64,000 nucleotides of DNA from the IMG/VR virus record IMGVR_UViG_3300037882_003154, positions 1 to 64,000 of that record; one strand, given 5' to 3'. Below the pieces are notes generated by a model that was not told where the DNA came from, made no database searches, and saw only the letters and a program-made list of their open reading frames with translations. The first letter of the stretch is position 1, and every line of letters begins with the position of its first letter. The DNA comes from a virus. A program made the translations under genes and the position numbers. This document shows positions 1 to 64,000 of the stretch, in pieces.

Positions 1-230
1 AAGTTTATATGTCTACCCAACACCCAAGTTTATATGTCTACCCACCAAAACAGCCTCTTGCCCCACAATATGATATGTCTATCCAAGATATGCGACATGT
101 GTATTTATGTGGTAATTCCCTATCAATATGATATATATATCTACTGTAATTGTCTATACTATGTGTTGATATGAAAGAGCCCAAATAAAAAAATTAGAGG
201 GGGCTCCTTAGAGAAATATATGTCTACCCA
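1..230. repeat. Short direct repeats TATGTCTACCCA in a non-coding leader
   Basis: The 19-base sequence AAGTTTATATGTCTACCCA occurs at 1-19 and again, identical, at 26-44. Shorter copies of the core lie at 72-85 (TATCCA variant), 216-230, and AGTCTACCCA at 471-480. All copies have the same orientation, and on the minus strand they read TGGGTAGACATATA. The copies at 471-480 and 216-230 flank the small minus-strand gene. No convincing gene fills 1-223. The array could be a set of minus-strand early promoters, operators for the small DNA-binding protein next to it, or iterons; the sequence alone does not decide. Confidence 0.6.
99..106 (+). promoter_or_regulatory. GTGTATTT late-promoter-like motif
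   Basis: ATGTGTATTTATG at 97-109 matches the motif found before many plus-strand genes here. It is not followed by a plus-strand gene within 80 bases, so it is a weaker candidate than the others. Confidence 0.3.
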
Positions 231-424
231 ATATCAGAGTCCCTCCACCTAAATGTCTGGGGCTTGATGTATCCAAGCCTGTGTCTTTTCTTCTGTACTT
301 TTACTACATTGGTATGCATACCATATTTTTGATTGAGCCCATTAGACAATTCTTCATCTGTTAGGGTTTTATAATTGTCTTTAAGAAATTTAATTGCACT
401 AACAGACCATTTGTTGTTTTTCAT
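224..424 (-). CDS. Small helix-turn-helix-like DNA-binding protein
   Basis: A 66-residue basic protein. Residues 6-50 fit a Myb/SANT-like or homing-endonuclease-associated DNA-binding helix bundle: W at 6, an ALIK-type FLKDNY segment, TDEELSNGLN, then KKRHRLGY. The pattern TDEE-x6-LN followed by a basic R-x-R stretch also occurs twice in the terminase small subunit candidate at 1464-2534, so the two share a fold type. It is the only minus-strand gene at this end of the window. A TGGGTAGAC repeat lies just upstream, and another contains its stop codon. It may be a regulator that binds those repeats; that is inference. No RBS is obvious. Confidence 0.6.
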   Translation of the reverse strand: MKNNKWSVSAIKFLKDNYKTLTDEELSNGLNQKYGMHTNVVKVQKKRHRLGYIKPQTFRWRDSDIG

Positions 425-504
425 AAGTGGCTCTTTTTAAAAAATAGGGGGGTGGCAAAACACAAAAGAAAGTCTACCCAAAAAATACACCAACGTATCT
501 TTGT

Positions 505-520
505 GTGTATATAATATAAG
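505..520 (+). promoter_or_regulatory. Late-promoter-like motif before the 550 gene
   Basis: GTGTATATAATATAAG starts 45 bases upstream of the ATG at 550. That is the same spacing as the GTGTATTT motifs before the capsid and tail genes. It is one base off the GTGTATTT core and has a good TATAAT-like continuation. Confidence 0.5.
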
Positions 521-549
521 TATAAGAGTATTCAATGTAGGAGATTAAT

Positions 550-723
550 ATGTCAGAAGAAAAAGTTATACAAGAAAAATTGGGCGTGGTATTAGCATCT
601 AAGATAGAAGCTATAGAAGATGAATCGGTAAAGTCCCAAGAAGATTTAAAGCAACAAGACCCAGATGAAGCCACAGCCAAAAGGATTGTATATGGGGCTG
701 CTAATTTAGTTTATAAGAAGTAA
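550..723 (+). CDS. Small acidic protein of unknown function
   Basis: A 57-residue protein beginning MSEEKVIQEKLG and ending NLVYKK. The ATG is preceded by GTAGGAGATTAAT, a good ribosome binding site, and a promoter-like motif lies 45 bases upstream, so this strand is preferred over the antisense frame at 474-680. It is acidic in the middle (EDESVKSQEDLKQQDPDE) and has no recognisable domain. It ends five bases before the GTG of the sigma-like gene and opens the packaging module. Its role is unknown; small proteins here are often co-factors of the terminase or of transcription. Confidence 0.6.
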   Translation: MSEEKVIQEKLGVVLASKIEAIEDESVKSQEDLKQQDPDEATAKRIVYGAANLVYKK

Positions 724-727
724 AACA

Positions 728-1471
728 GTGGCTAAAAAGACAAGGGCTCAGAACAAACCAAAAAAAGTTCCTGGGGTATGTGGCGAAGCCCCACCAACCG
801 ATATTCCTAAACACCCGTGGATACCACAGGGGTATACTGAACAAGAGACAGTCAAAATAATTAAAAGGGTTGTTAATTCTTTGGCTGAGACATTTAGGTT
901 TGGTTATTATGATCTGGATGATATAAGGCAAGAGGGGTTTGTTTTAGCAATAGAGTTGTTAAGCAAGGGTGAGTTTGATGCTTCTAAGCCCCTGAACAAA
1001 TATTTATTTACTCATATTCGTAGAAGGTTGATTAACTTAAAAAGGGATAAATTTAGTAGACATGAAATTCCTTGTAAAAAGTGCCCATTCTATTCACCAG
1101 ATAATTCTAAGTCGCCCTGGAAAAATGAGTGTGAGATATTTGAAAATAAAATGGATTGTGAGAAATGGGGTAATTGGGTAAATAGAAATGAGTCTAAAAA
1201 GAGCCTTAGCACTCCACATAACTCAACTGTTGTGTCAGACGATAAAATAATAGACATACCAATTATTGATGAGTCTGCTGTTGATGTTGTTAATATAGCC
1301 CACCTTAATGAAATAAAAAAAATAATTATAGAAAAAATACCAATGGAACATAGGACGGACTTTTATAGATATATTCATGGTACTACTTTATCAAAAACCA
1401 AAAAAGACAAGATAAGGGCTCTTTTGTCTGAAATATGTTCTGAGATTTCTGGGGGCGAATTGGATGGCTGA
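728..1471 (+). CDS. Sigma-factor-like protein, probable late transcription factor
   Basis: A 247-residue protein with a GTG start. Residues 62-110 resemble sigma-70 region 2: DLDDIRQEGF, then FDASKPLNKYLFTHIRRRLIN. This is the region that binds RNA polymerase and the -10 element in sigma-70 proteins and in T4 gp55-type late sigma factors. A cysteine cluster follows (C116, C119, C135, C144), a likely zinc site. The C-terminal part is helical and basic but shows no clear region 4. It overlaps the next gene by 8 bases. With a repeated GTGTATTT motif in front of the structural genes, the simplest role is directing host RNA polymerase to late promoters. A structure prediction would test the assignment, which rests on motif reading. 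Confidence 0.65.
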   Translation: MAKKTRAQNKPKKVPGVCGEAPPTDIPKHPWIPQGYTEQETVKIIKRVVNSLAETFRFGYYDLDDIRQEGFVLAIELLSKGEFDASKPLNKYLFTHIRRRLINLKRDKFSRHEIPCKKCPFYSPDNSKSPWKNECEIFENKMDCEKWGNWVNRNESKKSLSTPHNSTVVSDDKIIDIPIIDESAVDVVNIAHLNEIKKIIIEKIPMEHRTDFYRYIHGTTLSKTKKDKIRALLSEICSEISGGELDG

Positions 1472-2534
1472 GGGAACAAGTTCCAAGCTAAAAAAGGGCA
1501 AACTGTCAGCAGAAGAGATTAGAATAATCTTGGAACAGTCCAACCATAAGACTGATGAAGAGATTGGGCTAATGCTAAATCGCTCTGCACATACCATAGC
1601 TAATAATCGCAAAAGAGCCCAATCACCTAATATAGATGTTGAGGAATCTCCACCACAACCAATTGCCACTAAAGAGAATGTCAATCTCAAGCCACTTAAG
1701 AAGGGCGTACTATCCGATGAAGAGGTAGGGCTTATATTAGAGCAGTCAGCCTATAAAACTGATGAAGAATTAGCTCTGATGTTAAATCGCTCTATATCTA
1801 TGGTAGCTATAGGTAGGAAAAGGGCTGAGCTGGTTGGGGCTGATAAAGCTAAAAAAGCAGAGGGCGAACAGATACTAAAACAGTATGCCCTGATTACAAA
1901 GCCCTTTTGGAAAGACCTAAAAACCCAATTCAGCGCCGATGAATTGCGATTAGCCCAAGAGCTCTGGTATTCCTTATATCAGCAATTTGGTGAAGACGTA
2001 ACTACCACCGAAGAGCTCCAAATCATAGACCTAATACAGGTGCAGATTTTAATTAATAGGAATCTAACAGAAAGACAGGGAGCCCAAAAAACTATTCATA
2101 GATTAGAGATTAGGCTCAATGAAGAATTTGCAAAAGCCCAAGACGAACAAAATACTGATTTGATTGTGGGTCTTACCAACGAAATTAATATGGGCTCTAG
2201 GGGTCAGCAAGCCAGGACCACAGAGTACAAAAATTTATTGGAAAAGAAACAGATGTTGATGAAAGACGTTAAGGGTACAAGGGATCAAAGATATAAAGAG
2301 ATTAAGGAAAGCAAAGACACATTATTTAATTGGATAAAATCACATAATGAAAAGCTATTGAGACAAGAAGAGTCTCATCTAATGGAGCTTCACAGAATAG
2401 CATCAGAAAAAGAAAAGTTGAGGCTGTCATCATATCACGAATACATGGACAATACTGTTGATAGACCACTATTAAATTCGGAGTCGGTTTTACTAGAAGA
2501 AAAGGAGAATGAGGAAGATGAACAGGAATCTTAG
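1464..2534 (+). CDS. Probable terminase small subunit with two HTH-like repeats
   Basis: A 356-residue protein. Two similar units lie near residues 13-50 and 82-120: LSAEEIRIILEQSNHKTDEE and LSDEEVGLILEQSAYKTDEE, each followed by LNRS and a basic stretch (NRKRA, GRKRA). These look like tandem DNA-binding helix-turn-helix units. The middle and C-terminal parts are long, charged helices, probably coiled coil (about 190-330), and the tail is very acidic. A DNA-binding N-terminus with oligomerising helices, in the packaging module upstream of the large terminase, fits a small terminase subunit that recognises the packaging site. The length is more than twice that of many small subunits. Function is inferred from position and architecture. 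Confidence 0.5.
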   Translation: MAEGTSSKLKKGKLSAEEIRIILEQSNHKTDEEIGLMLNRSAHTIANNRKRAQSPNIDVEESPPQPIATKENVNLKPLKKGVLSDEEVGLILEQSAYKTDEELALMLNRSISMVAIGRKRAELVGADKAKKAEGEQILKQYALITKPFWKDLKTQFSADELRLAQELWYSLYQQFGEDVTTTEELQIIDLIQVQILINRNLTERQGAQKTIHRLEIRLNEEFAKAQDEQNTDLIVGLTNEINMGSRGQQARTTEYKNLLEKKQMLMKDVKGTRDQRYKEIKESKDTLFNWIKSHNEKLLRQEESHLMELHRIASEKEKLRLSSYHEYMDNTVDRPLLNSESVLLEEKENEEDEQES

Positions 2535-3582
2535 GGCTCTTATCTATGGGATCGGTGGTCAGACCTGCTCCTACCTAGCCGAGATATTGTTGAATAATAG
2601 CATAGATGTTGTTGGGATCCATCGTAGATCTAGTGTAAACAATGTGCAAAAAGTGGGGCACCTTATTAGTAATCCACATTTTAAGCTTATTTGTGGTGAT
2701 ATCACCGATGCCTCTTCTTGTTATAATATTGTCAATGCCTTCAAGCCCACATACTTGATTAATGGGGCTGCCCAAAGCGATGTGGGTATCTCTTTTGATG
2801 AGCCCCTACACACCACACAAGTAAATTATGTTGGTGTTTTAAATTTACTAGAAACTATGAGGGCTGTATCACCAGATACGCTGTTGTTGCAATGTTCTAC
2901 TAGCGAACAATATGGTGACTGTATTGATGAAGATGGGTTTCAGAGAGAAGAAACACCCATGCGACCGAACAGCCCATATGCTATATCTAAACACGCCGCG
3001 CACCAAGCCATTAATTTATATAGGAGGGCTTATAATACAAGGGCTATATGTATTATTAATTTTAATAATGAATCTCCTAGACGTGGTGAAAATTTTGTAA
3101 CCAGAAAAATAACCAAGTATGTTGGTAGAGTGGTTGCATTTTTAAGTGATACAAAACTGGTCAACAGTAAATTTGTTGATGATAAAGATATAGATTTTAT
3201 TAAACTAATTACAAATAATGTGGGCAAATTAAAACTGGGCAATCTTGGGGCTAGTAGAGACTGGAGTTATAGCGAAGATATAGCCCAGGGTATGTATTTA
3301 GCCCTTAAGAATGGTTCTAGTGATGATTACATATTATCTAGTGGCAAAACATACACAGTAAAATCATTCTTAGACAAAGCATTTAGTATGATAGGATTTA
3401 GTGATTATACTCCTTTTGTGGAAATTGATAGTGGGTTTTATAGAAAATGTGAAGTCCCATATTTGTGTGGTGATTCTTCAAAAGCCCACAAATTATTGGG
3501 GTGGTATCCAAAGGTAAAATTAGATGAACTAGTAAAATTAATGGTGCAACATGACATACAAGAAGCCCAGAAGGTCCTATAG
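2518..3582 (+). CDS. gmd: GDP-mannose 4,6-dehydratase homologue
   Basis: About 354 residues, an extended short-chain dehydrogenase. It has the NADP-binding motif GIGGQTCSYL (residues 11-20), the STSEQYG segment with T128 and E130, and the catalytic pair Y154-x3-K158 in NSPYAISKHAAHQ. The later segment NNESPRRGENFV is characteristic of GDP-mannose 4,6-dehydratases, which convert GDP-mannose to GDP-4-keto-6-deoxymannose. The ATG at 2518 is preferred over 2509 because AGGAG (2503-2507) is ten bases from it but only one base from 2509. It sits between terminase genes, far from the other sugar genes at 45-64 kb, which is odd. A second, divergent relative is at 62430-63383. Confidence 0.88.
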   Translation: MNRNLRALIYGIGGQTCSYLAEILLNNSIDVVGIHRRSSVNNVQKVGHLISNPHFKLICGDITDASSCYNIVNAFKPTYLINGAAQSDVGISFDEPLHTTQVNYVGVLNLLETMRAVSPDTLLLQCSTSEQYGDCIDEDGFQREETPMRPNSPYAISKHAAHQAINLYRRAYNTRAICIINFNNESPRRGENFVTRKITKYVGRVVAFLSDTKLVNSKFVDDKDIDFIKLITNNVGKLKLGNLGASRDWSYSEDIAQGMYLALKNGSSDDYILSSGKTYTVKSFLDKAFSMIGFSDYTPFVEIDSGFYRKCEVPYLCGDSSKAHKLLGWYPKVKLDELVKLMVQHDIQEAQKVL

Positions 3583-3916
3583 ATATAATAGGATGGACCA
3601 GGGCACAGACCAATATAAAGAATGGCGAAAAGCAGTATACCGCAGAGATAATGGCAGATGTCAGTGGTCTGGATGCTCATATAAAGGAATTCGCATAAAT
3701 GTACACCATATTAAAAGACATGCTAATTATCCAGCCCTAAGATATAATATAAATAATGGAATATGTCTATGCCCAAAACACCACAGATTTATTAAGGGCA
3801 ACGAAGAAAGATACGAATATATGTTTTCTATCATGGTTAATCGCAAGGCATATGAAGTGCAGGAAGTCATAAATTTGTGCAAGAATTTAGATGACATAGT
3901 AGTAGACAATGAATAA
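3551..3916 (+). CDS. HNH endonuclease
   Basis: A 121-residue protein with a complete HNH core: C37-x4-C42, then NVHHIKRH (H52, H53), an asparagine-rich turn (YNINNG, 65-70) and CPKHH (C74, H77, H78). The cysteines and the CPKH pair should form the structural zinc site, and H52/H53 the catalytic site. HNH proteins encoded beside a terminase are known to assist cleavage during packaging, and this one sits two genes from the large terminase. The start overlaps the dehydratase by 32 bases; the ATG at 3593 is an alternative that would keep the whole HNH core. A free-standing homing nuclease is the other possibility. Confidence 0.8.
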   Translation: MTYKKPRRSYRYNRMDQGTDQYKEWRKAVYRRDNGRCQWSGCSYKGIRINVHHIKRHANYPALRYNINNGICLCPKHHRFIKGNEERYEYMFSIMVNRKAYEVQEVINLCKNLDDIVVDNE

Positions 3917-4388
3917 ATACAAGGTGATAGTTGACACCAGGGAAAGGGCTGAATATAGATGGTGGTTTGATCCAGACGACTGTTGTGAGGGATCCGAACT
4001 ACTTAAACTAGACACCGGAGATTATAGTATAAAAGGGATGGAGCATTTGTTGTCAATAGACCGCAAAAGAAATACTGCGGAAATATCACAAAACATTGTA
4101 GATAGTAGGTTCTTTGATGAATTAGAAAGAATGCAGGTATTTAAATATAAGGCTATTGTTTGTGAGTTCAATATGTTTGCTATTATGAATTTTCCATATT
4201 CTAGTGGCATACCAAATAATAAATTAAAAAACATCAAGATTACATCTAAGCTTATATTATCTAAAATCGCCTACATACAAGCCCAATACAATATACCATT
4301 TATATTTTGTGACAACCGAGAATATGCAATGATATATTCACAAGCCTTTTTCAAGAAAGTATACGCTATTGAGTGTCAAAACGTATAA
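3909..4388 (+). CDS. ERCC4/XPF-type nuclease
   Basis: A 159-residue protein with the ERCC4 signature: VDTRER (D9, R11, E12), a TGDYSI segment (G37, D38, Y39) and DRKRNTAE (D51, R52, K53). The usual order is D-x-R-E, GDY, ERK; here the E of ERK is D. QNIVDSRFFDELERM completes the fold. Such nucleases cut branched or single/double-strand junction DNA with divalent metal. It overlaps the HNH gene by 8 bases and the large terminase by 20 bases. It may trim replication or recombination intermediates before packaging, or resolve branches that block the motor; this is inference from position. Confidence 0.75.
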   Translation: MNKYKVIVDTRERAEYRWWFDPDDCCEGSELLKLDTGDYSIKGMEHLLSIDRKRNTAEISQNIVDSRFFDELERMQVFKYKAIVCEFNMFAIMNFPYSSGIPNNKLKNIKITSKLILSKIAYIQAQYNIPFIFCDNREYAMIYSQAFFKKVYAIECQNV

Positions 4389-6390
4389 GCCAGATGAAGT
4401 AAAAAAGCTATTAGATTTATCTTGGCTTAATATAGACAATATATTTGACTATGCGGCTTCTCGCAGCAGAACTCATGGTGGTTTTTGGGATGGTGTAGAC
4501 GAAGATGTTCCCGAAAACCTTATTAACACCCTTTTAGACCCTGATTATTTTTACTTTACCGTAAAGATGATTCTTGGGCTCGAACTATTGCCATTTCAAT
4601 GTGTAATATTAAAAGAGCTTTGGACAAAGCCCTTCCCCATGCTTATAGCAAGCCGTGGATTCTCCAAAAGCTTTTTGCTTGGCGTATATGCTGTATTAAG
4701 GTGTGTATTGTGTCAGGGATCAAAGGTTGTTATTTGCGGGGCTGGCTTTAGACAGTCTAAAATAGTCTTTGAATACTGTGAGAGCTTTTGGTATAAGTCC
4801 GCTATATTAAGAGATATTTGTGGGGCTTCTAGCTCACAAGGACCAAAGCACGACACAGATAGATGGCATATGAAATTGGGAGAGAGCATTATAATTGCTA
4901 TACCAATAGGTTCTGGTGATAAGATTAGAGGCATTAGGGCTACACACCTAATCAGTGATGAATTTGCTGCTATCAACCCGGAGATTTATGAAAATGTCAT
5001 ACAAGGATTTGCTGCTGTTAGTGCTGATCCTGTTAGCAATGTTAAGGCTGAATCTAGGAAAGATACTGAAAAAAAACTTGGAATAGCAGATAATCTTTCT
5101 TTGATATCCAAGATGGGCAACCAGTCTATATTGTCGGGCACAACCTATTACACCTTCAATCATTTTTTTGCTTATTGGCGGAAGTACAAAAACATTATAG
5201 AGAGCAAAGGCGACAAGAATAAGCTCAAAGATATTTTTGCTGGTGATGTTCCAGATGAATTTAATTGGCAGGATTTTTCTGTTATGAGAATGCCATATAA
5301 TCTATTACCAAAAGGGTTCATGGATATTAAGCAGGTATATAGATCTAAGAGTATGCAGCATGTTAGTATGTTTAATCTAGAATATGGGGCTGTGTTCTCT
5401 GATGATAGCAATGGTTTTTATAAAAGATCATTAATAGAGAACTGTGTTGCCAATCACACAAATAATATTATACTTTCCTCTGGTAATATAGAATTCTCGG
5501 CAATGTTAAGGGGCTCGCCGGTAAAAGAATATATCTATGGTATTGACCCTGCTTCTGAAGCTGACAATTTTGCAATAGTAATCATAGAGATTAATAATGA
5601 CCACAGAAAGATAGTCTATTGTTGGACCGTAACTAGAAAGTTACACAAACAAAAAATAGTTAAGGATCCCAATATAGAGAGAGACTACTATGCTTATTGC
5701 TGTAGGAAAATTAGAGAATTAATGATGGTGTTTCCTTGTAAATACATTGGTCTCGACACACAAGGTGGCGGCATTGCCGTAGAAGAGTGCTTACATGACG
5801 AAGACAAAATAAAATATGAAATAGGTGAAAAGCCCATTTGGAAAATAATAGACCACGATAAGCCCGATCCAACGGATACTATGGCTGGAATGCATATTAT
5901 ACACAGGATTAATTTTGCTGATTCTGAATGGGTATCTGAGTCTAATCATGGTATGCGCAAAGATATGGAAGACAAATATCTATTGTTTCCAGAATTTGAT
6001 AATATTAGTATCGGGCTGGCTGCTGAACAGGATGCCTTAAATAATAGAACATACGACACACTAGAGGACTGTGTAATGGAGATAGAAGAGCTTAAAGATG
6101 AGCTTTCTTCTATCATACATAGTCAAACTGGTATAACAGGCAGAGATAAGTGGGATACGCCCGAAGTTAAAGTAGCTGGTGGCAAAAAGGGCAGACTAAG
6201 AAAAGATAGATACACCGCCCTATTAATTGCTAATTCTATAGCTAGAAGATTAGAGAGACAGATTAATTATCAGTTTCATGGTTCTCCCGGTGGCTTTGCC
6301 GCTAATGCAGGAAAAGATTGTAGTGGCAGACTATTCTATGGTCCTGAAGATTTTTGTCAAGCTATGCAGGAAGTGTACGGCTTAGACTAA
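4369..6390 (+). CDS. terL: Terminase large subunit
   Basis: A 673-residue DNA-packaging motor with a TTG start that overlaps the upstream nuclease gene. The ATPase half has a Walker A-like SRGFSKSF (95-102) and a Walker B segment HLISDEFA (D197-E198). The nuclease half begins near residue 388 with YGIDPASEADNFAI (D393), followed by LDTQGGG (D463), as in RNase H-like terminase nucleases. It cuts concatemeric DNA and pumps it into the prohead through the portal encoded next. The nearest visible relatives by motif are T4/large-phage type terminases. Downstream, 74 bases separate it from the portal gene, with a promoter-like motif between. Confidence 0.93.
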   Translation: MSVKTYKPDEVKKLLDLSWLNIDNIFDYAASRSRTHGGFWDGVDEDVPENLINTLLDPDYFYFTVKMILGLELLPFQCVILKELWTKPFPMLIASRGFSKSFLLGVYAVLRCVLCQGSKVVICGAGFRQSKIVFEYCESFWYKSAILRDICGASSSQGPKHDTDRWHMKLGESIIIAIPIGSGDKIRGIRATHLISDEFAAINPEIYENVIQGFAAVSADPVSNVKAESRKDTEKKLGIADNLSLISKMGNQSILSGTTYYTFNHFFAYWRKYKNIIESKGDKNKLKDIFAGDVPDEFNWQDFSVMRMPYNLLPKGFMDIKQVYRSKSMQHVSMFNLEYGAVFSDDSNGFYKRSLIENCVANHTNNIILSSGNIEFSAMLRGSPVKEYIYGIDPASEADNFAIVIIEINNDHRKIVYCWTVTRKLHKQKIVKDPNIERDYYAYCCRKIRELMMVFPCKYIGLDTQGGGIAVEECLHDEDKIKYEIGEKPIWKIIDHDKPDPTDTMAGMHIIHRINFADSEWVSESNHGMRKDMEDKYLLFPEFDNISIGLAAEQDALNNRTYDTLEDCVMEIEELKDELSSIIHSQTGITGRDKWDTPEVKVAGGKKGRLRKDRYTALLIANSIARRLERQINYQFHGSPGGFAANAGKDCSGRLFYGPEDFCQAMQEVYGLD

Positions 6391-6417
6391 TTGGGCGCAA
6401 TTGATAAATTCACTCTG

Positions 6418-6430
6418 GTGTATTTTAATA
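6418..6430 (+). promoter_or_regulatory. Late-promoter-like motif before the portal gene
   Basis: GTGTATTTTAATA starts 47 bases upstream of the portal ATG, in the non-coding spacer after the large terminase. It matches the shared GGTGTATTT core. Confidence 0.6.
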
Positions 6431-6464
6431 TACTCCTAATCTTATCTAATCGGATTACCAAAAT

Positions 6465-8615
6465 ATGGCTGTAGCAAGAGCGATACAAATCAATCACGAC
6501 GATGGCTTTATTACATGGAATGATAAGCAGCCATCCACCAAAGATACTGCTATAGCCAAATTGTCACAGTCTTATGATGACAACAGACTAATATCTATGT
6601 CACAGAATGCCATTGGTAATAATTTTAGATCTTTTCGTGATATAGATACCAATGTTAATGCTAGAACCGGATTCACTAGAGACGACTATGATTTCTTTAG
6701 ACCAGAAGAGTCTACTACATTAACACAGAAAGAAATCATTCGCAAATGTATGATTGCATATCGTAAAGTCGGTCTTATCAAAAATGTTATAGATTTGATG
6801 GGTGATTTTGGTTGCCAGGGCATTAAATTAGTTCATGCCATACCCAAACAGCAAAGATTTTATAGAGAGTGGTTTAAAAAAGTTGGTGGTATTAATAGAT
6901 CAGAAAGGTTTTTAAATACATTATATAGGGCTGGCAATGTAATAGTCAAAAGATCTACTGCCAAGATCACACCAAGAAATTATGATAATATGTCTGCTGT
7001 TGGGGCGGATTTGGATATAGAAAAGAAGAAGTATCCAAACAACGAAATACCCTGGAGATATACGTTTTTTAGCCCATTACAAATAGAGATATTGGGCGAA
7101 GCCCTAGCCCAATTTGCCGGTAAGCCCAAATATGCACTAAAACTATCAAAGATGATACAGGATAGATTTAATGCTAGTTATAACTCTAATGATATAGAAA
7201 AAGAATTACTAAAGGATATACCCAAAGACATTAGAGAAAAGATTAGGGCTAAAAATAGTATTATTGAATTAGATCCAGAAAAAGTAAGGGTTTTTCATTA
7301 TAGAAAAGATGATTGGCAATCCTGGGCTGACCCATTGATTGGGGCTATATTACCAGATGTTATACTATTAGATAAAATGAAGTTGGCTGATTCAGCAGCC
7401 CTAGATGGCGTCATATCAAATGTAAGATTATGGCGGATAGGAGACCTGGAACAGAAAATATATCCCAGCAGAGCTATGATTAACAGACTCTCTAATATAT
7501 TGACCAACAATGTTGGTGGTGGATGCTTGGATTTGGTTTGGGGACCGGAGCTTGATTTTAAAGAATCTAGCACGAACGCCCATCAATTCTTGGGGTCTGA
7601 AAAGTACAAGCCAGTATTAAATGCAATATATGATGGGCTTGGCGTTCCACCAACTTTGACTGCCGCTGGGTCTGCTGGTGGCTTTACTAATAATATCATA
7701 TCTATTAAGACACTTATTGAAAGACTTGAGTATGGCAGAAATTTATTAATAGAGTTTTGGGACGAAGAGATCAAGATGGTTCAACAGGCTATGGGGTTCG
7801 CCAAACCAGCCCAAATATCCTTTGACCACATGACATTATCTGATGAAGCAGCCGAGAAAGCTCTTTTGCTTCAGTTACTAGACAGAGATGTTATTAGTGT
7901 TGAAGCTGTACTAGATAGATTTGATGAGATGCCGGAACTAGAAAAGAAAAGAATTAAAAGAGAACACAATTTAAGAGACAGTGAGTCGATGCCCAAGAAA
8001 GCAGGACCCTGGCACAATCCCTCCCTTATTGAAGATCTAACTAAGATATTCGCCCAAAGAGGATCGGTTACTCCTAGTGAGGTTGGTGTTGAACTTTTAG
8101 AGAGGAAGACTGGAGAAGAAACCCAACAGGAACAGCTTATGAAAATAGCCCAAACAAGGCAATCTGGTGGCACTGGTGGTAGACCCAAGAATTCCAAAGA
8201 TAGTTTCAAACGCAAAAGAACTGTGAAACCGAGGGCTGCCGCCAGCATTGTTTCGATAAGCGCCTGGGCGAAGAAAGCCCAAATCTCTATTGCTGATATA
8301 GTGATGCCCGCCCTTTTGGAATATTATGACAAAAAAAACTCAAGACAATTAACCGATGATGAGTCTAGGATATGCGAAGATATTAAATTTTCTGTTTTGT
8401 GTAGTATTAAGCCCTTTACTAAAATAGACCCAGAAATCATACAAACAACCCTAAATACTTGTGGTTCAAGAATATCCAAGGATATTGCGTCGGTGTATTC
8501 TAAGATGGTTGATAGATTTGCACAAGACACACAATCCGAACCAACTTTAGATGATATGAGAAATATACAGGTTCTAGTTTATTCTTTGTTTAATGAGGAA
8601 GATGAAAATGCCTAA
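6465..8615 (+). CDS. Portal protein
   Basis: A 716-residue protein directly after the large terminase and before the protease/scaffold, the standard portal position. The sequence is consistent with phage portals: an N-terminal wing, a long central helix-rich region (around MINRLSNILTNN), and VYDGLGVPPTLTAA-like text at ILNAIYDGLGVP (about 390-400), a typical portal segment. The portal forms the dodecameric ring through which DNA enters and leaves. It is long: a basic, low-complexity section (SGGTGGRPKNSKDSFKRKR, about 565-590) and a C-terminal helical domain extend beyond the usual core. The next gene starts inside its last codons. Confidence 0.85.
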   Translation: MAVARAIQINHDDGFITWNDKQPSTKDTAIAKLSQSYDDNRLISMSQNAIGNNFRSFRDIDTNVNARTGFTRDDYDFFRPEESTTLTQKEIIRKCMIAYRKVGLIKNVIDLMGDFGCQGIKLVHAIPKQQRFYREWFKKVGGINRSERFLNTLYRAGNVIVKRSTAKITPRNYDNMSAVGADLDIEKKKYPNNEIPWRYTFFSPLQIEILGEALAQFAGKPKYALKLSKMIQDRFNASYNSNDIEKELLKDIPKDIREKIRAKNSIIELDPEKVRVFHYRKDDWQSWADPLIGAILPDVILLDKMKLADSAALDGVISNVRLWRIGDLEQKIYPSRAMINRLSNILTNNVGGGCLDLVWGPELDFKESSTNAHQFLGSEKYKPVLNAIYDGLGVPPTLTAAGSAGGFTNNIISIKTLIERLEYGRNLLIEFWDEEIKMVQQAMGFAKPAQISFDHMTLSDEAAEKALLLQLLDRDVISVEAVLDRFDEMPELEKKRIKREHNLRDSESMPKKAGPWHNPSLIEDLTKIFAQRGSVTPSEVGVELLERKTGEETQQEQLMKIAQTRQSGGTGGRPKNSKDSFKRKRTVKPRAAASIVSISAWAKKAQISIADIVMPALLEYYDKKNSRQLTDDESRICEDIKFSVLCSIKPFTKIDPEIIQTTLNTCGSRISKDIASVYSKMVDRFAQDTQSEPTLDDMRNIQVLVYSLFNEEDENA

Positions 8616-8955
8616 AATTAATATTGAGGTCAACACGGATGATGAAACAATGGTCATTAAGATTGGTGAGGAAGTTGTAGAAGGGGCAAACTATGTCACT
8701 TTAGCATCACCAGATAGCAATGGATATTATGACAAGATGTATGTATATATCACTAAGACCGAAAAGAGTGAAGAGGGAATTGTAAAGTATACTTCATATA
8801 GCTTGGCTTCTTCAAAAAATAAAGATCTAGCAACGGTAGCATCCAAGTCTTATAAAGGATTTTTAGAATCTGTCAGTCAGAATTCTCCAATAGTAGAACG
8901 TCTTGGCGATTTTGTGTCTAGTAGATTAAAAGACAGGGCTAAAAGAAGGCACTAG
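8608..8955 (+). CDS. Small head-module protein of unknown function
   Basis: About 115 residues. Three in-frame ATGs exist (8593, 8602, 8608). The last is preferred because GAGGAA at 8595-8600 is seven bases upstream; the portal stop overlaps it. The first half looks like beta-strands (INIEVNTDDETMVIKIGEEVV) and the C-terminus is basic (SSRLKDRAKRRH). It lies between portal and protease, a place often used by small capsid or portal accessory proteins. No family is recognised. Confidence 0.65.
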   Translation: MPKINIEVNTDDETMVIKIGEEVVEGANYVTLASPDSNGYYDKMYVYITKTEKSEEGIVKYTSYSLASSKNKDLATVASKSYKGFLESVSQNSPIVERLGDFVSSRLKDRAKRRH

Positions 8956-8957
8956 TA

Positions 8958-10424
8958 ATGCAGATATTTGAAGAAGAGCGCGCTTTTGCTAATTTAATGT
9001 CGGATGATAAGGCGATAGCCTCATTCAATGTTAAATTAAAGAACATACCAGACAATCATATCCAAAAGATATTAGATCATAGTAAGTCTAATGCTTTGGC
9101 TCATTATAAAGACAAAGATCTATTTCATGTCCCGACCGTATTAGTGAGTGTTGGATGTAATGATAACGATGATGTATTTACCAAAGAAGAAACATGGAAG
9201 TCTCGCAAAACACCAGAAGATAAGCCCTTTAATTTAGAACACAACGAAGCCGATATTATAGGGCACATTATCAATAATTATGTCGTTGATGAAAATTTTG
9301 ATGTAATAGCAGATGATACTTCTATAGATCAGTTGCCCAATAAATTTCATATTATCACGCCATCTGTTATTTATACACATTGGCGAAACGATAAATTAAA
9401 AGAAAGATCTGACAATCTCATAGCCGAGATTGGTGAGGGAATATGGTGTGTTTCTATGGAAGCCCATTTTACTGACTTTGGGTATATGGTATTTGAGGAA
9501 GATGAATCTTATAGGGCTGTTGGAAGAAGTCAAGAGACTGCTTACTTAACAAAATATCTGAGGGCTTATGGTGGCTCTGGCAAGTATGATGGTAAAAAAA
9601 TAGCTAGGGTTCTAAAGAACATAACTTTTTCTGGCAAAGGATTGGTCAAGAATCCAGCTAATCCAGAAAGTGTTATACTAAATGGTTCAGAAAAAAATAC
9701 TAGCAAAGCAGAGGTTGGTGTATTAAATACTAAGACAAATGATAGTGAAATTAAAACGCAAGGTGAAATAATGGCTAACGAAAACCAAGATAAAGAGATT
9801 GCAGAACTTAAAGCCAAAGTCGAGCTTTTGTCAACCGAACGAGATGAGGCTAAAGCTAAAGCCGCACAATCGGCTGAGCAGCTTGTTAAAGACAAGATTG
9901 GTTCTTTGGAAGCTTCTATCAAAGTTCGTGATGATAGTATAACAGAGCTCAAGACCAAAATTGAATCTCTCGAAAAAGACAGTGTTGCAAGCAAGAAGTT
10001 AGCCGACGAAGCAGTTGCAAATCTTGATAAGGCTTCTAAGGAACTAGAAGCTATCAAAGTAGAGAAGGTCAAGGCTGAGCGAATTGTGTCACTAGAAAAG
10101 CTGGGGTTTGCGACAACCGAAGCTACCGAAAAATATGAAAAGTTTGCCGCTTTATCAAATGAAATGTTTGCTGAAGTTGTAGCTTCTCTTGCCGCGCTCA
10201 AACCAACCGAAACAAAGAAAGTGGATGCCACAGCTAAGAAAGATGAAAAAGTATTAGAGTCTGCTAAAGCTGATAAAGAGCCCCCACTTAATGATGTGAA
10301 TTCTGACAACGAAGACACTAATAAAGATGTGGTTGCGGCTATATCCAATCGCATTGGTGAGTTGTTCAAGAAAAATAGAAAAAACAAGAAAAGTGTCCGA
10401 AACGACGAAGAGGGAGATAACTAA
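8958..10424 (+). CDS. Prohead protease fused to scaffold
   Basis: A 488-residue protein with two parts. Residues 50-250 look like a phage prohead serine protease: FNLEHNEADIIGHI with H95 and WCVSMEAHF with S166 fit the His-Ser arrangement of the U9/U35 protease families. From residue 272 on the protein is a charged coiled coil (AELKAKVELLSTERDEAKAKA and so on to about 410), as expected for a scaffold, and it ends in a basic RKNKKSVR tail that may bind the capsid shell. An in-frame ATG at 9771 with its own RBS could give the scaffold alone. Protease and scaffold together drive capsid assembly and are then cleaved away. Confidence 0.82.
   Translation: MQIFEEERAFANLMSDDKAIASFNVKLKNIPDNHIQKILDHSKSNALAHYKDKDLFHVPTVLVSVGCNDNDDVFTKEETWKSRKTPEDKPFNLEHNEADIIGHIINNYVVDENFDVIADDTSIDQLPNKFHIITPSVIYTHWRNDKLKERSDNLIAEIGEGIWCVSMEAHFTDFGYMVFEEDESYRAVGRSQETAYLTKYLRAYGGSGKYDGKKIARVLKNITFSGKGLVKNPANPESVILNGSEKNTSKAEVGVLNTKTNDSEIKTQGEIMANENQDKEIAELKAKVELLSTERDEAKAKAAQSAEQLVKDKIGSLEASIKVRDDSITELKTKIESLEKDSVASKKLADEAVANLDKASKELEAIKVEKVKAERIVSLEKLGFATTEATEKYEKFAALSNEMFAEVVASLAALKPTETKKVDATAKKDEKVLESAKADKEPPLNDVNSDNEDTNKDVVAAISNRIGELFKKNRKNKKSVRNDEEGDN
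9771..10424 (+). CDS. Probable nested scaffold from an internal start
   Basis: ATG at 9771 is in frame with the protease gene (codon 272) and is preceded by AGGTGA at 9761-9766, well spaced. The product would be 217 residues starting MANENQDKEIAEL, almost pure coiled coil. Phage lambda makes its scaffold Nu3 in this way from inside the protease gene C. The start coincides exactly with the border between the two domains, which supports use of this site. Expression is not shown. Confidence 0.5.
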   Translation: MANENQDKEIAELKAKVELLSTERDEAKAKAAQSAEQLVKDKIGSLEASIKVRDDSITELKTKIESLEKDSVASKKLADEAVANLDKASKELEAIKVEKVKAERIVSLEKLGFATTEATEKYEKFAALSNEMFAEVVASLAALKPTETKKVDATAKKDEKVLESAKADKEPPLNDVNSDNEDTNKDVVAAISNRIGELFKKNRKNKKSVRNDEEGDN

Positions 10425-10906
10425 TGGCTCTTAAAACAGATAGGCATGAAGTAATAACCGACATTTCATTTTTTATGAATGAAACTGCCGAACGCGGTGG
10501 TGTTGCCGTTCTTTCCACCGTTGGTTCCGGTGGAGCAATGGATCAGTCCCAGGCATTAGTTACATATGCTGCTACTCCTGCTGGTAGACAACCGGTGGGT
10601 ATTTTGTTGAATGACATGGTCAATATTGATCAGACACGACAGCACATCAATCAGCACAAGAATGAAGTACAACAGGGCGGCAAAGTTACGATACTAAGAG
10701 CTGGTCATGTTGTAACTAATAGGATTGCCGGTGGCACAGTTGTATATGCTGGCGCTAAAGCCTATTTGGGTCCTTCGGGATTCCTTCAAATTACCCAAGG
10801 TACTGCGAGCGGTCTGCCATATGAGCCTTCCAATCCAACCGTTGGTTATTTCATGTCATCGAGAGACGAAGATGGCTATGCAAAAGTTGCAATTCAGTTG
10901 AGCTAA
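10424..10906 (+). CDS. Capsid decoration protein candidate
   Basis: A 160-residue, glycine- and valine-rich, beta-type protein (GGVAVLSTVGSGGAMD, then VTILRAGHVVTNRIAGGTVV). It begins at TAATG directly after the scaffold and precedes the major capsid gene, the usual place of head-stabilising or decoration proteins such as lambda gpD. It uses many CGN arginine and GCT alanine codons, like the capsid gene, which suggests high expression. The alternative is a minor head protein. Confidence 0.65.
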   Translation: MALKTDRHEVITDISFFMNETAERGGVAVLSTVGSGGAMDQSQALVTYAATPAGRQPVGILLNDMVNIDQTRQHINQHKNEVQQGGKVTILRAGHVVTNRIAGGTVVYAGAKAYLGPSGFLQITQGTASGLPYEPSNPTVGYFMSSRDEDGYAKVAIQLS

Positions 10907-10971
10907 TAACAAGTAACTATTAGAGTAAAAGTAAACAAGTAAAAAAAGAGAGAAAACCGAGGGAGTATAAA

Positions 10972-11973
10972 ATGGCTAATGATAAGCAAGACCAAGAATT
11001 GATGTCAAAACTTTTGCAACAGACTGTCTGTGCAAATGCTTCTCAGGCATCTGAGGCTGCCAAAAATTTTGCTATGGCTATTAGTCTGCCTTTAAGACAA
11101 GAGCTTTTGGCTGGTGATATAACCTATGGCATCTTTGAAGTTGAACAGCTTGCTCCGGGTCAAACTCCAGAATATCCTTTGGATTTCTTGGCTCCTGGTA
11201 CCGCCAAAGACTTCGTAGCCTATACCAACCCTCAACATGGCTATATTCCAGAACGAACGGTTGAAGGCGACTACGTTATGGTGCCAACGTATGGAGTCGC
11301 TAACAGTATAGATTGGCTTTTACGATACTCACGAGACGCTAGATGGAATATTGTCGAACGAGCCCTTGATGTCCTTCGTGCTGGTTTCGTAAAGAAAATT
11401 AATGATGATGCATGGCATGTCCTGATGGCGGCTGGTGTTGATCGAAACTTTATTGTTTGGGATGCCGACGCAAATGTTGGTCAGTTTACTAAACGGCTTG
11501 TAAGCCTAATGAAGTCGGTAATGCGCCGAAATGGTGGTGGAAATTCCACAAGCATGAATCGTGGTATGCTTACCGATGTTTTCCTTTCTCCTGAGAATAA
11601 GGAAGATGTTAGAAACTGGGGTATTGACATTGTTGATGACTTTACTCGGCGAGAAATTTTCTTGGCTGAAGATGGAGCTATCAGCAGAATTTGGGGTGTG
11701 AATCTAGTTGATGTGGATGAATTTGGTGAATCACAGGAATATCAAGATTTCTTCACGGGCTCTTTGGGTGGTTCTCTTGCCTCTGGTGATGTGGAGTTGC
11801 TAGTTGGTTTGGATTTGAGAAACCGAGACTCCTTCGTTATGCCAATGCGAGAGCAGGTACAGTTGTTCCAAGATCCAACACTACATCGCAGACAACGCGA
11901 CGGTTACTATGGATGGGCGGAACTTGGGTTGGCGGCATTAGATAATCGCCGTGTCTGCCTTGGGTCTTCGTAG
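10972..11973 (+). CDS. Major capsid protein
   Basis: A 333-residue protein with a strong RBS (GAGGGAGTATAAA before ATG). It has the expected position after protease/scaffold and decoration protein, and the content of an HK97-fold shell protein: a helical N-terminus, an APGTAKDFVAY / GYIPERTVEGDYV extended stretch, a long spine-helix region (NIVERALDVLRAGFVKKIND) and a late beta domain (GDVELLVGLDLRNRDSFVMP). Codon use differs from most of the window: arginine is mostly CGN rather than AGA/AGG, as expected for the most abundant phage protein. A perfect intrinsic terminator follows 43 bases after the stop. No sequence-level family call is possible by eye. Confidence 0.85.
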   Translation: MANDKQDQELMSKLLQQTVCANASQASEAAKNFAMAISLPLRQELLAGDITYGIFEVEQLAPGQTPEYPLDFLAPGTAKDFVAYTNPQHGYIPERTVEGDYVMVPTYGVANSIDWLLRYSRDARWNIVERALDVLRAGFVKKINDDAWHVLMAAGVDRNFIVWDADANVGQFTKRLVSLMKSVMRRNGGGNSTSMNRGMLTDVFLSPENKEDVRNWGIDIVDDFTRREIFLAEDGAISRIWGVNLVDVDEFGESQEYQDFFTGSLGGSLASGDVELLVGLDLRNRDSFVMPMREQVQLFQDPTLHRRQRDGYYGWAELGLAALDNRRVCLGSS

Positions 11974-12016
11974 TACGTATATCATACTACATTTTAGTTA
12001 GTCATCTTTTTAAAAT

Positions 12017-12044
12017 CCCCGATATAATATATCGGGGTTTTTTT
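12017..12044 (+). terminator. Intrinsic terminator after the capsid gene
   Basis: CCCCGATAT-AAT-ATATCGGGG followed by seven T. The stem is perfect, the loop is short, and the U-tract is immediate. It ends the head transcript just before a new late-promoter-like motif at 12055. Confidence 0.95.
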
Positions 12045-12054
12045 ATAGCCGTGG

Positions 12055-12067
12055 GTGTATTTATACA
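12055..12067 (+). promoter_or_regulatory. Late-promoter-like motif after the capsid terminator
   Basis: GGGTGTATTTATACAC (12053-12068) starts 49 bases upstream of the ATG at 12104 and directly follows the terminator, so it is well placed to start a new transcription unit. Confidence 0.7.
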
Positions 12068-12103
12068 CAGCAAACAAATTTCATATCATTTAGGAACAAT
12101 AAT

Positions 12104-12577
12104 ATGGGGCTATCACCACAGCAAATATCATTACTAAAAACCGACATTAATAATGATCCTGCTCTTTCTGGACTGCCAAATACACAAGACGACAATCTAT
12201 TCATAGCCCAGCAGTATGCCCTAGAAAAAGTCCCCAAATTTTGGGTGTGGCGTACAAATGTACCAACAGATGAAATAATAAACAATGGATTCATATGGTC
12301 TACTGTTGATGGTATGACGGTTGGCAAGTCTAGAATTTGGGACTGGATGAAATCGGTCGGATATATTAATCCATCCAAAACCAACGTGCGGCAGGGTCTT
12401 GGTGATGCTTTCGGTGTTGGGTCGGCTATGGCTAATGCTATCACTCCACATCTCAGTAGAGCCGCCAATAGAATAGAAGCCCTATTTGCTACCGGCGTTG
12501 GTACATCAGGAACCCCAGGAACTATGACCCTTGAAGGAACAATCAATTACTTAGATGTTCAATCTGCTAGGAACTAA
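12104..12577 (+). CDS. Conserved phage structural-module protein
   Basis: A 157-residue protein of a family common in tailed phages. It has an N-terminal helix (LSPQQISLLKTDINND), the pattern VWRTNVPTDEI-NNGFIW, then GKSRIWDWMKS, NPSKTNVRQGL, and RAANRIEALFATGVGT near the end. Members are generally unannotated and encoded near capsid or tail genes. It is the first gene after the capsid terminator and has its own promoter-like motif. It may be a minor head or joining protein, but its role is not known. Confidence 0.7.
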   Translation: MGLSPQQISLLKTDINNDPALSGLPNTQDDNLFIAQQYALEKVPKFWVWRTNVPTDEIINNGFIWSTVDGMTVGKSRIWDWMKSVGYINPSKTNVRQGLGDAFGVGSAMANAITPHLSRAANRIEALFATGVGTSGTPGTMTLEGTINYLDVQSARN

Positions 12578-12579
12578 TT

Positions 12580-13338
12580 GTGTTTGATAAGGAAAAAGAC
12601 CCAACACTAGTGTTGGCTGGAATTTGCTATACCTGTGAAAAATACCACGAATATACCGTGCCCATAGATCAAATGGGGCACAGTATGATGGAGTGGGGGC
12701 AAAAACACCTTGGGCACAAAATTGAATTTCATAGCCCCAAGAGATTTATACCAGCCAAATTAGACGATAGCATCTTCCAAGAACATAATTACACGCCTTG
12801 GTGGTTGGGTGAATTTAGTCCCAATGCCGACCTAAAAACCTCTTATACCGCTAGTACCGGATATACCATATCTCCACACTCTACGCCATTGGCTAGTAGT
12901 AGCTCACTCACTCTTGGTAGAAGTAGCGTAGCTGTTAATAACTCGGCTGCAAATGTATTATACTTAGATTATTTAATAGGCGGATTTAGCACAACTAGAA
13001 CAGCGCCAACAGCAGGGCGCATGGAGCTTTGGGCATATTCTTCTTTTAATGATACGCCATTGTATCCTGATAGAATCAGTGGGATTGACGAAGACTTAAC
13101 ACTAACAAGCTCAGATATTAAAAATGCTGGTATGTCATTTATTAACTTGTGTGTTACTGACACCACGAGTGCTCGCAGATATCCGTTTAGAGCAACATCT
13201 CTTTCTTCTTTGTTTAATTCATTTGCGGTTCCTAAATATCATGGGCTCTTTTTAACCCACAATACGGTGGCGGCTCTTAATCCAACTGGAGCTACACATG
13301 CATTTTATTATACCCCGTGTTATTTGTCGGTGGCATAG
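12580..13338 (+). CDS. Minor virion protein with a zinc-finger-like N-terminus
   Basis: A 252-residue protein with a GTG start two bases after the previous gene. Residues 1-60 are distinct: C17-x2-C20 with several histidines, possibly metal binding. The rest (about 90-252) resembles a beta-rich domain found in many phage virion proteins, with the order VLYLDYLIGGFSTT, GRMELWAYSSFNDTPLYPD, NLCVTDTTSARRYPF and KYHGLFLTHNTVAALNP. Such proteins are usually decoration or tail accessory proteins. It overlaps the LamG gene by one base (TAGTG). Confidence 0.6.
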   Translation: MFDKEKDPTLVLAGICYTCEKYHEYTVPIDQMGHSMMEWGQKHLGHKIEFHSPKRFIPAKLDDSIFQEHNYTPWWLGEFSPNADLKTSYTASTGYTISPHSTPLASSSSLTLGRSSVAVNNSAANVLYLDYLIGGFSTTRTAPTAGRMELWAYSSFNDTPLYPDRISGIDEDLTLTSSDIKNAGMSFINLCVTDTTSARRYPFRATSLSSLFNSFAVPKYHGLFLTHNTVAALNPTGATHAFYYTPCYLSVA

Positions 13339-14099
13339 TGTCAAGATTGTTTGCTAGCGCACTTACTCAATATCTTCGGGTGGCTTCGTCTGCTATATCT
13401 GCATATCCATATACAATATGTGGTTGGTCAAAATTGCCGGCTCTGGGGGTAGCAGATCATTCGGTGGTGTCTATTAGTGATGGAAGTGGGCTTAATCAAG
13501 TGCTTATTAGATTAATTGATATTACTGCAACAACTGGTACAGTTAGATATCGTGTTGCAAATGCTGGTGTAGAATCAACAATTGATGCAACAACAACATT
13601 TGACGAAAATTCTTGGTTACACTTTGCAGTACGAGCTCTGTCAGCTACAGATAGGTCGGTGTGGTTAAATGGTGGGGGTCGCACCGATAGTGCTGTATCT
13701 TCTGCTCTTCCAACACTTACTGAATCTAGGCTTGGTGCAACTGGAGAAGCAACAGTACCACTGAATGGGCTACTGGAAAATGTAGCAGTATGGAGTGCTG
13801 GTTTGTCGGAGGATGAAATAATCGCTTTGGCACAAAGAATGCCAGTAAAAAAAATACAGCCACAAAACATAACGGCTCACTGGCAGCTAAATGATAATGG
13901 AACGCTAGCTATGGATTCTGGACCAAATAAGTATCACATGACAAATATTAATGGTAATATATGGTATCCAGAAATCTCCCCAATATATGTGCAAAAAATG
14001 GTTGGCATGAAATATTTTAGGGATCTGGTACAAGCTACAGCCAAATTTAGAAATAGAACCACTATTTTTAAGCCAGCAAATATGAGATATTTTATATAA
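13338..14099 (+). CDS. LamG/concanavalin-like lectin-fold protein
   Basis: About 253 residues. The GTG at 13338 overlaps the upstream stop (TAGTG) and is preferred over upstream GTG 13317. Residues 5-180 fit a LamG / concanavalin A-like jelly roll: YTICGWSKLPA, a VVSISDGSG strand, WLHFAVRALSATDRSVWLNG, and NGLLENVAVWSAGLSEDEI, the usual closing helix. A second partial motif, ITAHWQLNDNGTLAMDSGPN, marks the start of another such unit. These domains bind glycans and occur on phage surface proteins, so a role in adsorption is likely. It lies in the accessory virion block. Confidence 0.75.
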   Translation: MSRLFASALTQYLRVASSAISAYPYTICGWSKLPALGVADHSVVSISDGSGLNQVLIRLIDITATTGTVRYRVANAGVESTIDATTTFDENSWLHFAVRALSATDRSVWLNGGGRTDSAVSSALPTLTESRLGATGEATVPLNGLLENVAVWSAGLSEDEIIALAQRMPVKKIQPQNITAHWQLNDNGTLAMDSGPNKYHMTNINGNIWYPEISPIYVQKMVGMKYFRDLVQATAKFRNRTTIFKPANMRYFI

Positions 14100-14266
14100 T
14101 GAATAATATTCGCTATGATAAAACAGATAATTTGGGTCATACAATATTAATAACATACCCATCTGGTGTAATATCAAATGATAACCACCTGAGTCTAAGG
14201 GTGTATTTAGATGTACCAGATCATAATCCTGGTATGTTTGGATCTCCAATAATCTCTAGGACATAG
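14099..14266 (+). CDS. Small protein of the virion block
   Basis: A 55-residue protein (MNNIRYDKTDNLG to SPIISRT). Its ATG overlaps the stop of the LamG gene (TAATG) and it ends nine bases before the next gene, so the coding block is continuous. It has a beta-strand-like pattern and no known domain. A GTGTATTT match at 14201-14208 lies inside it and is taken as coding. Confidence 0.55.
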   Translation: MNNIRYDKTDNLGHTILITYPSGVISNDNHLSLRVYLDVPDHNPGMFGSPIISRT

Positions 14267-14274
14267 GATTATAA

Positions 14275-14976
14275 ATGCCCTTTTTAGATGGTGTGGCTGT
14301 AAATCAGGTGGTGGTATTCAATGTGGCTACACACAGCCCATCTGGTGGACATTCACAAGCCGCAGATGAATTGCCACGATTCTGGGTATTTGAAAACGAG
14401 AATGACACCCCAATTATTGCCGCGTCTAGTTTAGTGGAAAGGGTTGGGTTTCCTGGTTTTTATAGGGCTAAACTGAATGTTTTATCGCCCACCTTTTCTA
14501 TTGGTGGTTCCTATGGTGTTCTTATATCCGGCAAAGTTGACGGGATCAAGGGGTTTTTGCCCATAGACTTTATTGCTGTTACTGGGACGCCACAAGTTAA
14601 TATAGTACAGATTACTGGATCTCCTATAACCTCAGTATCTTTCAATCCTAATGTATATTTTGCTAGGGTGAGAATGGATAGAGATACCACCAATGGATTC
14701 GATGAATATGTGTCTAGGTGGTATAGGAATGATACTGTTTTGGGCTCTGGGGAAGTGGTTTCACCAACCATTAATGTTATTAAAGTAAGTGATGGCACAG
14801 ATCTGATACCATCTACTGGTATGTCGTACATTAGTGTTAATACTGGTAATGTAAAATATATAGAAAGTGCCGCTGGGCGCAAAATTACGACAGGAGAGTC
14901 CTATATTATTAGGGTGGCGGCTACCCTAGATGGTGGGGTACGGGTTTGGGAAGAATTACTAAGCCGTGATGGCTAA
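14275..14976 (+). CDS. Fibre- or baseplate-like accessory virion protein
   Basis: A 233-residue beta-rich protein. The N-terminal part has the pattern seen in many phage tail accessory proteins: VVVFNVATHSPSGG, PRFWVFENENDTPII, then FPGFYRAKLNV and GSYGVLISGKVDG. The second half (NPNVYFARVRMDRDTTNGFDEY to the end) looks like a separate beta-sandwich. It probably lies on the virion surface. The order and the promoter-like motif right behind it show it closes one unit. Confidence 0.55.
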   Translation: MPFLDGVAVNQVVVFNVATHSPSGGHSQAADELPRFWVFENENDTPIIAASSLVERVGFPGFYRAKLNVLSPTFSIGGSYGVLISGKVDGIKGFLPIDFIAVTGTPQVNIVQITGSPITSVSFNPNVYFARVRMDRDTTNGFDEYVSRWYRNDTVLGSGEVVSPTINVIKVSDGTDLIPSTGMSYISVNTGNVKYIESAAGRKITTGESYIIRVAATLDGGVRVWEELLSRDG

Positions 14977-14978
14977 TG

Positions 14979-14990
14979 GTGTATTTTAGT
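14979..14990 (+). promoter_or_regulatory. Late-promoter-like motif
   Basis: GGTGTATTTTAGT begins directly after the stop codon at 14976 and 49 bases before the ATG at 15028. Confidence 0.6.
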
Positions 14991-15027
14991 AATGAGATAT
15001 AAAATAACTGCACGGGAGCCTTAACAA

Positions 15028-15453
15028 ATGAGTTCGTTAAATAATTTCGCCGAAAGTGGTATCGCAAACCATTTGTTTAGAACTACTTCGTTTGCTAAAC
15101 CACTGACCATAGCCGTTGGTTTATCATCTATTTCTCCCGACGATCTCAATATAACCGAACTGCCTAATGCTAATGCCTATGCTAGAGTCGATTTGGGTCC
15201 TCCACTAGATGCCCTATTTTCACAAATATCACAGCAAGCCAATGGCTCTGGTGTTATATATAACGAAAGCGTAATCACATTCCCAACATGTACTAGTACA
15301 TGGGGGTGGGTGTCGGGTCTCTTTTTGTCTAATTCGGGCGTATATAATGCTGGCAATTTTCTAATGCAGGGTCCTTTAACTGTGGCTAAGTTCGTAACCA
15401 CCAATGATACATTTTCTATTCCGAGATCTGGATTAGCTATCTACTTTGCATAA
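15028..15453 (+). CDS. Phage tail-fibre-like protein
   Basis: A 141-residue protein of a family common near phage tail genes. It opens with a helix ending HLFRTTSFAKP, then LTIAVGLSSISPDD, YARVDLGPP, ITFPTCTSTWGWVSGLFL and GNFLMQGPLTVAKFV. The invariant pattern is H-x-x-x-T-x-F-x-K-P, AR, FP, WG and G-x-L. Members are annotated as tail fibre or minor tail proteins, generally without experiments. It is followed by the first repeat-rich protein. Confidence 0.65.
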   Translation: MSSLNNFAESGIANHLFRTTSFAKPLTIAVGLSSISPDDLNITELPNANAYARVDLGPPLDALFSQISQQANGSGVIYNESVITFPTCTSTWGWVSGLFLSNSGVYNAGNFLMQGPLTVAKFVTTNDTFSIPRSGLAIYFA

Positions 15454-15472
15454 TTAGGGACGGGTTGACAAT

Positions 15473-16729
15473 GTGTATTACAGGAAATTCCTTCTCTTAC
15501 ATCAGACATATTATGAAGAGGAATCAGATAATCAGTTACTAGGCTCTATTCTTTATGCTAGTGCTGATATTGCTGTGGTTGGCAGAGTTTTAGATAATAG
15601 TGCTGTCAACATTAGCTCACCATCATCTCTTGGTGGCGTGTTTTATTTGTCTGATTTGACATCACTTTCTCAGTCATCTTATGTGGCTGGGGCGTTGGGT
15701 ATTGGTAGTTTTTTGCCATTAGCCCAAAATCTTATTGGGGCTATTTCTCCATTATTATTAGTATCAGCCCTAAATAACAATGCCCTGAATAACATTGGTG
15801 GGCTCATAGGACTAATGGACATTGGTAATATTACACCCATGTCTGCTCTGTCAATTCTTGGGCACGATCGGCTGGCTGGCATTGGGAATATACAACCAAA
15901 TGCAAGCAACCTAATCGGATCTGTAGTTACATTATCTGCGGACAGTAGATTAAATAATTTTGTTCTAAATAATATCGGTAATTATATTGTTTTAGAGGGT
16001 ATCACTAATATCATATCAAGAGCCCTATCATCTATTTTGGGCTATAATAGATTTGTTAATGTTGGTTATATAACTAGCGATAGTACGATTACTGTAGCTG
16101 GTCAAGTACAAGGCAATGGTACATTAACAGCTATCGGTTTTATTGGTTGTGATGCTAAGTTGGCGATTAACTCAAATCTACATCTAGACAATATCTGCTA
16201 TGTGCTTGATGGTTGTACCAATAATTTTGTAGGAAATATTCAGTTTGGGCTTTCCGACCATATTCAATCAATAGCAAGAAATGAGATTGGGGCTCTGTCT
16301 GAAACTACACTGAAATCATCACTGAGCAATAATCCCACTGTGTCTTTGGCTGGTTATGACATGCTAACAGGAGCCACAAATGCCCTATATAATACTGTGG
16401 TTAATATTAGGGGTTTTGCACCACTTATTAATGTTGGTCAGATATTATCTGATAGTTTTATTATTATTGGTGGTCAGGTTATTGGTGAGTCTAAGATGTC
16501 TGTTCAAAATACCCTGGAAGCCCAATCATATTTAAATATATTGTCTAATAATAGTTTATATAATATTGGATATATAGCAGCCTCTTTGACAAACCCAAGC
16601 CAATTTGATAGTATTTTTGGTCCACATATTCTTTATATAGAGCAGATGCCATCATTTGATCCACTGTATATTGAACAGCAAAAGAGTTATAATGTTTATT
16701 TAGAAGCCCTTCTGGATGTTTTGGGATAA
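15473..16729 (+). CDS. Repeat-rich solenoid-like virion protein 1
   Basis: A 418-residue protein with a GTG start. Most of it consists of degenerate repeats of about 20 residues with the pattern N-x-x-L-x-x-(I/L)-x-x-x-x-x-L-x-N-I-G-x-(I/L), for example FNIGN, LNNIGG, FVNVGY, LINVGQ, LYNIGY. Regular hydrophobic spacing with Asn-Ile-Gly turns suggests a beta-solenoid. The C-terminus (HILYIEQMPSFDP, YIEQQKSYNVYLEAL) resembles that of the paralogue at 18164-19708. No known family is recognised. Position between fibre-like genes points to a surface or fibre protein. The exact start is uncertain because no RBS is clear. Confidence 0.7.
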   Translation: MYYRKFLLLHQTYYEEESDNQLLGSILYASADIAVVGRVLDNSAVNISSPSSLGGVFYLSDLTSLSQSSYVAGALGIGSFLPLAQNLIGAISPLLLVSALNNNALNNIGGLIGLMDIGNITPMSALSILGHDRLAGIGNIQPNASNLIGSVVTLSADSRLNNFVLNNIGNYIVLEGITNIISRALSSILGYNRFVNVGYITSDSTITVAGQVQGNGTLTAIGFIGCDAKLAINSNLHLDNICYVLDGCTNNFVGNIQFGLSDHIQSIARNEIGALSETTLKSSLSNNPTVSLAGYDMLTGATNALYNTVVNIRGFAPLINVGQILSDSFIIIGGQVIGESKMSVQNTLEAQSYLNILSNNSLYNIGYIAASLTNPSQFDSIFGPHILYIEQMPSFDPLYIEQQKSYNVYLEALLDVLG

Positions 16730-16737
16730 GATCCCTA

Positions 16738-16750
16738 GTGTATTTATAAG
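16738..16750 (+). promoter_or_regulatory. Late-promoter-like motif
   Basis: GTGTATTTATAAG starts 42 bases before the ATG at 16780 and nine bases after the previous stop. Confidence 0.7.
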
Positions 16751-16779
16751 AGACAATTAGTGCAACAAATGAGGAATTT

Positions 16780-17457
16780 ATGCCAGATAATATTTATGTA
16801 ACACCCGGAACCGGAGTGCTAGTAGCCTGTGATGACATTAGCGGTGTTTTTTACCAAAGGATTAAACTAACAGATGGCACTCCAGATTCTGAACAATACA
16901 TACCTGGAACTAGTGGATTTGGTCTGTATGTAGATGTGCGGAGGCTTCCATCTGGTGATGCTGATTTTGTTAGGACCAAAGGATACTTTAGTATGCCCTC
17001 AGTATCATTTACAAGACCAGCCAACACAACAGCCTATGCTGTAAACGACGCTATATCTGATAGTACAAGCGCCCCATTTGTTGGTGGGTTTGTGTTTCGG
17101 AATGTTGTTGATGGGAACAATAGACACGGCATTATTACTGATGCTATTGTGGTTACTAATAATGATCCAGCCACATTATTACAAGGTGAAATGTTCATAT
17201 TTAATAGTTCTATAGCCAATATAAATGATAATGCCGCCTTTGCTGTTTCCGATCCACATATCAAGAGTTGTTTGGGCAAAATACCATTTACACTAGAAGA
17301 CGTTGGCAATAATGGGTTTTATCATGCACAAAATCTCAATATAGGATTTATGTCTTTGAGTGGTGATTTACGAATGCTCGTAAGAGCTAAAAATGCTTAT
17401 ACTCCAGCGAGTGCCGAACAGCTTACCTTTACTATTAAGGTTATGGAGATCGACTAA
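16780..17457 (+). CDS. Conserved phage virion protein
   Basis: A 225-residue beta-type protein of a widely distributed, poorly characterised phage family. It starts VTPGTGVLVACDDISGVFYQRIKL, then FTRPANTTAYAVNDAISDS, FVFRNVV, GIITDAIVV and an EMFIFN / INDNAAFAVSD section. Members usually lie next to capsid or tail fibre genes and are found in virions. It starts 30 bases after a promoter-like motif and overlaps the next gene at ATG/TAA. Confidence 0.6.
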   Translation: MPDNIYVTPGTGVLVACDDISGVFYQRIKLTDGTPDSEQYIPGTSGFGLYVDVRRLPSGDADFVRTKGYFSMPSVSFTRPANTTAYAVNDAISDSTSAPFVGGFVFRNVVDGNNRHGIITDAIVVTNNDPATLLQGEMFIFNSSIANINDNAAFAVSDPHIKSCLGKIPFTLEDVGNNGFYHAQNLNIGFMSLSGDLRMLVRAKNAYTPASAEQLTFTIKVMEID

Positions 17458-18164
17458 TGTTTAAGCCTTTTGCGGCTCGCTTTGTATCTAGTCACATACC
17501 AACACCACCGGTGTTAGCTACATCTGGCTGTTTATATATGTCTACCAGTACAACCACTGTTAATGAAAATACATCTACTTTTACTGGAATAAACATAGGG
17601 ACGCCACATCTGCATAGAATGGTAATATTGGGCATATGGCATGGCGTAAACGCCGCCCCAACAGCAACCATTAATGGTATTAATTGCTATATCATAAGAC
17701 TAAATGAGTTTAGTATAGGGTATGCTAATGTGCCCCATGATAACACAGCCACTATTACTGTAACCGCCGCTTCTAGCTTGACTAAAGCTGTTAGTGTTTT
17801 TATTGCATATCCACAAAGCCCTATACCATTAGATTTTGTTACAGCTTCAGCCAACACAACCACCAACGCAAATGCTGCTAATATAAAGACACAAGCCGGA
17901 GGGTGTATCATATATTCGGGTGGTCAAAATGCTACGCTAGGAGCTTTTACTACCACATGGAATGGTCCTAATGGCGATCCGGTTAATGAAAGTGTTGATG
18001 CTCAGCTTGAGGCTGGCAGTTATACAAGTGGATTCATAAACATCACCAGAAGTAATGATCTGGGCGATCTTAATATGGCAGAAACAGTTTCGGGCACAAA
18101 GAGGCTAATAACAGTATCGTTTGGACCACCACTAGCCCTGACAAATATATTTAGGTTGGCTTAA
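17457..18164 (+). CDS. Probable virion protein of unknown family
   Basis: A 235-residue protein, rich in Thr, Asn and Ala, with alternating strands (MVILGIWHGVNAAPTATING, AVSVFIAYP, GCIIYSGGQN, LITVSFGPP). Similar beta-sandwich proteins with a TATING-like turn are common in phage virion blocks. It starts at TAATG after the previous gene and overlaps the next by one base, so it is translated with them. Confidence 0.55.
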   Translation: MFKPFAARFVSSHIPTPPVLATSGCLYMSTSTTTVNENTSTFTGINIGTPHLHRMVILGIWHGVNAAPTATINGINCYIIRLNEFSIGYANVPHDNTATITVTAASSLTKAVSVFIAYPQSPIPLDFVTASANTTTNANAANIKTQAGGCIIYSGGQNATLGAFTTTWNGPNGDPVNESVDAQLEAGSYTSGFINITRSNDLGDLNMAETVSGTKRLITVSFGPPLALTNIFRLA

Positions 18165-19708
18165 TGATTTTATTGTTTTTCCCACCGGCACAAGAGCAGG
18201 GTGGACAGCCGACCACGATTTTAGGTGCATCGGATTTGTATGGTGTGGGTGGTATACTGTCTGCTGATATACAGAATGTCATTAGTGGTAGTGCTAGTAT
18301 ACAAAGCCTGGGGATCGTTTATAATACACCCTCATTGTCTATTAATTCAATAGTAGATATGTATAATGTGGGAACATTAGCTAATAATGGTAGACTTGAC
18401 ACCGTGAGTTATAATAGCCTATTGATGTCTGGAAAGATTCTTAATGATCCCTTTGTAAATATTGACGGTAGAATTAATGTGGGGACCGTAGGACAAGTAT
18501 TGGGCGATTCTATAAATACGATAAGATCGTTGGTCGAATTACAGACTTTGGGTGTAATATCTCCAGAGGCTATTGTTAGTGCGGCTGGTCAAGTTGAAGG
18601 AAATGCCAATCTATCACACATTGAAATACTATTGGCTAATTCACGATTGTTGATTGATAGTAATCAGTGGTTCCTAAATAAGGGCGATCTAGTTCCACTC
18701 GTCACTATGAACATTGGTGGCGTTGGTCCATTAAATATGGTTGGGGCTCTTGCTAACAATAGTCAACTTAATATCATGGGATTTAATAGGCTCACATCTA
18801 TAGGACTAATATCTCCTAATATTACATTAAATATACAAGCGAGTGATGATCTATCTGTAGTTGGAAAAATCCTTAATATCCCATCCCTCAATATTGGTGG
18901 TGGTATTGGACTGGTTAATGTGGGGCTTTTATATAATAATTCTTTTGTGTCCATTGGCTCAACAATAAAATTGAGCAATGTCGGGGTACTGATCAATGAT
19001 AACAGATTAAATATTGGAGCCCATGATAACCTAACCTCCGTTGGTATTATATATCCCAGTGTATCTGTCGGTATATCACAGAATATCAACTTATTATCTA
19101 TTGGCGATTTGAGAAATATCCCACAACTAAATATTAGTGGAAAGACAGAACTGATAAATATTGGGATTTTACATAATAGATCTTTGGTATCTATTGCATC
19201 AGCCACAAGGCTTTCTAATATTGGTTTCATTAGCCCAGAAACAGTAATTACAGTGGCAGGACAAGTTATTGCCAACTCTGATTTGTCTGCTATTGGTGTT
19301 TTGGGTGCAAACCCATATTTGAGTTCGTTAGGGGCTACTAGACTAGAAAATATTGGCTTTTTGAGTGGTGCTGGTGGCTTTATAATTGATGTACAGGCTG
19401 GTCTACTAGCAATAGGGCTTTTGGGTGGTGTCGCATCTGTAAATCAGGGCGGATATGGTGATCTGGGTGCTGTGTCTATTGCTGATATCAATGCTAAATT
19501 AGATATATTGTCTAATAATATATTTACAAATATTGCACAAATATATGGGACATCAACACAAGCGGTCATAGCCACACAGGATTTTAATGCCAATCTATAT
19601 GTTATTTCTGACATAGGGGTTTTGGTCAATACCCTATTGAGTGAACAGTGGCTGTTCCAATATATTGTTTATATAGATCAAACCAAGCCCTTTGTTTTAC
19701 AGATATAA
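18164..19708 (+). CDS. 20-residue-repeat solenoid-like virion protein 2
   Basis: A 514-residue protein made of about 18 to 20 tandem units. Many units are exactly 20 residues long, for example those ending VGLLY, VGVLI, VGIIY, IGDLR, IGILH and IGFIS. A few are 24 residues and contain a VAGQV or AAGQV insertion. The unit pattern is (N/P)-x-x-(L/V)-x-(I/V)-x-x-x-x-x-L-x-x-(I/V)-G-x-(I/L). This strict register implies one turn of a parallel beta-solenoid per repeat. The C-terminus (LFQYIVYIDQTKPFVLQI) matches the end of the 15473 protein. No known repeat family is recognised. Likely an elongated fibre or surface protein. Confidence 0.75.
   Translation: MILLFFPPAQEQGGQPTTILGASDLYGVGGILSADIQNVISGSASIQSLGIVYNTPSLSINSIVDMYNVGTLANNGRLDTVSYNSLLMSGKILNDPFVNIDGRINVGTVGQVLGDSINTIRSLVELQTLGVISPEAIVSAAGQVEGNANLSHIEILLANSRLLIDSNQWFLNKGDLVPLVTMNIGGVGPLNMVGALANNSQLNIMGFNRLTSIGLISPNITLNIQASDDLSVVGKILNIPSLNIGGGIGLVNVGLLYNNSFVSIGSTIKLSNVGVLINDNRLNIGAHDNLTSVGIIYPSVSVGISQNINLLSIGDLRNIPQLNISGKTELINIGILHNRSLVSIASATRLSNIGFISPETVITVAGQVIANSDLSAIGVLGANPYLSSLGATRLENIGFLSGAGGFIIDVQAGLLAIGLLGGVASVNQGGYGDLGAVSIADINAKLDILSNNIFTNIAQIYGTSTQAVIATQDFNANLYVISDIGVLVNTLLSEQWLFQYIVYIDQTKPFVLQI
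18250..19380 (+). repeat. Coding array of 20-codon repeats
   Basis: The repeats of the 18164-19708 gene correspond to about 60-base units. The protein register is kept better than the DNA, so the units are old rather than recently amplified. Units with GGTGGT and TTGGT-rich hinge codons encode the Asn-Ile-Gly turns. Confidence 0.65.
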
Positions 19709-19712
19709 AAGG

Positions 19713-19725
19713 GTGTATTTATAAA
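19713..19725 (+). promoter_or_regulatory. Late-promoter-like motif
   Basis: GTGTATTTATAAA follows the previous stop by five bases and starts 40 bases before the ATG at 19753. This is the best match to the consensus. Confidence 0.7.
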
Positions 19726-19752
19726 TGAAATACCAATTTACAGGAAGCAAAT

Positions 19753-20067
19753 ATGTCTGTATCTGACCAAATTAGAGTAAACGATATAGGAACGACACTG
19801 CGGTTTACCGTACAAGATGGTCCCGATGTTGTTAATATATCTGCCGCAACTACCAAGCAACTTATTTTCACTAAACCAAACGGTGTGGTTTTGACCAAAG
19901 ATGCTACCTTTCTAACCGATGGCACCGATGGCATTTTATATTACACTGCTATTGCTGGCGATTTAGATACATGTGGCATTTGGCAAGCCCAAGCCTATTT
20001 AGTATTTCCTAGCTCATCATATAAAACAAGTATTATTAAATTTACAGTACACAGGAATTTATCATAA
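19753..20067 (+). CDS. Baseplate upper protein-like immunoglobulin-type domain
   Basis: A 104-residue single domain. The pattern IGTTLRFTVQDGPDVVNIS, QLIFTKPNGVVLTKDATF, TDGTDGILYYTAIAGDLD and GIWQAQAYLVF matches the N-terminal domain of phage baseplate upper proteins (BppU type), which attaches receptor-binding parts to the tail. It opens the neck/tail unit. It could also be a small head-tail accessory. Confidence 0.65.
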   Translation: MSVSDQIRVNDIGTTLRFTVQDGPDVVNISAATTKQLIFTKPNGVVLTKDATFLTDGTDGILYYTAIAGDLDTCGIWQAQAYLVFPSSSYKTSIIKFTVHRNLS

Positions 20068-20571
20068 ATGTGGCAAAATGAAATGGTAAGGATCGTCAGA
20101 CACATAATAGGCGATTTGACCGAGCCCTATAATTATGATGATGCAAGACTGGAAGAGTGTCTTTTGGTGAGTGCTCAGTTGGTGCTGGGGGAGGTGGATT
20201 TTAGTGTAACTTATACAATAGACGTAGATCAGTGTACATTTTCACCAGATCCCACAGAAGGGACCAAAGACCAAAACTTTATACTTTTAGTAACATTAAA
20301 AACCGCTTGCTTAATATCACAATCAGAGTATAAAACAAAAGTAAGGGGTGGCTCTGGAATGGTTGTAAGAGACGGTCCTACAAGCATAGATACCAAAGGC
20401 AATATTGAGGCTTATAAAGATAGTGCAAAAACAGTGTGTCAACAGTATGAAGACTCTAAGAACAATTTCTTGGTTACTGGTGATGCTGGCGGGGTAGGCA
20501 GGGGGATCTTGGGACCATTTTCCTCTGATGTGGTGTGGACCAGTGCATATTACAGAAATGAAAGATGTTAA
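20068..20571 (+). CDS. Neck/head-completion protein candidate
   Basis: A 167-residue protein immediately after the BppU-like gene. The N-terminus is helical (IVRHIIGDLTEPYNYDDARLEECLLVSAQLV) as in gp6-type connector or adaptor proteins, with a helix-loop region later (EAYKDSAKTVCQQYEDS). Size and position before other neck proteins suit a head-tail connector ring. Not recognised at sequence level. Confidence 0.5.
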   Translation: MWQNEMVRIVRHIIGDLTEPYNYDDARLEECLLVSAQLVLGEVDFSVTYTIDVDQCTFSPDPTEGTKDQNFILLVTLKTACLISQSEYKTKVRGGSGMVVRDGPTSIDTKGNIEAYKDSAKTVCQQYEDSKNNFLVTGDAGGVGRGILGPFSSDVVWTSAYYRNERC

Positions 20572-20589
20572 TTTAATAGGAGGTGACTT

Positions 20590-20802
20590 ATGGCTGTTCA
20601 ATCTATTTCAAAAGTAATTGCTAATAATCCTGTTGTTAATGGTAGGGTGGTTACTGCTGTACAAAAGACCGGGGCATATCAGACAGGACCCGATGTGTCA
20701 ACACTGAGAAATTTTCAGGGGGCTCCGGTGAGTACGAATGATTTTACTAGACTCAACACTCGTTATAATTTGCGTTGGGACGACCCTACCTATTATGGAT
20801 AA
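20590..20802 (+). CDS. Small neck-region protein
   Basis: A 70-residue protein with an unusually strong RBS (AGGAGGTGACTT before ATG). No domain is recognised. It ends five bases before the next gene. Small proteins with such signals in neck modules are often abundant structural or chaperone proteins; its role here is unknown. Confidence 0.6.
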   Translation: MAVQSISKVIANNPVVNGRVVTAVQKTGAYQTGPDVSTLRNFQGAPVSTNDFTRLNTRYNLRWDDPTYYG

Positions 20803-20807
20803 TTTAG

Positions 20808-21314
20808 TTGGCATTCTCTATTCCTAGTGGGATCATTAACCAATATCAAGAAGTTGTCGATGCTATCATTAATGATTTGGGCAAAGACATTACACTGGTA
20901 TATCCACCCAAACAGGTGGCATGTACGAATTGTGTGGCTGATACTATAGGCAATAAGCCGGGCAGCCACTATATTACTGGGATGCCTATTCCAACATTTA
21001 AGACTGTTGGATGTGAGCAATGTGGCGGTACGGGTTACAGGGCTCAGGAAGCTACGGAAGTTATTAGGGCTAATTTGTATTGGGCTCCTAAAGATTTTAT
21101 TAAGCTAATTCCTGGTGTTGATATACCTAATGGGGCTGTGGCAATGAGATCTTTTTTACATCAACTACCTAAATTAGAGAGATGTGATACTATTTTAGCC
21201 CACAATGGATTAGTGGGTTACGGAATGATTAGACTAAGAAGGACCAAAGATTACATTCCACAAGGATTGGGTATAGATAGATATGTCTGGACTTTTTGGA
21301 CAAGAATAAACTAG
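20808..21314 (+). CDS. Neck protein with a zinc-ribbon-like motif
   Basis: A 168-residue protein with a TTG start. Cysteines at about 38/41 (CTNC) and 68/71 (CEQCGGTG) form a zinc ribbon with a DnaJ-like CxxCxG turn. The rest is beta-type (LYWAPKDFIKLIPGVD, GMIRLRRTKDYIP). Similar Cys-rich head-closure proteins are found in large siphophages next to the tail terminator. The assignment is based on context. Confidence 0.55.
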   Translation: MAFSIPSGIINQYQEVVDAIINDLGKDITLVYPPKQVACTNCVADTIGNKPGSHYITGMPIPTFKTVGCEQCGGTGYRAQEATEVIRANLYWAPKDFIKLIPGVDIPNGAVAMRSFLHQLPKLERCDTILAHNGLVGYGMIRLRRTKDYIPQGLGIDRYVWTFWTRIN

Positions 21315-21323
21315 GGCTTTTTT

Positions 21324-22055
21324 ATGACATTGGCAATAAACCTAAAGCTTTTAACCACACAGCCCGAAATGCTATCTATGATATCTGGGGCTCTGGCTGT
21401 TGAAATCAATAAAAGAATTAAATCAAGACTGGATGTTGCAAAAACAGAAATTCAAGCAATGGTAAAAAAAAGATTAATAGAAGCCCCAGAATATAAGTCG
21501 TTAATGGGTGACTCTACCACATCGTCTTTAAGGGCTCACTTTGGGCTTATTTCACCAATTTCGGTAGTTACACCGATCATTGAAACATGGCTAAATAATA
21601 TAAAGCTAGAACACAAAGAATTTAAGGGTGTTAAGACAGGTAAGCTTAAGGGGTCCCTGAAACTTAGCGTGATTAAGTCTTCATATTTGGATGTGAAATC
21701 CCTACCAACAGCGTCTTATACTTCTAAGCCCTCTAACCATTTAATCCCTTGGCTAGAATGGCTGTTAGAAAGTGGAACGACCCTATTGATAAAAGACTAC
21801 GGTATTACATTTGATATTAATGAGGGCTCATTTCAGGGTTTGTTTAGATCTAGATCGGGTCAGGCTATTATGGTTGGAAGCAAAGATGCTGATAATCAAC
21901 TGCATAAAACATTTGGCTTGGAACCACTAAAGGGGTCGTTTAGTTGGAGCGTGCCGCCAGAGTATGCGGGCACCAAGAATGATAATTGGGTTACAAGGGC
22001 TTTGGTTGGAATAGAGCCCCAGATATCCAAGATATTTGCGGGGATGTTTGAATAA
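21324..22055 (+). CDS. Tail completion / HK97 gp10-like protein candidate
   Basis: A 243-residue protein. It has a helical N-terminal half (ALAVEINKRIKSRLDVAKTEIQ) and a segment LIPWLEWLLESGT that is typical of gp10-like tail completion proteins, followed by FRSRSGQAIMV. Position between neck and tail tube supports a role in joining head and tail. It overlaps the next gene at TAATG. Confidence 0.55.
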   Translation: MTLAINLKLLTTQPEMLSMISGALAVEINKRIKSRLDVAKTEIQAMVKKRLIEAPEYKSLMGDSTTSSLRAHFGLISPISVVTPIIETWLNNIKLEHKEFKGVKTGKLKGSLKLSVIKSSYLDVKSLPTASYTSKPSNHLIPWLEWLLESGTTLLIKDYGITFDINEGSFQGLFRSRSGQAIMVGSKDADNQLHKTFGLEPLKGSFSWSVPPEYAGTKNDNWVTRALVGIEPQISKIFAGMFE

Positions 22056-23020
22056 TGCCCACGTATACACTACTTAAAGGCGCCGCAGAGTTTGGCAACA
22101 ACTTAATAAGCAACCAGCTAGAAGTCAATATAGCAGACTTTTTTAGCTGGGGGCTTTTGAATGTGGGCAGCTTTTTTAATGTCAACATGCCTACTTCTGG
22201 TGTTTATGGTGGTGACTTTAGTAGACTTAGACCAGTTAAAGACCCCAACTTTAATGATGGTCAAATATGGGAGTCGGCACGTAGCAATTGGGTATGGGAA
22301 AGTGGGCTGGAGTATTCACAACAGCCTATTAGGGTTTCTGGTATTACTGTAAATAATACTTTTTATCCCCAAAATACTACCGGTACTTATGGTCACTATA
22401 TCGACTATCCAAAAGGTAGAGTGGTATTTAATAGTGCTATCTCTACTAGTTCTGTTGTCAAAGCCCAATACAGTTATAAGTGGGCTAATTTCCTAACTTC
22501 AAACGCCCCATTTTTTAGGGACATACAATTTAGGTCTGCTAGGGTAGATGATAGTACGTTCCTACAATTTGCCTCTGGTTATTGGTCCCAGCTATCTCAG
22601 AACAGAGTGCAGCTACCAGCCGTTATGATTGAATCTACTAGCAGATTTAGCTTTACTGGTATGGAATTGGGTGGTGGTCATTATTTAGACAAAGATGTTT
22701 TATTTTATGTGATGGCTGAAACCAAGTGGGAAAGAAATAATTTGGCAGATATGATAGCCTATCAAATAGATAAAAAAATATTTATGTATAATGTGGATTT
22801 AGTAGCCCAAAACAATAAATTCCCATTAACTCCACTTGGATCTATTAGCAGTAATGCCCTAACGTATCCACAGTTAATAAGAGAAACCGGAGATTCGGGA
22901 TTTAGGTATAAAGAACTTATTTTTAAGAATGTGGTGGGGCAAGAGATTGGAGTAGATAGCCAGAACCTATACCTTGGGCTGATTAGGGTTACTTTCCAAG
23001 TTAGAATGCCGGAAATTTAG
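22055..23020 (+). CDS. Conserved tail/neck protein of large phages
   Basis: A 321-residue protein beginning MPTYTLLKGAAEFG. It has the sequence pattern DPNFNDGQIWESARSNWVWES, GITVNNTFYP, YGHYIDYPKGRVVF and AQYSYKWANF, as in conserved proteins of large tailed phages encoded between neck proteins and the tail tube. It probably belongs to the tail terminator or upper tail; the molecular function is unknown. It is the last gene before the tail tube promoter-like motif. Confidence 0.6.
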   Translation: MPTYTLLKGAAEFGNNLISNQLEVNIADFFSWGLLNVGSFFNVNMPTSGVYGGDFSRLRPVKDPNFNDGQIWESARSNWVWESGLEYSQQPIRVSGITVNNTFYPQNTTGTYGHYIDYPKGRVVFNSAISTSSVVKAQYSYKWANFLTSNAPFFRDIQFRSARVDDSTFLQFASGYWSQLSQNRVQLPAVMIESTSRFSFTGMELGGGHYLDKDVLFYVMAETKWERNNLADMIAYQIDKKIFMYNVDLVAQNNKFPLTPLGSISSNALTYPQLIRETGDSGFRYKELIFKNVVGQEIGVDSQNLYLGLIRVTFQVRMPEI

Positions 23021-23030
23021 TCTACGAATG

Positions 23031-23043
23031 GTGTATTTATCTA
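23031..23043 (+). promoter_or_regulatory. Late-promoter-like motif before the tail tube gene
   Basis: GTGTATTTATCTA starts 58 bases before the ATG at 23089. Confidence 0.6.
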
Positions 23044-23088
23044 ATGAAGTACACAAAAGTGAAATCCCTGTCAGCAAAGAGATAATAT

Positions 23089-24186
23089 ATGGGTTCAAGA
23101 ATTTTCTTCGCTTGCCAAGCTGTTGGTGCCGCATTAGATGGTACAAACTCATTTAGCGCCATTCATGGCGTTCAAAGTGTTGGTATTACTACCACATTTA
23201 ACCTTGAACAGGTATTTGAACTAGGTCAGCTTGAGCTCTATGAAAACATAGAGAATATTCCAGACATTGAAATGTCACTGGAGAAGGTGTTAGATGGATA
23301 TGCAACGCCATATTTATATGCTACTCGTAATGCTGCTGGCACATCTTTAACCGCTCGTGGTGTTAAAAAGTCTACGTTTGCCCTTTCAATTTTTGAAGAC
23401 GCCCAAGACAATGCTTCGGGCACCCCGGTTTCTCAGGTTGTAATGAGTGGTTTGTTTACATCTCAGTTGACATACAACTTCCCTGTTGAAGGCAACTTCT
23501 CTGAATCTATGTCATTGGTGGGTAATAACAAGTTTTGGATTACTGGTACTGGTGGCGCCTATACATTTACTAATCCATTTACTGGTGGTGACTCTCCCTA
23601 TTCATTAACCGCTTCTGGTGGTGTCAATAGAAGAGAGAATATGATGTTTACACCAACCGTGTCCACATTGGATGCCAATAGCCAAATCGCTGATCCGCAT
23701 TGCACAATTTTACCAGGAAATATTCAGGGTATTACATCATCTGGTACAAACCCAAAACAATCCGATGGTTCTAGATCTGCGCACTTGCAAGATGTTACAG
23801 TGTCCACTAACTTTGGACGAGAAGCTATTTTTGAGCAGGGTCGCAAAACACCTTATTTCAGATTCATTACATTCCCAATCGAAGTTACCACATCTATTGG
23901 GGCTCTATCAACCCAGGGCGATCTTGTTGGCGCTACCGAAGACGGTGTGATTAGCGCCGGATCTAACCTTAGAGACTATAGCATTAGAATCGCTTGTAGA
24001 GAAGGCTTAAGATTAGATCTTGGGACAAAGAATAAGCTAAGCTCTGTCTCTTATGGTGGTGGTGATACGGGTGGTGGAAATGTGATAGTATCTTACAATT
24101 ATAGTAACTTTAATATCATGGCGGTGGCTCACATCAATGATATTACACCGACACTACGTCCGGCAAATGGTGGACTTGACAATTAG
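23089..24186 (+). CDS. Major tail tube protein
   Basis: A 365-residue protein with the layout of a siphovirus major tail protein: LDGTNSFSAIHGVQSVGITTTFNLE (N-terminal arm), EKVLDG, and a beta-rich core in which the strand LTYNFPVEGNFSESMSLVG forms part of the tube wall. It is placed before chaperone-like genes and the tape measure, as in most siphophages. Arg codons are relatively CGN-rich, which indicates strong expression. It has a promoter-like motif of its own. No sheath gene follows, which argues for a non-contractile tail. Confidence 0.7.
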   Translation: MGSRIFFACQAVGAALDGTNSFSAIHGVQSVGITTTFNLEQVFELGQLELYENIENIPDIEMSLEKVLDGYATPYLYATRNAAGTSLTARGVKKSTFALSIFEDAQDNASGTPVSQVVMSGLFTSQLTYNFPVEGNFSESMSLVGNNKFWITGTGGAYTFTNPFTGGDSPYSLTASGGVNRRENMMFTPTVSTLDANSQIADPHCTILPGNIQGITSSGTNPKQSDGSRSAHLQDVTVSTNFGREAIFEQGRKTPYFRFITFPIEVTTSIGALSTQGDLVGATEDGVISAGSNLRDYSIRIACREGLRLDLGTKNKLSSVSYGGGDTGGGNVIVSYNYSNFNIMAVAHINDITPTLRPANGGLDN

Positions 24187-24238
24187 TGGTTAATATAAAC
24201 AAAGATAAAGTGGACAAATTTACTAAGAGGGATCAATA

Positions 24239-24880
24239 GTGGCAAACATATCTTTTTATACCACAAATGGTGTGTCTCAAGCCATTAACAACCTCTCAGG
24301 ATCAGGGCTGGGTTTCTATGGCTCTACCTTCGGAAACAGTGTAGCTGTAGGCTCATATCAACAAACCACTTTCGTTACTAATAGTGCTGGGACCACACAG
24401 GGCGTACAGGCTGCGAATGTTAGGTTTGCCGCCCCTAGTAGTGGTATTGTTGGATCTTCAACAACTGGCATACCATTGACTGCCATTCCTAATTTTCAAT
24501 CTACTCTTAATATTAGGTTTGATCATAGTTCTGCCGTTCAAGTTCAAAATGGTATTATAAAAATATATGATAGGGTTAATGTAAATAGTGCTGCTTCAGG
24601 AGTGACTACAAAGTTAGCGGAAATTATACATGTTGATCCCGTACAAAATAACAATGGCAGCGGTGATACAAGTTGGGTTACATTCTCTGGTATTGCCGCT
24701 GCTGGCGGTCAGACGTTGAGCTTAGCCCCATCTCCTGGGGCTTCAGGGTTCTGGGCTGGTAATGGCAGCAATAGTGTTAGACCCGATGCGGTACACGATT
24801 GGTATTTAGCTATATCAGTGAGCCCAGATAGCATTTCATCGAAACTTTTTTCGCTTTTCATGTCCGTTGAATATCTCTAG
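24239..24880 (+). CDS. Tail protein of unknown family
   Basis: A 213-residue protein with a GTG start (after AGAGGGATCAATA). Glycine-, serine- and asparagine-rich and beta-type (IRFDHSSAVQVQNGIIKIYDRVN, WVTFSGIAAAGGQTLSLAP). It lies directly after the tail tube. It may be a second tail tube or an ornament protein. No family is recognised. Confidence 0.55.
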   Translation: MANISFYTTNGVSQAINNLSGSGLGFYGSTFGNSVAVGSYQQTTFVTNSAGTTQGVQAANVRFAAPSSGIVGSSTTGIPLTAIPNFQSTLNIRFDHSSAVQVQNGIIKIYDRVNVNSAASGVTTKLAEIIHVDPVQNNNGSGDTSWVTFSGIAAAGGQTLSLAPSPGASGFWAGNGSNSVRPDAVHDWYLAISVSPDSISSKLFSLFMSVEYL

Positions 24881-24917
24881 TGCATTAATAGGCTAGCAAT
24901 AACATTACTTTTTACAA

Positions 24918-25979
24918 GTGGAAAACAATAGGATCGAATACTATTTAAATCAGATAGCCCTGGGCTATTTGAAATTTAAATATCAAAACACACATTTCAA
25001 AGTTACACATCCATCTATGGAATCTAGATGTGATGCTGATGTTATATATTCTGAAATACTAGAGATGGCTTATTTGGATGGTCTATATACAGACCAAGAG
25101 CTAAAATATTTCTTATATGAAATGGATATATGGTCAGACCACAAAGAAGAAATGGTGGAATCTTTGAAAAGGGACATAGAAGAATTTAAAGTAAAGATGT
25201 ATCAGCTCACTCTTAAAGAAAATGAAATGGAAGTAGCCCGAAGAGCCCTTAGAATTGCTGAGTCCACTTTAATGCGACTATTCAAAGAGAGACACTCATA
25301 TGATTACATATCGGCTAGGGGCACGGCTAAAATAGCTAGGGAAAACTATCTTTTGTTGTCATCCTTAAAATATAATGATAATCAAAGGGTATTTGATGAC
25401 ATTAATAATGAACAGACAAATGTGTTGATACCACTGGTGTCTTTTTGCTACACGAAGAGAATACCGGAGCAGGATATTAGGTTTATCTCTAGATCAGAGC
25501 CCTGGAGAACCACATGGGTTTTGGGCAAAGACCCACAATCCATATTCACTAAATCTATTATTGATTTTACTGATGACCAAAAATCCTTATGTGCTTTTTC
25601 AAGATTTTATGATAATGTCTATGAGTCTTGTGACTGTCCACACGAAACTATTATTGGTGATGATGATTTGTTAGATGGATGGCTCATATTACAAAAAAGA
25701 AAAAGAGACAAAGAACAAAATGTGAGATTGGTTGACAATAAAATCTCTAAGATGGATAAGATTAAGAATGCAGACGAAGTGTACGTGATAACCGATAACA
25801 AGGATATGGCTGCAAAGATTGATGATATGAACGATATTGGGGCTAAGATTATAAAGGGTCAGAGGCTCAATACACTAAAAAAGAAGGGCGTGGTTAATGA
25901 ACTGGAAATGCCCGATGTTAAACAAAGACTAGTCTCAGAGGCGCAAGCCAAGATAATACAAAGACTGAAAGGAAGGTAG
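24918..25979 (+). CDS. Probable tail assembly protein
   Basis: A 353-residue protein with a GTG start. Long charged helices (residues 65-125, WSDHKEEMVESLKRDIEEFK onward) and a C-terminal basic region. It precedes two more helical genes and the tape measure, where tail assembly chaperones (lambda gpG/gpT) are encoded in siphophages, but it is larger than usual. No domain is recognised. Confidence 0.5.
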   Translation: MENNRIEYYLNQIALGYLKFKYQNTHFKVTHPSMESRCDADVIYSEILEMAYLDGLYTDQELKYFLYEMDIWSDHKEEMVESLKRDIEEFKVKMYQLTLKENEMEVARRALRIAESTLMRLFKERHSYDYISARGTAKIARENYLLLSSLKYNDNQRVFDDINNEQTNVLIPLVSFCYTKRIPEQDIRFISRSEPWRTTWVLGKDPQSIFTKSIIDFTDDQKSLCAFSRFYDNVYESCDCPHETIIGDDDLLDGWLILQKRKRDKEQNVRLVDNKISKMDKIKNADEVYVITDNKDMAAKIDDMNDIGAKIIKGQRLNTLKKKGVVNELEMPDVKQRLVSEAQAKIIQRLKGR

Positions 25980-25986
25980 GGCTCTT

Positions 25987-26355
25987 ATGGATGAAATGTT
26001 TTGGAAGATGAAAAGGGCTGTCAAGCAGAGGGATGATAACAAGAAAGAGAAAACAGATAGTTATAATAACAATCATAAGAAAAGGCTCTTAGAACTAGCC
26101 CACAAAAGGATGAGAATAGTTTTTGCTGGAGCCCTTGATGAATTTGAGAAGGCTTTTGGAGAAACTTTGGATAATAACAAAGATATGAGTCAAAAGTGGA
26201 AAATTGTTAGGAATAAAATACTTAATAATGGAAACAATCAGAGCAGACTATTGGCTGCTGATATAGAACAATATGATGTCGCCCCAATGAGATATAACTA
26301 TAAATTTACTATAAAACCGGAGCAAGGCAATGAAGAATCTGAAGGAAATAGTTAA
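25987..26355 (+). CDS. Tail assembly chaperone candidate, first frame
   Basis: A 122-residue, highly charged helical protein. It overlaps the next gene by 26 bases, and the two are in different frames (the second is shifted by one base relative to the first). The pair upstream of the tape measure is reminiscent of the gpG/gpT arrangement, in which the second is reached by frameshift; however, the second gene has its own ATG. I could not identify a clean heptamer slippery site. Confidence 0.5.
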   Translation: MDEMFWKMKRAVKQRDDNKKEKTDSYNNNHKKRLLELAHKRMRIVFAGALDEFEKAFGETLDNNKDMSQKWKIVRNKILNNGNNQSRLLAADIEQYDVAPMRYNYKFTIKPEQGNEESEGNS

Positions 26356-27145
26356 TACCAAAGATGTAGATGGCAAAGACATTACATTGGCTGTTTTACA
26401 TCCAACATATGATCTCTTGCACAAACGACAGCTAGAACACAACAGGGCTTTTAGAGAAGCTATAGAAAGTGGGGCTATTTTAAGAGAAGCCCTTGACAAG
26501 TTTATGAGGGACCAAAATCTTTGGGATGACTCTAAACAAAAAGAATATGAAGACCTGAATAAAAAACTGGCTGATGGTGAAAATGCCCTGGCTGCTGGTG
26601 GTATCAAGCTATCGGAAGCCCGTAGGCTAGCTGTTCAAATGAGACTATATAGATTGCAGCTTAGATCCCTATTGTCCGAAAGGCTCAATCTTGATACTTA
26701 TACAGCCCAAGGTCAGGCTGAGAACCATGCTTTCAATTGGATGTTGGTTAAGTGTGTTGTTAATGATAGTAATGGCGAGCAGTATTTTAAATCACTATCA
26801 GATTATACGGAAAGAATTAGGGAAGAGGCTGCGTCTGACTGTGCTACCGTATTTGCTAGTATGACATATGGGCTACCAAAAGACTATCAAAAAGAATTGC
26901 CAGAAAATCAGTTTTTGGTTAAGTATAAATTAGTGGATGAGCAGCTTAGGCTTATTAATTCTGATAATCAGCTTGTTGATATAGACAATAAGAGAATTGA
27001 CGAAGTGGGCAATTATCTAGATGGCAACGGCAATATAATGGATATAAATGGAAAGCCGATGGACAAAAATGGCAATCCTATCGTGGAATTTAAACCATTC
27101 TTGGATGAGAATGAAAAGCCAATTCAAGACACTCTCGGTACATAA
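26330..27145 (+). CDS. Tail assembly protein with a DxNG-repeat tail
   Basis: A 271-residue protein. Helices fill residues 20-130. The C-terminal 60 residues are an odd repeat of D-x-(N/D)-G turns (LDGNGNIMDINGK, PMDKNGNPI), like a run of short calcium-type or beta-helix loops. It is followed by non-coding sequence, two promoter-like motifs and a terminator before the tape measure. Function is unknown; position suggests tape measure chaperone or tail assembly. Confidence 0.5.
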   Translation: MKNLKEIVNTKDVDGKDITLAVLHPTYDLLHKRQLEHNRAFREAIESGAILREALDKFMRDQNLWDDSKQKEYEDLNKKLADGENALAAGGIKLSEARRLAVQMRLYRLQLRSLLSERLNLDTYTAQGQAENHAFNWMLVKCVVNDSNGEQYFKSLSDYTERIREEAASDCATVFASMTYGLPKDYQKELPENQFLVKYKLVDEQLRLINSDNQLVDIDNKRIDEVGNYLDGNGNIMDINGKPMDKNGNPIVEFKPFLDENEKPIQDTLGT

Positions 27146-27156
27146 TACCTCCACTT

Positions 27157-27164
27157 GTGTATTT
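27157..27164 (+). promoter_or_regulatory. Late-promoter-like motif, upstream copy
   Basis: GTGTATTT inside an inverted pair CCTCC / GGAGG (27148-27171), 122 bases before the tape measure ATG. A second copy follows 38 bases later. Confidence 0.5.
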
Positions 27165-27194
27165 TGGGAGGGCATTTGTACAATACTTACCCCG

Positions 27195-27207
27195 GTGTAT
27201 TTGTAAG
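27195..27207 (+). promoter_or_regulatory. Late-promoter-like motif, copy before the tape measure
   Basis: GTGTATTTGTAAG starts 84 bases before the tape measure ATG. The intrinsic terminator at 27221-27258 lies between this motif and the gene. Confidence 0.6.
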
Positions 27208-27220
27208 TAGGAATTTCATT

Positions 27221-27258
27221 GGGCTGGGCTATTTATAATTATAGTCCAGCCCTTTTTT
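27221..27258 (+). terminator. Intrinsic terminator between promoter motif and tape measure gene
   Basis: GGGCTGGGCTAT (27221-27232), an eight-base loop, ATAGTCCAGCCC (27241-27252), then six T. The 12-pair stem has a single G-U wobble. It stops transcripts before the tape measure or acts as an attenuator. The tape measure start codon is only 21 bases downstream. Confidence 0.9.
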
Positions 27259-27278
27259 ATTATTAGTTGGGATAAACA

Positions 27279-30200
27279 ATGGCAGAGCCCTTCGTAATTT
27301 CAGCAATGCTTCAGATTGTAGCCCCAAGCGCTGCTTCTGTTAGTCTACTTAGAGCCAATATTAAGAAACAACTGGGCAACTTGAATGCCGTTGTTAATCT
27401 CAAGGTGGGGTCTACTAAAAGTCTTGATGACTTAGATAGAAAGATAACTGGGGTTACAAAGAGTGTAGGGCGGCTTAGCAAAGAGAGCGAAGTAACAGCC
27501 GCCAACCTACGTGAAATGGGCGGGGCTTTTGGTAACATTAAGGCTAATCTGGCTAGTCTTGGTCCTTCTCTAAATAAAGTCAATGGTTCTTTTGTTAATA
27601 CAACCAAGGTCATTCGTAGTGCAAAACAAGAAACCGTTTCATTTGCCGAACAGGCTGGTTTAGCATCTAGAAGGTTCTTGGCTTTTACATTACCAACAAC
27701 AGCCCTCTTTGCTTTTACCAAAGCAATATCCACTGGTATCAAAGAGATATTTACATTTGAAAGAGAGTTAATCAAAATAGCCCAGGCTACTGATAGACCC
27801 ACCAATAGCCTAAAATCATTAGAGGATACTGTTACGGGACTGTCTGTACAGTTAGGCGTTTCTTCTAGTGAAATGATTAATGCTGCTAAGGTACTGGCAC
27901 AAGCAGGTTTTACCGCAAAGGATACGGAAAAAGCCCTATCTGCCTTAGCTAAAAGCGATCTAGCCCCAAGCTTTGATAGTATAGCCAGAAGTACCGAGGG
28001 TATGATTTCTGTTTTTAGTCAGTTTGAGTCCGACGCATCTAAGCTAGAAGCCATTTTTGGTTCTATCAATGCTGTAGCTGCTAAATATCCAGTAGAGTCT
28101 GATGATATTATTACTGCCATACAAAAAACGGGTGGAGCCTTTAAGGTTGCTGGCGGCAACATCCACGAGCTGATTGGTTTATTTACCGCTGTTAGATCAA
28201 CAACACGAGAATCCGCAGATACTATTGCGGTAGCCTTTAGAACTATCTTTACAAGACTACAAAGACCAGAGACAATTGGATTTTTAAGACAATTCAATAT
28301 TGAGCTCCAGGAAGCCGGAAAGTTCGTTGGTCCCGTAGAAGCCGTTAAAAGGATCAATGAGGTTGTTAGCAAATTGGGCAAGGGTGATTTGCGAATATCT
28401 GCTATTGCCGAAGAAATTGGTGGGCTGAGGCAGGTATCTAAAACCATTCCCTTGATTCAACAAGCAGCCCTGGGTCAAGAAGCCATTAACACTTCATTGA
28501 AGGGTACTGCATCTCTAAATGAAGATGTGGAACAATCTTTGGATGGTTTTTTAAGAAAGCTATCTCAAGTAAGAGAAGAGTTTCTGGCTCTATTCAGAGA
28601 AATGGGTAAGACAAAATCTTTTCAGATAATCACAACGTCCCTAATCCAACTATTACACGGGGCTAATCAGTTGCTTAGGACATTTAAGGAACTGGTTCCA
28701 TTATTAGTTATTGGTGGAACATTTTTGGCTGGCAGATCAATAATAAGGGGTGGGGCTGCTGGCTTCGTATCTAAGTTTCTAAAAAGAGACACTCCATCTA
28801 CTACTATACCATTTGCTAGTGGTGGCGTTGTTCCTGGACCCAATGTGAACAAAGATATTGTACCAGCAATGTTGATGCCGGGCGAGTTTGTTTTGAACAA
28901 GGCGTCAGTAGCAAAGATTGGGCTGGCAAACTTAACTAGAGTAAACAACTCGGCTGGTCCACCTAGGCAGAAGGGTGGTATTACCTTTTTTGGTCCACAA
29001 GAAGATCTGGAGCCACTTGTAAAAGCCATAGCCGATCAGCTAGGAAAATCTGTTAGTAAGGTTTCTATAAATACAAAGACCAGTAAAATTGGTGGATCTT
29101 CATTGTTAGGGTCTGTGGTAGTTCCCGGAGCCTTAACCAAAGGCATAGACATTCAGAAATTGACGCAGGGCGTTACTGGCGGCGCTATTAATACCAGGAC
29201 GGGGGGCGGCATATCTAATTTGGGCAAAGACAGCCTTGCATTGCTTACTGGTCTGGTGTCTGGGGTTAATGAATTTGGGAAAGCTATAGAAGATACTAGT
29301 GGGGCTGTCGAACAAGGGAGTGCTGCGTTAAAACAAGAAATCGCTCTTGCAAAACAAAGAAAGATTGCTCTAAGAGAAGAAGCTCTCATTACAAAACAAG
29401 AGGCTGATATTGCTAAGCAGACATCCAGTCTCAGGAAACAAAAAGTCTCTGCTTTGAAAGATCAGGTAGCTGTTGTAAAAGTAGAAAAGCAGGTTACTAG
29501 TGAGGTTCGGCAGCTTGTTAAGGCACAATCAACTATTACACCACAAGGAACGACAATTGCAGACTCTCAATTGTTTCGTCGGCAGCCCTCGATCAATTTG
29601 CTTTTGGGCAACATCATTGATGCTACTGAAAAACAAAATAGGAACCAGGCTAGATTACAAAGATTCAAACTTGAAGACATCCTTGGTCCATCATCGCAAT
29701 CTGGTAGCCCACTCAATGTTATTCTGAAAGAAACCGAGATACAGAACAAAGAGTATCGTGCATTTTTGCAGAGAAACGAAGCACGACAGAGGGCTTTGTC
29801 AATCATTCCGGGTCGTGGGGTTGGTGGTCCGGGAGTTTTAGTACCTAGTAGAAACAGAATATTTACAGAAAATCTACTGCCACTACCACAAGGCTTATCT
29901 GGCTCTATTGGGTTTGCTGCAACTGGAGCAGATCTAGGACCAAAGATATCACTGAATCCATCTCCACTAGTGACCCCAAGAACACCATTTGTTGCCAGCC
30001 AGAATGCTCAATCTCGCAGACAAGCAAATATACTCCGTAGACAACTAAGAAATCCAACACAAGCCGACACAATCATTGCTAATGCTATAGCCAGACAAAA
30101 TCAAGCATCTGGCGTGTCTACAGCGGGATTAGTATCATTGGGTACAACAGCAGCACAGTCTACATCGCCAACCCCAGGCTCAACCTTTGGTAATGGTGTT

Positions 30201-32636
30201 GTTACACTACCCAGAAATGTTCTGTTAAACCGGTCCGAAAGGATACGAGCAATACAACTTGCTGGTAGGGGTAGCTTACTAAATACAGTATCTACCAATC
30301 TCAACCCATCCTCTATTGGATCTTTATCAAGGTCTGCTGGGACATCAGTTAAAGGCTTGTTTTCTAAAGGAAATTTTGGATTGGCGGCTACTGTGGGCGC
30401 TGGTATTGCTGGGTCTTCCATTCAAGCTAGTGGTCTGAAAACTGGCAGTGAAATCAAGACCGGTTTGGGTGGAGCCTTAAGTGGGGCAGCCGTTGGGGCT
30501 GCGATTGGCTCTATAGTCCCCGGTATTGGAACCGCTGTTGGTGGCATAGTTGGTGGTCTCACTGGTGTGTTGTTCGCCCTTGATGATTTTGATGAAACCG
30601 TCAAGAATGCAAAGATAGCCAAAAACCTCGATAACATAGGACAGAGCTTTTCCGATCTTAATCAAGCAATTGAGACACAAGATACTAAAAAAATAGACAT
30701 CGTTGCAGGGGCGACACTTAATAACATTAGACAGTCCGCAATACTGAATTCGCAACCATTAGACAGAATCAAGAGACAAGAAGCCGATCTTATAAGACAG
30801 ACTGCTACGGCTCAGTTACAAAATAAACAGGATGGAAGACTAGCCGAAAGAGTTGGTCCGGTTGTCTTGCGAGCACTATTTGGTAGATCGGCTACTGGTG
30901 AAAGCGTCGACACCAGAGACACAAGTAAGTTTTCAGATGCATCAGTAGCTGAATTACTAGCCCCAATACTGGGTCTTTCAACCGAAGCTCTTTTAGCTAG
31001 AGATGAAGTACAAAAATATACAAATGCAATCAGAAAACAAACCAGCATATTAGACATACTGTCTGATAGGTTTGCTGATCTAGGATCTAACCTAGACAGA
31101 GCCACAGAAAACAATTCGTTCGTAACAGGTCTAGGCGAAGGCATCGGTGGATTTGCACAGTCTAATCGTAAATTGTCACTCGGCTCTTCTTTATTTGATC
31201 AAAATCTTGGCGCTATTAGTGGCAATCCACAGTTACAACAAGCATCAGCATTTGCTAGTGAAGTTAATGCCGCCTTTGTACAGCTAAGAAGCAAATTTGC
31301 TGGTGGTCTATTAGATGAATTGATAGCATCTGCCACTACTGGCGGAGCCGATATAGCCCTAGAAAATACTATAGGCGGTCTTTCTACTTCTGATAATGTT
31401 AAGAGGCTATTGAATTCGGCGGTTAGAGGATTTGATGGTGAGGCGGTTGGCGAAAAAGATGCAACCACCATATTAAAAGATTTGTTTGGGGCTGAAGCCA
31501 TATCACTGCCTATTGATAAGCTAAACAGTGTTATTCAGGAGCAAACCAGCGCCCTAGACAAACATGCTAATATAATGAAGGGCATAGCAGAGTTTTCACA
31601 AAAAATTCTGTCACAAACTCAAACCGTCAACAATAGCATACAAACGGCTCAGCTTACCGTAGCCGAATTACAATCCAACAGAACCGGTCAAAGGCTTTCT
31701 TCTATTGTGGGCGATATTGGTTTTAATACATTTAAACAAAACCAAGGTATTTTGGGTGGTGGATTAGATCCTACAGCCATAGGGGTCGATGCAAGAAATA
31801 GAATATCTGGTCTACAAGCCTTTGTTGCTGGTGGTGGTGGAAATACTGCCAGAGGCATTAGTTCCATAGTTGCTGAACAAACATCAATTACTAATCTCAT
31901 CCAATCACTAAAGAACTTAACGGACCCTGCTAATCTAGCGGCTGATGCTATTAGAGAGCTTTCAGAAGTAGAAGAAGAAAGGGCTGCCAGGCTAGGTCTA
32001 TTAAACAATTTTCTTGGGCAAGATTCTGGTGGACGGCGTAGCTTTCTGAGAACAGCCCAAAACGCCCAGCGGTTTGCTGCTGGTGGAGCTGGATTTTTTG
32101 ATAGTCTAAACACACAAAGACAAAAAGAACTATTGGACTTTGTTTCATCTAATGCCGGAGTTTCAATCGGTGGCAGAAAGCTAGGGGCTATTGCTAACGA
32201 ACAACTACCATTCACTGCTGGTGGTCGTCAGTTAGAAGCCCTGGGGTTTGGTCTAGGTGGGCTAAATGCCGAAAGAGCTGACTTAGAAGCTGAGATAGGG
32301 GCGGCTAATGCAACCGCCGTTGAGGCACAACGACAACTTTTAGAGATTCTACAAACACAGGGATCTTTGCTCAAAGACACAACCGATGGTTTTCAAACAG
32401 CAGTTGAAGGATTTAATGGGGCTGTTGCTACTTTTTCTAATGCGGTAGACAGAATCCCAAGTTCAATTGAGCTTCGTGGTATTAATGAAATACAAGTGAA
32501 TATAGCTGGTACAAATGGGCTAAATCAATTGTCTAGCTCTATTCAGAGACAGGTTCTGAATTCTGTAGCCAATAAGCTTAAGCAAGTAATCCCGGAAGCC
32601 TCAGCCAAAATAGAAAGATCTTTTGGCTCAGTGTAG
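27279..32636 (+). CDS. Tape measure protein (TP901 core type)
   Basis: A 1785-residue tape measure protein. Residues 150-420 are the TP901 core region (FTFERELIKIAQATDRPT, LGVSSSEMINAAKVLAQAGF, PVESDDIITAIQKTGGAFKVA, STTRESADTIAVAFRTIFTRL). A GG-x-VPGPNVNKDIVPAMLMPGEF segment lies near 517-535, and a glycine-zipper membrane-like stretch (AAVGAAIGSIVPGIGTAVGG) near 1064-1100. The C-terminal half is mostly helix with long coiled coil and degenerate repeats. A siphovirus tail is about 0.15 nm per residue, so this predicts a tail near 270 nm. It threads through the tube and sets its length. It ends 18 bases before the first tail-tip gene. Confidence 0.93.
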   Translation: MAEPFVISAMLQIVAPSAASVSLLRANIKKQLGNLNAVVNLKVGSTKSLDDLDRKITGVTKSVGRLSKESEVTAANLREMGGAFGNIKANLASLGPSLNKVNGSFVNTTKVIRSAKQETVSFAEQAGLASRRFLAFTLPTTALFAFTKAISTGIKEIFTFERELIKIAQATDRPTNSLKSLEDTVTGLSVQLGVSSSEMINAAKVLAQAGFTAKDTEKALSALAKSDLAPSFDSIARSTEGMISVFSQFESDASKLEAIFGSINAVAAKYPVESDDIITAIQKTGGAFKVAGGNIHELIGLFTAVRSTTRESADTIAVAFRTIFTRLQRPETIGFLRQFNIELQEAGKFVGPVEAVKRINEVVSKLGKGDLRISAIAEEIGGLRQVSKTIPLIQQAALGQEAINTSLKGTASLNEDVEQSLDGFLRKLSQVREEFLALFREMGKTKSFQIITTSLIQLLHGANQLLRTFKELVPLLVIGGTFLAGRSIIRGGAAGFVSKFLKRDTPSTTIPFASGGVVPGPNVNKDIVPAMLMPGEFVLNKASVAKIGLANLTRVNNSAGPPRQKGGITFFGPQEDLEPLVKAIADQLGKSVSKVSINTKTSKIGGSSLLGSVVVPGALTKGIDIQKLTQGVTGGAINTRTGGGISNLGKDSLALLTGLVSGVNEFGKAIEDTSGAVEQGSAALKQEIALAKQRKIALREEALITKQEADIAKQTSSLRKQKVSALKDQVAVVKVEKQVTSEVRQLVKAQSTITPQGTTIADSQLFRRQPSINLLLGNIIDATEKQNRNQARLQRFKLEDILGPSSQSGSPLNVILKETEIQNKEYRAFLQRNEARQRALSIIPGRGVGGPGVLVPSRNRIFTENLLPLPQGLSGSIGFAATGADLGPKISLNPSPLVTPRTPFVASQNAQSRRQANILRRQLRNPTQADTIIANAIARQNQASGVSTAGLVSLGTTAAQSTSPTPGSTFGNGVVTLPRNVLLNRSERIRAIQLAGRGSLLNTVSTNLNPSSIGSLSRSAGTSVKGLFSKGNFGLAATVGAGIAGSSIQASGLKTGSEIKTGLGGALSGAAVGAAIGSIVPGIGTAVGGIVGGLTGVLFALDDFDETVKNAKIAKNLDNIGQSFSDLNQAIETQDTKKIDIVAGATLNNIRQSAILNSQPLDRIKRQEADLIRQTATAQLQNKQDGRLAERVGPVVLRALFGRSATGESVDTRDTSKFSDASVAELLAPILGLSTEALLARDEVQKYTNAIRKQTSILDILSDRFADLGSNLDRATENNSFVTGLGEGIGGFAQSNRKLSLGSSLFDQNLGAISGNPQLQQASAFASEVNAAFVQLRSKFAGGLLDELIASATTGGADIALENTIGGLSTSDNVKRLLNSAVRGFDGEAVGEKDATTILKDLFGAEAISLPIDKLNSVIQEQTSALDKHANIMKGIAEFSQKILSQTQTVNNSIQTAQLTVAELQSNRTGQRLSSIVGDIGFNTFKQNQGILGGGLDPTAIGVDARNRISGLQAFVAGGGGNTARGISSIVAEQTSITNLIQSLKNLTDPANLAADAIRELSEVEEERAARLGLLNNFLGQDSGGRRSFLRTAQNAQRFAAGGAGFFDSLNTQRQKELLDFVSSNAGVSIGGRKLGAIANEQLPFTAGGRQLEALGFGLGGLNAERADLEAEIGAANATAVEAQRQLLEILQTQGSLLKDTTDGFQTAVEGFNGAVATFSNAVDRIPSSIELRGINEIQVNIAGTNGLNQLSSSIQRQVLNSVANKLKQVIPEASAKIERSFGSV

Positions 32637-32654
32637 CCCAATCAGGAGATTTGG

Positions 32655-34766
32655 ATGCCCCTAGTACAAACACCATTTAGACCAGCCCAAATAGTCCAAA
32701 ATATATCTGGTAGTGGTCTTGGTACTGCACAATGGACTAGTGCGGCGAATGCTGCTGGGGCTTCTGATAGTGTATATGCAACGTGTCTTATTGCTAATGC
32801 AACCGATCCCTCTTATTATCTGAGGGCTTATGATTTTCGGTTCATTGATCTTGGTATACCAAATAATGCAATTATTACTGGTATTTATGCCCAAATCACC
32901 CGTAAAGCCAGCACAACATTTAATGTCAAAGACGATCATATAAGATTGTTCACTGGTGATCCGGTCAATTTTACTGGTGCTAAAATATATGGAAATTCAC
33001 TATATCCAGGAACCATAGATTTCTGGGGTGTTACAAATGGAACATCTGTGTATGGTGGTACTGGGTTGGCTGGCTATTCACCACTGTTGGGGCTGTCACC
33101 AATCCTTGGTTCTGATATTAACCAGTCTGGATTTGGTTTTGTCTTTTCTTGTAGTGGTAGTGTAACACCACAGACGGCTAGTGTAGACTCTTTAGAGCTA
33201 TCGTTTGTATGGTTAAGTGGCTTTGAATCGAATACATTATCACTATTCTTAGCAGCAGATACTGAGCAATCTGGTCAGACAGATCTATTTACTCAAGGGG
33301 CTATTACTATAACCAATCTTGATGGTTCTAGTGATGGTTTCTCTCCTAGCCAAGTAAATGGATTGGTGGGCTGGTGGGATGCAAATATAAGCAATTCTGT
33401 CTTTCAAGATCCTATAACCAGTGGAAACTCAATACACAACCAACCGGCTGGTCTTTGGTTAAACCAAGTTGGCAATAATCATCTAAAGCAATATACATTT
33501 GCTAAAAAGCCCACATACATCAATAACAATACTGGGTTCTTGGGTCGTCCATACATTGCATTCGATGGAACAGACGACTCTATTGGTATGACCAGTGGAA
33601 TCACACTAAATGGTGATTTCTCTATATGGCTTATTAATTCTTTGCTAGATGGCGATGCCAATGTTAATAATACTATATTATCTGCTACTGGCAATTTATT
33701 AACAACCATATCACAGTCTGGACTACAACTATTTGCTAGATCTGATATAGCATCTGGGTATATATCTCATGGATCAATATCCAATACATTTGATATCAGA
33801 TATATAGAGAGAAACAGTAATACCATAACCTATAAGCCCAATGGTATTAATGGGCTGTCTTACTCTGTGCCCAATGTTTCGGGCAATCTGACACTTAATA
33901 CATTGGGCGAAAGACTCAATACAAATTTCTATAAGGGCAATATAGAAGCCCTCTTAATATACAACCAAAGAAATACTGATGCCGAACAAAGAAACATCAA
34001 TGTGTATCTTGGGGCTTCGCCCATATTTGCATTATATACATATGGGTCTATTGAGATATCCAATGGCATGGAGCTTTTCCTTGGAGCCCCAGAATTAGCC
34101 ACTGGTAATCCCCTAAATTTATACTTGCACAATACCATAGTGACTAGCGATCAGTTCGATTTGTTTGTTGGTGGTCCAGCGTCACTTTCCGGGGTAATGA
34201 ACCTGTTCTTAAGAACAGCAGACCTGTCTTACATAAGCACTAGTGGCAAGAGACAATATAATCCATCGTTGTATGTTAAGGGCGCCCCATTAGGAACTGG
34301 CATACAAGAGGGTAGTCTTAACCTATTCCTAGAATCTAGTCGAGTACAAGCCCCACTGAATTTATTTGTTGGGGTAGATAATAGCGTGACCACAGATACT
34401 TACATGAATTTGTTTGTAAATGGTCGTGCTTATGATATTGGCAATTCTTTACATTTATATGTTGGGGCTTCTGGTGAAATTAATACCCTTAACTTATATA
34501 CCAAGGGGCGAGGGTTTGTAGAAGTTGATAATCCCTTCTATCCATCAGATAGTTTCTATCCTTACAGTGGTGGCATGAACCTCTTTATTATGAGAGATCC
34601 TGCCGAAATGCTCAATCTATTTGTGCAGTGCCAGATATCAAGTGGTGGTTTTCCGCTATATACTAATGGTGCATTTCTTATTGACAGCGGAATAAATCTG
34701 GTAATGCCCTCTACAATTGATAGTGGAAATAAAAGACAATTGTTGTTTACTAGGGGTGGTGTCTAA
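32655..34766 (+). CDS. Tail tip protein with LamG-like and LNLF repeats
   Basis: A 703-residue protein. Residues 1-185 form a beta-rich N-terminal domain. From about 230 a LamG-like segment begins (VNGLVGWWDANISNSVFQD, later FDGTDDSIGMTSG), and from about 440 to the end there are about 12 short repeats of pattern L-x-L-(F/Y)-x-x-G (MELFLG, LNLYLH, FDLFVGG, MNLFLRT, LNLFVG, LHLYVGA, LNLYTKG). Such proteins lie just after the tape measure and form part of the tail tip or a side fibre. The lectin-like fold suggests glycan contact. It overlaps the next gene by one base. Confidence 0.7.
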   Translation: MPLVQTPFRPAQIVQNISGSGLGTAQWTSAANAAGASDSVYATCLIANATDPSYYLRAYDFRFIDLGIPNNAIITGIYAQITRKASTTFNVKDDHIRLFTGDPVNFTGAKIYGNSLYPGTIDFWGVTNGTSVYGGTGLAGYSPLLGLSPILGSDINQSGFGFVFSCSGSVTPQTASVDSLELSFVWLSGFESNTLSLFLAADTEQSGQTDLFTQGAITITNLDGSSDGFSPSQVNGLVGWWDANISNSVFQDPITSGNSIHNQPAGLWLNQVGNNHLKQYTFAKKPTYINNNTGFLGRPYIAFDGTDDSIGMTSGITLNGDFSIWLINSLLDGDANVNNTILSATGNLLTTISQSGLQLFARSDIASGYISHGSISNTFDIRYIERNSNTITYKPNGINGLSYSVPNVSGNLTLNTLGERLNTNFYKGNIEALLIYNQRNTDAEQRNINVYLGASPIFALYTYGSIEISNGMELFLGAPELATGNPLNLYLHNTIVTSDQFDLFVGGPASLSGVMNLFLRTADLSYISTSGKRQYNPSLYVKGAPLGTGIQEGSLNLFLESSRVQAPLNLFVGVDNSVTTDTYMNLFVNGRAYDIGNSLHLYVGASGEINTLNLYTKGRGFVEVDNPFYPSDSFYPYSGGMNLFIMRDPAEMLNLFVQCQISSGGFPLYTNGAFLIDSGINLVMPSTIDSGNKRQLLFTRGGV

Positions 34767-36181
34767 TGGCTGTTTATTATGATAACAAGAAAATAATACC
34801 TATTCCATCTGTTGCTATAAATAAGCAATATATAAAGAATGAGGATGGTCAATCAATAGGGTCTAAGTTTAATATAACAATCAATGGGGTTATTATAGCT
34901 TGGAAGGGTAGTCCTGATAGTACAGGGGCTTTTTGGACCATTGGTGGATATCCGGCAGATGAAGTCATAGCTACTGATTCTAGGTTGGCGGCTATACTCA
35001 AAAAACAACAAGCCCTTAGAGATCTTTTTTCTGTTGATGGGAGAGTATTGAGCTTTGCCCCGTGGGATGCCACACAGCCATCGGAATGTAACCCAAGGGT
35101 TATATCTATAGATTTCCCCGCTGGGATTTGGGTGGAGACGTGCCCATATACTATAACATTAGAATGCGATACTATAACCGGTCCATTGATTCCGACAACA
35201 GAGGACGACTTTGCTCAATATTTGAACTCAGCAATCGAAGATTGGTCTATAAATATGCAGTCAGACCAACCCGAAAGCGATATCCAACAACAAACATTCT
35301 TATTGACACACACTCTGAATGCAATTGGTCGAAGGCACTATAATGCCGATTCTTCATATCAGGAAGGATGGGAGCAGGCTAGAACATGGGTACAATCCAG
35401 GCTTGGCATAGATGCCGACAGAATAATTGCTGTTAGCTCACTAAATCTACCAGTATGGTTTAATGGCTATAATCATGCCAGGGCTGAAAGCGTAAATAAA
35501 AACAACGGAAACTTTAGTGTTACTGAAACCTGGGTAGTAAGTTCTGGAACAGCCCTCGAAGATTTTAGTATAGACAGTAATGTATCGACCAATGACGGTC
35601 TCACCACAGTAACAATACAAGGCAATATCAGGGGGCTTGAAACTAGGAACTCTAATTTTGCTATATCACAGACCAAGTGGGCTGCTGCATCGGGTAAGTT
35701 CGAGCAAATACGCAATGGATTATATGGAAGAGCCCAAAACTACAGTGGAATATCATTAAATCCATTGGCTATAAATGAAGCTATTGGTAGAAATCCAGTA
35801 GCTGGTACTATATCTTATGTTTACACTTATAATAGTAGATTCTCATTGTTTCCTAATGCTAGATTTCAGAATATTCAAATAACGGAACAAGGAAACGACG
35901 ATGTGTTCGCATCCCTACTAGTTCTTGGGAGGACGGCTGGACCGGTATTACAAGATATTAGCACAGTAACCGCAAGGGCTAGATCTGTCAACATAGAATT
36001 AATAGTAACACCAGCTAGTTCATCAGGATATATTAATTATATGGCTAATAAGCCCGACACCAATGGTATAATTAATGATACAAGACCGATTGCTTCACAG
36101 GTATTTGAGACAAACAAATCAGAAACATTTAATCCCATTACCGGAAATTATGCCAGAACTATTACATTTGTGTATGAGTAA
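34766..36181 (+). CDS. Tail tip / baseplate protein
   Basis: A 471-residue protein that starts at TAATG after the LNLF protein. It opens with an ordered strand-rich domain, then a central helix region and beta domain with no strong motif. Position after the tape measure suits a distal tail or hub component. Several stretches (TNDGLTTVTIQGNIRGLETRN, YTYNSRFSLFPNARFQNIQ) suggest a beta-sandwich. Assignment is by position. Confidence 0.55.
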   Translation: MAVYYDNKKIIPIPSVAINKQYIKNEDGQSIGSKFNITINGVIIAWKGSPDSTGAFWTIGGYPADEVIATDSRLAAILKKQQALRDLFSVDGRVLSFAPWDATQPSECNPRVISIDFPAGIWVETCPYTITLECDTITGPLIPTTEDDFAQYLNSAIEDWSINMQSDQPESDIQQQTFLLTHTLNAIGRRHYNADSSYQEGWEQARTWVQSRLGIDADRIIAVSSLNLPVWFNGYNHARAESVNKNNGNFSVTETWVVSSGTALEDFSIDSNVSTNDGLTTVTIQGNIRGLETRNSNFAISQTKWAAASGKFEQIRNGLYGRAQNYSGISLNPLAINEAIGRNPVAGTISYVYTYNSRFSLFPNARFQNIQITEQGNDDVFASLLVLGRTAGPVLQDISTVTARARSVNIELIVTPASSSGYINYMANKPDTNGIINDTRPIASQVFETNKSETFNPITGNYARTITFVYE

Positions 36182-36186
36182 CTAAT

Positions 36187-39100
36187 ATGCAACAACAAAC
36201 ATTTATGGGCTCTAGTATAGCTGCATATGGCGTAACACTAGGTCTGAACGAACAAAATACACAACTGACAGTCAATCTAGTGGACGATCCTGTTAATGGT
36301 GATCTTTTTACTGCACCACTAATAGGGTCGCCAGTATATTTTTCTCATTTTGATGACAGCAACACCTTCACTCATGGTGGTATATTACAACACTACGTAA
36401 GCTCTAGTAGTGGTGATGGATATCCGGTATATACAGTAGATGTATTGGATCCCAGAATAATATTAGATGGTGTCCAGATTATATTATCGGGATATATTGG
36501 GGCTACTGAAGTCGTACCGAATCTTATAAATATTTTTGGGTACTTAGAAAGCCAGGGTTTTGGTAATACCTTGGTAAATGATGGTGGGGTTCCTTTTGTT
36601 AAAATCCGACAAGCCCTTGGTGATATGATCGGTGTTGCTGGTATATTATCAAGCCATGATTATGGTGGACCATTCATCAACTTCAGGGGGCACAACTATT
36701 CTTTAGATATCTCAGAAATTCCTGTCACAAGCCCATATTATCGTGTTCCAGGGAATTTCATTAGCTTGTTAGAGCTCATCAGCATAGTATGTCAAGATCA
36801 TGGGCATGATTTTCATTGTGTGCTGATTCAGAGCGCCATATCTAATATAATTAAAATAAAAACAATAGATAGAAGGGCTCAGCCACAAGGCAATGTATTG
36901 TCCTCATACATATCTAATGTGTCTAATGTTATATCTAAAGAAGTCGGTAAAGAGCTCAGGACAGACCCAACCTCTATGTTTTTGGTTGGTGGTCAGGTGC
37001 AAAGCTTGTTTACTACAACCCAAGTATATTATGACAGCAACAACAATATTGTTGATATATATGGAGATGGTGGCGTCATTATAGATGATGCCGATCCCGA
37101 ACACATATATTATACAATTAGCGCATCTGGGACATTAACCAAAACCATTGTGTCTGCTGCTACAAATTCTACTGTAACAATTGGAACATTTGATAGTACA
37201 GGATTTTTATACGATGGCAATAATCATATAACTTATAATTTAAGAGACGATGGGCTATTAACATCTATTGCTGATGATGGTCAATCTAAAATTGTCGGAA
37301 CGCTCCATCTAAATTCACCCAATGCCGATAGAACAAAAACACACATATTGCCATTTTGGGGAATAGATGCCAATGGCAATGTTATTATTGCTAATGTTGC
37401 TGATAGATTTGCTGAAGCCAACTTTAATATAGATTCTAGAAACTGGAATGTGCTTGGGGTTGGTGACACATACAATATTACTATGGCTGAGATTAGAGCA
37501 TCTCTTATCAGTCAAGATGCATGGGCTACCATGTTGGAGATTATGGACCCAAGCAAGGCGCAGTCATTGGGGATTAGTGACAGAAGTTTCTTTGATGTCA
37601 ATGGGGCATTTTTAGACAATGTATTGCTTGGGGTTGGTAGAAACACAATAACCAAACTTAATGCTAATACCAGGGTTCTAAATGCTAATGAAACAGAATT
37701 TGGTCATCAAAATGACAATATCTTTAGACTATACAATTATGTAAAAGAATTTGCCACCGAACACTATGGCAGAAAATTTATGGTGCGAATACCAGATGTG
37801 TTGGCTACAAGAGAAAGTGAGACCGGCATATTAGTGTTTTCCCTAGATATAGCTGATGGGGGATTTTTGGAAGATGGGGCAGAGCCGTTAGGTTTGCCTA
37901 ACTATTATAGTGACTTGTTCACCGACCAGGATGGTAAATTTCAAGCATTTGTTAGACTAGACAATATACAAAACTATGACCTGTCAAATATGACACCAGG
38001 AACAGATTATGTTGTGATAAATAAAAATTATCCGGGCGGCATATCTGTTCCATACTACGCTTTCATTAAATGTAATGTAGAGCTAAATATGGTATTTTTA
38101 GATTACTATAATCTGACTGGTCCTAGAGCAGTAATTACACTGCCATCGCCAATATTATTAGATATAGAAAAGCAAACAAGGGCTATCAATACTGGTCTGA
38201 GGATTATGTGGCTGAAACATTTTATGGGATTTGGTTTAACAAGAATGCAATATGAAAATGCTTTCTATATTAATAATAATTTAAGTAGACCATCACACCT
38301 ACAAGATGGAACACTAATACAACCAGAGCAAGACACAAACTTTACACTAGATGATCGGTTGCCCAATTTATATCAATTTTCTGAATCATTAGAAAATTAT
38401 AATATCAGATTGATAGCCAATCCAACCGCCATTAGATTTTCAAATACACTGTCAGAGAGACTTCAGGCAGCCATATCTAATATTGCCAACGGTATTGAGA
38501 ATGTTGAAGCAGCCCCTATTTTTAAACAGCCCGATTTTGTTGCCATACCACTCATAGACCACACAACAACATATGGTCCGTGGTATATAAATTCGGCGAT
38601 TGGCAAAGTCTCATTTGAACAAGATGAATCATTGGTTCCCTGGAATTATGGGGGCTTTACACAAATGAATTTGGCAGCACAAGCCAAACTAATATCTGGT
38701 ACTGCTAAGTCTCAGGTTCTTGAGGCTGGTTCAATACAAGTCCCTGGGGTTCCTACAATATCCATAGGTGATATTTTGTCTGTTGGGCTCCCTAATATAA
38801 CTAATATTCAAGTTAGTATTAATGAACAGGGAATAACCACAACATATAATATGCAGACATACACGCCCAAATTTGGGGTTTTTGCACAACAGAATGCGGC
38901 TAGATTTACAAGGCTCACTAAACAATCACAAAATATCAAAAGGCGACTTAATCAAGTTATAAGGGCTCCTTCAAGAGAGCAGTTAAACAGGAGGGGATCG
39001 GCTAGGTTCATAGGTCTAGATGGCTCTAGGATTTTGACAGCAAAGAGCCCACATCCAGTGGTATTAGCCAGAAATGATGTGGATATTAGTGGTAGAGTTG

Positions 39101-39960
39101 TTGGAACATCCCTGTCTTTTTTGAGTATGGGTGAAGCGATAGCTGGCGTAGACGGCAATAATAGCAAGAATTTTCAGTCTACATCCCTAATGACACTAGA
39201 TGGTATCTTTAGACCATTTAGTACGGCTAGTGGAAATGATGGTTCACACCGGTATATGCCACACTTTGAAAAGCCCTCTAGTGGTGCTACGGAGCCCACT
39301 GTATTTAATCTTAATCCATTTGCTAGTGGCGATATATATAATCCGAACACCCAGATGAACACTGATATTAATTATGTGCTTTCTGGAGATGAATACGACA
39401 GACAAGATCAGTTGTATGCCCCAAATGCATACCCGTCATCTGTTCGTGGGATAGGACTAAGAGCCCCCCTAATCATGGTTGGGTGGGGATATGACACAAA
39501 TGGAAAACCGGTACCCAATGTTAATCCACAAAACCCCGGTCCTCTATTTGCTACAGGATATAGAACAGATAGTAGAGACTGGAAAGCTGGTCCATTGGAT
39601 GCCAGATGGGACAATAATAGAAAGGTTTGGGTTGCTACCGGAGATACAATTGACCTATATGCAGTTATTATGCAAAGTGGTGGCAGAACATATGGGCTTT
39701 CCAATAGACCACTTTATGTTGTTAGACCAATATCTTCTATTACTAATCCATCTACTCCAGCAAATGCCCAATTGATTTATGACGACCCAACTACAACCCC
39801 ACCCCTTTCTGGTGTTAATGATAAAGTTGTATTTAATATACAAGAGTCTTGGGGTGATTTGCACACATTGGGATTAGGAACTCCGGTTATATTATATAAC
39901 AAGCATGGTGTAGAATTCATAGATCAGCTACCAAGAACCTTTGCTATTAGGATGATCTAA
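36187..39960 (+). CDS. Large tail hub / tail-associated protein
   Basis: A 1257-residue protein. The first 300 residues have hub-protein features (VYTVDVLDPRIILDGVQIIL, LLELISIVCQDHGHDFHCV, IKIKTIDRRAQPQ), similar to phage tail hub/Tal proteins that close the tube and carry receptor-binding parts. The remainder is beta-rich, with a long helix bundle near 700-850 and a proline-rich region near the end. It overlaps its successor at TAATGG. It is the largest protein after the tape measure, consistent with the central hub. Confidence 0.65.
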   Translation: MQQQTFMGSSIAAYGVTLGLNEQNTQLTVNLVDDPVNGDLFTAPLIGSPVYFSHFDDSNTFTHGGILQHYVSSSSGDGYPVYTVDVLDPRIILDGVQIILSGYIGATEVVPNLINIFGYLESQGFGNTLVNDGGVPFVKIRQALGDMIGVAGILSSHDYGGPFINFRGHNYSLDISEIPVTSPYYRVPGNFISLLELISIVCQDHGHDFHCVLIQSAISNIIKIKTIDRRAQPQGNVLSSYISNVSNVISKEVGKELRTDPTSMFLVGGQVQSLFTTTQVYYDSNNNIVDIYGDGGVIIDDADPEHIYYTISASGTLTKTIVSAATNSTVTIGTFDSTGFLYDGNNHITYNLRDDGLLTSIADDGQSKIVGTLHLNSPNADRTKTHILPFWGIDANGNVIIANVADRFAEANFNIDSRNWNVLGVGDTYNITMAEIRASLISQDAWATMLEIMDPSKAQSLGISDRSFFDVNGAFLDNVLLGVGRNTITKLNANTRVLNANETEFGHQNDNIFRLYNYVKEFATEHYGRKFMVRIPDVLATRESETGILVFSLDIADGGFLEDGAEPLGLPNYYSDLFTDQDGKFQAFVRLDNIQNYDLSNMTPGTDYVVINKNYPGGISVPYYAFIKCNVELNMVFLDYYNLTGPRAVITLPSPILLDIEKQTRAINTGLRIMWLKHFMGFGLTRMQYENAFYINNNLSRPSHLQDGTLIQPEQDTNFTLDDRLPNLYQFSESLENYNIRLIANPTAIRFSNTLSERLQAAISNIANGIENVEAAPIFKQPDFVAIPLIDHTTTYGPWYINSAIGKVSFEQDESLVPWNYGGFTQMNLAAQAKLISGTAKSQVLEAGSIQVPGVPTISIGDILSVGLPNITNIQVSINEQGITTTYNMQTYTPKFGVFAQQNAARFTRLTKQSQNIKRRLNQVIRAPSREQLNRRGSARFIGLDGSRILTAKSPHPVVLARNDVDISGRVVGTSLSFLSMGEAIAGVDGNNSKNFQSTSLMTLDGIFRPFSTASGNDGSHRYMPHFEKPSSGATEPTVFNLNPFASGDIYNPNTQMNTDINYVLSGDEYDRQDQLYAPNAYPSSVRGIGLRAPLIMVGWGYDTNGKPVPNVNPQNPGPLFATGYRTDSRDWKAGPLDARWDNNRKVWVATGDTIDLYAVIMQSGGRTYGLSNRPLYVVRPISSITNPSTPANAQLIYDDPTTTPPLSGVNDKVVFNIQESWGDLHTLGLGTPVILYNKHGVEFIDQLPRTFAIRMI

Positions 39961-41786
39961 TGGCTTATCCAGCAGATCGTGGTAAATTTGGATATGCCGA
40001 ATCTTCGGGTGTATTCTACTCGGAATATGAGCCCACAAGACTGTTGTATCACACATACTTTAGGGGACCTGCTGGTGAAAACCCATCTTTATTATATAAC
40101 GGACCAGTTTCAATCAACAATTCCTATCGTGTAACCAACTATGATATTGGTTCCCACATATTATATTCAGATAGTTTTCCTCATTCAATAGCATCAAGAA
40201 ATATATTTTGGTATGATTATGATGCATATCAACAAAACAAACTATCACTACCATCTATAGGCGGATCTGGAATCAATGTATTATCTAGTGGTGTTACAGC
40301 CTTTTTTAGAAAATATCCAATATTATGGTCATATAGCGATCTAACTAGTAGTGGGCAGTTTACCAGATTTTTTACAAAAAGTCTTGGGCTTCCTTTTTCT
40401 GACATATCTTTGCCATCTGGTGATAGACCACTCTCTGTTACAATACCAACACTATATATAGTTTCTGGTAGTGTTCCACGAGACATATCCAATTCTGAAC
40501 TTGCAATTATGCCCTTTTACCAAATGGCTGATGTAATTTGGCAGTGCCACAATCATATAGATGGAATGTACAGAAACCCCAAGATCAATGCTGCACATCC
40601 ATGTGGTGAAGATTGGATCAATCCAGAGTCATCTGCTAGTAGTCAGACTGCAACACTAAAGAGCAGAGTGGCTACGGAGACATATGTTATTAGTGGCGTC
40701 CCAATACCACAATTGACCAAAGAATATGGTCTGCAATTTAATAACTTAACACTTAAGGCAACTGGATTTATAGGACCCCAAAACCACTTACTATATGCAT
40801 CTGGTCAAATTCCTGGTTCTGGTTATATGCCATATCTTCAAATGGCTGAGCAGTGTTGTTTTGAAAATATCAGGGACCACAATTTCATTACCAAAGTAAC
40901 TAATAGCAGTCCTGTCGTTCCGCCAACATTTAATCAGGTTAGTGGAATTGGTGATTGGGGATATAGTAGTCTTGGACTATCTTCCGGCATATTTTTAGAC
41001 ACAGCTAAAATAGTGGGGTCTAATAAGATATTGCCTAATGGCGTGGTCAAACAGTGGTTATTGGCGACAGAAATACCCGACAGTGATATATTGACAAGTT
41101 GTGTGAGAGCCAAGTTTTTTGGTGGCTTGGGCAATTCTAGTTTTGATATAGTGTGTTCTGGAAGCCAACCCACTATTTCTTTAAATGCCACAACACATTT
41201 CCTTAGAACCGATCCAGTTTTTCTTACACAGACCATTACCACAGAAACAACACCAATAAAATTAATACCAATATTGTATACACAGGTCAAGATAGAGCAC
41301 AATGCCCCGGTTACAGTTGGAGGAAGCATATGCACTATGGGTGATGCTACCGGTCTGCGATTTGGGGTTGCAAATACCAATAAAGCTAATAGATTGGGCG
41401 TATCTGTTAGTGGGTCAACATTTTATAGTATAGCCAATGCAATGTTTAGTAAGCTTGGTGATCCAATATCACCATCAATACTACATAATATTCAGCAGCA
41501 TCCATTCAGGCACAACACTCAAAGCTTCTTTGGTACGCCGGTCACACTGGTTATAAATAACAAAATATTTTGGGCTATAGCTAGGTCGGTTGAACCAACC
41601 GGCACCACAACAGGAACAGCCCGAACATTTACAGAATTAACAATACCGCCAAATACTATGGTATTGAACCCATCTAGTATATACATCAAGATCAATGGTA
41701 TAGATGTTCCATGCAGTAGACTAGACGGCATTAATATACCAGGAAGTTCAATTTTTGATGTGTTCCAATACTCTGCTAGTCCCTAG
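39960..41786 (+). CDS. Terminal tail / baseplate protein
   Basis: A 608-residue protein, the last plus-strand gene. Aromatic- and glycine-rich with many YS/SG turns; no family is recognised. Ends at 41786, overlapping the end of the minus-strand nuclease gene by 11 bases (convergent). Its place at the end of the tail block fits a receptor-binding or lower baseplate component; that is inference. Confidence 0.55.
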   Translation: MAYPADRGKFGYAESSGVFYSEYEPTRLLYHTYFRGPAGENPSLLYNGPVSINNSYRVTNYDIGSHILYSDSFPHSIASRNIFWYDYDAYQQNKLSLPSIGGSGINVLSSGVTAFFRKYPILWSYSDLTSSGQFTRFFTKSLGLPFSDISLPSGDRPLSVTIPTLYIVSGSVPRDISNSELAIMPFYQMADVIWQCHNHIDGMYRNPKINAAHPCGEDWINPESSASSQTATLKSRVATETYVISGVPIPQLTKEYGLQFNNLTLKATGFIGPQNHLLYASGQIPGSGYMPYLQMAEQCCFENIRDHNFITKVTNSSPVVPPTFNQVSGIGDWGYSSLGLSSGIFLDTAKIVGSNKILPNGVVKQWLLATEIPDSDILTSCVRAKFFGGLGNSSFDIVCSGSQPTISLNATTHFLRTDPVFLTQTITTETTPIKLIPILYTQVKIEHNAPVTVGGSICTMGDATGLRFGVANTNKANRLGVSVSGSTFYSIANAMFSKLGDPISPSILHNIQQHPFRHNTQSFFGTPVTLVINNKIFWAIARSVEPTGTTTGTARTFTELTIPPNTMVLNPSSIYIKINGIDVPCSRLDGINIPGSSIFDVFQYSASP

Positions 41787-42180
41787 GTCCAATGCCTTTG
41801 TAGGGCATAGCCAGCCCCAAATTTAACAACCTTTCATTAAGATTGATCCAGTTATTATCTTGGTCGAAAAAATAAACTGTAGCAAGGTATCTTCGCCACT
41901 TTTCCCTTTTCATCTTGTAGGGTGTTTTGACCAACATTTCACTCTCTACGAATATTCTTGAGGCATTCTCACATAGAGTAAAGAATATCTCATAAGCCTC
42001 TTTGCCCTTTTCTGTTGACATATTTTGTGTATTTAGCCCAGATAGCCTAAATTCAACGTCGGTTTTGATACTGTATCCTAGATCGACACTGGCAACAAAT
42101 GTGTCACCATCAATGATCCTGTTGATCTGGACTTCTCGAATATAGTTGTCTAGTGGGGCTAAGACTATGTTATTGGTCAT
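41776..42180 (-). CDS. Staphylococcal nuclease-like protein
   Basis: A 134-residue protein of the SNase/thermonuclease fold: VQINRIIDGDTFVASVDLGY opens the OB-type domain, FRLSGLNTQN and TEKGKEAYEIFFTLC follow, and KTPYKMKREKWRRYLATVYFF and LNERLLNLGLA close it. The catalytic D-G-D and R residues of the family are present in IIDGDTF and FRLSG. These are calcium-dependent DNases. It is the last minus-strand gene and converges on the tail genes. No secretion signal is visible, so it likely acts in the cell, perhaps on host DNA or in recombination. Confidence 0.85.
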   Translation of the reverse strand: MTNNIVLAPLDNYIREVQINRIIDGDTFVASVDLGYSIKTDVEFRLSGLNTQNMSTEKGKEAYEIFFTLCENASRIFVESEMLVKTPYKMKREKWRRYLATVYFFDQDNNWINLNERLLNLGLAMPYKGIGPRD

Positions 42181-42272
42181 AAAATGCCATTGGTTTGCAA
42201 TAGGATTGGTTCTGGCTTAGGGCTGGACGGAGTTTGTGCTGGAATACCACGAAAACATTGTATATTATTCAT
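42177..42272 (-). CDS. Possible 31-residue small protein
   Basis: A short ORF (MNNIQCFRGIPAQTP to LQTNGIL) whose stop overlaps the start of the nuclease gene (TTATGACC). It has no clear RBS. It would sit immediately downstream of the RNA terminator. Could be chance. Confidence 0.25.
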   Translation of the reverse strand: MNNIQCFRGIPAQTPSSPKPEPILLQTNGIL

Positions 42273-42287
42273 TAGGGCTAATTTAAA

Positions 42288-42346
42288 ATAAAAAAAATCC
42301 CACAACCAAGAAAGTCAACAACCACCTTCAATCTTGGCTGTGGGAT
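42288..42346 (-). terminator. Intrinsic terminator of the large RNA region
   Basis: Minus strand: ATCCCACAGCCAAGA (42346-42332), a 20-base loop, TCTTGGTTGTGGGAT (42311-42297), then TTTTTTT. The stem is 15 pairs with one G-U. The U-tract is only on the minus strand, so it terminates transcripts coming from 43 kb. Confidence 0.92.
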
Positions 42347-43006
42347 CTAGCAAAAGGGACGCTACGCTAACAAAATTTTATTTCACCCTTATCATTGGGT
42401 GCATTTTTCACTCACTGTCTTACTGATACTATTGATACTTTAGGAACTATTCGTGACTATTATCCTACGAGCCCCCCTCTTACTATTTTGTAGATATATT
42501 TCATTCGGGACTTATACCTAGTGTTTCTTATCACCGACCGTTCTATGAAAGATATTTTTAATCCACAAACGGCACGTTTGTGGGCGTACCAAACCCATTT
42601 GCAGGGGTTTAGTAAAAGACAAGCCGCAATTATCATTTAATTGTAGGCTGACCGGAAGTATTTTTTTTACTACGCACACTCCCTTCAACCACGTAGTTTG
42701 GCTTTATTATCCTAGATCGGTTATCGAATCTATAAATAGGAGAACACCAAAAATCTTGCGTTTACCAATTATGATATTTTTTTGTGCAAAATGCGTAGGC
42801 TGGTAAACTTCTAGGACCTTTGCCAAATCAGGTGGCTATATTTTCACGAATCATCTTCAGTGTTATTATATCCCAGGTGAATACAAAAAATCATACTTTT
42901 TCTTGTCTAAGTCGGATAATATTTTTTAACTCTTTGAGAAAACACGCCAAAGATTTTTAAAACAGGTAGAGTTTCGCGGCGAATGCCGCATAGCTGAATA
43001 AACAAT
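42290..43006 (-). ncRNA. Large structured noncoding RNA candidate
   Basis: A 717-base region with no plausible gene on either strand, although genes here are packed. On the minus strand it contains many self-complementary segments: GCGGC-ATTC-GCCGC (42976-42989), GTTTACCA / TGGTAAAC (42760-42808), CCACAAAC / GTTTGTGG with a five-base loop (42563-42583), AAACCC / GGGTTT (42591-42610), AGCC and CAATT paired with AATTG and GGCT (42622-42649), and CACCC / GGGTG (42384-42401). It ends in a perfect terminator. It fits the size and phage setting of GOLLD and ROOL class RNAs, but I cannot match a consensus. The 5' end is not defined. Group I or II introns and RNase P were considered and no signature was found. 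Confidence 0.6.
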
Positions 43007-43327
43007 CTAGTGTGAATCTAGGGACTTTCGGTAAGTTATGCAATTGTGCAAAAATTCATCCATCGGTGGTACATATATTTTTTCATCTACATATAAACCG
43101 ATGGCTTTGGCTAGCTCCATGCGATTTTGCCAACACAGGTCGTGTCCATCCTTGGACAAATAGTCCTTGACACTTTTAACCAGATTATTATATTTGTGTT
43201 TGTTGATGGTTACTTCTTTAATATCTTGTAGTCTACATTTTAAGTAGCGAACTCGCCTTTTATAAAGATAATAAAGTTTGATATACAGCAAACCAAGGGT
43301 GATGATTATGATCCGTTCAATTGTCAT
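43007..43327 (-). CDS. Small membrane-anchored protein
   Basis: A 106-residue protein. Residues 4-22 (ERIIIITLGLLYIKLYYLY) form one hydrophobic membrane segment, followed by positive residues (KRRVRYLK). The soluble part (25-106) is helical and unrecognised. It has a good RBS (GGAGTAATTATG). It lies directly upstream of the RNA candidate on the same strand. Function unknown. Confidence 0.6.
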   Translation of the reverse strand: MTIERIIIITLGLLYIKLYYLYKRRVRYLKCRLQDIKEVTINKHKYNNLVKSVKDYLSKDGHDLCWQNRMELAKAIGLYVDEKIYVPPMDEFLHNCITYRKSLDSH

Positions 43328-43360
43328 AATTACTCCATGCCGATGGTTATTTGTCTGTGG

Positions 43361-43705
43361 TTACTGTTTTTTGATTGGGACCCACTTTACCCAACCACCA
43401 TTGGGAAGGTATTCCTTAGATTCATCGGTTTTCTTGCGTCTAGGATACAGTGCCCCTTTGGGCTTTTTTTTCTGCCCAAAGGACAGAACAGCCCTGCAAG
43501 ATATATTTTGGCACTTTAGATCATAGTATTTATTATCATCCTTGTCTGTCCGAACAGAGTATCGTAGATCTTTAGACTTACAACACCCACACTCACTAAT
43601 ACCAAATACCTCTTGAACGCCCATGAGGGTTTCAAAGGCATCGGTATGAACATCGGAGTCAAAACACACATCAAGACGGTCATTAACCTTGTATGTAAAT
43701 TTCAT
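43361..43705 (-). CDS. Zinc-ribbon protein of phage replication module
   Basis: A 114-residue protein with a zinc ribbon: CGCC (around 40-43), then C64 and C69 in LKCQNISCRAVLSFGQ. The FGQKKKPKGALYPRRK section and the closing LPNGGWVKWVP pattern occur in uncharacterised phage proteins that travel with recombination or ssDNA-binding genes. It is probably a nucleic-acid-binding accessory of the neighbouring annealing protein candidate. Confidence 0.55.
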   Translation of the reverse strand: MKFTYKVNDRLDVCFDSDVHTDAFETLMGVQEVFGISECGCCKSKDLRYSVRTDKDDNKYYDLKCQNISCRAVLSFGQKKKPKGALYPRRKKTDESKEYLPNGGWVKWVPIKKQ

Positions 43706-43717
43706 TTACTATCTCTT

Positions 43718-43966
43718 TTAAACATATCTTTGTAGATGAACGCCATTGTTATAACCATTGCGATATCGGTCGTAGTCTCTTTGTCTAATAAAGGCGTCTC
43801 TGCTTTCTCTTCTACCTGCAACAATACCCTGGGAGATACCGTACAAATATAAACCACCACACATGTGTGTTAAATATGACGCCCTATTTTTCTTGAGGTC
43901 CCCTATGGTTGTTACACCACTTCTAATGTGATCTACGGTGATCTTTAGTCTTTTCTTGTTAATCAT
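43718..43966 (-). CDS. Small basic protein of unknown function
   Basis: An 82-residue basic protein (arginine/tyrosine-rich C-terminus, RQRDYDRYRNGYNNGV). RBS GAAAGG is visible upstream. It lies between the zinc ribbon protein and the annealing protein candidate and is probably in the same transcript. No domain recognised. Confidence 0.5.
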   Translation of the reverse strand: MINKKRLKITVDHIRSGVTTIGDLKKNRASYLTHMCGGLYLYGISQGIVAGRRESRDAFIRQRDYDRYRNGYNNGVHLQRYV

Positions 43967-43969
43967 TTT

Positions 43970-44785
43970 TTAACCTTTCTCACTAGAATTTTCAACTTCT
44001 AACAAATGCCCAGGTATTTCTTTTTCTCCTCTAAAATACTCACCCAGTCTTTTAATCATAGCAGTAGACACGTCATATGGCACCTCCTTGATATCATTAT
44101 ATGCTCTCTTACCACTATTAATAAATGCACTAACATTTATATTACATCTTTGGCACAAGAGTGTTATGCCTAAAACTCTGCCCTCATCTATTAGGGCTTC
44201 GTTGTCAAACAGAGATCTGTCTTGTGCAGCCTGAATGTCACTCTCTTCTCTAACAGACTTTTCTTCTGCACTAATGTTCTTAATACCAAGCGCTTTTCTC
44301 AAGGCTCTGCCCTCTGCTCTGGTCTCTGCCGTTGCTGATGGATGCTGATTATATGGGGATATTGTGTTTTCAGACCAACAATCTGCGACAGCCATAATAG
44401 TTTTGTATAATTGTATGCCGCTATCATCAAATGACCTTAGAGCAAATACTATGGTATGTTCAACCGACGCCCTATTACCATTTTCTTTTGTGGGCGCTTG
44501 TACTATTTTGGTCTTAGATTCGGCTATTTGCCCAATAAGCTTTTGGGCTACTCTGCGTAATCCGTCGGTTTTTGGATTATCACCTTGTAGTTCGTCTTTT
44601 GCGAACAAAGACATCACATAATCAGACCAATCTGGATCCGTATAGCTTTCTAGATATGTCCGTTCTTTGGTTGTGGTCTCATTGTTGTTTTGCAAATCAC
44701 CAACAAGATATCCATCATCTACCGACAATATCTTCTGGTCCCCTAATGTATCCTGGTCGTTTGGTTCTGATTTTTTTCTTGGCAT
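43970..44785 (-). CDS. Possible ssDNA-annealing recombination protein
   Basis: A 271-residue protein. A central segment HPSATAETRAEGRALRKALG resembles the conserved helix of Rad52/Erf-type single-strand annealing proteins of phages, in which R residues bind DNA. The N-terminus is acidic and low complexity; the C-terminus is helical. Adjacent zinc-ribbon and nuclease genes support a recombination role. Confidence is limited because the other family blocks are not obvious. Confidence 0.4.
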   Translation of the reverse strand: MPRKKSEPNDQDTLGDQKILSVDDGYLVGDLQNNNETTTKERTYLESYTDPDWSDYVMSLFAKDELQGDNPKTDGLRRVAQKLIGQIAESKTKIVQAPTKENGNRASVEHTIVFALRSFDDSGIQLYKTIMAVADCWSENTISPYNQHPSATAETRAEGRALRKALGIKNISAEEKSVREESDIQAAQDRSLFDNEALIDEGRVLGITLLCQRCNINVSAFINSGKRAYNDIKEVPYDVSTAMIKRLGEYFRGEKEIPGHLLEVENSSEKG

Positions 44786-45677
44786 TGTTCGGTTTTCCGG
44801 TTGTGGTATCTTTCCTAATACGAAGTGGCTTGTTTTCTATTATAAGTTCTCGTATTGGAGAAGGGTTTAATATACTGATATCAGGGTGCTGACCTGAATA
44901 TGGCGTCGGTGTGATTTCAAGATAAGTGGGCTCTTTGGGCTTTGTCTTGAATTTTTCCAGGGTCTCCAAAAGAATTTTAGAAACCTCTCGACAGTATTTA
45001 TTCGATTTTGTATCACCGAAGTGTCTCAATCTTATTATACTCAGTCCCTTGCCCAAAAGCAATCCCATTTTCTGAATATCGGCTTTTCGTGTTTTGGCTA
45101 GGGCTTCTTCGCCCCAAACCGGATAAAAGTGCGACGGACCATCCACTTCAATAGCGACACCCAGGTTTTGGACGAAAATATCAATCTCCAGTTTTTCATT
45201 AGCCAAAATTTTATTATAATGAAATACCACATTGTGACCCTCGTTTTTTAATAGTCGGAATAGCATGTGCTCCATTTTAGATCCAAGCTTTGATGCTTTC
45301 CTAATGCCATCTATGCCCATCTTGATGAAATCTTCTTTTTCTTTTTTTGTTCTTTTGTTCCATACTTTTTTGGCTTTTTCTACATGCACCTGTTTTTGCT
45401 CTTCGGACTTTTCGTGCCAAACCCTATAATTAGATTCGCTGATAGCCAGCTTTGTGCTTTCAGAGGACTCTTTTCCTTTGGTGGGGTGTTCTTTTGAGCC
45501 GGTCTCATAAGCATTAGCAAGAGCTTCGCCTCTAGTTCTTTTTGGTATACCGAACTTTTCTAGGGCTCTGTTAATTTGTTCTGGAAAAAGCCCCATTTCT
45601 TTAGCTATACTAGACGTTGATCTTTTATTTTGTGCATATTCTTTTTGCAGATATGCCTTGGTTAGTTCTTTACTCAT
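44715..45677 (-). CDS. Vsr/EDxHD-type endonuclease with HTH domain
   Basis: A 320-residue protein. The N-terminal helix-turn-helix (residues 1-50, STSSIAKEMGLFPEQINRALEKFG) resembles DNA-binding domains attached to homing endonucleases. The segment ANEKLEIDIFVQ, IEVDGPSHFYPVWGEEALAKT and LLLGKGLSIIRLRHFGD is an EDxHD/Vsr-like (PD-(D/E)xK) core with D, E-x-D and H residues in order. The tail is very basic. This type of free-standing endonuclease spreads by homing and often sits between phage genes. Overlaps the next gene by 71 bases. Confidence 0.7.
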   Translation of the reverse strand: MSKELTKAYLQKEYAQNKRSTSSIAKEMGLFPEQINRALEKFGIPKRTRGEALANAYETGSKEHPTKGKESSESTKLAISESNYRVWHEKSEEQKQVHVEKAKKVWNKRTKKEKEDFIKMGIDGIRKASKLGSKMEHMLFRLLKNEGHNVVFHYNKILANEKLEIDIFVQNLGVAIEVDGPSHFYPVWGEEALAKTRKADIQKMGLLLGKGLSIIRLRHFGDTKSNKYCREVSKILLETLEKFKTKPKEPTYLEITPTPYSGQHPDISILNPSPIRELIIENKPLRIRKDTTTGKPNNAKKKIRTKRPGYIRGPEDIVGR

Positions 45678-46143
45678 CTTGCCCTCTCACAAACTCTAAT
45701 AAGGATTTGATATCAAAATTTTCTACAACACCTTTTACTTTGACATTAAAATTATTTTCTATTACCTTTTTATGATTTTGCGATCTACACAATATTTCCA
45801 TATTAGAATTACAAAACAAATTATAAAAAATGTCTGAGTTCACAACATTATTAAGAAAGTCTAGATCTTGTACATAATATATCTTTTGTCTAGGACCCAG
45901 AATGGTCATCATCTTGTTGGCTGTAGTGTGGCTTGTTGCAACAAGAGCCCCATTAAACAGCCACGATTCGCTCATATTAAAATAGCCAGTTAGTAGTTTT
46001 CCTATTGGACGATCTAAATTTTCATAGAAAATAGATATAGGTGTGTCAAACCTACTAAGCATTAAACCATTAACTTCTTTTAATATTCTATAAGATAATT
46101 GGGAGTGCCCAAAATCTGTTACACAAATGCCCAGCTTTTTCAT
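45670..46143 (-). CDS. Glycosyltransferase-related protein
   Basis: About 157 residues. The ATG at 46143 is preferred because GGAG lies nearby and the stop of the sugar kinase (TAA) lies just upstream; the upstream ATG 46182 overlaps the kinase by 38 bases. The content (ICVTDFGHSQLSYRILKEV, LVATSHTTANKMMTILGP, QKIYYVQDLDFL, NNFNVKVKGVVENFDI) suggests a short GT-B-like domain. It may be a fragment or a regulatory partner of a glycosyltransferase. Not recognised with certainty. Confidence 0.45.
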   Translation of the reverse strand: MKKLGICVTDFGHSQLSYRILKEVNGLMLSRFDTPISIFYENLDRPIGKLLTGYFNMSESWLFNGALVATSHTTANKMMTILGPRQKIYYVQDLDFLNNVVNSDIFYNLFCNSNMEILCRSQNHKKVIENNFNVKVKGVVENFDIKSLLEFVRGQDE

Positions 46144-46144
46144 T

Positions 46145-47095
46145 TTACTCCGAAAATATTGTAGTAGTCCCTTGGTAGTCAAACTTACATTTCACTGACT
46201 TGAGCCCCGATAATTTGTCACACAGATGGTCCTGTCGATGTGGTGGGCACAAAAATAGTATAAATCCATCTTGTCCAGCCCCCATGATTTTGGCTCCAAT
46301 AGCCCCAGAAGACAGTCCGGTGCTGATTATACTGTCTACACGATCATTTGATATTTTGTCTGAAATAGCCCTCTTGCTTTGCCAAGAAAGATTGAGCAAC
46401 TTGCCAATTTGATTTATATTTTCGCTTGCAAAATATTCTAGGCTTTCTATAGCTATGTCTCTGATACTTCTTAGGCTGTCTATGCTTTTTTTGGTGTATG
46501 ATTTTGCTACTTCGCCACTTAATCTATCTTGACCAGTATGAAAAAGTATTATATGTTCTTGTAGGTGTTCTATAAATGGTCTCCCACACACCACTGGCTC
46601 AATAAAAAAATCACCATTGACAAATTCTATCTTGGAGACACCACCACCATATGAGGCGAATATTTGATCTTGGTACCCCCCATCGAGCCCCATTTCATTT
46701 CTTTCTATATTGATGGCTTCTTTGGCTATTTCTTTGCGCCCCCAGTGTATACCATTCAGTGTATTAAGTGACTTAATCAAACAAGTAATAAATGATGATG
46801 ATGAGCCTATACCACCGGTTTTGGGCAAATCTGTAATAATGTGTATATCTAGATTTTTATCTATATTATACTTATTTAAGACGTGTTTTATTGTCTGGTG
46901 TTTCAACTCATTTATATTCTTAACACATTCGATGATGGAATATGATAGTCTAATCTTATAATCAAAGATATTATTTAGCTCTTTAATCGCTATGGTGACA
47001 TATTTATTGATAGCCGAACCAACTACTATGCTGCGTTCGCCTTCATCTAAAAATAACTTGATGTCACTTCCGCCCCCAAACCATGATACTCGCAT
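46145..47095 (-). CDS. GHMP sugar kinase (heptose-kinase-like)
   Basis: At least 316 residues, GHMP kinase superfamily, best like D-glycero-alpha-D-manno-heptose 7-phosphate kinase (HddA). Visible are N-terminal SWFGGGSD, the phosphate loop PKTGGIGSSSS (91-101), GLDGGYQDQIFASYGGG and the C-terminal GAIGAKIMGAGQDGF. It phosphorylates a sugar, probably the first step of an NDP-sugar. The coding frame continues upstream of ATG 47095 with IISRAP, which is the usual family N-terminus, and a good Shine-Dalgarno lies before it; the start may be non-standard. It overlaps the neighbour only if the longer start is used. Confidence 0.82.
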   Translation of the reverse strand: MRVSWFGGGSDIKLFLDEGERSIVVGSAINKYVTIAIKELNNIFDYKIRLSYSIIECVKNINELKHQTIKHVLNKYNIDKNLDIHIITDLPKTGGIGSSSSFITCLIKSLNTLNGIHWGRKEIAKEAINIERNEMGLDGGYQDQIFASYGGGVSKIEFVNGDFFIEPVVCGRPFIEHLQEHIILFHTGQDRLSGEVAKSYTKKSIDSLRSIRDIAIESLEYFASENINQIGKLLNLSWQSKRAISDKISNDRVDSIISTGLSSGAIGAKIMGAGQDGFILFLCPPHRQDHLCDKLSGLKSVKCKFDYQGTTTIFSE

Positions 47096-47112
47096 TGGGG
47101 CGCGACTGATGA

Positions 47113-47694
47113 TTATATCAGATCTCCTATATCTTGTGTGTCTTTGTATGGTATCTCATAATTTTTGTGAAATCCCATTTTAGCCGGTTTCATTTCTAGT
47201 TTTATTATATCTCCCTTGTTCATATATCCAACCAAAGAAATTTGGGCTACTTTTTTTAATATGTCATCTAGTATCACATAACCAAAAACATAAGTATCAG
47301 AGGTTAGGTCTAAGAATTTGCCACTTTCTGTTTGAGCCCTAATAAGCCCACATAAGTATTTGGGCTTTTTGGCTGCCGTCTTAATATCGAACTTTTTATT
47401 ATTTATTGTAAAATCCTGTGTGTCACCAAGGTGTTTATATTCAGCATCTATATTTTGATTAATCAAAATCCCAAAAGCCATTTCTCCCAACCTGCCGGTT
47501 CTTTCTGTTTTATACGGGTCTTCTTTGGTGTTCAAGAGCCCACTACCATACCTGCCCTTCTTTTTGTTTGCCCACATGTTTTGAGATGCTACACTACATA
47601 TATCATATTGCTGTGGATTAACATTGACAATATATACATTTTTAGTACATTTACCAAGGTCTGTAGGGACTATTTGAAATTGTTTAGATTTCAT
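47113..47694 (-). CDS. PD-(D/E)xK nuclease-like protein
   Basis: About 193 residues. A segment TGRLGEMAFGILINQ with E near residue 70, D in LGDTQDFTINNKKFDIKTAAKK, and the K of DIKT fit the E / D-x(n)-x-K order of PD-(D/E)xK nucleases, and strand-rich flanks follow. It may be a restriction-like or homing nuclease; the rest of this region encodes sugar enzymes, so it looks like a guest. Start ATG 47694 lies within the stop region of the upstream glycosyltransferase (GGTTAATATG); ATG 47706 is an alternative. Confidence 0.55.
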   Translation of the reverse strand: MKSKQFQIVPTDLGKCTKNVYIVNVNPQQYDICSVASQNMWANKKKGRYGSGLLNTKEDPYKTERTGRLGEMAFGILINQNIDAEYKHLGDTQDFTINNKKFDIKTAAKKPKYLCGLIRAQTESGKFLDLTSDTYVFGYVILDDILKKVAQISLVGYMNKGDIIKLEMKPAKMGFHKNYEIPYKDTQDIGDLI

Positions 47695-47695
47695 A

Positions 47696-48430
47696 TTAAC
47701 CAACACGAGAATACGATTCTATGAATTTGGATAACTTTTGAGACTCTTTTATTCTTTCATTTTCGTCGTTTGTATATTGAATATTGCATGGAATAGCCCC
47801 CCCATACCCCCTCATATTCTTTTCTTGATATGTCTTATCATTTTCAGCCTTTGGATATCCATCACTATCTTGAACTGACCAATGCATATGCTCAAATATG
47901 ACATCATCTAAATATATAGATCTACCAATTTTTTCTGCCACATCTGTTAAATGACGGTCTCCATAATCACCATCGTATTGTTTTGGTGTTACATACCCAA
48001 GGGTTTCTATCCAATTAACGTGTAGAAATCCGTGTGTGGCAGTTTCTTTGTTATAACCATCATTTCCCCACACAAGCCCTATCTTATCTTTTATTTTGTC
48101 AAAAACCCCTAGCACCCTTGTGTCCCATCCAGGTGTTCTAAATATAAAATCATCACCAAAGTATCCAACAATCTTGCCTTTGGCAATCTTATAGCACTCA
48201 TTAGACATTTGGTTTAATGATACTTTAGGACCAATATTTGCAATTACATTAGGGTAATAGACAGATATTTCATCAATGGTTTCTGGTGATATTACATCAT
48301 CATTATCTATATAAAAGATGATTTCTATATTTTGTGGTATCTCTGCTGTTTGATATACCGATCCTACAAACCTATGTATATTACTGGGTCTGTGCCTAGT
48401 TCCTAGTAATATTGATATTTTGTTATTCAT
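47696..48430 (-). CDS. Family 2 (GT-A) glycosyltransferase
   Basis: A 244-residue protein of the GT-A fold. It opens with KISILLGTRHRPSNIHRFVGS, has the metal-binding acidic pair region IDNDD and FGDDF (near 57-60 and 107-110), and DYGDRHLTD later. It transfers a sugar from an NDP-sugar. It starts right after the sugar transaminase-like gene (one base gap) and belongs to the operon. Confidence 0.85.
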   Translation of the reverse strand: MNNKISILLGTRHRPSNIHRFVGSVYQTAEIPQNIEIIFYIDNDDVISPETIDEISVYYPNVIANIGPKVSLNQMSNECYKIAKGKIVGYFGDDFIFRTPGWDTRVLGVFDKIKDKIGLVWGNDGYNKETATHGFLHVNWIETLGYVTPKQYDGDYGDRHLTDVAEKIGRSIYLDDVIFEHMHWSVQDSDGYPKAENDKTYQEKNMRGYGGAIPCNIQYTNDENERIKESQKLSKFIESYSRVG

Positions 48431-48431
48431 A

Positions 48432-49607
48432 TTATAATTTGTCCAAAAAATGATCTAACACCCTACAAATGGCGTATACATCATCATCGTCCATATAAGC
48501 ATGACATGGGATATGTATGCCGTGATCACCAACCCATTCGGCATTGGGAAAAGCGCCCTCTACATCTTTGATGGCTTTTGCACTAAATACGTGCCTAAAT
48601 GCTTCGTGCTGAGTAATAGCCCCAAAATTTCTTTTCCATTCTATATTAGCTGCACTCAATGTCTTTTTTAGATCTCCAATGCGTTCTTTTGCAGCACCAC
48701 ACTTTCTGAATGTTATGCTCACTGCATGTGGGCAATTAATGTCATTTGATCTTTCTTCTACAATATGTATTATGTCTGTGTATTTTTTAAGAGACTCAGT
48801 AATTTTATATGAAGTGGTCCTACGTCTACACATATGATACTTAGCATTTTCTATCCCCTCTAAACCTATTGAGGCATGAATATCAGTTGGTTTTAGATTT
48901 AGACCAAACCTTTCGTGTGAAAAATATAGGCTATCAACTGGTCTGCCATGACTTCTAATAGATTTCACCAAGTTTATTATATCTTCATTATTAGAACAGA
49001 CCGCACCCATCTCGCACGCAAAAACACAATGGGCGGAGAAGAAGCTATAGGCACAAGCATCTGCTATGTCTTCTAGTGGAACATTATTTACTCTACAAAG
49101 GTGTGATTCACAGCAATCACCAAATAGCTTAAGATTATGATTGTCTGCAATGTCTCTAAGGATATGGGCATCGAATGGCTTGCCCATTAAAGCTACAGCC
49201 AATATAGCTCGCGTCTTAGAAGATATATTGTTCTCAACTAAGGCTGTGTCTATATTAAGGGATTCTATATCAATGTCTACTGGAACTGGCTTAAAACCAG
49301 CGGCTATAATTGCATTCCAAGATGCACAGAAAGATAGGGCTGGAACTATGATCTCATCTCCGGGATTAGCCCCAGAATCATATAAAGAAGCACACATTGC
49401 CAATACCGCAGATGTGCCGGAATTTACAGCGGCACAATATTTTGCTCCAGAAATCTTAGCCCACTCTTTTTCAAATTCTTTCACCTTGGGTCCCATAGTA
49501 ACCCAATTATTATCCAAACACTCATTAATATGCCTTCGGGCTGTGGCACCAATTTTTACATCACCAAACTTAATTCGTCTATTTGAATCAATGCTGTCTT
49601 TGCTCAT
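48432..49607 (-). CDS. ColD/RfbH-like sugar 3-dehydratase (DegT family)
   Basis: A 391-residue protein of the DegT/DnrJ/EryC1/StrS family: NSGTSAVLA (phosphate-binding loop), PALSFCASWNAIIAAG, DIDIESLNID and FGDCCESH with D164, which holds the PLP ring nitrogen. The position where aminotransferases carry the PLP lysine is SFFSAHCVFACEMGAV, where H193 replaces K. In ColD and RfbH this change turns the enzyme into a 3-dehydratase that makes 3-deoxy sugars. The substrate of ColD is GDP-4-keto-6-deoxymannose, the product of the dehydratases encoded in this window. RBS GGGAAA. Called a sugar 3-dehydratase with the alternative of a divergent aminotransferase. Confidence 0.8.
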   Translation of the reverse strand: MSKDSIDSNRRIKFGDVKIGATARRHINECLDNNWVTMGPKVKEFEKEWAKISGAKYCAAVNSGTSAVLAMCASLYDSGANPGDEIIVPALSFCASWNAIIAAGFKPVPVDIDIESLNIDTALVENNISSKTRAILAVALMGKPFDAHILRDIADNHNLKLFGDCCESHLCRVNNVPLEDIADACAYSFFSAHCVFACEMGAVCSNNEDIINLVKSIRSHGRPVDSLYFSHERFGLNLKPTDIHASIGLEGIENAKYHMCRRRTTSYKITESLKKYTDIIHIVEERSNDINCPHAVSITFRKCGAAKERIGDLKKTLSAANIEWKRNFGAITQHEAFRHVFSAKAIKDVEGAFPNAEWVGDHGIHIPCHAYMDDDDVYAICRVLDHFLDKL

Positions 49608-49619
49608 AATATTTCCCGT

Positions 49620-50153
49620 TTAGTACATGTCTCCAATTTCAGCAACCAGGGTGGCTCTGTTATCTGGTCTTTCATATGCATACTTATATATATTATATAC
49701 TTCTTCGATAGTATTAGCCTCAATAACATCTATCCAATCTAGCATATCTTTGATTTGATTGTGGAAATTGCCAATGTGCTGATGACCGGGATGACTCTTT
49801 TTTTGTGGTCCTACTGCTGTCCTGATAATCATCTTGGGCAAGGCTTCATAATTAGAGATGGCTGGCAGCTTATCAATCATATTGACCAGATCGGCTATAC
49901 CCAATAGTAGAAAATTTTCTCGTGGAAATATAGTTATGGGAAACATTCCAGCTATTGCCAGCCCAAGAGAGAACTGCATTTGAAAGCTTTCACAAACAGG
50001 GAACTCTTTTCTTTTTTCTAGTGGAACATTTGAAACAGTGCCACTCATAAAAGTTCCTCCGTCTACAATGGACTGACCAACAAACATAGTATTGGGCTTT
50101 TGTCCCAACCAAGTCATAGCCCTTGTAATTTCATCAAAATAGGTTAATAGCAT
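49620..50153 (-). CDS. Transketolase/E1-beta-like thiamine enzyme subunit
   Basis: A 177-residue protein equivalent to the pyrimidine-binding domain of E1-beta subunits and transketolases. The catalytic glutamate lies in FPVCESFQMQFSLGLAIAGM (E55), followed by PITIFPRENFLLLGI, KMIIRTAVGP and a GHQHIGN section. It lacks the C-terminal domain that usual E1-beta subunits (about 330 residues) carry. It should form a heterotetramer with the protein encoded next to it. The reaction is a two-carbon or acyl transfer with thiamine diphosphate; the substrate is unknown. Confidence 0.8.
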   Translation of the reverse strand: MLLTYFDEITRAMTWLGQKPNTMFVGQSIVDGGTFMSGTVSNVPLEKRKEFPVCESFQMQFSLGLAIAGMFPITIFPRENFLLLGIADLVNMIDKLPAISNYEALPKMIIRTAVGPQKKSHPGHQHIGNFHNQIKDMLDWIDVIEANTIEEVYNIYKYAYERPDNRATLVAEIGDMY

Positions 50154-50154
50154 T

Positions 50155-50769
50155 TTAGAACCTTATCTTTTGTGTTATACCACTATGAGGAAATTCATTT
50201 TTGTATATGAACCTTTCTATATTTTGTAGACAGCCGTATCCACTGTATTTCTGGTCATTCCAAACCTCTTTTGTATTAGTCATTACACTAATGCCATTGT
50301 CTTCTACTATAAATCTAATGGGCAAAAAATGATTATTAGCATAATTAGTAGCCTCTGCAAATATACCACATCTAGATAACATATCACCACCAAAGTGGTG
50401 GACCATATGATTTAGACCCTGTTTTTTAATAGCATAGGCGCATCCCACAGCCACGCCGACCAAAGACCCAACTATGCCAGAGCAAAATATCTTATATTTT
50501 GGAAAGCACAGAGATATGCTTTTGCCAGCTAATATCTCTTGTTTTAGGGTTTCCATTGGTACACCCTTCAATAAACAATGGGCGTGTGATGCCCAATAAG
50601 AGAAAACATAATCGTCTTCGTCTATTTGAGCGAATCTGTCAATGATTTGTGTGGAATATCCACCACCCTTCCTCAAGTGTACAGGAGCCCTAATAATGCC
50701 AGTTTTATAAATCTCGGCAATTTCATCTTCAAAATCATCTAGCTGTTTTGCTGTATATTTAATCTTCAT
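50155..50769 (-). CDS. E1-alpha-like thiamine diphosphate-binding subunit
   Basis: A 204-residue protein. The thiamine diphosphate-binding motif begins GGDM (127-130) and ends at N158 (VEDNGISV), with the intervening helix GIFAEATNYANN. YGYGC-like TGIIRAP and GGGYSTQ segments are near the N-terminus. Usual E1-alpha subunits are 330-400 residues, so this one is a minimal domain. Directly beside the E1-beta-like partner (one-base gap). Likely donates an activated aldehyde unit to a sugar or acyl substrate. Confidence 0.8.
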   Translation of the reverse strand: MKIKYTAKQLDDFEDEIAEIYKTGIIRAPVHLRKGGGYSTQIIDRFAQIDEDDYVFSYWASHAHCLLKGVPMETLKQEILAGKSISLCFPKYKIFCSGIVGSLVGVAVGCAYAIKKQGLNHMVHHFGGDMLSRCGIFAEATNYANNHFLPIRFIVEDNGISVMTNTKEVWNDQKYSGYGCLQNIERFIYKNEFPHSGITQKIRF

Positions 50770-51739
50770 GCCGTTCTTTCAGTTCATAGTATCCAGAATA
50801 AGCGTTTATTGGGGCAGTATCACCATTTATTATATCAAATATGCTATCTGGAGTATACATGTCCCACTTATATCCAATATCTGACCAAGTGGCATAGTCT
50901 ATGTAGCTTCTTTCTCTTGGATTATCATCGGTATCATATGGACATCTTATATCTGATATAAAACGAAAGTCTATAGAAACCCTAAATGGGGAGGGTCCTA
51001 CTGATGGCAATTCTTTGTGTGTGGCATGTAATAATAAAGGGTCGGACAAATAAAGCTTGTTCTTTTCTAAGATAATATCATACTTATTTTTGGCTGCAAT
51101 ATCGGTGATGGCTTTGCCCTCATTATAATCATCTAGTGGTCTTAACCAATGGAGAATATCCTCTGGTGTCTTATAAAAATCTATACCAGCCCTTTTAAAA
51201 TCACCATCAATAGGAATAAAAACCATAGTAGTGTTGGTGGGCTCGCCCGACCAAACATCTGTGTGTATTTTGCTAGAAGCCCTAGGTCTTTCATCCTTAT
51301 TGCTCAAAAACCCACCAGAGATTCTTACCGTGATAGGACAGTGTATTTTTTGAATGTGGCTGGATATTCCCAGTTTGTTTAGGGCTAATCTGACAGCATT
51401 GTGTATCTTATAATAATACTTGATCGTTTCTCGTTTTGGTAGAAGAATTCCATTGGGTGTTAGATTGGGCAGTCCACCAATCGTCGCATTAGTATATAAC
51501 TGCGCTAGGGACTGTGTGACTATATGTTCATAGTTTTCTTTGTAATAGATAGCTATAGACTTTTTTATATATGTCAAGACAGACCAATAAATATCATTAT
51601 AGCTATACCAAAGTTCTAATCCCTTAGACATAGAACATGACTTAAGTAAATCTAGATCATCAATAACTTCGGTCTGTGACAAAATTTGTCTTAGTCTATC
51701 GTTTCGTGGTTTTATAATGCCAAACATATTATCCTTCAT
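50759..51739 (-). CDS. 2-oxoglutarate/Fe(II)-dependent oxygenase-like protein
   Basis: A 326-residue protein. The iron-binding triad is readable: H159-T-D161 in SKIHTDVWSGEP, a distal histidine in PLLLHATHKE (H238 or H241), and R253 in FRVSIDFRF, which binds 2-oxoglutarate. This fits phytanoyl-CoA-type dioxygenases. In this setting it may hydroxylate a sugar or a small acyl group. It sits between the thiamine enzyme and the aldo/keto reductase and is translationally coupled to both. Confidence 0.75.
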   Translation of the reverse strand: MKDNMFGIIKPRNDRLRQILSQTEVIDDLDLLKSCSMSKGLELWYSYNDIYWSVLTYIKKSIAIYYKENYEHIVTQSLAQLYTNATIGGLPNLTPNGILLPKRETIKYYYKIHNAVRLALNKLGISSHIQKIHCPITVRISGGFLSNKDERPRASSKIHTDVWSGEPTNTTMVFIPIDGDFKRAGIDFYKTPEDILHWLRPLDDYNEGKAITDIAAKNKYDIILEKNKLYLSDPLLLHATHKELPSVGPSPFRVSIDFRFISDIRCPYDTDDNPRERSYIDYATWSDIGYKWDMYTPDSIFDIINGDTAPINAYSGYYELKERHED

Positions 51740-52649
51740 ATTTAAGATATGTTTGATAAAGTTTTTGTAGTTCGGTATGTGTCAAAAACTTCCTATTTGC
51801 TAGTGTTCCATTTTCAATGGCTTGGGCAGGAGTGTTAGCCCCAGGTATTGTAGTGACAATTCCTGGTGTTGACCAGCAAAATCTTAGAGCAAACTGAGCC
51901 ATTGTTTCATTGGGGCTCTTAAATTGTTTGAAAATTTCAAACCCACTTTTCCACTTGGATTTTTGTTGCTCAGAACACTTCAATCTATGATCTGTTTGCT
52001 CTAGTTCACCATCTTTAATATCATTACAAAGATACCCAAAACAGAATGGCGTTCTAGCTATAATACTAATTTTTTCATCATAACAATAGTCTAAAAGACC
52101 AAGTGTCTTGGCTCTTTGATCAAGGAGCCCATAGTTAATTTGAATGAAATCGGGCTTCTTGAGTTTTTTGTATTTTGCTTGTTTAAGATCTGTAACAGCA
52201 TCATTGGGTGATTTATATGATATGCCCCAATATTGTGTTGTTTTAGTGTCCACAAATGACAGCATCATTTTTATAACATCTTCGGTGATCATCTCTATTG
52301 GTGGACTGTGTATTTGTAGCAAATATATATTACCAATGTTGGCGATGCTTTGGTTGATGCTTTTAATCATGTAGGATTTGTCAAAACTCCACTGGTTTTC
52401 TCCTATCATGCCTATTTTTGTAGCAATATAATTGGCGAATCGTGTCTTTCGTTCTTTGAAAAAATCCCCCACAATTTTTTCACTATTACCATAGAATGGA
52501 GATGTGTCAAAAAAATTCACACCATATGGCATTGTCGATTTGAGTATTTCTTTATCTTGTTCCTGAGATCTGGCGCCATATACGTCATTACCAACTCCCC
52601 AACATCCCTGTCCAATAACCGATATTCCTTTGTCATAGTTAAACCACAT
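51729..52649 (-). CDS. Aldo/keto reductase
   Basis: A 306-residue TIM-barrel NADPH reductase with the full catalytic set: D48 (FFDTSPFYG), Y53, K78 (IATKIG) and H114 (LLQIHSPP). The C-terminal NADP-binding segment is IVTTIPGANTP. It likely reduces a keto sugar or the ketone made by the thiamine enzyme next to it. It overlaps the oxygenase by 11 bases. Confidence 0.9.
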   Translation of the reverse strand: MWFNYDKGISVIGQGCWGVGNDVYGARSQEQDKEILKSTMPYGVNFFDTSPFYGNSEKIVGDFFKERKTRFANYIATKIGMIGENQWSFDKSYMIKSINQSIANIGNIYLLQIHSPPIEMITEDVIKMMLSFVDTKTTQYWGISYKSPNDAVTDLKQAKYKKLKKPDFIQINYGLLDQRAKTLGLLDYCYDEKISIIARTPFCFGYLCNDIKDGELEQTDHRLKCSEQQKSKWKSGFEIFKQFKSPNETMAQFALRFCWSTPGIVTTIPGANTPAQAIENGTLANRKFLTHTELQKLYQTYLKYEG

Positions 52650-52836
52650 AGTTTTGTGCCTTCTGGATCAGTGTTACAATTTCAGAAAAAAATTCTTTAC
52701 AAAGTATTCCGCCATTTGTAGTCTGTATGTAATTGTCTTTAAAATGCACTATGCTAGATATACCGACTGACACTGGGTCGTTCGGATAAATATCTTTGTG
52801 TACTGTGATAAAGTCTCGCATTTTGTCCCCAATCAT
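52639..52836 (-). CDS. Small protein of the sugar operon
   Basis: A 65-residue protein starting MIGDKMRDFITVH. Overlaps the aldo/keto reductase by 11 bases. No domain recognised. It may be a small partner of the neighbours. Confidence 0.5.
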   Translation of the reverse strand: MIGDKMRDFITVHKDIYPNDPVSVGISSIVHFKDNYIQTTNGGILCKEFFSEIVTLIQKAQNYVV

Positions 52837-52881
52837 ATTTGAAATCTTTTGTTTTTTGTTGCTTTTGTCATATGATTGGGG

Positions 52882-55800
52882 CTAATGATGACCACCCAAA
52901 ACATTGATATCATACACTGGTAAATTGCTTATATTCTGATGTTTGATATTTTCAGAAATCACATTCTTATTTAGATAGTGACCAGCTTTATTTCCATACC
53001 AAATAGTATACTTATACCAATCTTCCCATGTGCTTCTATGATCTTTTTGTCTATTAATATGATATCTAATTGGGGATTCTTCTAAAATTATGGGCGACTG
53101 CACTAAAATAGATTGATAGTATTCATAAATATTATACGACAGATCTATGGATAAAATATCATTCACTATTGGCAGTTGTATTAAAGATTTATTTAATTTT
53201 ATACCATCCATTACTATCCTGTCAAGACTATATATGCCCTTGGATTTTAGATAGCTCAATATCAGGTCCTCACAGTCCTGATAAAAGCCATCTAGGTTAT
53301 TTTCTTTGATGGTTTTAATCAATATAAATTCATCATGTGGATACCAGATATTTAACCACTCTGGTGCTGGACAATATTCAGGACCACCATTTTGTATGCT
53401 CTTCGCGCCATCTATGAAAAATTTTCTTATACCATTCAATACTGGATATTTAGACAAATCAGATTCAAAGAACAAATCAAACCAATCTTTATATGGTATG
53501 TCTGTTATTGTTCTTAGTGTAGCTATTGGTATTTGTAATATCTTATCAAAGTATAAAAACGCGACCATCCAGCAAAAAGCCCTTGTTTTGATCCAATCCT
53601 CCTTTGGACATGAATCGGTTCCCACAACCAATTCTTGCCATTCGTCTACACCATCTTCAGATGGTTCTAGTGAATTGTGCATAGAAATAGCAATGCTATC
53701 AATGATTATCATTCCATATTTTTTTTGATAGTCTTTGGTCCCCATCCCTGCATTCGGTAAAATAGATAAGTTATTAAATTGTATTCGGTTGTGTTGACCA
53801 TCTTCTACCAGTTTGGCTATATTACATTTCATGCTATCATAAGTTTCACATGGCATACCTAATATTAAGTCAGTATATGTTGGTATCTTTTCTTGTGCAA
53901 ATCTTTTTTGTAGACTAGCATAAGATTCTGATGATATATTTCCTCTTTTAATAGAGTCAAGCGTGTCTTTGTTTAAAGACTGGATTGATAAAGTCACACC
54001 CTTGTTCAGACCGTAATCCCCAAGTATCTTTTGTACTTGAAATACTCTGTCTGTAGCATTTTTGGCATTTTGCACAGACAAAGCTTTTGGATATCCATAT
54101 TTTTCCTTATTAGTACCAACATATTGAGCTATATCTATTGCTCTCTTGAGCATCCCAAAATTTGCATCACAACAAAATATAAATTCTATCTTGTACTCAG
54201 ACATCCAGTCCACTTCTTTATATAATCTGTCCATATCAAACTGTGATACTTTAGAGGCTATTGCAGAGCCCCAGTCACAGAAACTTTGTTTAATTAAAAC
54301 TCCCCCACTAGCAACCATGAATGTTGGTGGATTTCCGATATCATATATGTCTTTGGCATCGGTCTTTATTATATCAACTATCTCACACTTATAAATATTT
54401 TCTATGTTAGTTTCATTTACAAATCTGCATTTTTGATCTGCCTCATACCAATAAATATTATATATATCATTATTACCATAGGCATCTGTGCATTGTTGCG
54501 CACGATATATCCTCGATATATATCCAACCCATTGTAATACACAACACACTTCCATTGCTAGTATATGTGAGACTGTAGATAAAAATCTAGCGCCACTATC
54601 TGGAACATGTCCATCGGCAGCCCACAACCCATTCAGAAATGCCTCACAGACACTTTTTGGTGATCTAAAAATTAGTCTGGGAACTTTCAATTTATCCTTT
54701 TTGATTCCCATCCCGATGGATTCATTTAGAAATCTAACCAACAACCTAGAATCGACCCACCCATGTTTCATTTTTGTTGTGTTGTTGGCTTTGTGTACTT
54801 TGAGTTTGAGCCCAAATAGTTTATCAATTAGACAATGTAGTTTTTCTTCATATTTATCAGTAATAGCCATATGAAGTGATGGTCTAATACATGGGCTGCC
54901 ATCTTTGTCTGGCTTTCCTGCTGATAGACAGCCATCACCAATAATATATCCCAAAAACCAAGCCAAATCTTCATCTAAATATTCTGGTAGCCTTATCCTT
55001 TTTGGATCTCTTCTACCAATGCCTTTTGCATAATCTATTTTTAATTTTGGTATTGTCTGATATTCTATTACATTATTTTGACCAACTTGGATTGGGAGAT
55101 AATCGCCCACACCAAGGTCTTCGGCTTTTGCATCAATTAATTCTCCGGTTTTTCTGTCGAATAACTTGACATTATGCTCTGGGGTTACTTCTATAAAAGA
55201 ACCATTCCTAAGCTCTATTCTCAAGCATTCTCTTTTGCCCTGGTAGACCATTCTATTATCACTAATACACTTTGTATGTCTGTGTGTTGGATCATTACAT
55301 TCGATATGTTGTGTCTCATATATCTCTTCATCAAACTTAACTATTCTATCGGATAAAGCGATATAATTACTAGATGAGAAACAACATGAGAAAGGGCATC
55401 CTCGGTCGGTCTCCCACATGACCAACCACTGTTCATTGGGATTAGCCCACATAAGATCATTAAAGATCCCGGTCGTATATGGTGAGGGTATCTCATCTAA
55501 TGATTTTATTCTATCTATTTTGGGCTTGCCAACAAACCCACCATCCTTATTGATGTAGCTTATTGATTTTAGATCTTCAAATGTCTTGTCTTTAAAATTT
55601 TCTAGTATATGTGTAAATACTCTTTCGCCCTCACCATTTACAACCATATCAATAAATGGATTAGCCCTTAGAAATTCCTCAGATTTATCTGGAACTTGTG
55701 GACCACCAAATATGATAAATACATTTGGATTAATCTCTTTAATTGCTTTGGCTACTGCAAGCGACAGTCTTATGTTCCACACATAGGCTGAAAATGCTAC

Positions 55801-56013
55801 TATATCAGCGTCTTGAATTTTTTCTACTATTTTTTGTACTGGCTCGCGCTTATATATTGGAAGCAAAAATTCATAGCCATCTATATTCTTACAGTAGGTA
55901 CGAGCATATGCTTCCAGTAATCCGGCAGAATATGGTAAATAGTGACAGCCAGAAAAACTACTATTGATTTGGACTATTGTGATTCTTGTTTTAGACATAT
56001 GTTTTTCTATCAC
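52882..56013 (-). CDS. Cobalamin-type radical SAM enzyme interrupted by an intein
   Basis: A 1043-codon gene, counted from GTG 56013; ATG 55998 is an equally good start. Host domains: a cobalamin-binding-like N-terminus (about 10-140, AFSAYVWNIRLSLAVAKAI, IIFGGPQVP) and a radical SAM core. The [4Fe-4S] motif is C206-PFS-C210, then an intein (211-576), then S577-F-C579-DWG, giving C-x3-C-x2-C after splicing. Downstream, TDLILGMPCETYDSM and NNLSILPNAGMG are typical radical SAM strands. Such enzymes methylate or rearrange carbon centres. It lies within the sugar operon, so the substrate may be the deoxysugar. Without splicing the cluster cannot form. Confidence 0.88.
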   Translation of the reverse strand: MIEKHMSKTRITIVQINSSFSGCHYLPYSAGLLEAYARTYCKNIDGYEFLLPIYKREPVQKIVEKIQDADIVAFSAYVWNIRLSLAVAKAIKEINPNVFIIFGGPQVPDKSEEFLRANPFIDMVVNGEGERVFTHILENFKDKTFEDLKSISYINKDGGFVGKPKIDRIKSLDEIPSPYTTGIFNDLMWANPNEQWLVMWETDRGCPFSCCFSSSNYIALSDRIVKFDEEIYETQHIECNDPTHRHTKCISDNRMVYQGKRECLRIELRNGSFIEVTPEHNVKLFDRKTGELIDAKAEDLGVGDYLPIQVGQNNVIEYQTIPKLKIDYAKGIGRRDPKRIRLPEYLDEDLAWFLGYIIGDGCLSAGKPDKDGSPCIRPSLHMAITDKYEEKLHCLIDKLFGLKLKVHKANNTTKMKHGWVDSRLLVRFLNESIGMGIKKDKLKVPRLIFRSPKSVCEAFLNGLWAADGHVPDSGARFLSTVSHILAMEVCCVLQWVGYISRIYRAQQCTDAYGNNDIYNIYWYEADQKCRFVNETNIENIYKCEIVDIIKTDAKDIYDIGNPPTFMVASGGVLIKQSFCDWGSAIASKVSQFDMDRLYKEVDWMSEYKIEFIFCCDANFGMLKRAIDIAQYVGTNKEKYGYPKALSVQNAKNATDRVFQVQKILGDYGLNKGVTLSIQSLNKDTLDSIKRGNISSESYASLQKRFAQEKIPTYTDLILGMPCETYDSMKCNIAKLVEDGQHNRIQFNNLSILPNAGMGTKDYQKKYGMIIIDSIAISMHNSLEPSEDGVDEWQELVVGTDSCPKEDWIKTRAFCWMVAFLYFDKILQIPIATLRTITDIPYKDWFDLFFESDLSKYPVLNGIRKFFIDGAKSIQNGGPEYCPAPEWLNIWYPHDEFILIKTIKENNLDGFYQDCEDLILSYLKSKGIYSLDRIVMDGIKLNKSLIQLPIVNDILSIDLSYNIYEYYQSILVQSPIILEESPIRYHINRQKDHRSTWEDWYKYTIWYGNKAGHYLNKNVISENIKHQNISNLPVYDINVLGGHH
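54286..55383 (-). mobile_element. Intein with LAGLIDADG homing endonuclease
   Basis: A 366-residue intein inside the radical SAM gene. It begins at Cys211 (CFSSSNYIALSDRI, block A), has TPEH (277-280, block B), two LAGLIDADG motifs (LGYIIGDGCL near 354-363, and LNGLWAADGH near 460-469) and ends ASGGVLIKQ. The last residue is Gln576 with Lys575 before it, instead of the usual His-Asn, and the next residue is Ser577. The two host parts join in register at the C-x3-C-x2-C motif. The endonuclease would make the element mobile. Confidence 0.85.
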
Positions 56014-56683
56014 CCTTTTCGTGCTCTTTAATCATAGATAGAAAAACATTTCTGGCACTGTCTATATCTGTGTCGTTTCTAGTAGAACTATTTCCAAATG
56101 GATACAAACAAGCCCTATCGTATTCTAGTGGAAATTGATTATGAGCCCACATCCAATATCCTAGCCAACTGTCTGCATAATGATGTCTATACTCTGGATT
56201 AAAAAGACATCCACACAACTCATTTTCTATCGTACTAGAATGAAAAATTGGAAACCTTGGCATTATGCAATGTGGTACTAGATTTTTCCCGCTAAGATTA
56301 CAGTCGTCGTCCAAGTAACACGGATTTGTGTATCCATATCCATTGTGTATCGGCAGTGAAATGATCTTGAATTTATGGTTCTGATAGTTATTTTCTAAAT
56401 CATAGAATACACTAAATATATTTGGGTCGAATTGCTTATCATCAGTAGACAAAACAATATAATCACTATTTGTTTGTGTAAAAAGATAATTGTATGATCT
56501 AACAGATCCTAGTTGTTTATCATCATTAATCCACACAACTTTTGGTTGATCAACACTTTCTTTAGATAATAATACTATTTCATAGTCTATATTCAACGAA
56601 TCAGCATTATATATAGACTGAATGGTTGTTTGTGCTCCACCAACAAAGGCTTTGTTTGTGGCTAATATAAAAGACACTTTCAT
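55991..56683 (-). CDS. Family 2-type glycosyltransferase
   Basis: A 230-residue GT-A protein. KVSFILATNKAFVGGAQTTIQSI opens the nucleotide-binding fold; STDDKQFDP holds the likely DxD-type acidic pair (STDD). The C-terminus (DSWLGYWMWAHNQF) is aromatic. Its stop overlaps the radical SAM gene by 23 bases. It transfers a sugar in the operon's glycan assembly. Confidence 0.75.
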   Translation of the reverse strand: MKVSFILATNKAFVGGAQTTIQSIYNADSLNIDYEIVLLSKESVDQPKVVWINDDKQLGSVRSYNYLFTQTNSDYIVLSTDDKQFDPNIFSVFYDLENNYQNHKFKIISLPIHNGYGYTNPCYLDDDCNLSGKNLVPHCIMPRFPIFHSSTIENELCGCLFNPEYRHHYADSWLGYWMWAHNQFPLEYDRACLYPFGNSSTRNDTDIDSARNVFLSMIKEHEKGDRKTYV

Positions 56684-57495
56684 TCTGGTCCTAATGTTCT
56701 GGGCTTATTATTTCTAACTTCGATCAAAAATTCTACAACCTCATCCTCCGCATATAGATATTTGATGGGATTGCCCCTATATTCCCAAAACCTTCGCATG
56801 GCTTGTGTATCATATCCACAGACCGCTCTAGGTTTAAATCTATTGTCCTCTGTATATGTACACAACATAGGACCGCTTCCTTTGCCAAGAATAGACTCAC
56901 ATTGATTGCTAATATGCGATAGTTCTATTAGGTTTTTATCCGAACAATCTATCACATTATTTTTTGATGGCGCTTTCGATGTACAGTAAAAATTAAATTC
57001 TGGAAATATATTACACAAATTTTCTATATCAAACTCAAAAGATGTTGGATGACTGCGCTGAACACCATTTTCTATATATATGCCCCTTCCGATAATTTTA
57101 ATATCGCACAAAACATTAAAATCTATCATTGGTACTTCTTTGTGATACAACTCTATACCAAGATTATATATTTTAGATTGTCTGTTAAATGTTTCGACTA
57201 TATTAATCCAATTGTGTTGATATTTAATATCTAAGTCTCTATATGTACCACAATGTGTATTAATTGGCATATATCCATTCGGACACAACCGAACTAAATC
57301 AATGGATAGTGGAAAATTCTCGTCTTCTTGTGATACTATGTGCTGAACAAACAAATCCTCATATAAATAGTAATGATTAGCATAACATCCAACGGCTATA
57401 TTTAGTTGTGGGTATTTTAATAACTCTTTAATAAGAGCCCGGTTGGTTATTATATCACCATAATGCAGGTTGTTATAAAGGTAGATATTGTGCAT
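56680..57495 (-). CDS. GT-B glycosyltransferase-like protein
   Basis: A 271-residue protein. HYGDIITNRALIKELLKYP and a LGKGSGPMLCTYTEDN segment (around 207-222) recall heptosyltransferase-like GT-B proteins. The central part is diverged. It overlaps the next gene by four bases (ATG inside). Likely part of the sugar-transfer set. Confidence 0.6.
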   Translation of the reverse strand: MHNIYLYNNLHYGDIITNRALIKELLKYPQLNIAVGCYANHYYLYEDLFVQHIVSQEDENFPLSIDLVRLCPNGYMPINTHCGTYRDLDIKYQHNWINIVETFNRQSKIYNLGIELYHKEVPMIDFNVLCDIKIIGRGIYIENGVQRSHPTSFEFDIENLCNIFPEFNFYCTSKAPSKNNVIDCSDKNLIELSHISNQCESILGKGSGPMLCTYTEDNRFKPRAVCGYDTQAMRRFWEYRGNPIKYLYAEDEVVEFLIEVRNNKPRTLGPE

Positions 57496-58001
57496 TATTT
57501 TTGAGCTACATCTTCGTATGTATAATTGATTTTAAATATATCAAAAGTTTTAAATCCTCGAACGCCAGCCAGCATGTCTCGAAATAAATCTTGTATATTG
57601 TTCCATAGAAAATCGTATTCTTGTTTTATCAGATCTGTTTTTTCAGGCACATGATCTATCGTATGTAGATATTTAATATAGCATATGTTAGCTTTATCGA
57701 TTATATTTCCTATTCCTTCGGTGTTTATATAATCAAAATTTGGTTTTTGGTATTTAACAAAGATATTATTCATTTTGTTGATTGTGTCGTTTCTAGACAT
57801 ATTGTTAGCTTTGCCAACATTATACGTATAATTTTCAAGAAGATGCCACATCTCATAATGATTGTAGGCATTTATAACACCAAGCACGACATATTCATCT
57901 GCCACTAATGGATCTAAATCAAAAATGGTTAAATTCGATTTATGCCAGTGATTAAGGTTGTCCTCTATTGTCTTTTTCATTAAACTCAAATCAAGTTGCA
58001 T
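57495..58001 (-). CDS. Protein of unknown function in the glycan operon
   Basis: About 168 residues from ATG 58001 (MQLDLSL); an ATG at 58022 is possible but overlaps the upstream gene more. Mostly helical, with no recognisable domain. Located between glycosyltransferases. Could be a partner protein. Confidence 0.5.
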   Translation of the reverse strand: MQLDLSLMKKTIEDNLNHWHKSNLTIFDLDPLVADEYVVLGVINAYNHYEMWHLLENYTYNVGKANNMSRNDTINKMNNIFVKYQKPNFDYINTEGIGNIIDKANICYIKYLHTIDHVPEKTDLIKQEYDFLWNNIQDLFRDMLAGVRGFKTFDIFKINYTYEDVAQK

Positions 58002-58939
58002 ATTGTTAACACCTTTTTCCAAAAATGTTCAGGGGAATAATTATCAATATATTTATTATATCCGCTATCTGCTATTTGCTGTCTCTCTTCATGATTAGCT
58101 AGATAGTAGCAACACTTATCTAGTATTTCAGCGCCGGAAAAGCTAACAAAATCCAATCCATCTATAAAAAATGGTGGATTATTTGTGTTTTTGCTATAAA
58201 AAGTTTCAGGGTAGTCTGATAACATAAACTTACCACACGCGGTAATTTCAAATGCTCTGCCCTTTCTTTGTTTTTGCCCATGACCAACAGATAGATTTAA
58301 ACATATTTTACAGTTTTTTATTAACGAAACATACTCGTCTATAGATAAATTGTCGTGATTTCCCGGACCACGACCGCCGCCAAAAAACACACTTATGCCG
58401 TTGTTTTGTAGATATTCTATGTATTGTTTTCTTTCTAATCTAGTAACATGACACCCGGCAAAGACAACATCAAACTTTTCTGATGTATTATTTGTATTAT
58501 ATATGCGTGTATCTTGTGGAACTTCTAGACAAAATACGTTTGGCAATTCTTCTCCGTGTCCCCAGTCAAACAGTATTTGAGGTGAGTATGGTGCATAGTC
58601 CCACCATCTATATGTCGGAGCAACATTAGATTGTTTATTATACATTATAGAGTCCCACCAACATGTGACAATCTTTTTGTTGGTTTTGCTTAATTTCTTA
58701 ACGGTATCTAATGTAGCGTTTATTCCATCGGGACAAGAAATAAACGCAATATCATAGTCTCTTTCTATCAATGCCTTATCAACATCGTTGCTGTCTACAA
58801 GATCTTCTGGACTAACAAATAAATGTTCATATGTTCCAATATTTGTACAAACATAAGATCCAACTAAATTGTGTATACTATTGGTTAGACCAAACTTTTC
58901 TAATACAAAATGTTTTTCTGTTATAAACAAAATCTTCAT
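57986..58939 (-). CDS. GT-B glycosyltransferase, tandem paralogue 3
   Basis: A 317-residue GT-B protein. Conserved segments shared with its two paralogues: FITEKHF at the start, an N-x-x-GSY motif, a YRWWDYAPYSPQILFD segment, FFGGGRGPG, CKICLNLSVGHG and QRKGRAFEITACGKFML near the C-terminus, the last being the acceptor-site helix of CgeB-type glycosyltransferases. It starts four bases into the next gene's end. The three genes were produced by tandem duplication and then diverged. Confidence 0.8.
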   Translation of the reverse strand: MKILFITEKHFVLEKFGLTNSIHNLVGSYVCTNIGTYEHLFVSPEDLVDSNDVDKALIERDYDIAFISCPDGINATLDTVKKLSKTNKKIVTCWWDSIMYNKQSNVAPTYRWWDYAPYSPQILFDWGHGEELPNVFCLEVPQDTRIYNTNNTSEKFDVVFAGCHVTRLERKQYIEYLQNNGISVFFGGGRGPGNHDNLSIDEYVSLIKNCKICLNLSVGHGQKQRKGRAFEITACGKFMLSDYPETFYSKNTNNPPFFIDGLDFVSFSGAEILDKCCYYLANHEERQQIADSGYNKYIDNYSPEHFWKKVLTICNLI

Positions 58940-59886
58940 TTAACACCGCATATATTACACACATTGCTCCAAAAATGGTATGCGCTATATTTTTCTAAAT
59001 ATTTGTTGTATAAATTTCTCGATATTTCTTTTCTCTCTATAGTATGATCAAGATAGTAGTCTATTTTAGACAACAAAGAGCCTTCATTGAATACTACATA
59101 TTCTTTATTTTCTTCTAACATTGACCACCCTTTATTTCTGAAATCTTCATCCCAATTGGCTAGCATAAATTTACCACAAGCAGCTATTTCAGATGTTCTA
59201 CATTTTCTTTGAAAAACACCGGGATGTCTCATACACATATGCAAACAAATTTTAGATTTTTTGAGTATATCTGCATAGTCTTCATTAGATAGATTTCCTT
59301 GATGATCACCACGACCACCACCGTATTTCAAATTATATCCATGCGATATAAGTGTGTTGATAATCTTTGGTCTTTCTACTGTAGATATAGCGCTTCCAGG
59401 AAATCCTATGTCATATTCATCACTAGTATTAGTAGTATTAAAAATGGTTTCATCTTGTGGAACCATCATTGCAAATACGTTTCTATAAATTTCTCCAACG
59501 CCATGATCAAAAAATATTTGTGGACAATATTCGGCATATTCCCACCATCTATATTCAGACTTTATATCAGAACCTAGTGGTATATCGACAGCATCATGCC
59601 ATATCATAGCAATCTTTTTGCTGCTACCATAAAGACCTTTTATCGTATGTAAATTTGCGTTTGGATTTCCAACAGATTCAGATATTACGGCTAAATTATA
59701 GTCTTGGTTTATCAAAATATCATCTATTGCCTCATTGGAAAATATTTCTTCAGGATCTATAAAAATCAATTCATATGTTCCAATACCGGAACTAATATAA
59801 GACCCAACCAGTGGACCAAAACTAACCGTATAGCCGTTTTTCTTTTGACCACAATATTTTTCCATGATAATTAATGTGTGTATCAT
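58936..59886 (-). CDS. GT-B glycosyltransferase, tandem paralogue 2
   Basis: A 316-residue GT-B protein. Start at ATG 59886 (MIHTLIIMEKYCG) is chosen because it overlaps the previous stop (ATGA) and aligns with the start of the paralogues. Conserved: YRWWEYAEYCPQIFFDHG, GGGRGDHQGN, SKICLHMCMRHPGVFQRKCRTSEIAACGKFML. It differs from the paralogues mainly in the central nucleotide-binding and acceptor parts, as expected after divergence to a different donor or acceptor. Confidence 0.8.
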   Translation of the reverse strand: MIHTLIIMEKYCGQKKNGYTVSFGPLVGSYISSGIGTYELIFIDPEEIFSNEAIDDILINQDYNLAVISESVGNPNANLHTIKGLYGSSKKIAMIWHDAVDIPLGSDIKSEYRWWEYAEYCPQIFFDHGVGEIYRNVFAMMVPQDETIFNTTNTSDEYDIGFPGSAISTVERPKIINTLISHGYNLKYGGGRGDHQGNLSNEDYADILKKSKICLHMCMRHPGVFQRKCRTSEIAACGKFMLANWDEDFRNKGWSMLEENKEYVVFNEGSLLSKIDYYLDHTIERKEISRNLYNKYLEKYSAYHFWSNVCNICGVK

Positions 59887-60827
59887 ACGCCGCACAAGTA
59901 TAGTACATTCGACCAAAATATAACTGGAGAGTATAGCCTTTGATATGTTTCATATATATTGTTGGCTATTTGCTGTCTTTCTATATCATGACTAAGCCAA
60001 TAATCTATTCTTTCTAAGATATTATCCATATCGAAGTGTATATAATCGTGGTTTTCTAGTAACAGATCCCATTTCTTTTCCCTAAATTCCTGTGTGAAAT
60101 TAGCCAACATAAATTTGCCACAAGCGGCTATTTCAGATGTTCTTCCTTTTCTCTGACCAACACCGGGTTTCCTATGGCAAAGATGCAAGCATATTTTTGA
60201 TTTTTTAAGTATACTAGCATAGTCCTCATTTGACAAATTACCCTGACCGGGACCACGACCACCTCCTGTCAACATTTTATATCCCCTATTAGAAATTTTG
60301 CCAAACAAATCCTCTCTATCTGGCATTGAAATAATTCTACCAGGAAATCCAAGGTCATACTCTTCTGTATTCGTGTTTTTGTTATACAATCTGTCGTCTT
60401 GTGGAGCCATTATACCATAAGCCCCAGGGTATACTTCTCCATTGCCCCAGTCTAACAAAATCTGTGTACAATACTGAGCATATTCCCACCATCTATAACC
60501 GAAACACCTAGTATTACATCCAACGGGCAGATCTATAGAATCGTGCCAAATCATCGCTATTTTTTTACTGCTACCTTTTAACTTTTTTGTTGTTTCAAGA
60601 CTGGCGTTTTTGCCATCAAACGATGATATGAATGCCAAATCATAATCATATGTCAATAATACATTGTCTATGGCTTCATTGGTCCACAAATTCTCGGGGT
60701 CTATAAAAACACATTCGTGTGTTCCGAAGTTTGTACATTCGTATGAGCCTATGAGATTATGGATACTGTTTGTGTAACCAAAAGCTGGACCGTGATAGTA
60801 TTTTTCTATTATAAATAGTACATGCAT
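59883..60827 (-). CDS. GT-B glycosyltransferase, tandem paralogue 1
   Basis: A 314-residue GT-B protein. Conserved: IEKYYHGPAFGYTNSIHNLIGSY, YRWWEYAQYCTQILLDWG, GGGRGPGQGN, CLHLCHRKPGVGQRKGRTSEIAACGKFML. It retains the QRKGR and AACGKF helix best of the three. Overlaps the next gene by four bases. Probably transfers a different sugar in the same glycan. Confidence 0.8.
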   Translation of the reverse strand: MHVLFIIEKYYHGPAFGYTNSIHNLIGSYECTNFGTHECVFIDPENLWTNEAIDNVLLTYDYDLAFISSFDGKNASLETTKKLKGSSKKIAMIWHDSIDLPVGCNTRCFGYRWWEYAQYCTQILLDWGNGEVYPGAYGIMAPQDDRLYNKNTNTEEYDLGFPGRIISMPDREDLFGKISNRGYKMLTGGGRGPGQGNLSNEDYASILKKSKICLHLCHRKPGVGQRKGRTSEIAACGKFMLANFTQEFREKKWDLLLENHDYIHFDMDNILERIDYWLSHDIERQQIANNIYETYQRLYSPVIFWSNVLYLCGV

Positions 60828-61427
60828 TTAAAGCCTCTCGTTGCCTGTTACTGTAACCTTCCACATACTATCTGGAAGCAACTCGTAGTTATCACCGAAC
60901 CAATCATAAACCGCCTGTTCAACTCCAACATGACCACGGTTTATCTCTCTGTCTCTGTATAGTTGTTTTGCACTATATTTGTTTGATGCTCCACGATGAT
61001 CGCAGTCGTGCCCACACAATATTCCACCAATCTTTACTTTCTCTAAACATCTTTCTATATCGCCCATAACATGAAAATAATTATGATCAGCATCTACAAA
61101 TGCTATATCTAGACTTCTATTAGGTATTTTTACTATTTGATCTACACTATTTCCCACCAAGATAGTCATGTATTCAAGATAGTCCTTTACATAATCTTTA
61201 AACTCTTGTAAAAATTTTTGCTCATAGAATTCGTATTCCGGTGGATCATAGACGCCATTACGATATGTATTGCTTTTAAACCAGTCAACAGCCCACAGAT
61301 GCCCCCCCATAGCAACCACATGTGGCATATATTCCCTGGTTGAATATCCTTCTCTAACACCAATTTCAGCCACCTTAATACCACCTATATTTAGCGACTT
61401 GACCAAATTAACAAAAGAACTAACCAT
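60828..61427 (-). CDS. SAM-dependent methyltransferase
   Basis: About 199 residues from ATG 61427, which has an AAAGGAGGA ribosome binding site (61440-61432) with ideal spacing; an upstream ATG at 61445 lacks one. The class I SAM motif I is VAEIGVREGYSTREYM (near 24-34), motif II around AVDWF, and DIAFVDADHNYFHVMGD with ILCGHDCDH completes the fold (Methyltransf_24 type). Such small methyltransferases act on sugar hydroxyls. It overlaps the epimerase gene by eight bases. Confidence 0.8.
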   Translation of the reverse strand: MVSSFVNLVKSLNIGGIKVAEIGVREGYSTREYMPHVVAMGGHLWAVDWFKSNTYRNGVYDPPEYEFYEQKFLQEFKDYVKDYLEYMTILVGNSVDQIVKIPNRSLDIAFVDADHNYFHVMGDIERCLEKVKIGGILCGHDCDHRGASNKYSAKQLYRDREINRGHVGVEQAVYDWFGDNYELLPDSMWKVTVTGNERL

Positions 61428-62430
61428 TCTTTCCTCCTTTAACATGTATTGTATACCAATCTACTACATCTGCAACCATTTTTTCAATATTTCTCTTAGG
61501 CGCCCATCCCAATAGTGTTTTAGCACGAGTATTATCAACAAATCTATTTTTTAGTGTTGATGGTTTATTTTTATTAAGCGACATCCTTGGTGTTATAAAC
61601 GAACCATTTTCATCTATTTTTGCTCCCTCGTGTTGTAAAGCATAACCAAGAATATCGATGGCGCTAAACGACTTTCCATATGCAATATTTATGGGCTCAA
61701 AATATGGAATCTTTTCTACCATAAGAAATACTGCATCAATGAAATCGTCTACATGCAAAAAGTCTCTAGTGTCTTTACCGTCTCCCCATACCTCAATTGG
61801 ATCATCACCATCAACTACCTTTTTTACTAATGCTGGTAATATATGCGATTTGGATGGATCAAAACAATCTCTCGGACCCACTATATTACTAGGTCTTGGT
61901 ACAATACATGTTATATTGTTGTCAATATATTTGGCAAAGAGTTCGCATAATTTTTCACTATATCTTTTCATATGACCCACACCGAAATAAACTTCTGCCG
62001 GGTCTTCAAAATGGAATTCTTCTTCTTTTACCGGATGGTCATAGGGCGGATATCCGGTAGTGCTAGATAGATAAACAAACGCTTTGACTTGTGCTTTATG
62101 GGCGGCAGCCAAGAGGTTGTAATTCATCTTGATATTTGGACCAACAAGATTAAGGATGTTTTCAGCCTGTGCTCCAGCACCATAGCTCTTGCCAGCACAA
62201 TGGAATACATAGTCTATTCCTCTACAGATGTAATCTACATCATAGTTTACTTCAAGATTTGCTCTCATTAAAGAATATGGCTTCAAATCCCCATCATATT
62301 CTTTGGGTATGGTATTATTAAACACTGCATAAACTCTAGCATTTTCTTTAATAAGTCTTTGCACGAAGTTAGAACCGATCATACCAGCAGAGCCAGTAAC
62401 CAAGCATTTTGTGTTTTTGAAAATACTCAT
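61420..62430 (-). CDS. NAD-dependent epimerase/dehydratase (GDP-fucose-synthase-like)
   Basis: A 336-residue extended SDR. NAD(P)-binding GSAGMIG (13-19), VFHCAGKSYG, SST (122-124) and YFGVGHMKRYSEKL near 148-160. RPSNIVGPRD and VWGDGKDTRDFLHVDD are typical of GDP-fucose-synthase-like epimerases. The catalytic Y-x3-K is unclear: at the expected place the sequence is V-G-H-M-K, with Y148 three residues further back, so the tyrosine may be missing or shifted. It could make GDP-L-fucose or GDP-6-deoxytalose type products. Confidence 0.75.
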   Translation of the reverse strand: MSIFKNTKCLVTGSAGMIGSNFVQRLIKENARVYAVFNNTIPKEYDGDLKPYSLMRANLEVNYDVDYICRGIDYVFHCAGKSYGAGAQAENILNLVGPNIKMNYNLLAAAHKAQVKAFVYLSSTTGYPPYDHPVKEEEFHFEDPAEVYFGVGHMKRYSEKLCELFAKYIDNNITCIVPRPSNIVGPRDCFDPSKSHILPALVKKVVDGDDPIEVWGDGKDTRDFLHVDDFIDAVFLMVEKIPYFEPINIAYGKSFSAIDILGYALQHEGAKIDENGSFITPRMSLNKNKPSTLKNRFVDNTRAKTLLGWAPKRNIEKMVADVVDWYTIHVKGGKNG

Positions 62431-63383
62431 TATTGTTCTTGCCTCAAGTGGTCTAAAAGAAACATAATTGACTCATCTAAGGTATAGTTTGGATACCATC
62501 CTGTTTGGTTAATAAATTTAGTGCAATCGGGTATCTGATAAGATATATCTACTGGTCGTAATAGTGACTTATCTTCTTCGGTAATAATATTGGCTTTAGT
62601 ATATGTTTTTAGTAGCTCTAGAAATTCACCAATAGATATAGTATTATCCCCACCTATATTATATATCTGACCAACATGACATTTTTGTGATGCCACCCAG
62701 TAAGAGGACATCGCATCACGAACATCTATCAGTGTTCTTACAGGCTTAAGATTGCCATGCTTCAAAACCCTTGCATTGCTCCGCTCAATATCTATAATTT
62801 GCTTAGCAAAAGCGGTAGCGAATATGTCTTTTCTACGGGGGTTTATATAGCTAAACATCCTTGTTGTTATAACTTTGAAACCATAAGAGTGAAAATAAGC
62901 TAAGCCGATTTTTTCTTGTGTTAGTTTAGATACAGCATATATGTTCTGGGGCTCTACCGGATGGGTCTCTGATATTGGGCACTCATCTTTGGAAGCAGCC
63001 CTGTATACCTCTGAGGTCATACAGTTCTGTATTATTGGATCTATACCAACCATCCTAATTGCTTCAAATAGGTTGATTGTATTATTTGTGTTATTTTGCA
63101 ATACGGCTATAGGATTAGAAAAACATACCTTAACATTCGCATGAGCTGCGAGATGAAAAACATAGTCTGGTTTTACATCTTTTATTGTGTGATATGTAGC
63201 GCTTAGATCATTAAGATCGCACTCATGTAATACCACATCGTCTTTAATCTCTCTTAAATTGTGTGCCGTTGCTGTACTATGCCAACGACTCACACCATGT
63301 ACCTCTACATTGGTGTGTGACAGTAGATATTCGGCTAAATAAGAAGCCCCCGATCCAGTAATTCCTGTTATTAAGGCTTTCAT
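62430..63383 (-). CDS. GDP-mannose 4,6-dehydratase-like SDR
   Basis: A 317-residue extended SDR. GITGSGASYLAEYLL (7-21), DYVFHLAAHANVK, MTSEVYR (S124, E125) and Y149-x3-K153 (YAVSK). The Q of the usual GITGQDGSYL is replaced by S and the D by G, so it is diverged. Later RMFSYINPRRKDIF matches the family. It may be a second GDP-mannose dehydratase or a GDP-4-keto sugar reductase. It starts in the stop of the radical SAM gene region and overlaps its successor at TAATG. Confidence 0.78.
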   Translation of the reverse strand: MKALITGITGSGASYLAEYLLSHTNVEVHGVSRWHSTATAHNLREIKDDVVLHECDLNDLSATYHTIKDVKPDYVFHLAAHANVKVCFSNPIAVLQNNTNNTINLFEAIRMVGIDPIIQNCMTSEVYRAASKDECPISETHPVEPQNIYAVSKLTQEKIGLAYFHSYGFKVITTRMFSYINPRRKDIFATAFAKQIIDIERSNARVLKHGNLKPVRTLIDVRDAMSSYWVASQKCHVGQIYNIGGDNTISIGEFLELLKTYTKANIITEEDKSLLRPVDISYQIPDCTKFINQTGWYPNYTLDESIMFLLDHLRQEQ

Positions 63384-63384
63384 C

Positions 63385-64000
63385 CTAATCTCCCAATATC
63401 TTTCTTTTAAGTTTAATCTTAGACATATCTTTTATGTTATTTACAGCTACTATACCAAATTTCTTCTCTACCAAAGATAAATATTCCGGTCCATTAAAAT
63501 AGATTTGCCATGCATCATCTCGAAACCTTAATATTTCTTCTGCTGTTAGTGTATCTGTTGGTAATGGCAGTGTATCATAAGACAAAAATGACCATCCAGC
63601 ATAGTTTTGTGGCAACTTATATTTTTTTTGTATAGCCTCATAATACAGGGGGCTTCCTGGCAAAGCCTGAGCAGCATACGCATTGTATGATTCGGTGTTG
63701 AGCTCTATGGCTAAATCTAAGGTTTGTTGCATTGTCTCCTTGGTATCACCGGGGAGCCCATATATATAATTTCCAATAACATTTAGGTCATGCCCCTTAA
63801 TCTTTTGCACTACATCTCTAATATTCACATCTTTAAAAGAGCCCTTAGATACTTCCTGTCTTATCGCTTGATTACCAGCCTCAATACCCAGGGCAAGCCA
63901 ATGAATACCGGCTTTTTTGAACATATCTAGATATTTTTCTCTAATTGTATCGCATCTACTATAAACCCAAATATTTAAGTCACCACCATATCCTCTTTCT
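63385..64000 (-). CDS. Radical SAM enzyme, C-terminal part (runs off the window)
   Basis: Partial gene. Its open frame continues to position 64000 and beyond. What is visible is the C-terminal part of a radical SAM enzyme: IWVYSRCDTIREKYLD (barrel strand), WLALGIEAGN, NVIGNYIYGLPGDT, LNTESYNAYAAQALPGSPLY. The N-terminus with the cluster motif and any cobalamin domain lies outside. Gene order next to the 4,6-dehydratase suggests a sugar modification role. Confidence 0.8.
   Translation of the reverse strand, partial: ERGYGGDLNIWVYSRCDTIREKYLDMFKKAGIHWLALGIEAGNQAIRQEVSKGSFKDVNIRDVVQKIKGHDLNVIGNYIYGLPGDTKETMQQTLDLAIELNTESYNAYAAQALPGSPLYYEAIQKKYKLPQNYAGWSFLSYDTLPLPTDTLTAEEILRFRDDAWQIYFNGPEYLSLVEKKFGIVAVNNIKDMSKIKLKRKILGD

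Follow-up and report, generated by a model that had tools for sequence, protein, structure and literature searches.

A 64,000-nt stretch of an uncultured phage genome (here called the window; bases 1-64000 of a source record of 133,464 nt) contains a gene-free gap for which the best explanation, judged somewhat better than even, is a noncoding RNA that stands alone, is about 560 nt long (perhaps up to about 710 nt) and falls in none of the catalogued families. The RNA would be transcribed leftward from near position 42858 to an intrinsic terminator at 42347-42296, and is predicted to fold into three separate domains, the first two of which would probably touch through a loop-loop contact. On balance, the gap more probably than not specifies a genuine structured RNA that stands alone and measures about 560 nt.

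The gap and its genomic setting

When genes are called mechanically across the full record, the gap (826 nt, at 42181-43006, with flanking ORF boundaries at 42180 and 43007) exceeds all other gaps and is approximately threefold larger than the second largest, the runners-up being 262 and 250 nt; the preliminary description had rightly pointed to a long gene-free interval in a gene-packed phage. It is located at the meeting point of two genome arms. The rightward one, which is structural, ends at 41786, and from 41776 onwards nearly all genes are leftward as far as the record extends. The order on the minus strand is a 106-aa ORF (43327-43007), the gap, the terminator, and then a nuclease-family gene (42180-41776). 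Another gene of a homing or HNH-like endonuclease family (44715-45677) is found near the RNA, and its position is kept in kin phages that have no such RNA. The features of the locus, by position in the window, are as follows.

41776-42180, minus strand: nuclease-family gene, the downstream neighbour (PHROG 452 endonuclease, E 3.6e-18)
42296-42347, minus strand: intrinsic terminator, a 16-bp stem followed by U8 (from sequence and MFE fold)
42297-42858, minus strand: likeliest span of the RNA (about 562 nt), its putative 5' end lying just past the TATAAT and its 3' end at that of the terminator stem
42348-42485, minus strand: predicted domain 3, an 18-bp interrupted closing stem around hairpin 42401-42384
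42563-42683, minus strand: predicted domain 2, four consecutive hairpins (z -3.6; 0 of 60 shuffles as good)
42670-42798, minus strand: predicted loop-loop pairing of domains 1 and 2, CUACGC (42798-42793) with GCGUAG (42675-42670)
42687-42837, minus strand: predicted domain 1, a long stem with interruptions that carries hairpins 42808-42760 and 42750-42717 (z -4.8; 0 of 60 shuffles as good)
42865-42870, minus strand: perfect TATAAT (-10-like), with a -35-like ATGATT (3 of 6) 18 nt upstream
42863-43006, minus strand: 5' flank of the gap, which may be a leader, a promoter region or a less structured 5' domain of an RNA of about 710 nt
43007-43327, minus strand: 106-aa ORF, the upstream neighbour (weakly positive hexamer score)

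Folding, architecture and ends of the proposed RNA

The minus strand of region 42280-43010 has a minimum free energy (MFE) of -202 kcal/mol, compared to a shuffle mean of -167.5 (z -5.7), whereas the plus strand of the same region is less stable (-171.5 kcal/mol, z -4.0). Relative to dinucleotide shuffles, the whole region on the minus strand reaches a z of -4.6 to -7.5, varying by run, and still -4.3 to -4.7 when the terminator is removed; 26 control windows from the same phage have a mean z of -1.3 and a minimum of -3.6. The excess stability is confined to about 42297-42862: segment 42348-42862 has a z of -4.0, equalled by none of 60 shuffles, and a scan with 130-nt tiles agrees, with low tiles between 42290 and about 42750, whereas the 148 nt of the 5' part (42863-43010) are at chance level (z -0.7). 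Stability thus goes beyond both dinucleotide shuffles and local controls for 42297-42862, but not for 42863-43010. A low z is no proof by itself, since some gene-free gaps of kin phages have whole-length z values of -5 to -6.8, usually by way of a single terminator-like tile. Three gaps of a 143-kb kin phage (G091: 130557-131095, 134830-135455 and 136888-137321) have low folding energy and no Rfam match, and are candidates for structured RNAs or terminator clusters. What is counted in favour of an RNA at the present locus is that each of three disjoint domains has a z between -3.6 and -4.8 and is equalled by none of 60 shuffles.

Pair probabilities are 0.9-0.98 in the main helices of domain 1 and 0.97-0.99 in the closing stem of domain 3 (42485-42467/42367-42348), a domain that was tested as 42348-42490 (z -4.2, 0 of 60 shuffles as good). 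Domain 2 consists of hairpins 42683-42654, 42653-42617, 42614-42587 and 42583-42563. All of the hairpins listed in the preliminary description (42989-42976, which belongs to the 5' flank, 42808-42760, 42614-42587, 42583-42563 and 42401-42384, together with 42648-42623, which falls within a larger stem) can be read in the sequence and recur in the MFE fold, most of them with a pair probability of at least 0.9. Two long-range stems (43009-42996/42506-42491 and 42913-42873/42521-42509) are unsupported despite their presence in the MFE fold, because shuffling 42863-43010 alone yields as good a total fold in 5 of 60 trials, and shuffling the 42491-42560 arm alone does so in 15 of 60. In the folding model, a loop-loop contact likely joins domains 1 and 2: the CUACGC/GCGUAG pairing is the sole match between unpaired segments of the MFE fold that reaches 5 bp and includes 2 or more G-C pairs, a threshold chosen after the pairing was seen, and a 6-bp loop complement with 4 G-C pairs arises in 2 of 120 shuffles.

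The terminator at which the minus strand ends, originally described as 15 pairs with a U-tract, has a stem of 16 bp by the present count; the automated terminator scan misses 42347-42296 solely because the loop is longer than 8 nt. It should work leftward only, because the opposite strand has no T-run. The perfect TATAAT adjoins the 5' border of the structured core and would place the start of transcription near 42858. The -35 element is weak (ATGATT only, with no strong -35 found), and TATAAT occurs in the record at a density of 0.0011 per base and strand, corresponding to a chance of about 3% in a 30-nt stretch. As a promoter of the RNA, this motif is suggestive only; the 5' end may alternatively be generated by processing of an upstream message. 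An RNA of about 560 nt is preferred to one of about 710 nt because the structural signal stops at about 42862, with the TATAAT just 5' of this point, and the original proposal that the RNA fills the whole interval of about 700 nt gives way to a start near 42858.

The location of the region would also suit the structured 3' untranslated end of a long leftward operon, protecting or terminating the message with no need of a promoter or an independent role. About 90 kb of minus-strand genes terminate here, the region lies directly past a stop codon (43007-43009) and ahead of a strong terminator, and no consensus promoter with a good -35 is found upstream. For such a purpose, however, the terminator hairpin would suffice, and about 420 more structured nucleotides in three domains would be superfluous; the candidate resembles such an untranslated region in being situated with a terminator at the end of a transcription arm, but is far longer and more structured than termination requires. 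Furthermore, kin phages with a like organisation of arms need just 0-215 nt, and a gene on the same strand, that of the nuclease, follows beyond the terminator. An untranslated end of this kind is considered unlikely, and a stand-alone RNA remains the preferred reading.

Kin phages and the search for homologues

IMG/VR contains about 600 or more relatives of the terminase of this phage, the best with approximately 50% identity, and no close cultured relative was found. The terminase (4369-6390) and a likely capsid protein (10972-11973) place the phage in a highly abundant group whose cultured relatives are very few; the capsid call is based on a 20% match to the major head protein of Bacillus phage G, and no relatives were found when genome contigs were searched with the capsid protein. 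The gene order is common to long kin records, and of 80 kin loci, 75 show the homologous convergent junction, where the gap never exceeds 215 nt (range 0-215). Because so little sequence occupies these 75 junctions, the stretch is an addition peculiar to its lineage and not a general spacer. The RNA, the nuclease and the 106-aa ORF are jointly missing from the syntenic kin junction.

This joint absence is also what a decayed insertion remnant (of a mobile element, an intron or a gene) would leave, had it come in along with these two neighbours and since become functionless, and insertions are commonly marked by endonuclease genes. Such an origin is nevertheless quite unlikely: Pfam and PHROGs reveal no coding relic in any frame, intron families are unmatched, and drift would hardly have preserved three domains with z below -3.5 and an intact terminator.

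No homologue of the region was found by blastn in INPHARED and PLSDB, where the matches at E 2-10 were 23-29 nt long and nearly all in annotated genes, and blastn against about 140 kin phage records returned merely 14-34-nt matches. A match to 42449-42407 that recurs among kin sits in long ORFs of those inspected. The kin contig whose capsid protein is most similar (G138) has a hairpin-like match to 42614-42587, likewise within an ORF and therefore attributed to chance. Single-sequence covariance models of the three domains detected no second copy in 49-50 long kin records and the fetched loci, and a scan of genome contigs for an exact 22-mer, an overly strict demand, gave zero matches. A close relative of the nuclease (41776-42180) was not found among the viral contigs searched, and the nuclease, the 106-aa ORF and a 271-aa ORF, each used as sole bait, retrieved no relatives. 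These homologue searches possibly left out the records closest to the window; blastn and single-sequence models have little power when an RNA evolves fast, and exclude near homologues rather than distant ones. As a single sequence for which no homologue was found, the RNA is an orphan candidate and not yet a class, although a homologue may well turn up, since the lineage has hundreds of relatives in public metagenomes.

Gaps of 383-740 nt upstream of a small-terminase homologue in nine kin phages (G019:94346-94880, G020:219-649, G021:84292-85031, G022:933-1421, G023:1886-2385, G024:11507-12007, G025:5269-5651, G026:323-859 and G027:33596-34121) were at first taken as the counterpart of the RNA. 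They contain strong TTGACA/TATAAT promoters, have little structure (z +1.6 to -3.1) and have no blastn match to the RNA, and are therefore assigned as promoter or regulatory regions instead. These nine gene-free gaps show partial sequence conservation and probably serve the lineage as its early control region. No counterpart to it was found in the source phage, the record of which begins just upstream of the terminase genes.

Known RNA families, coding potential and significance

At gathering cut-offs, no Rfam family matched anywhere in the record, inside or outside the window, group I and group II introns, tmRNA, RNase P, CRISPR and other families included, and RF01998 (group II intron domain) gave nothing over the cut-off; in the gap region, permissive filters and E up to 10 added nothing beyond chance. 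The best chance match had E 0.11, far below its cut-off. The preliminary description had named GOLLD, ROOL, OLE and introns as the families to compare, and none of them matched: GOLLD (RF02032) is absent from the whole record at E up to 10, no ROOL match was obtained with the gathering cut-off for the window, or for the gap region with E as high as 10, and the covariance model of OLE is unmatched in the window or gap region. The absence of a nearby tRNA holds for the entire record, and, given this and the absent GOLLD or ROOL match, the suggestion that a new class is possible stands. A kin phage of 154 kb (L131, G021:40001-60000, 6933-13038) has a tmRNA gene and several tRNAs, whereas the source phage has neither.

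ROOL RNAs have a conserved P1-P19 fold, form an octameric RNA cage and are often located near tRNA islands, and GOLLD RNAs have a conserved 3' region, with tRNA nearby or within a linker. ROOL RNA (RF03087), from phages or prophages, has several domains, loop-loop contacts and a length of about 570-660 nt, and both GOLLD and ROOL form RNA-only cages (PMC12286853); OLE is found in bacteria, mostly extremophile or anaerobic Bacillota (PMC12054373). The candidate is like ROOL in size, multi-domain fold and predicted loop-loop contact, but it has no sequence-structure match, no tRNA island and one representative. It is like GOLLD as a large, stand-alone phage RNA with a structured 3' part, but it is unmatched at E up to 10, has no nearby or embedded tRNA, and is shorter. 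OLE, an ornate noncoding RNA of about 600 nt, is of similar size, but is bacterial, whereas the candidate comes from a phage and has no Rfam match. The size, the phage location, the stand-alone terminator and the likely loop-loop contact would all be in keeping with a GOLLD, ROOL or OLE RNA too divergent for the Rfam models; however, this is very improbable, considering that permissive filters gave zero matches to E 10, with GOLLD missing record-wide, that the record contains no tRNA, and that ROOL is unmatched in 49 kin records (a scan in which control genomes were equally silent).

The longest ORF within the gap with an ATG, GTG or TTG start is 58 aa. Hexamer scores, trained on the large genes of the phage itself, are negative in all six frames (-0.46 to -0.71), whereas the large genes reach +0.65 and small genes, nearby or elsewhere, +0.20 to +0.51; small ORFs within the gap are nearly all negative, with the exception of one 39-aa ORF (+0.09). 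Six-frame translations read through stop codons had zero matches in Pfam and PHROGs, and by these hexamer scores, ORF lengths and scans the gap contains no credible gene, as originally proposed. An unrecognised short coding region is hardly credible: the two overlapping ORFs of 56-58 aa at 42460-42688 that might represent one score -0.12 and -0.22, whereas genuine small genes score +0.2 to +0.5, and they coincide with the strongest hairpins.

Because of its size, isolation, own terminator and multi-domain fold, the RNA is a candidate work-alike of GOLLD and ROOL. By analogy with these two, it may be a stable, abundant structural RNA that is made in infection and acts as a scaffold or self-assembling particle; provided that the RNA is real, a scaffold role is a tentative possibility, and no pointer to a partner or function was found in the sequence. 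It is doubtful that this RNA is the first known example of a novel class of large phage RNAs that stand alone, are unrelated to GOLLD, ROOL and OLE, and form an ordered particle or scaffold, here carried by one lineage of a widely distributed, uncultured phage group. To our knowledge, the functions of GOLLD and ROOL are an open question, and very few large ornate RNAs are known. If the proposal is true, an RNA unrelated to these but equal in size, and from a different group of phages, would point to more than one origin of large structural RNAs among phages, and would offer an independent case for probing what large phage RNAs do.
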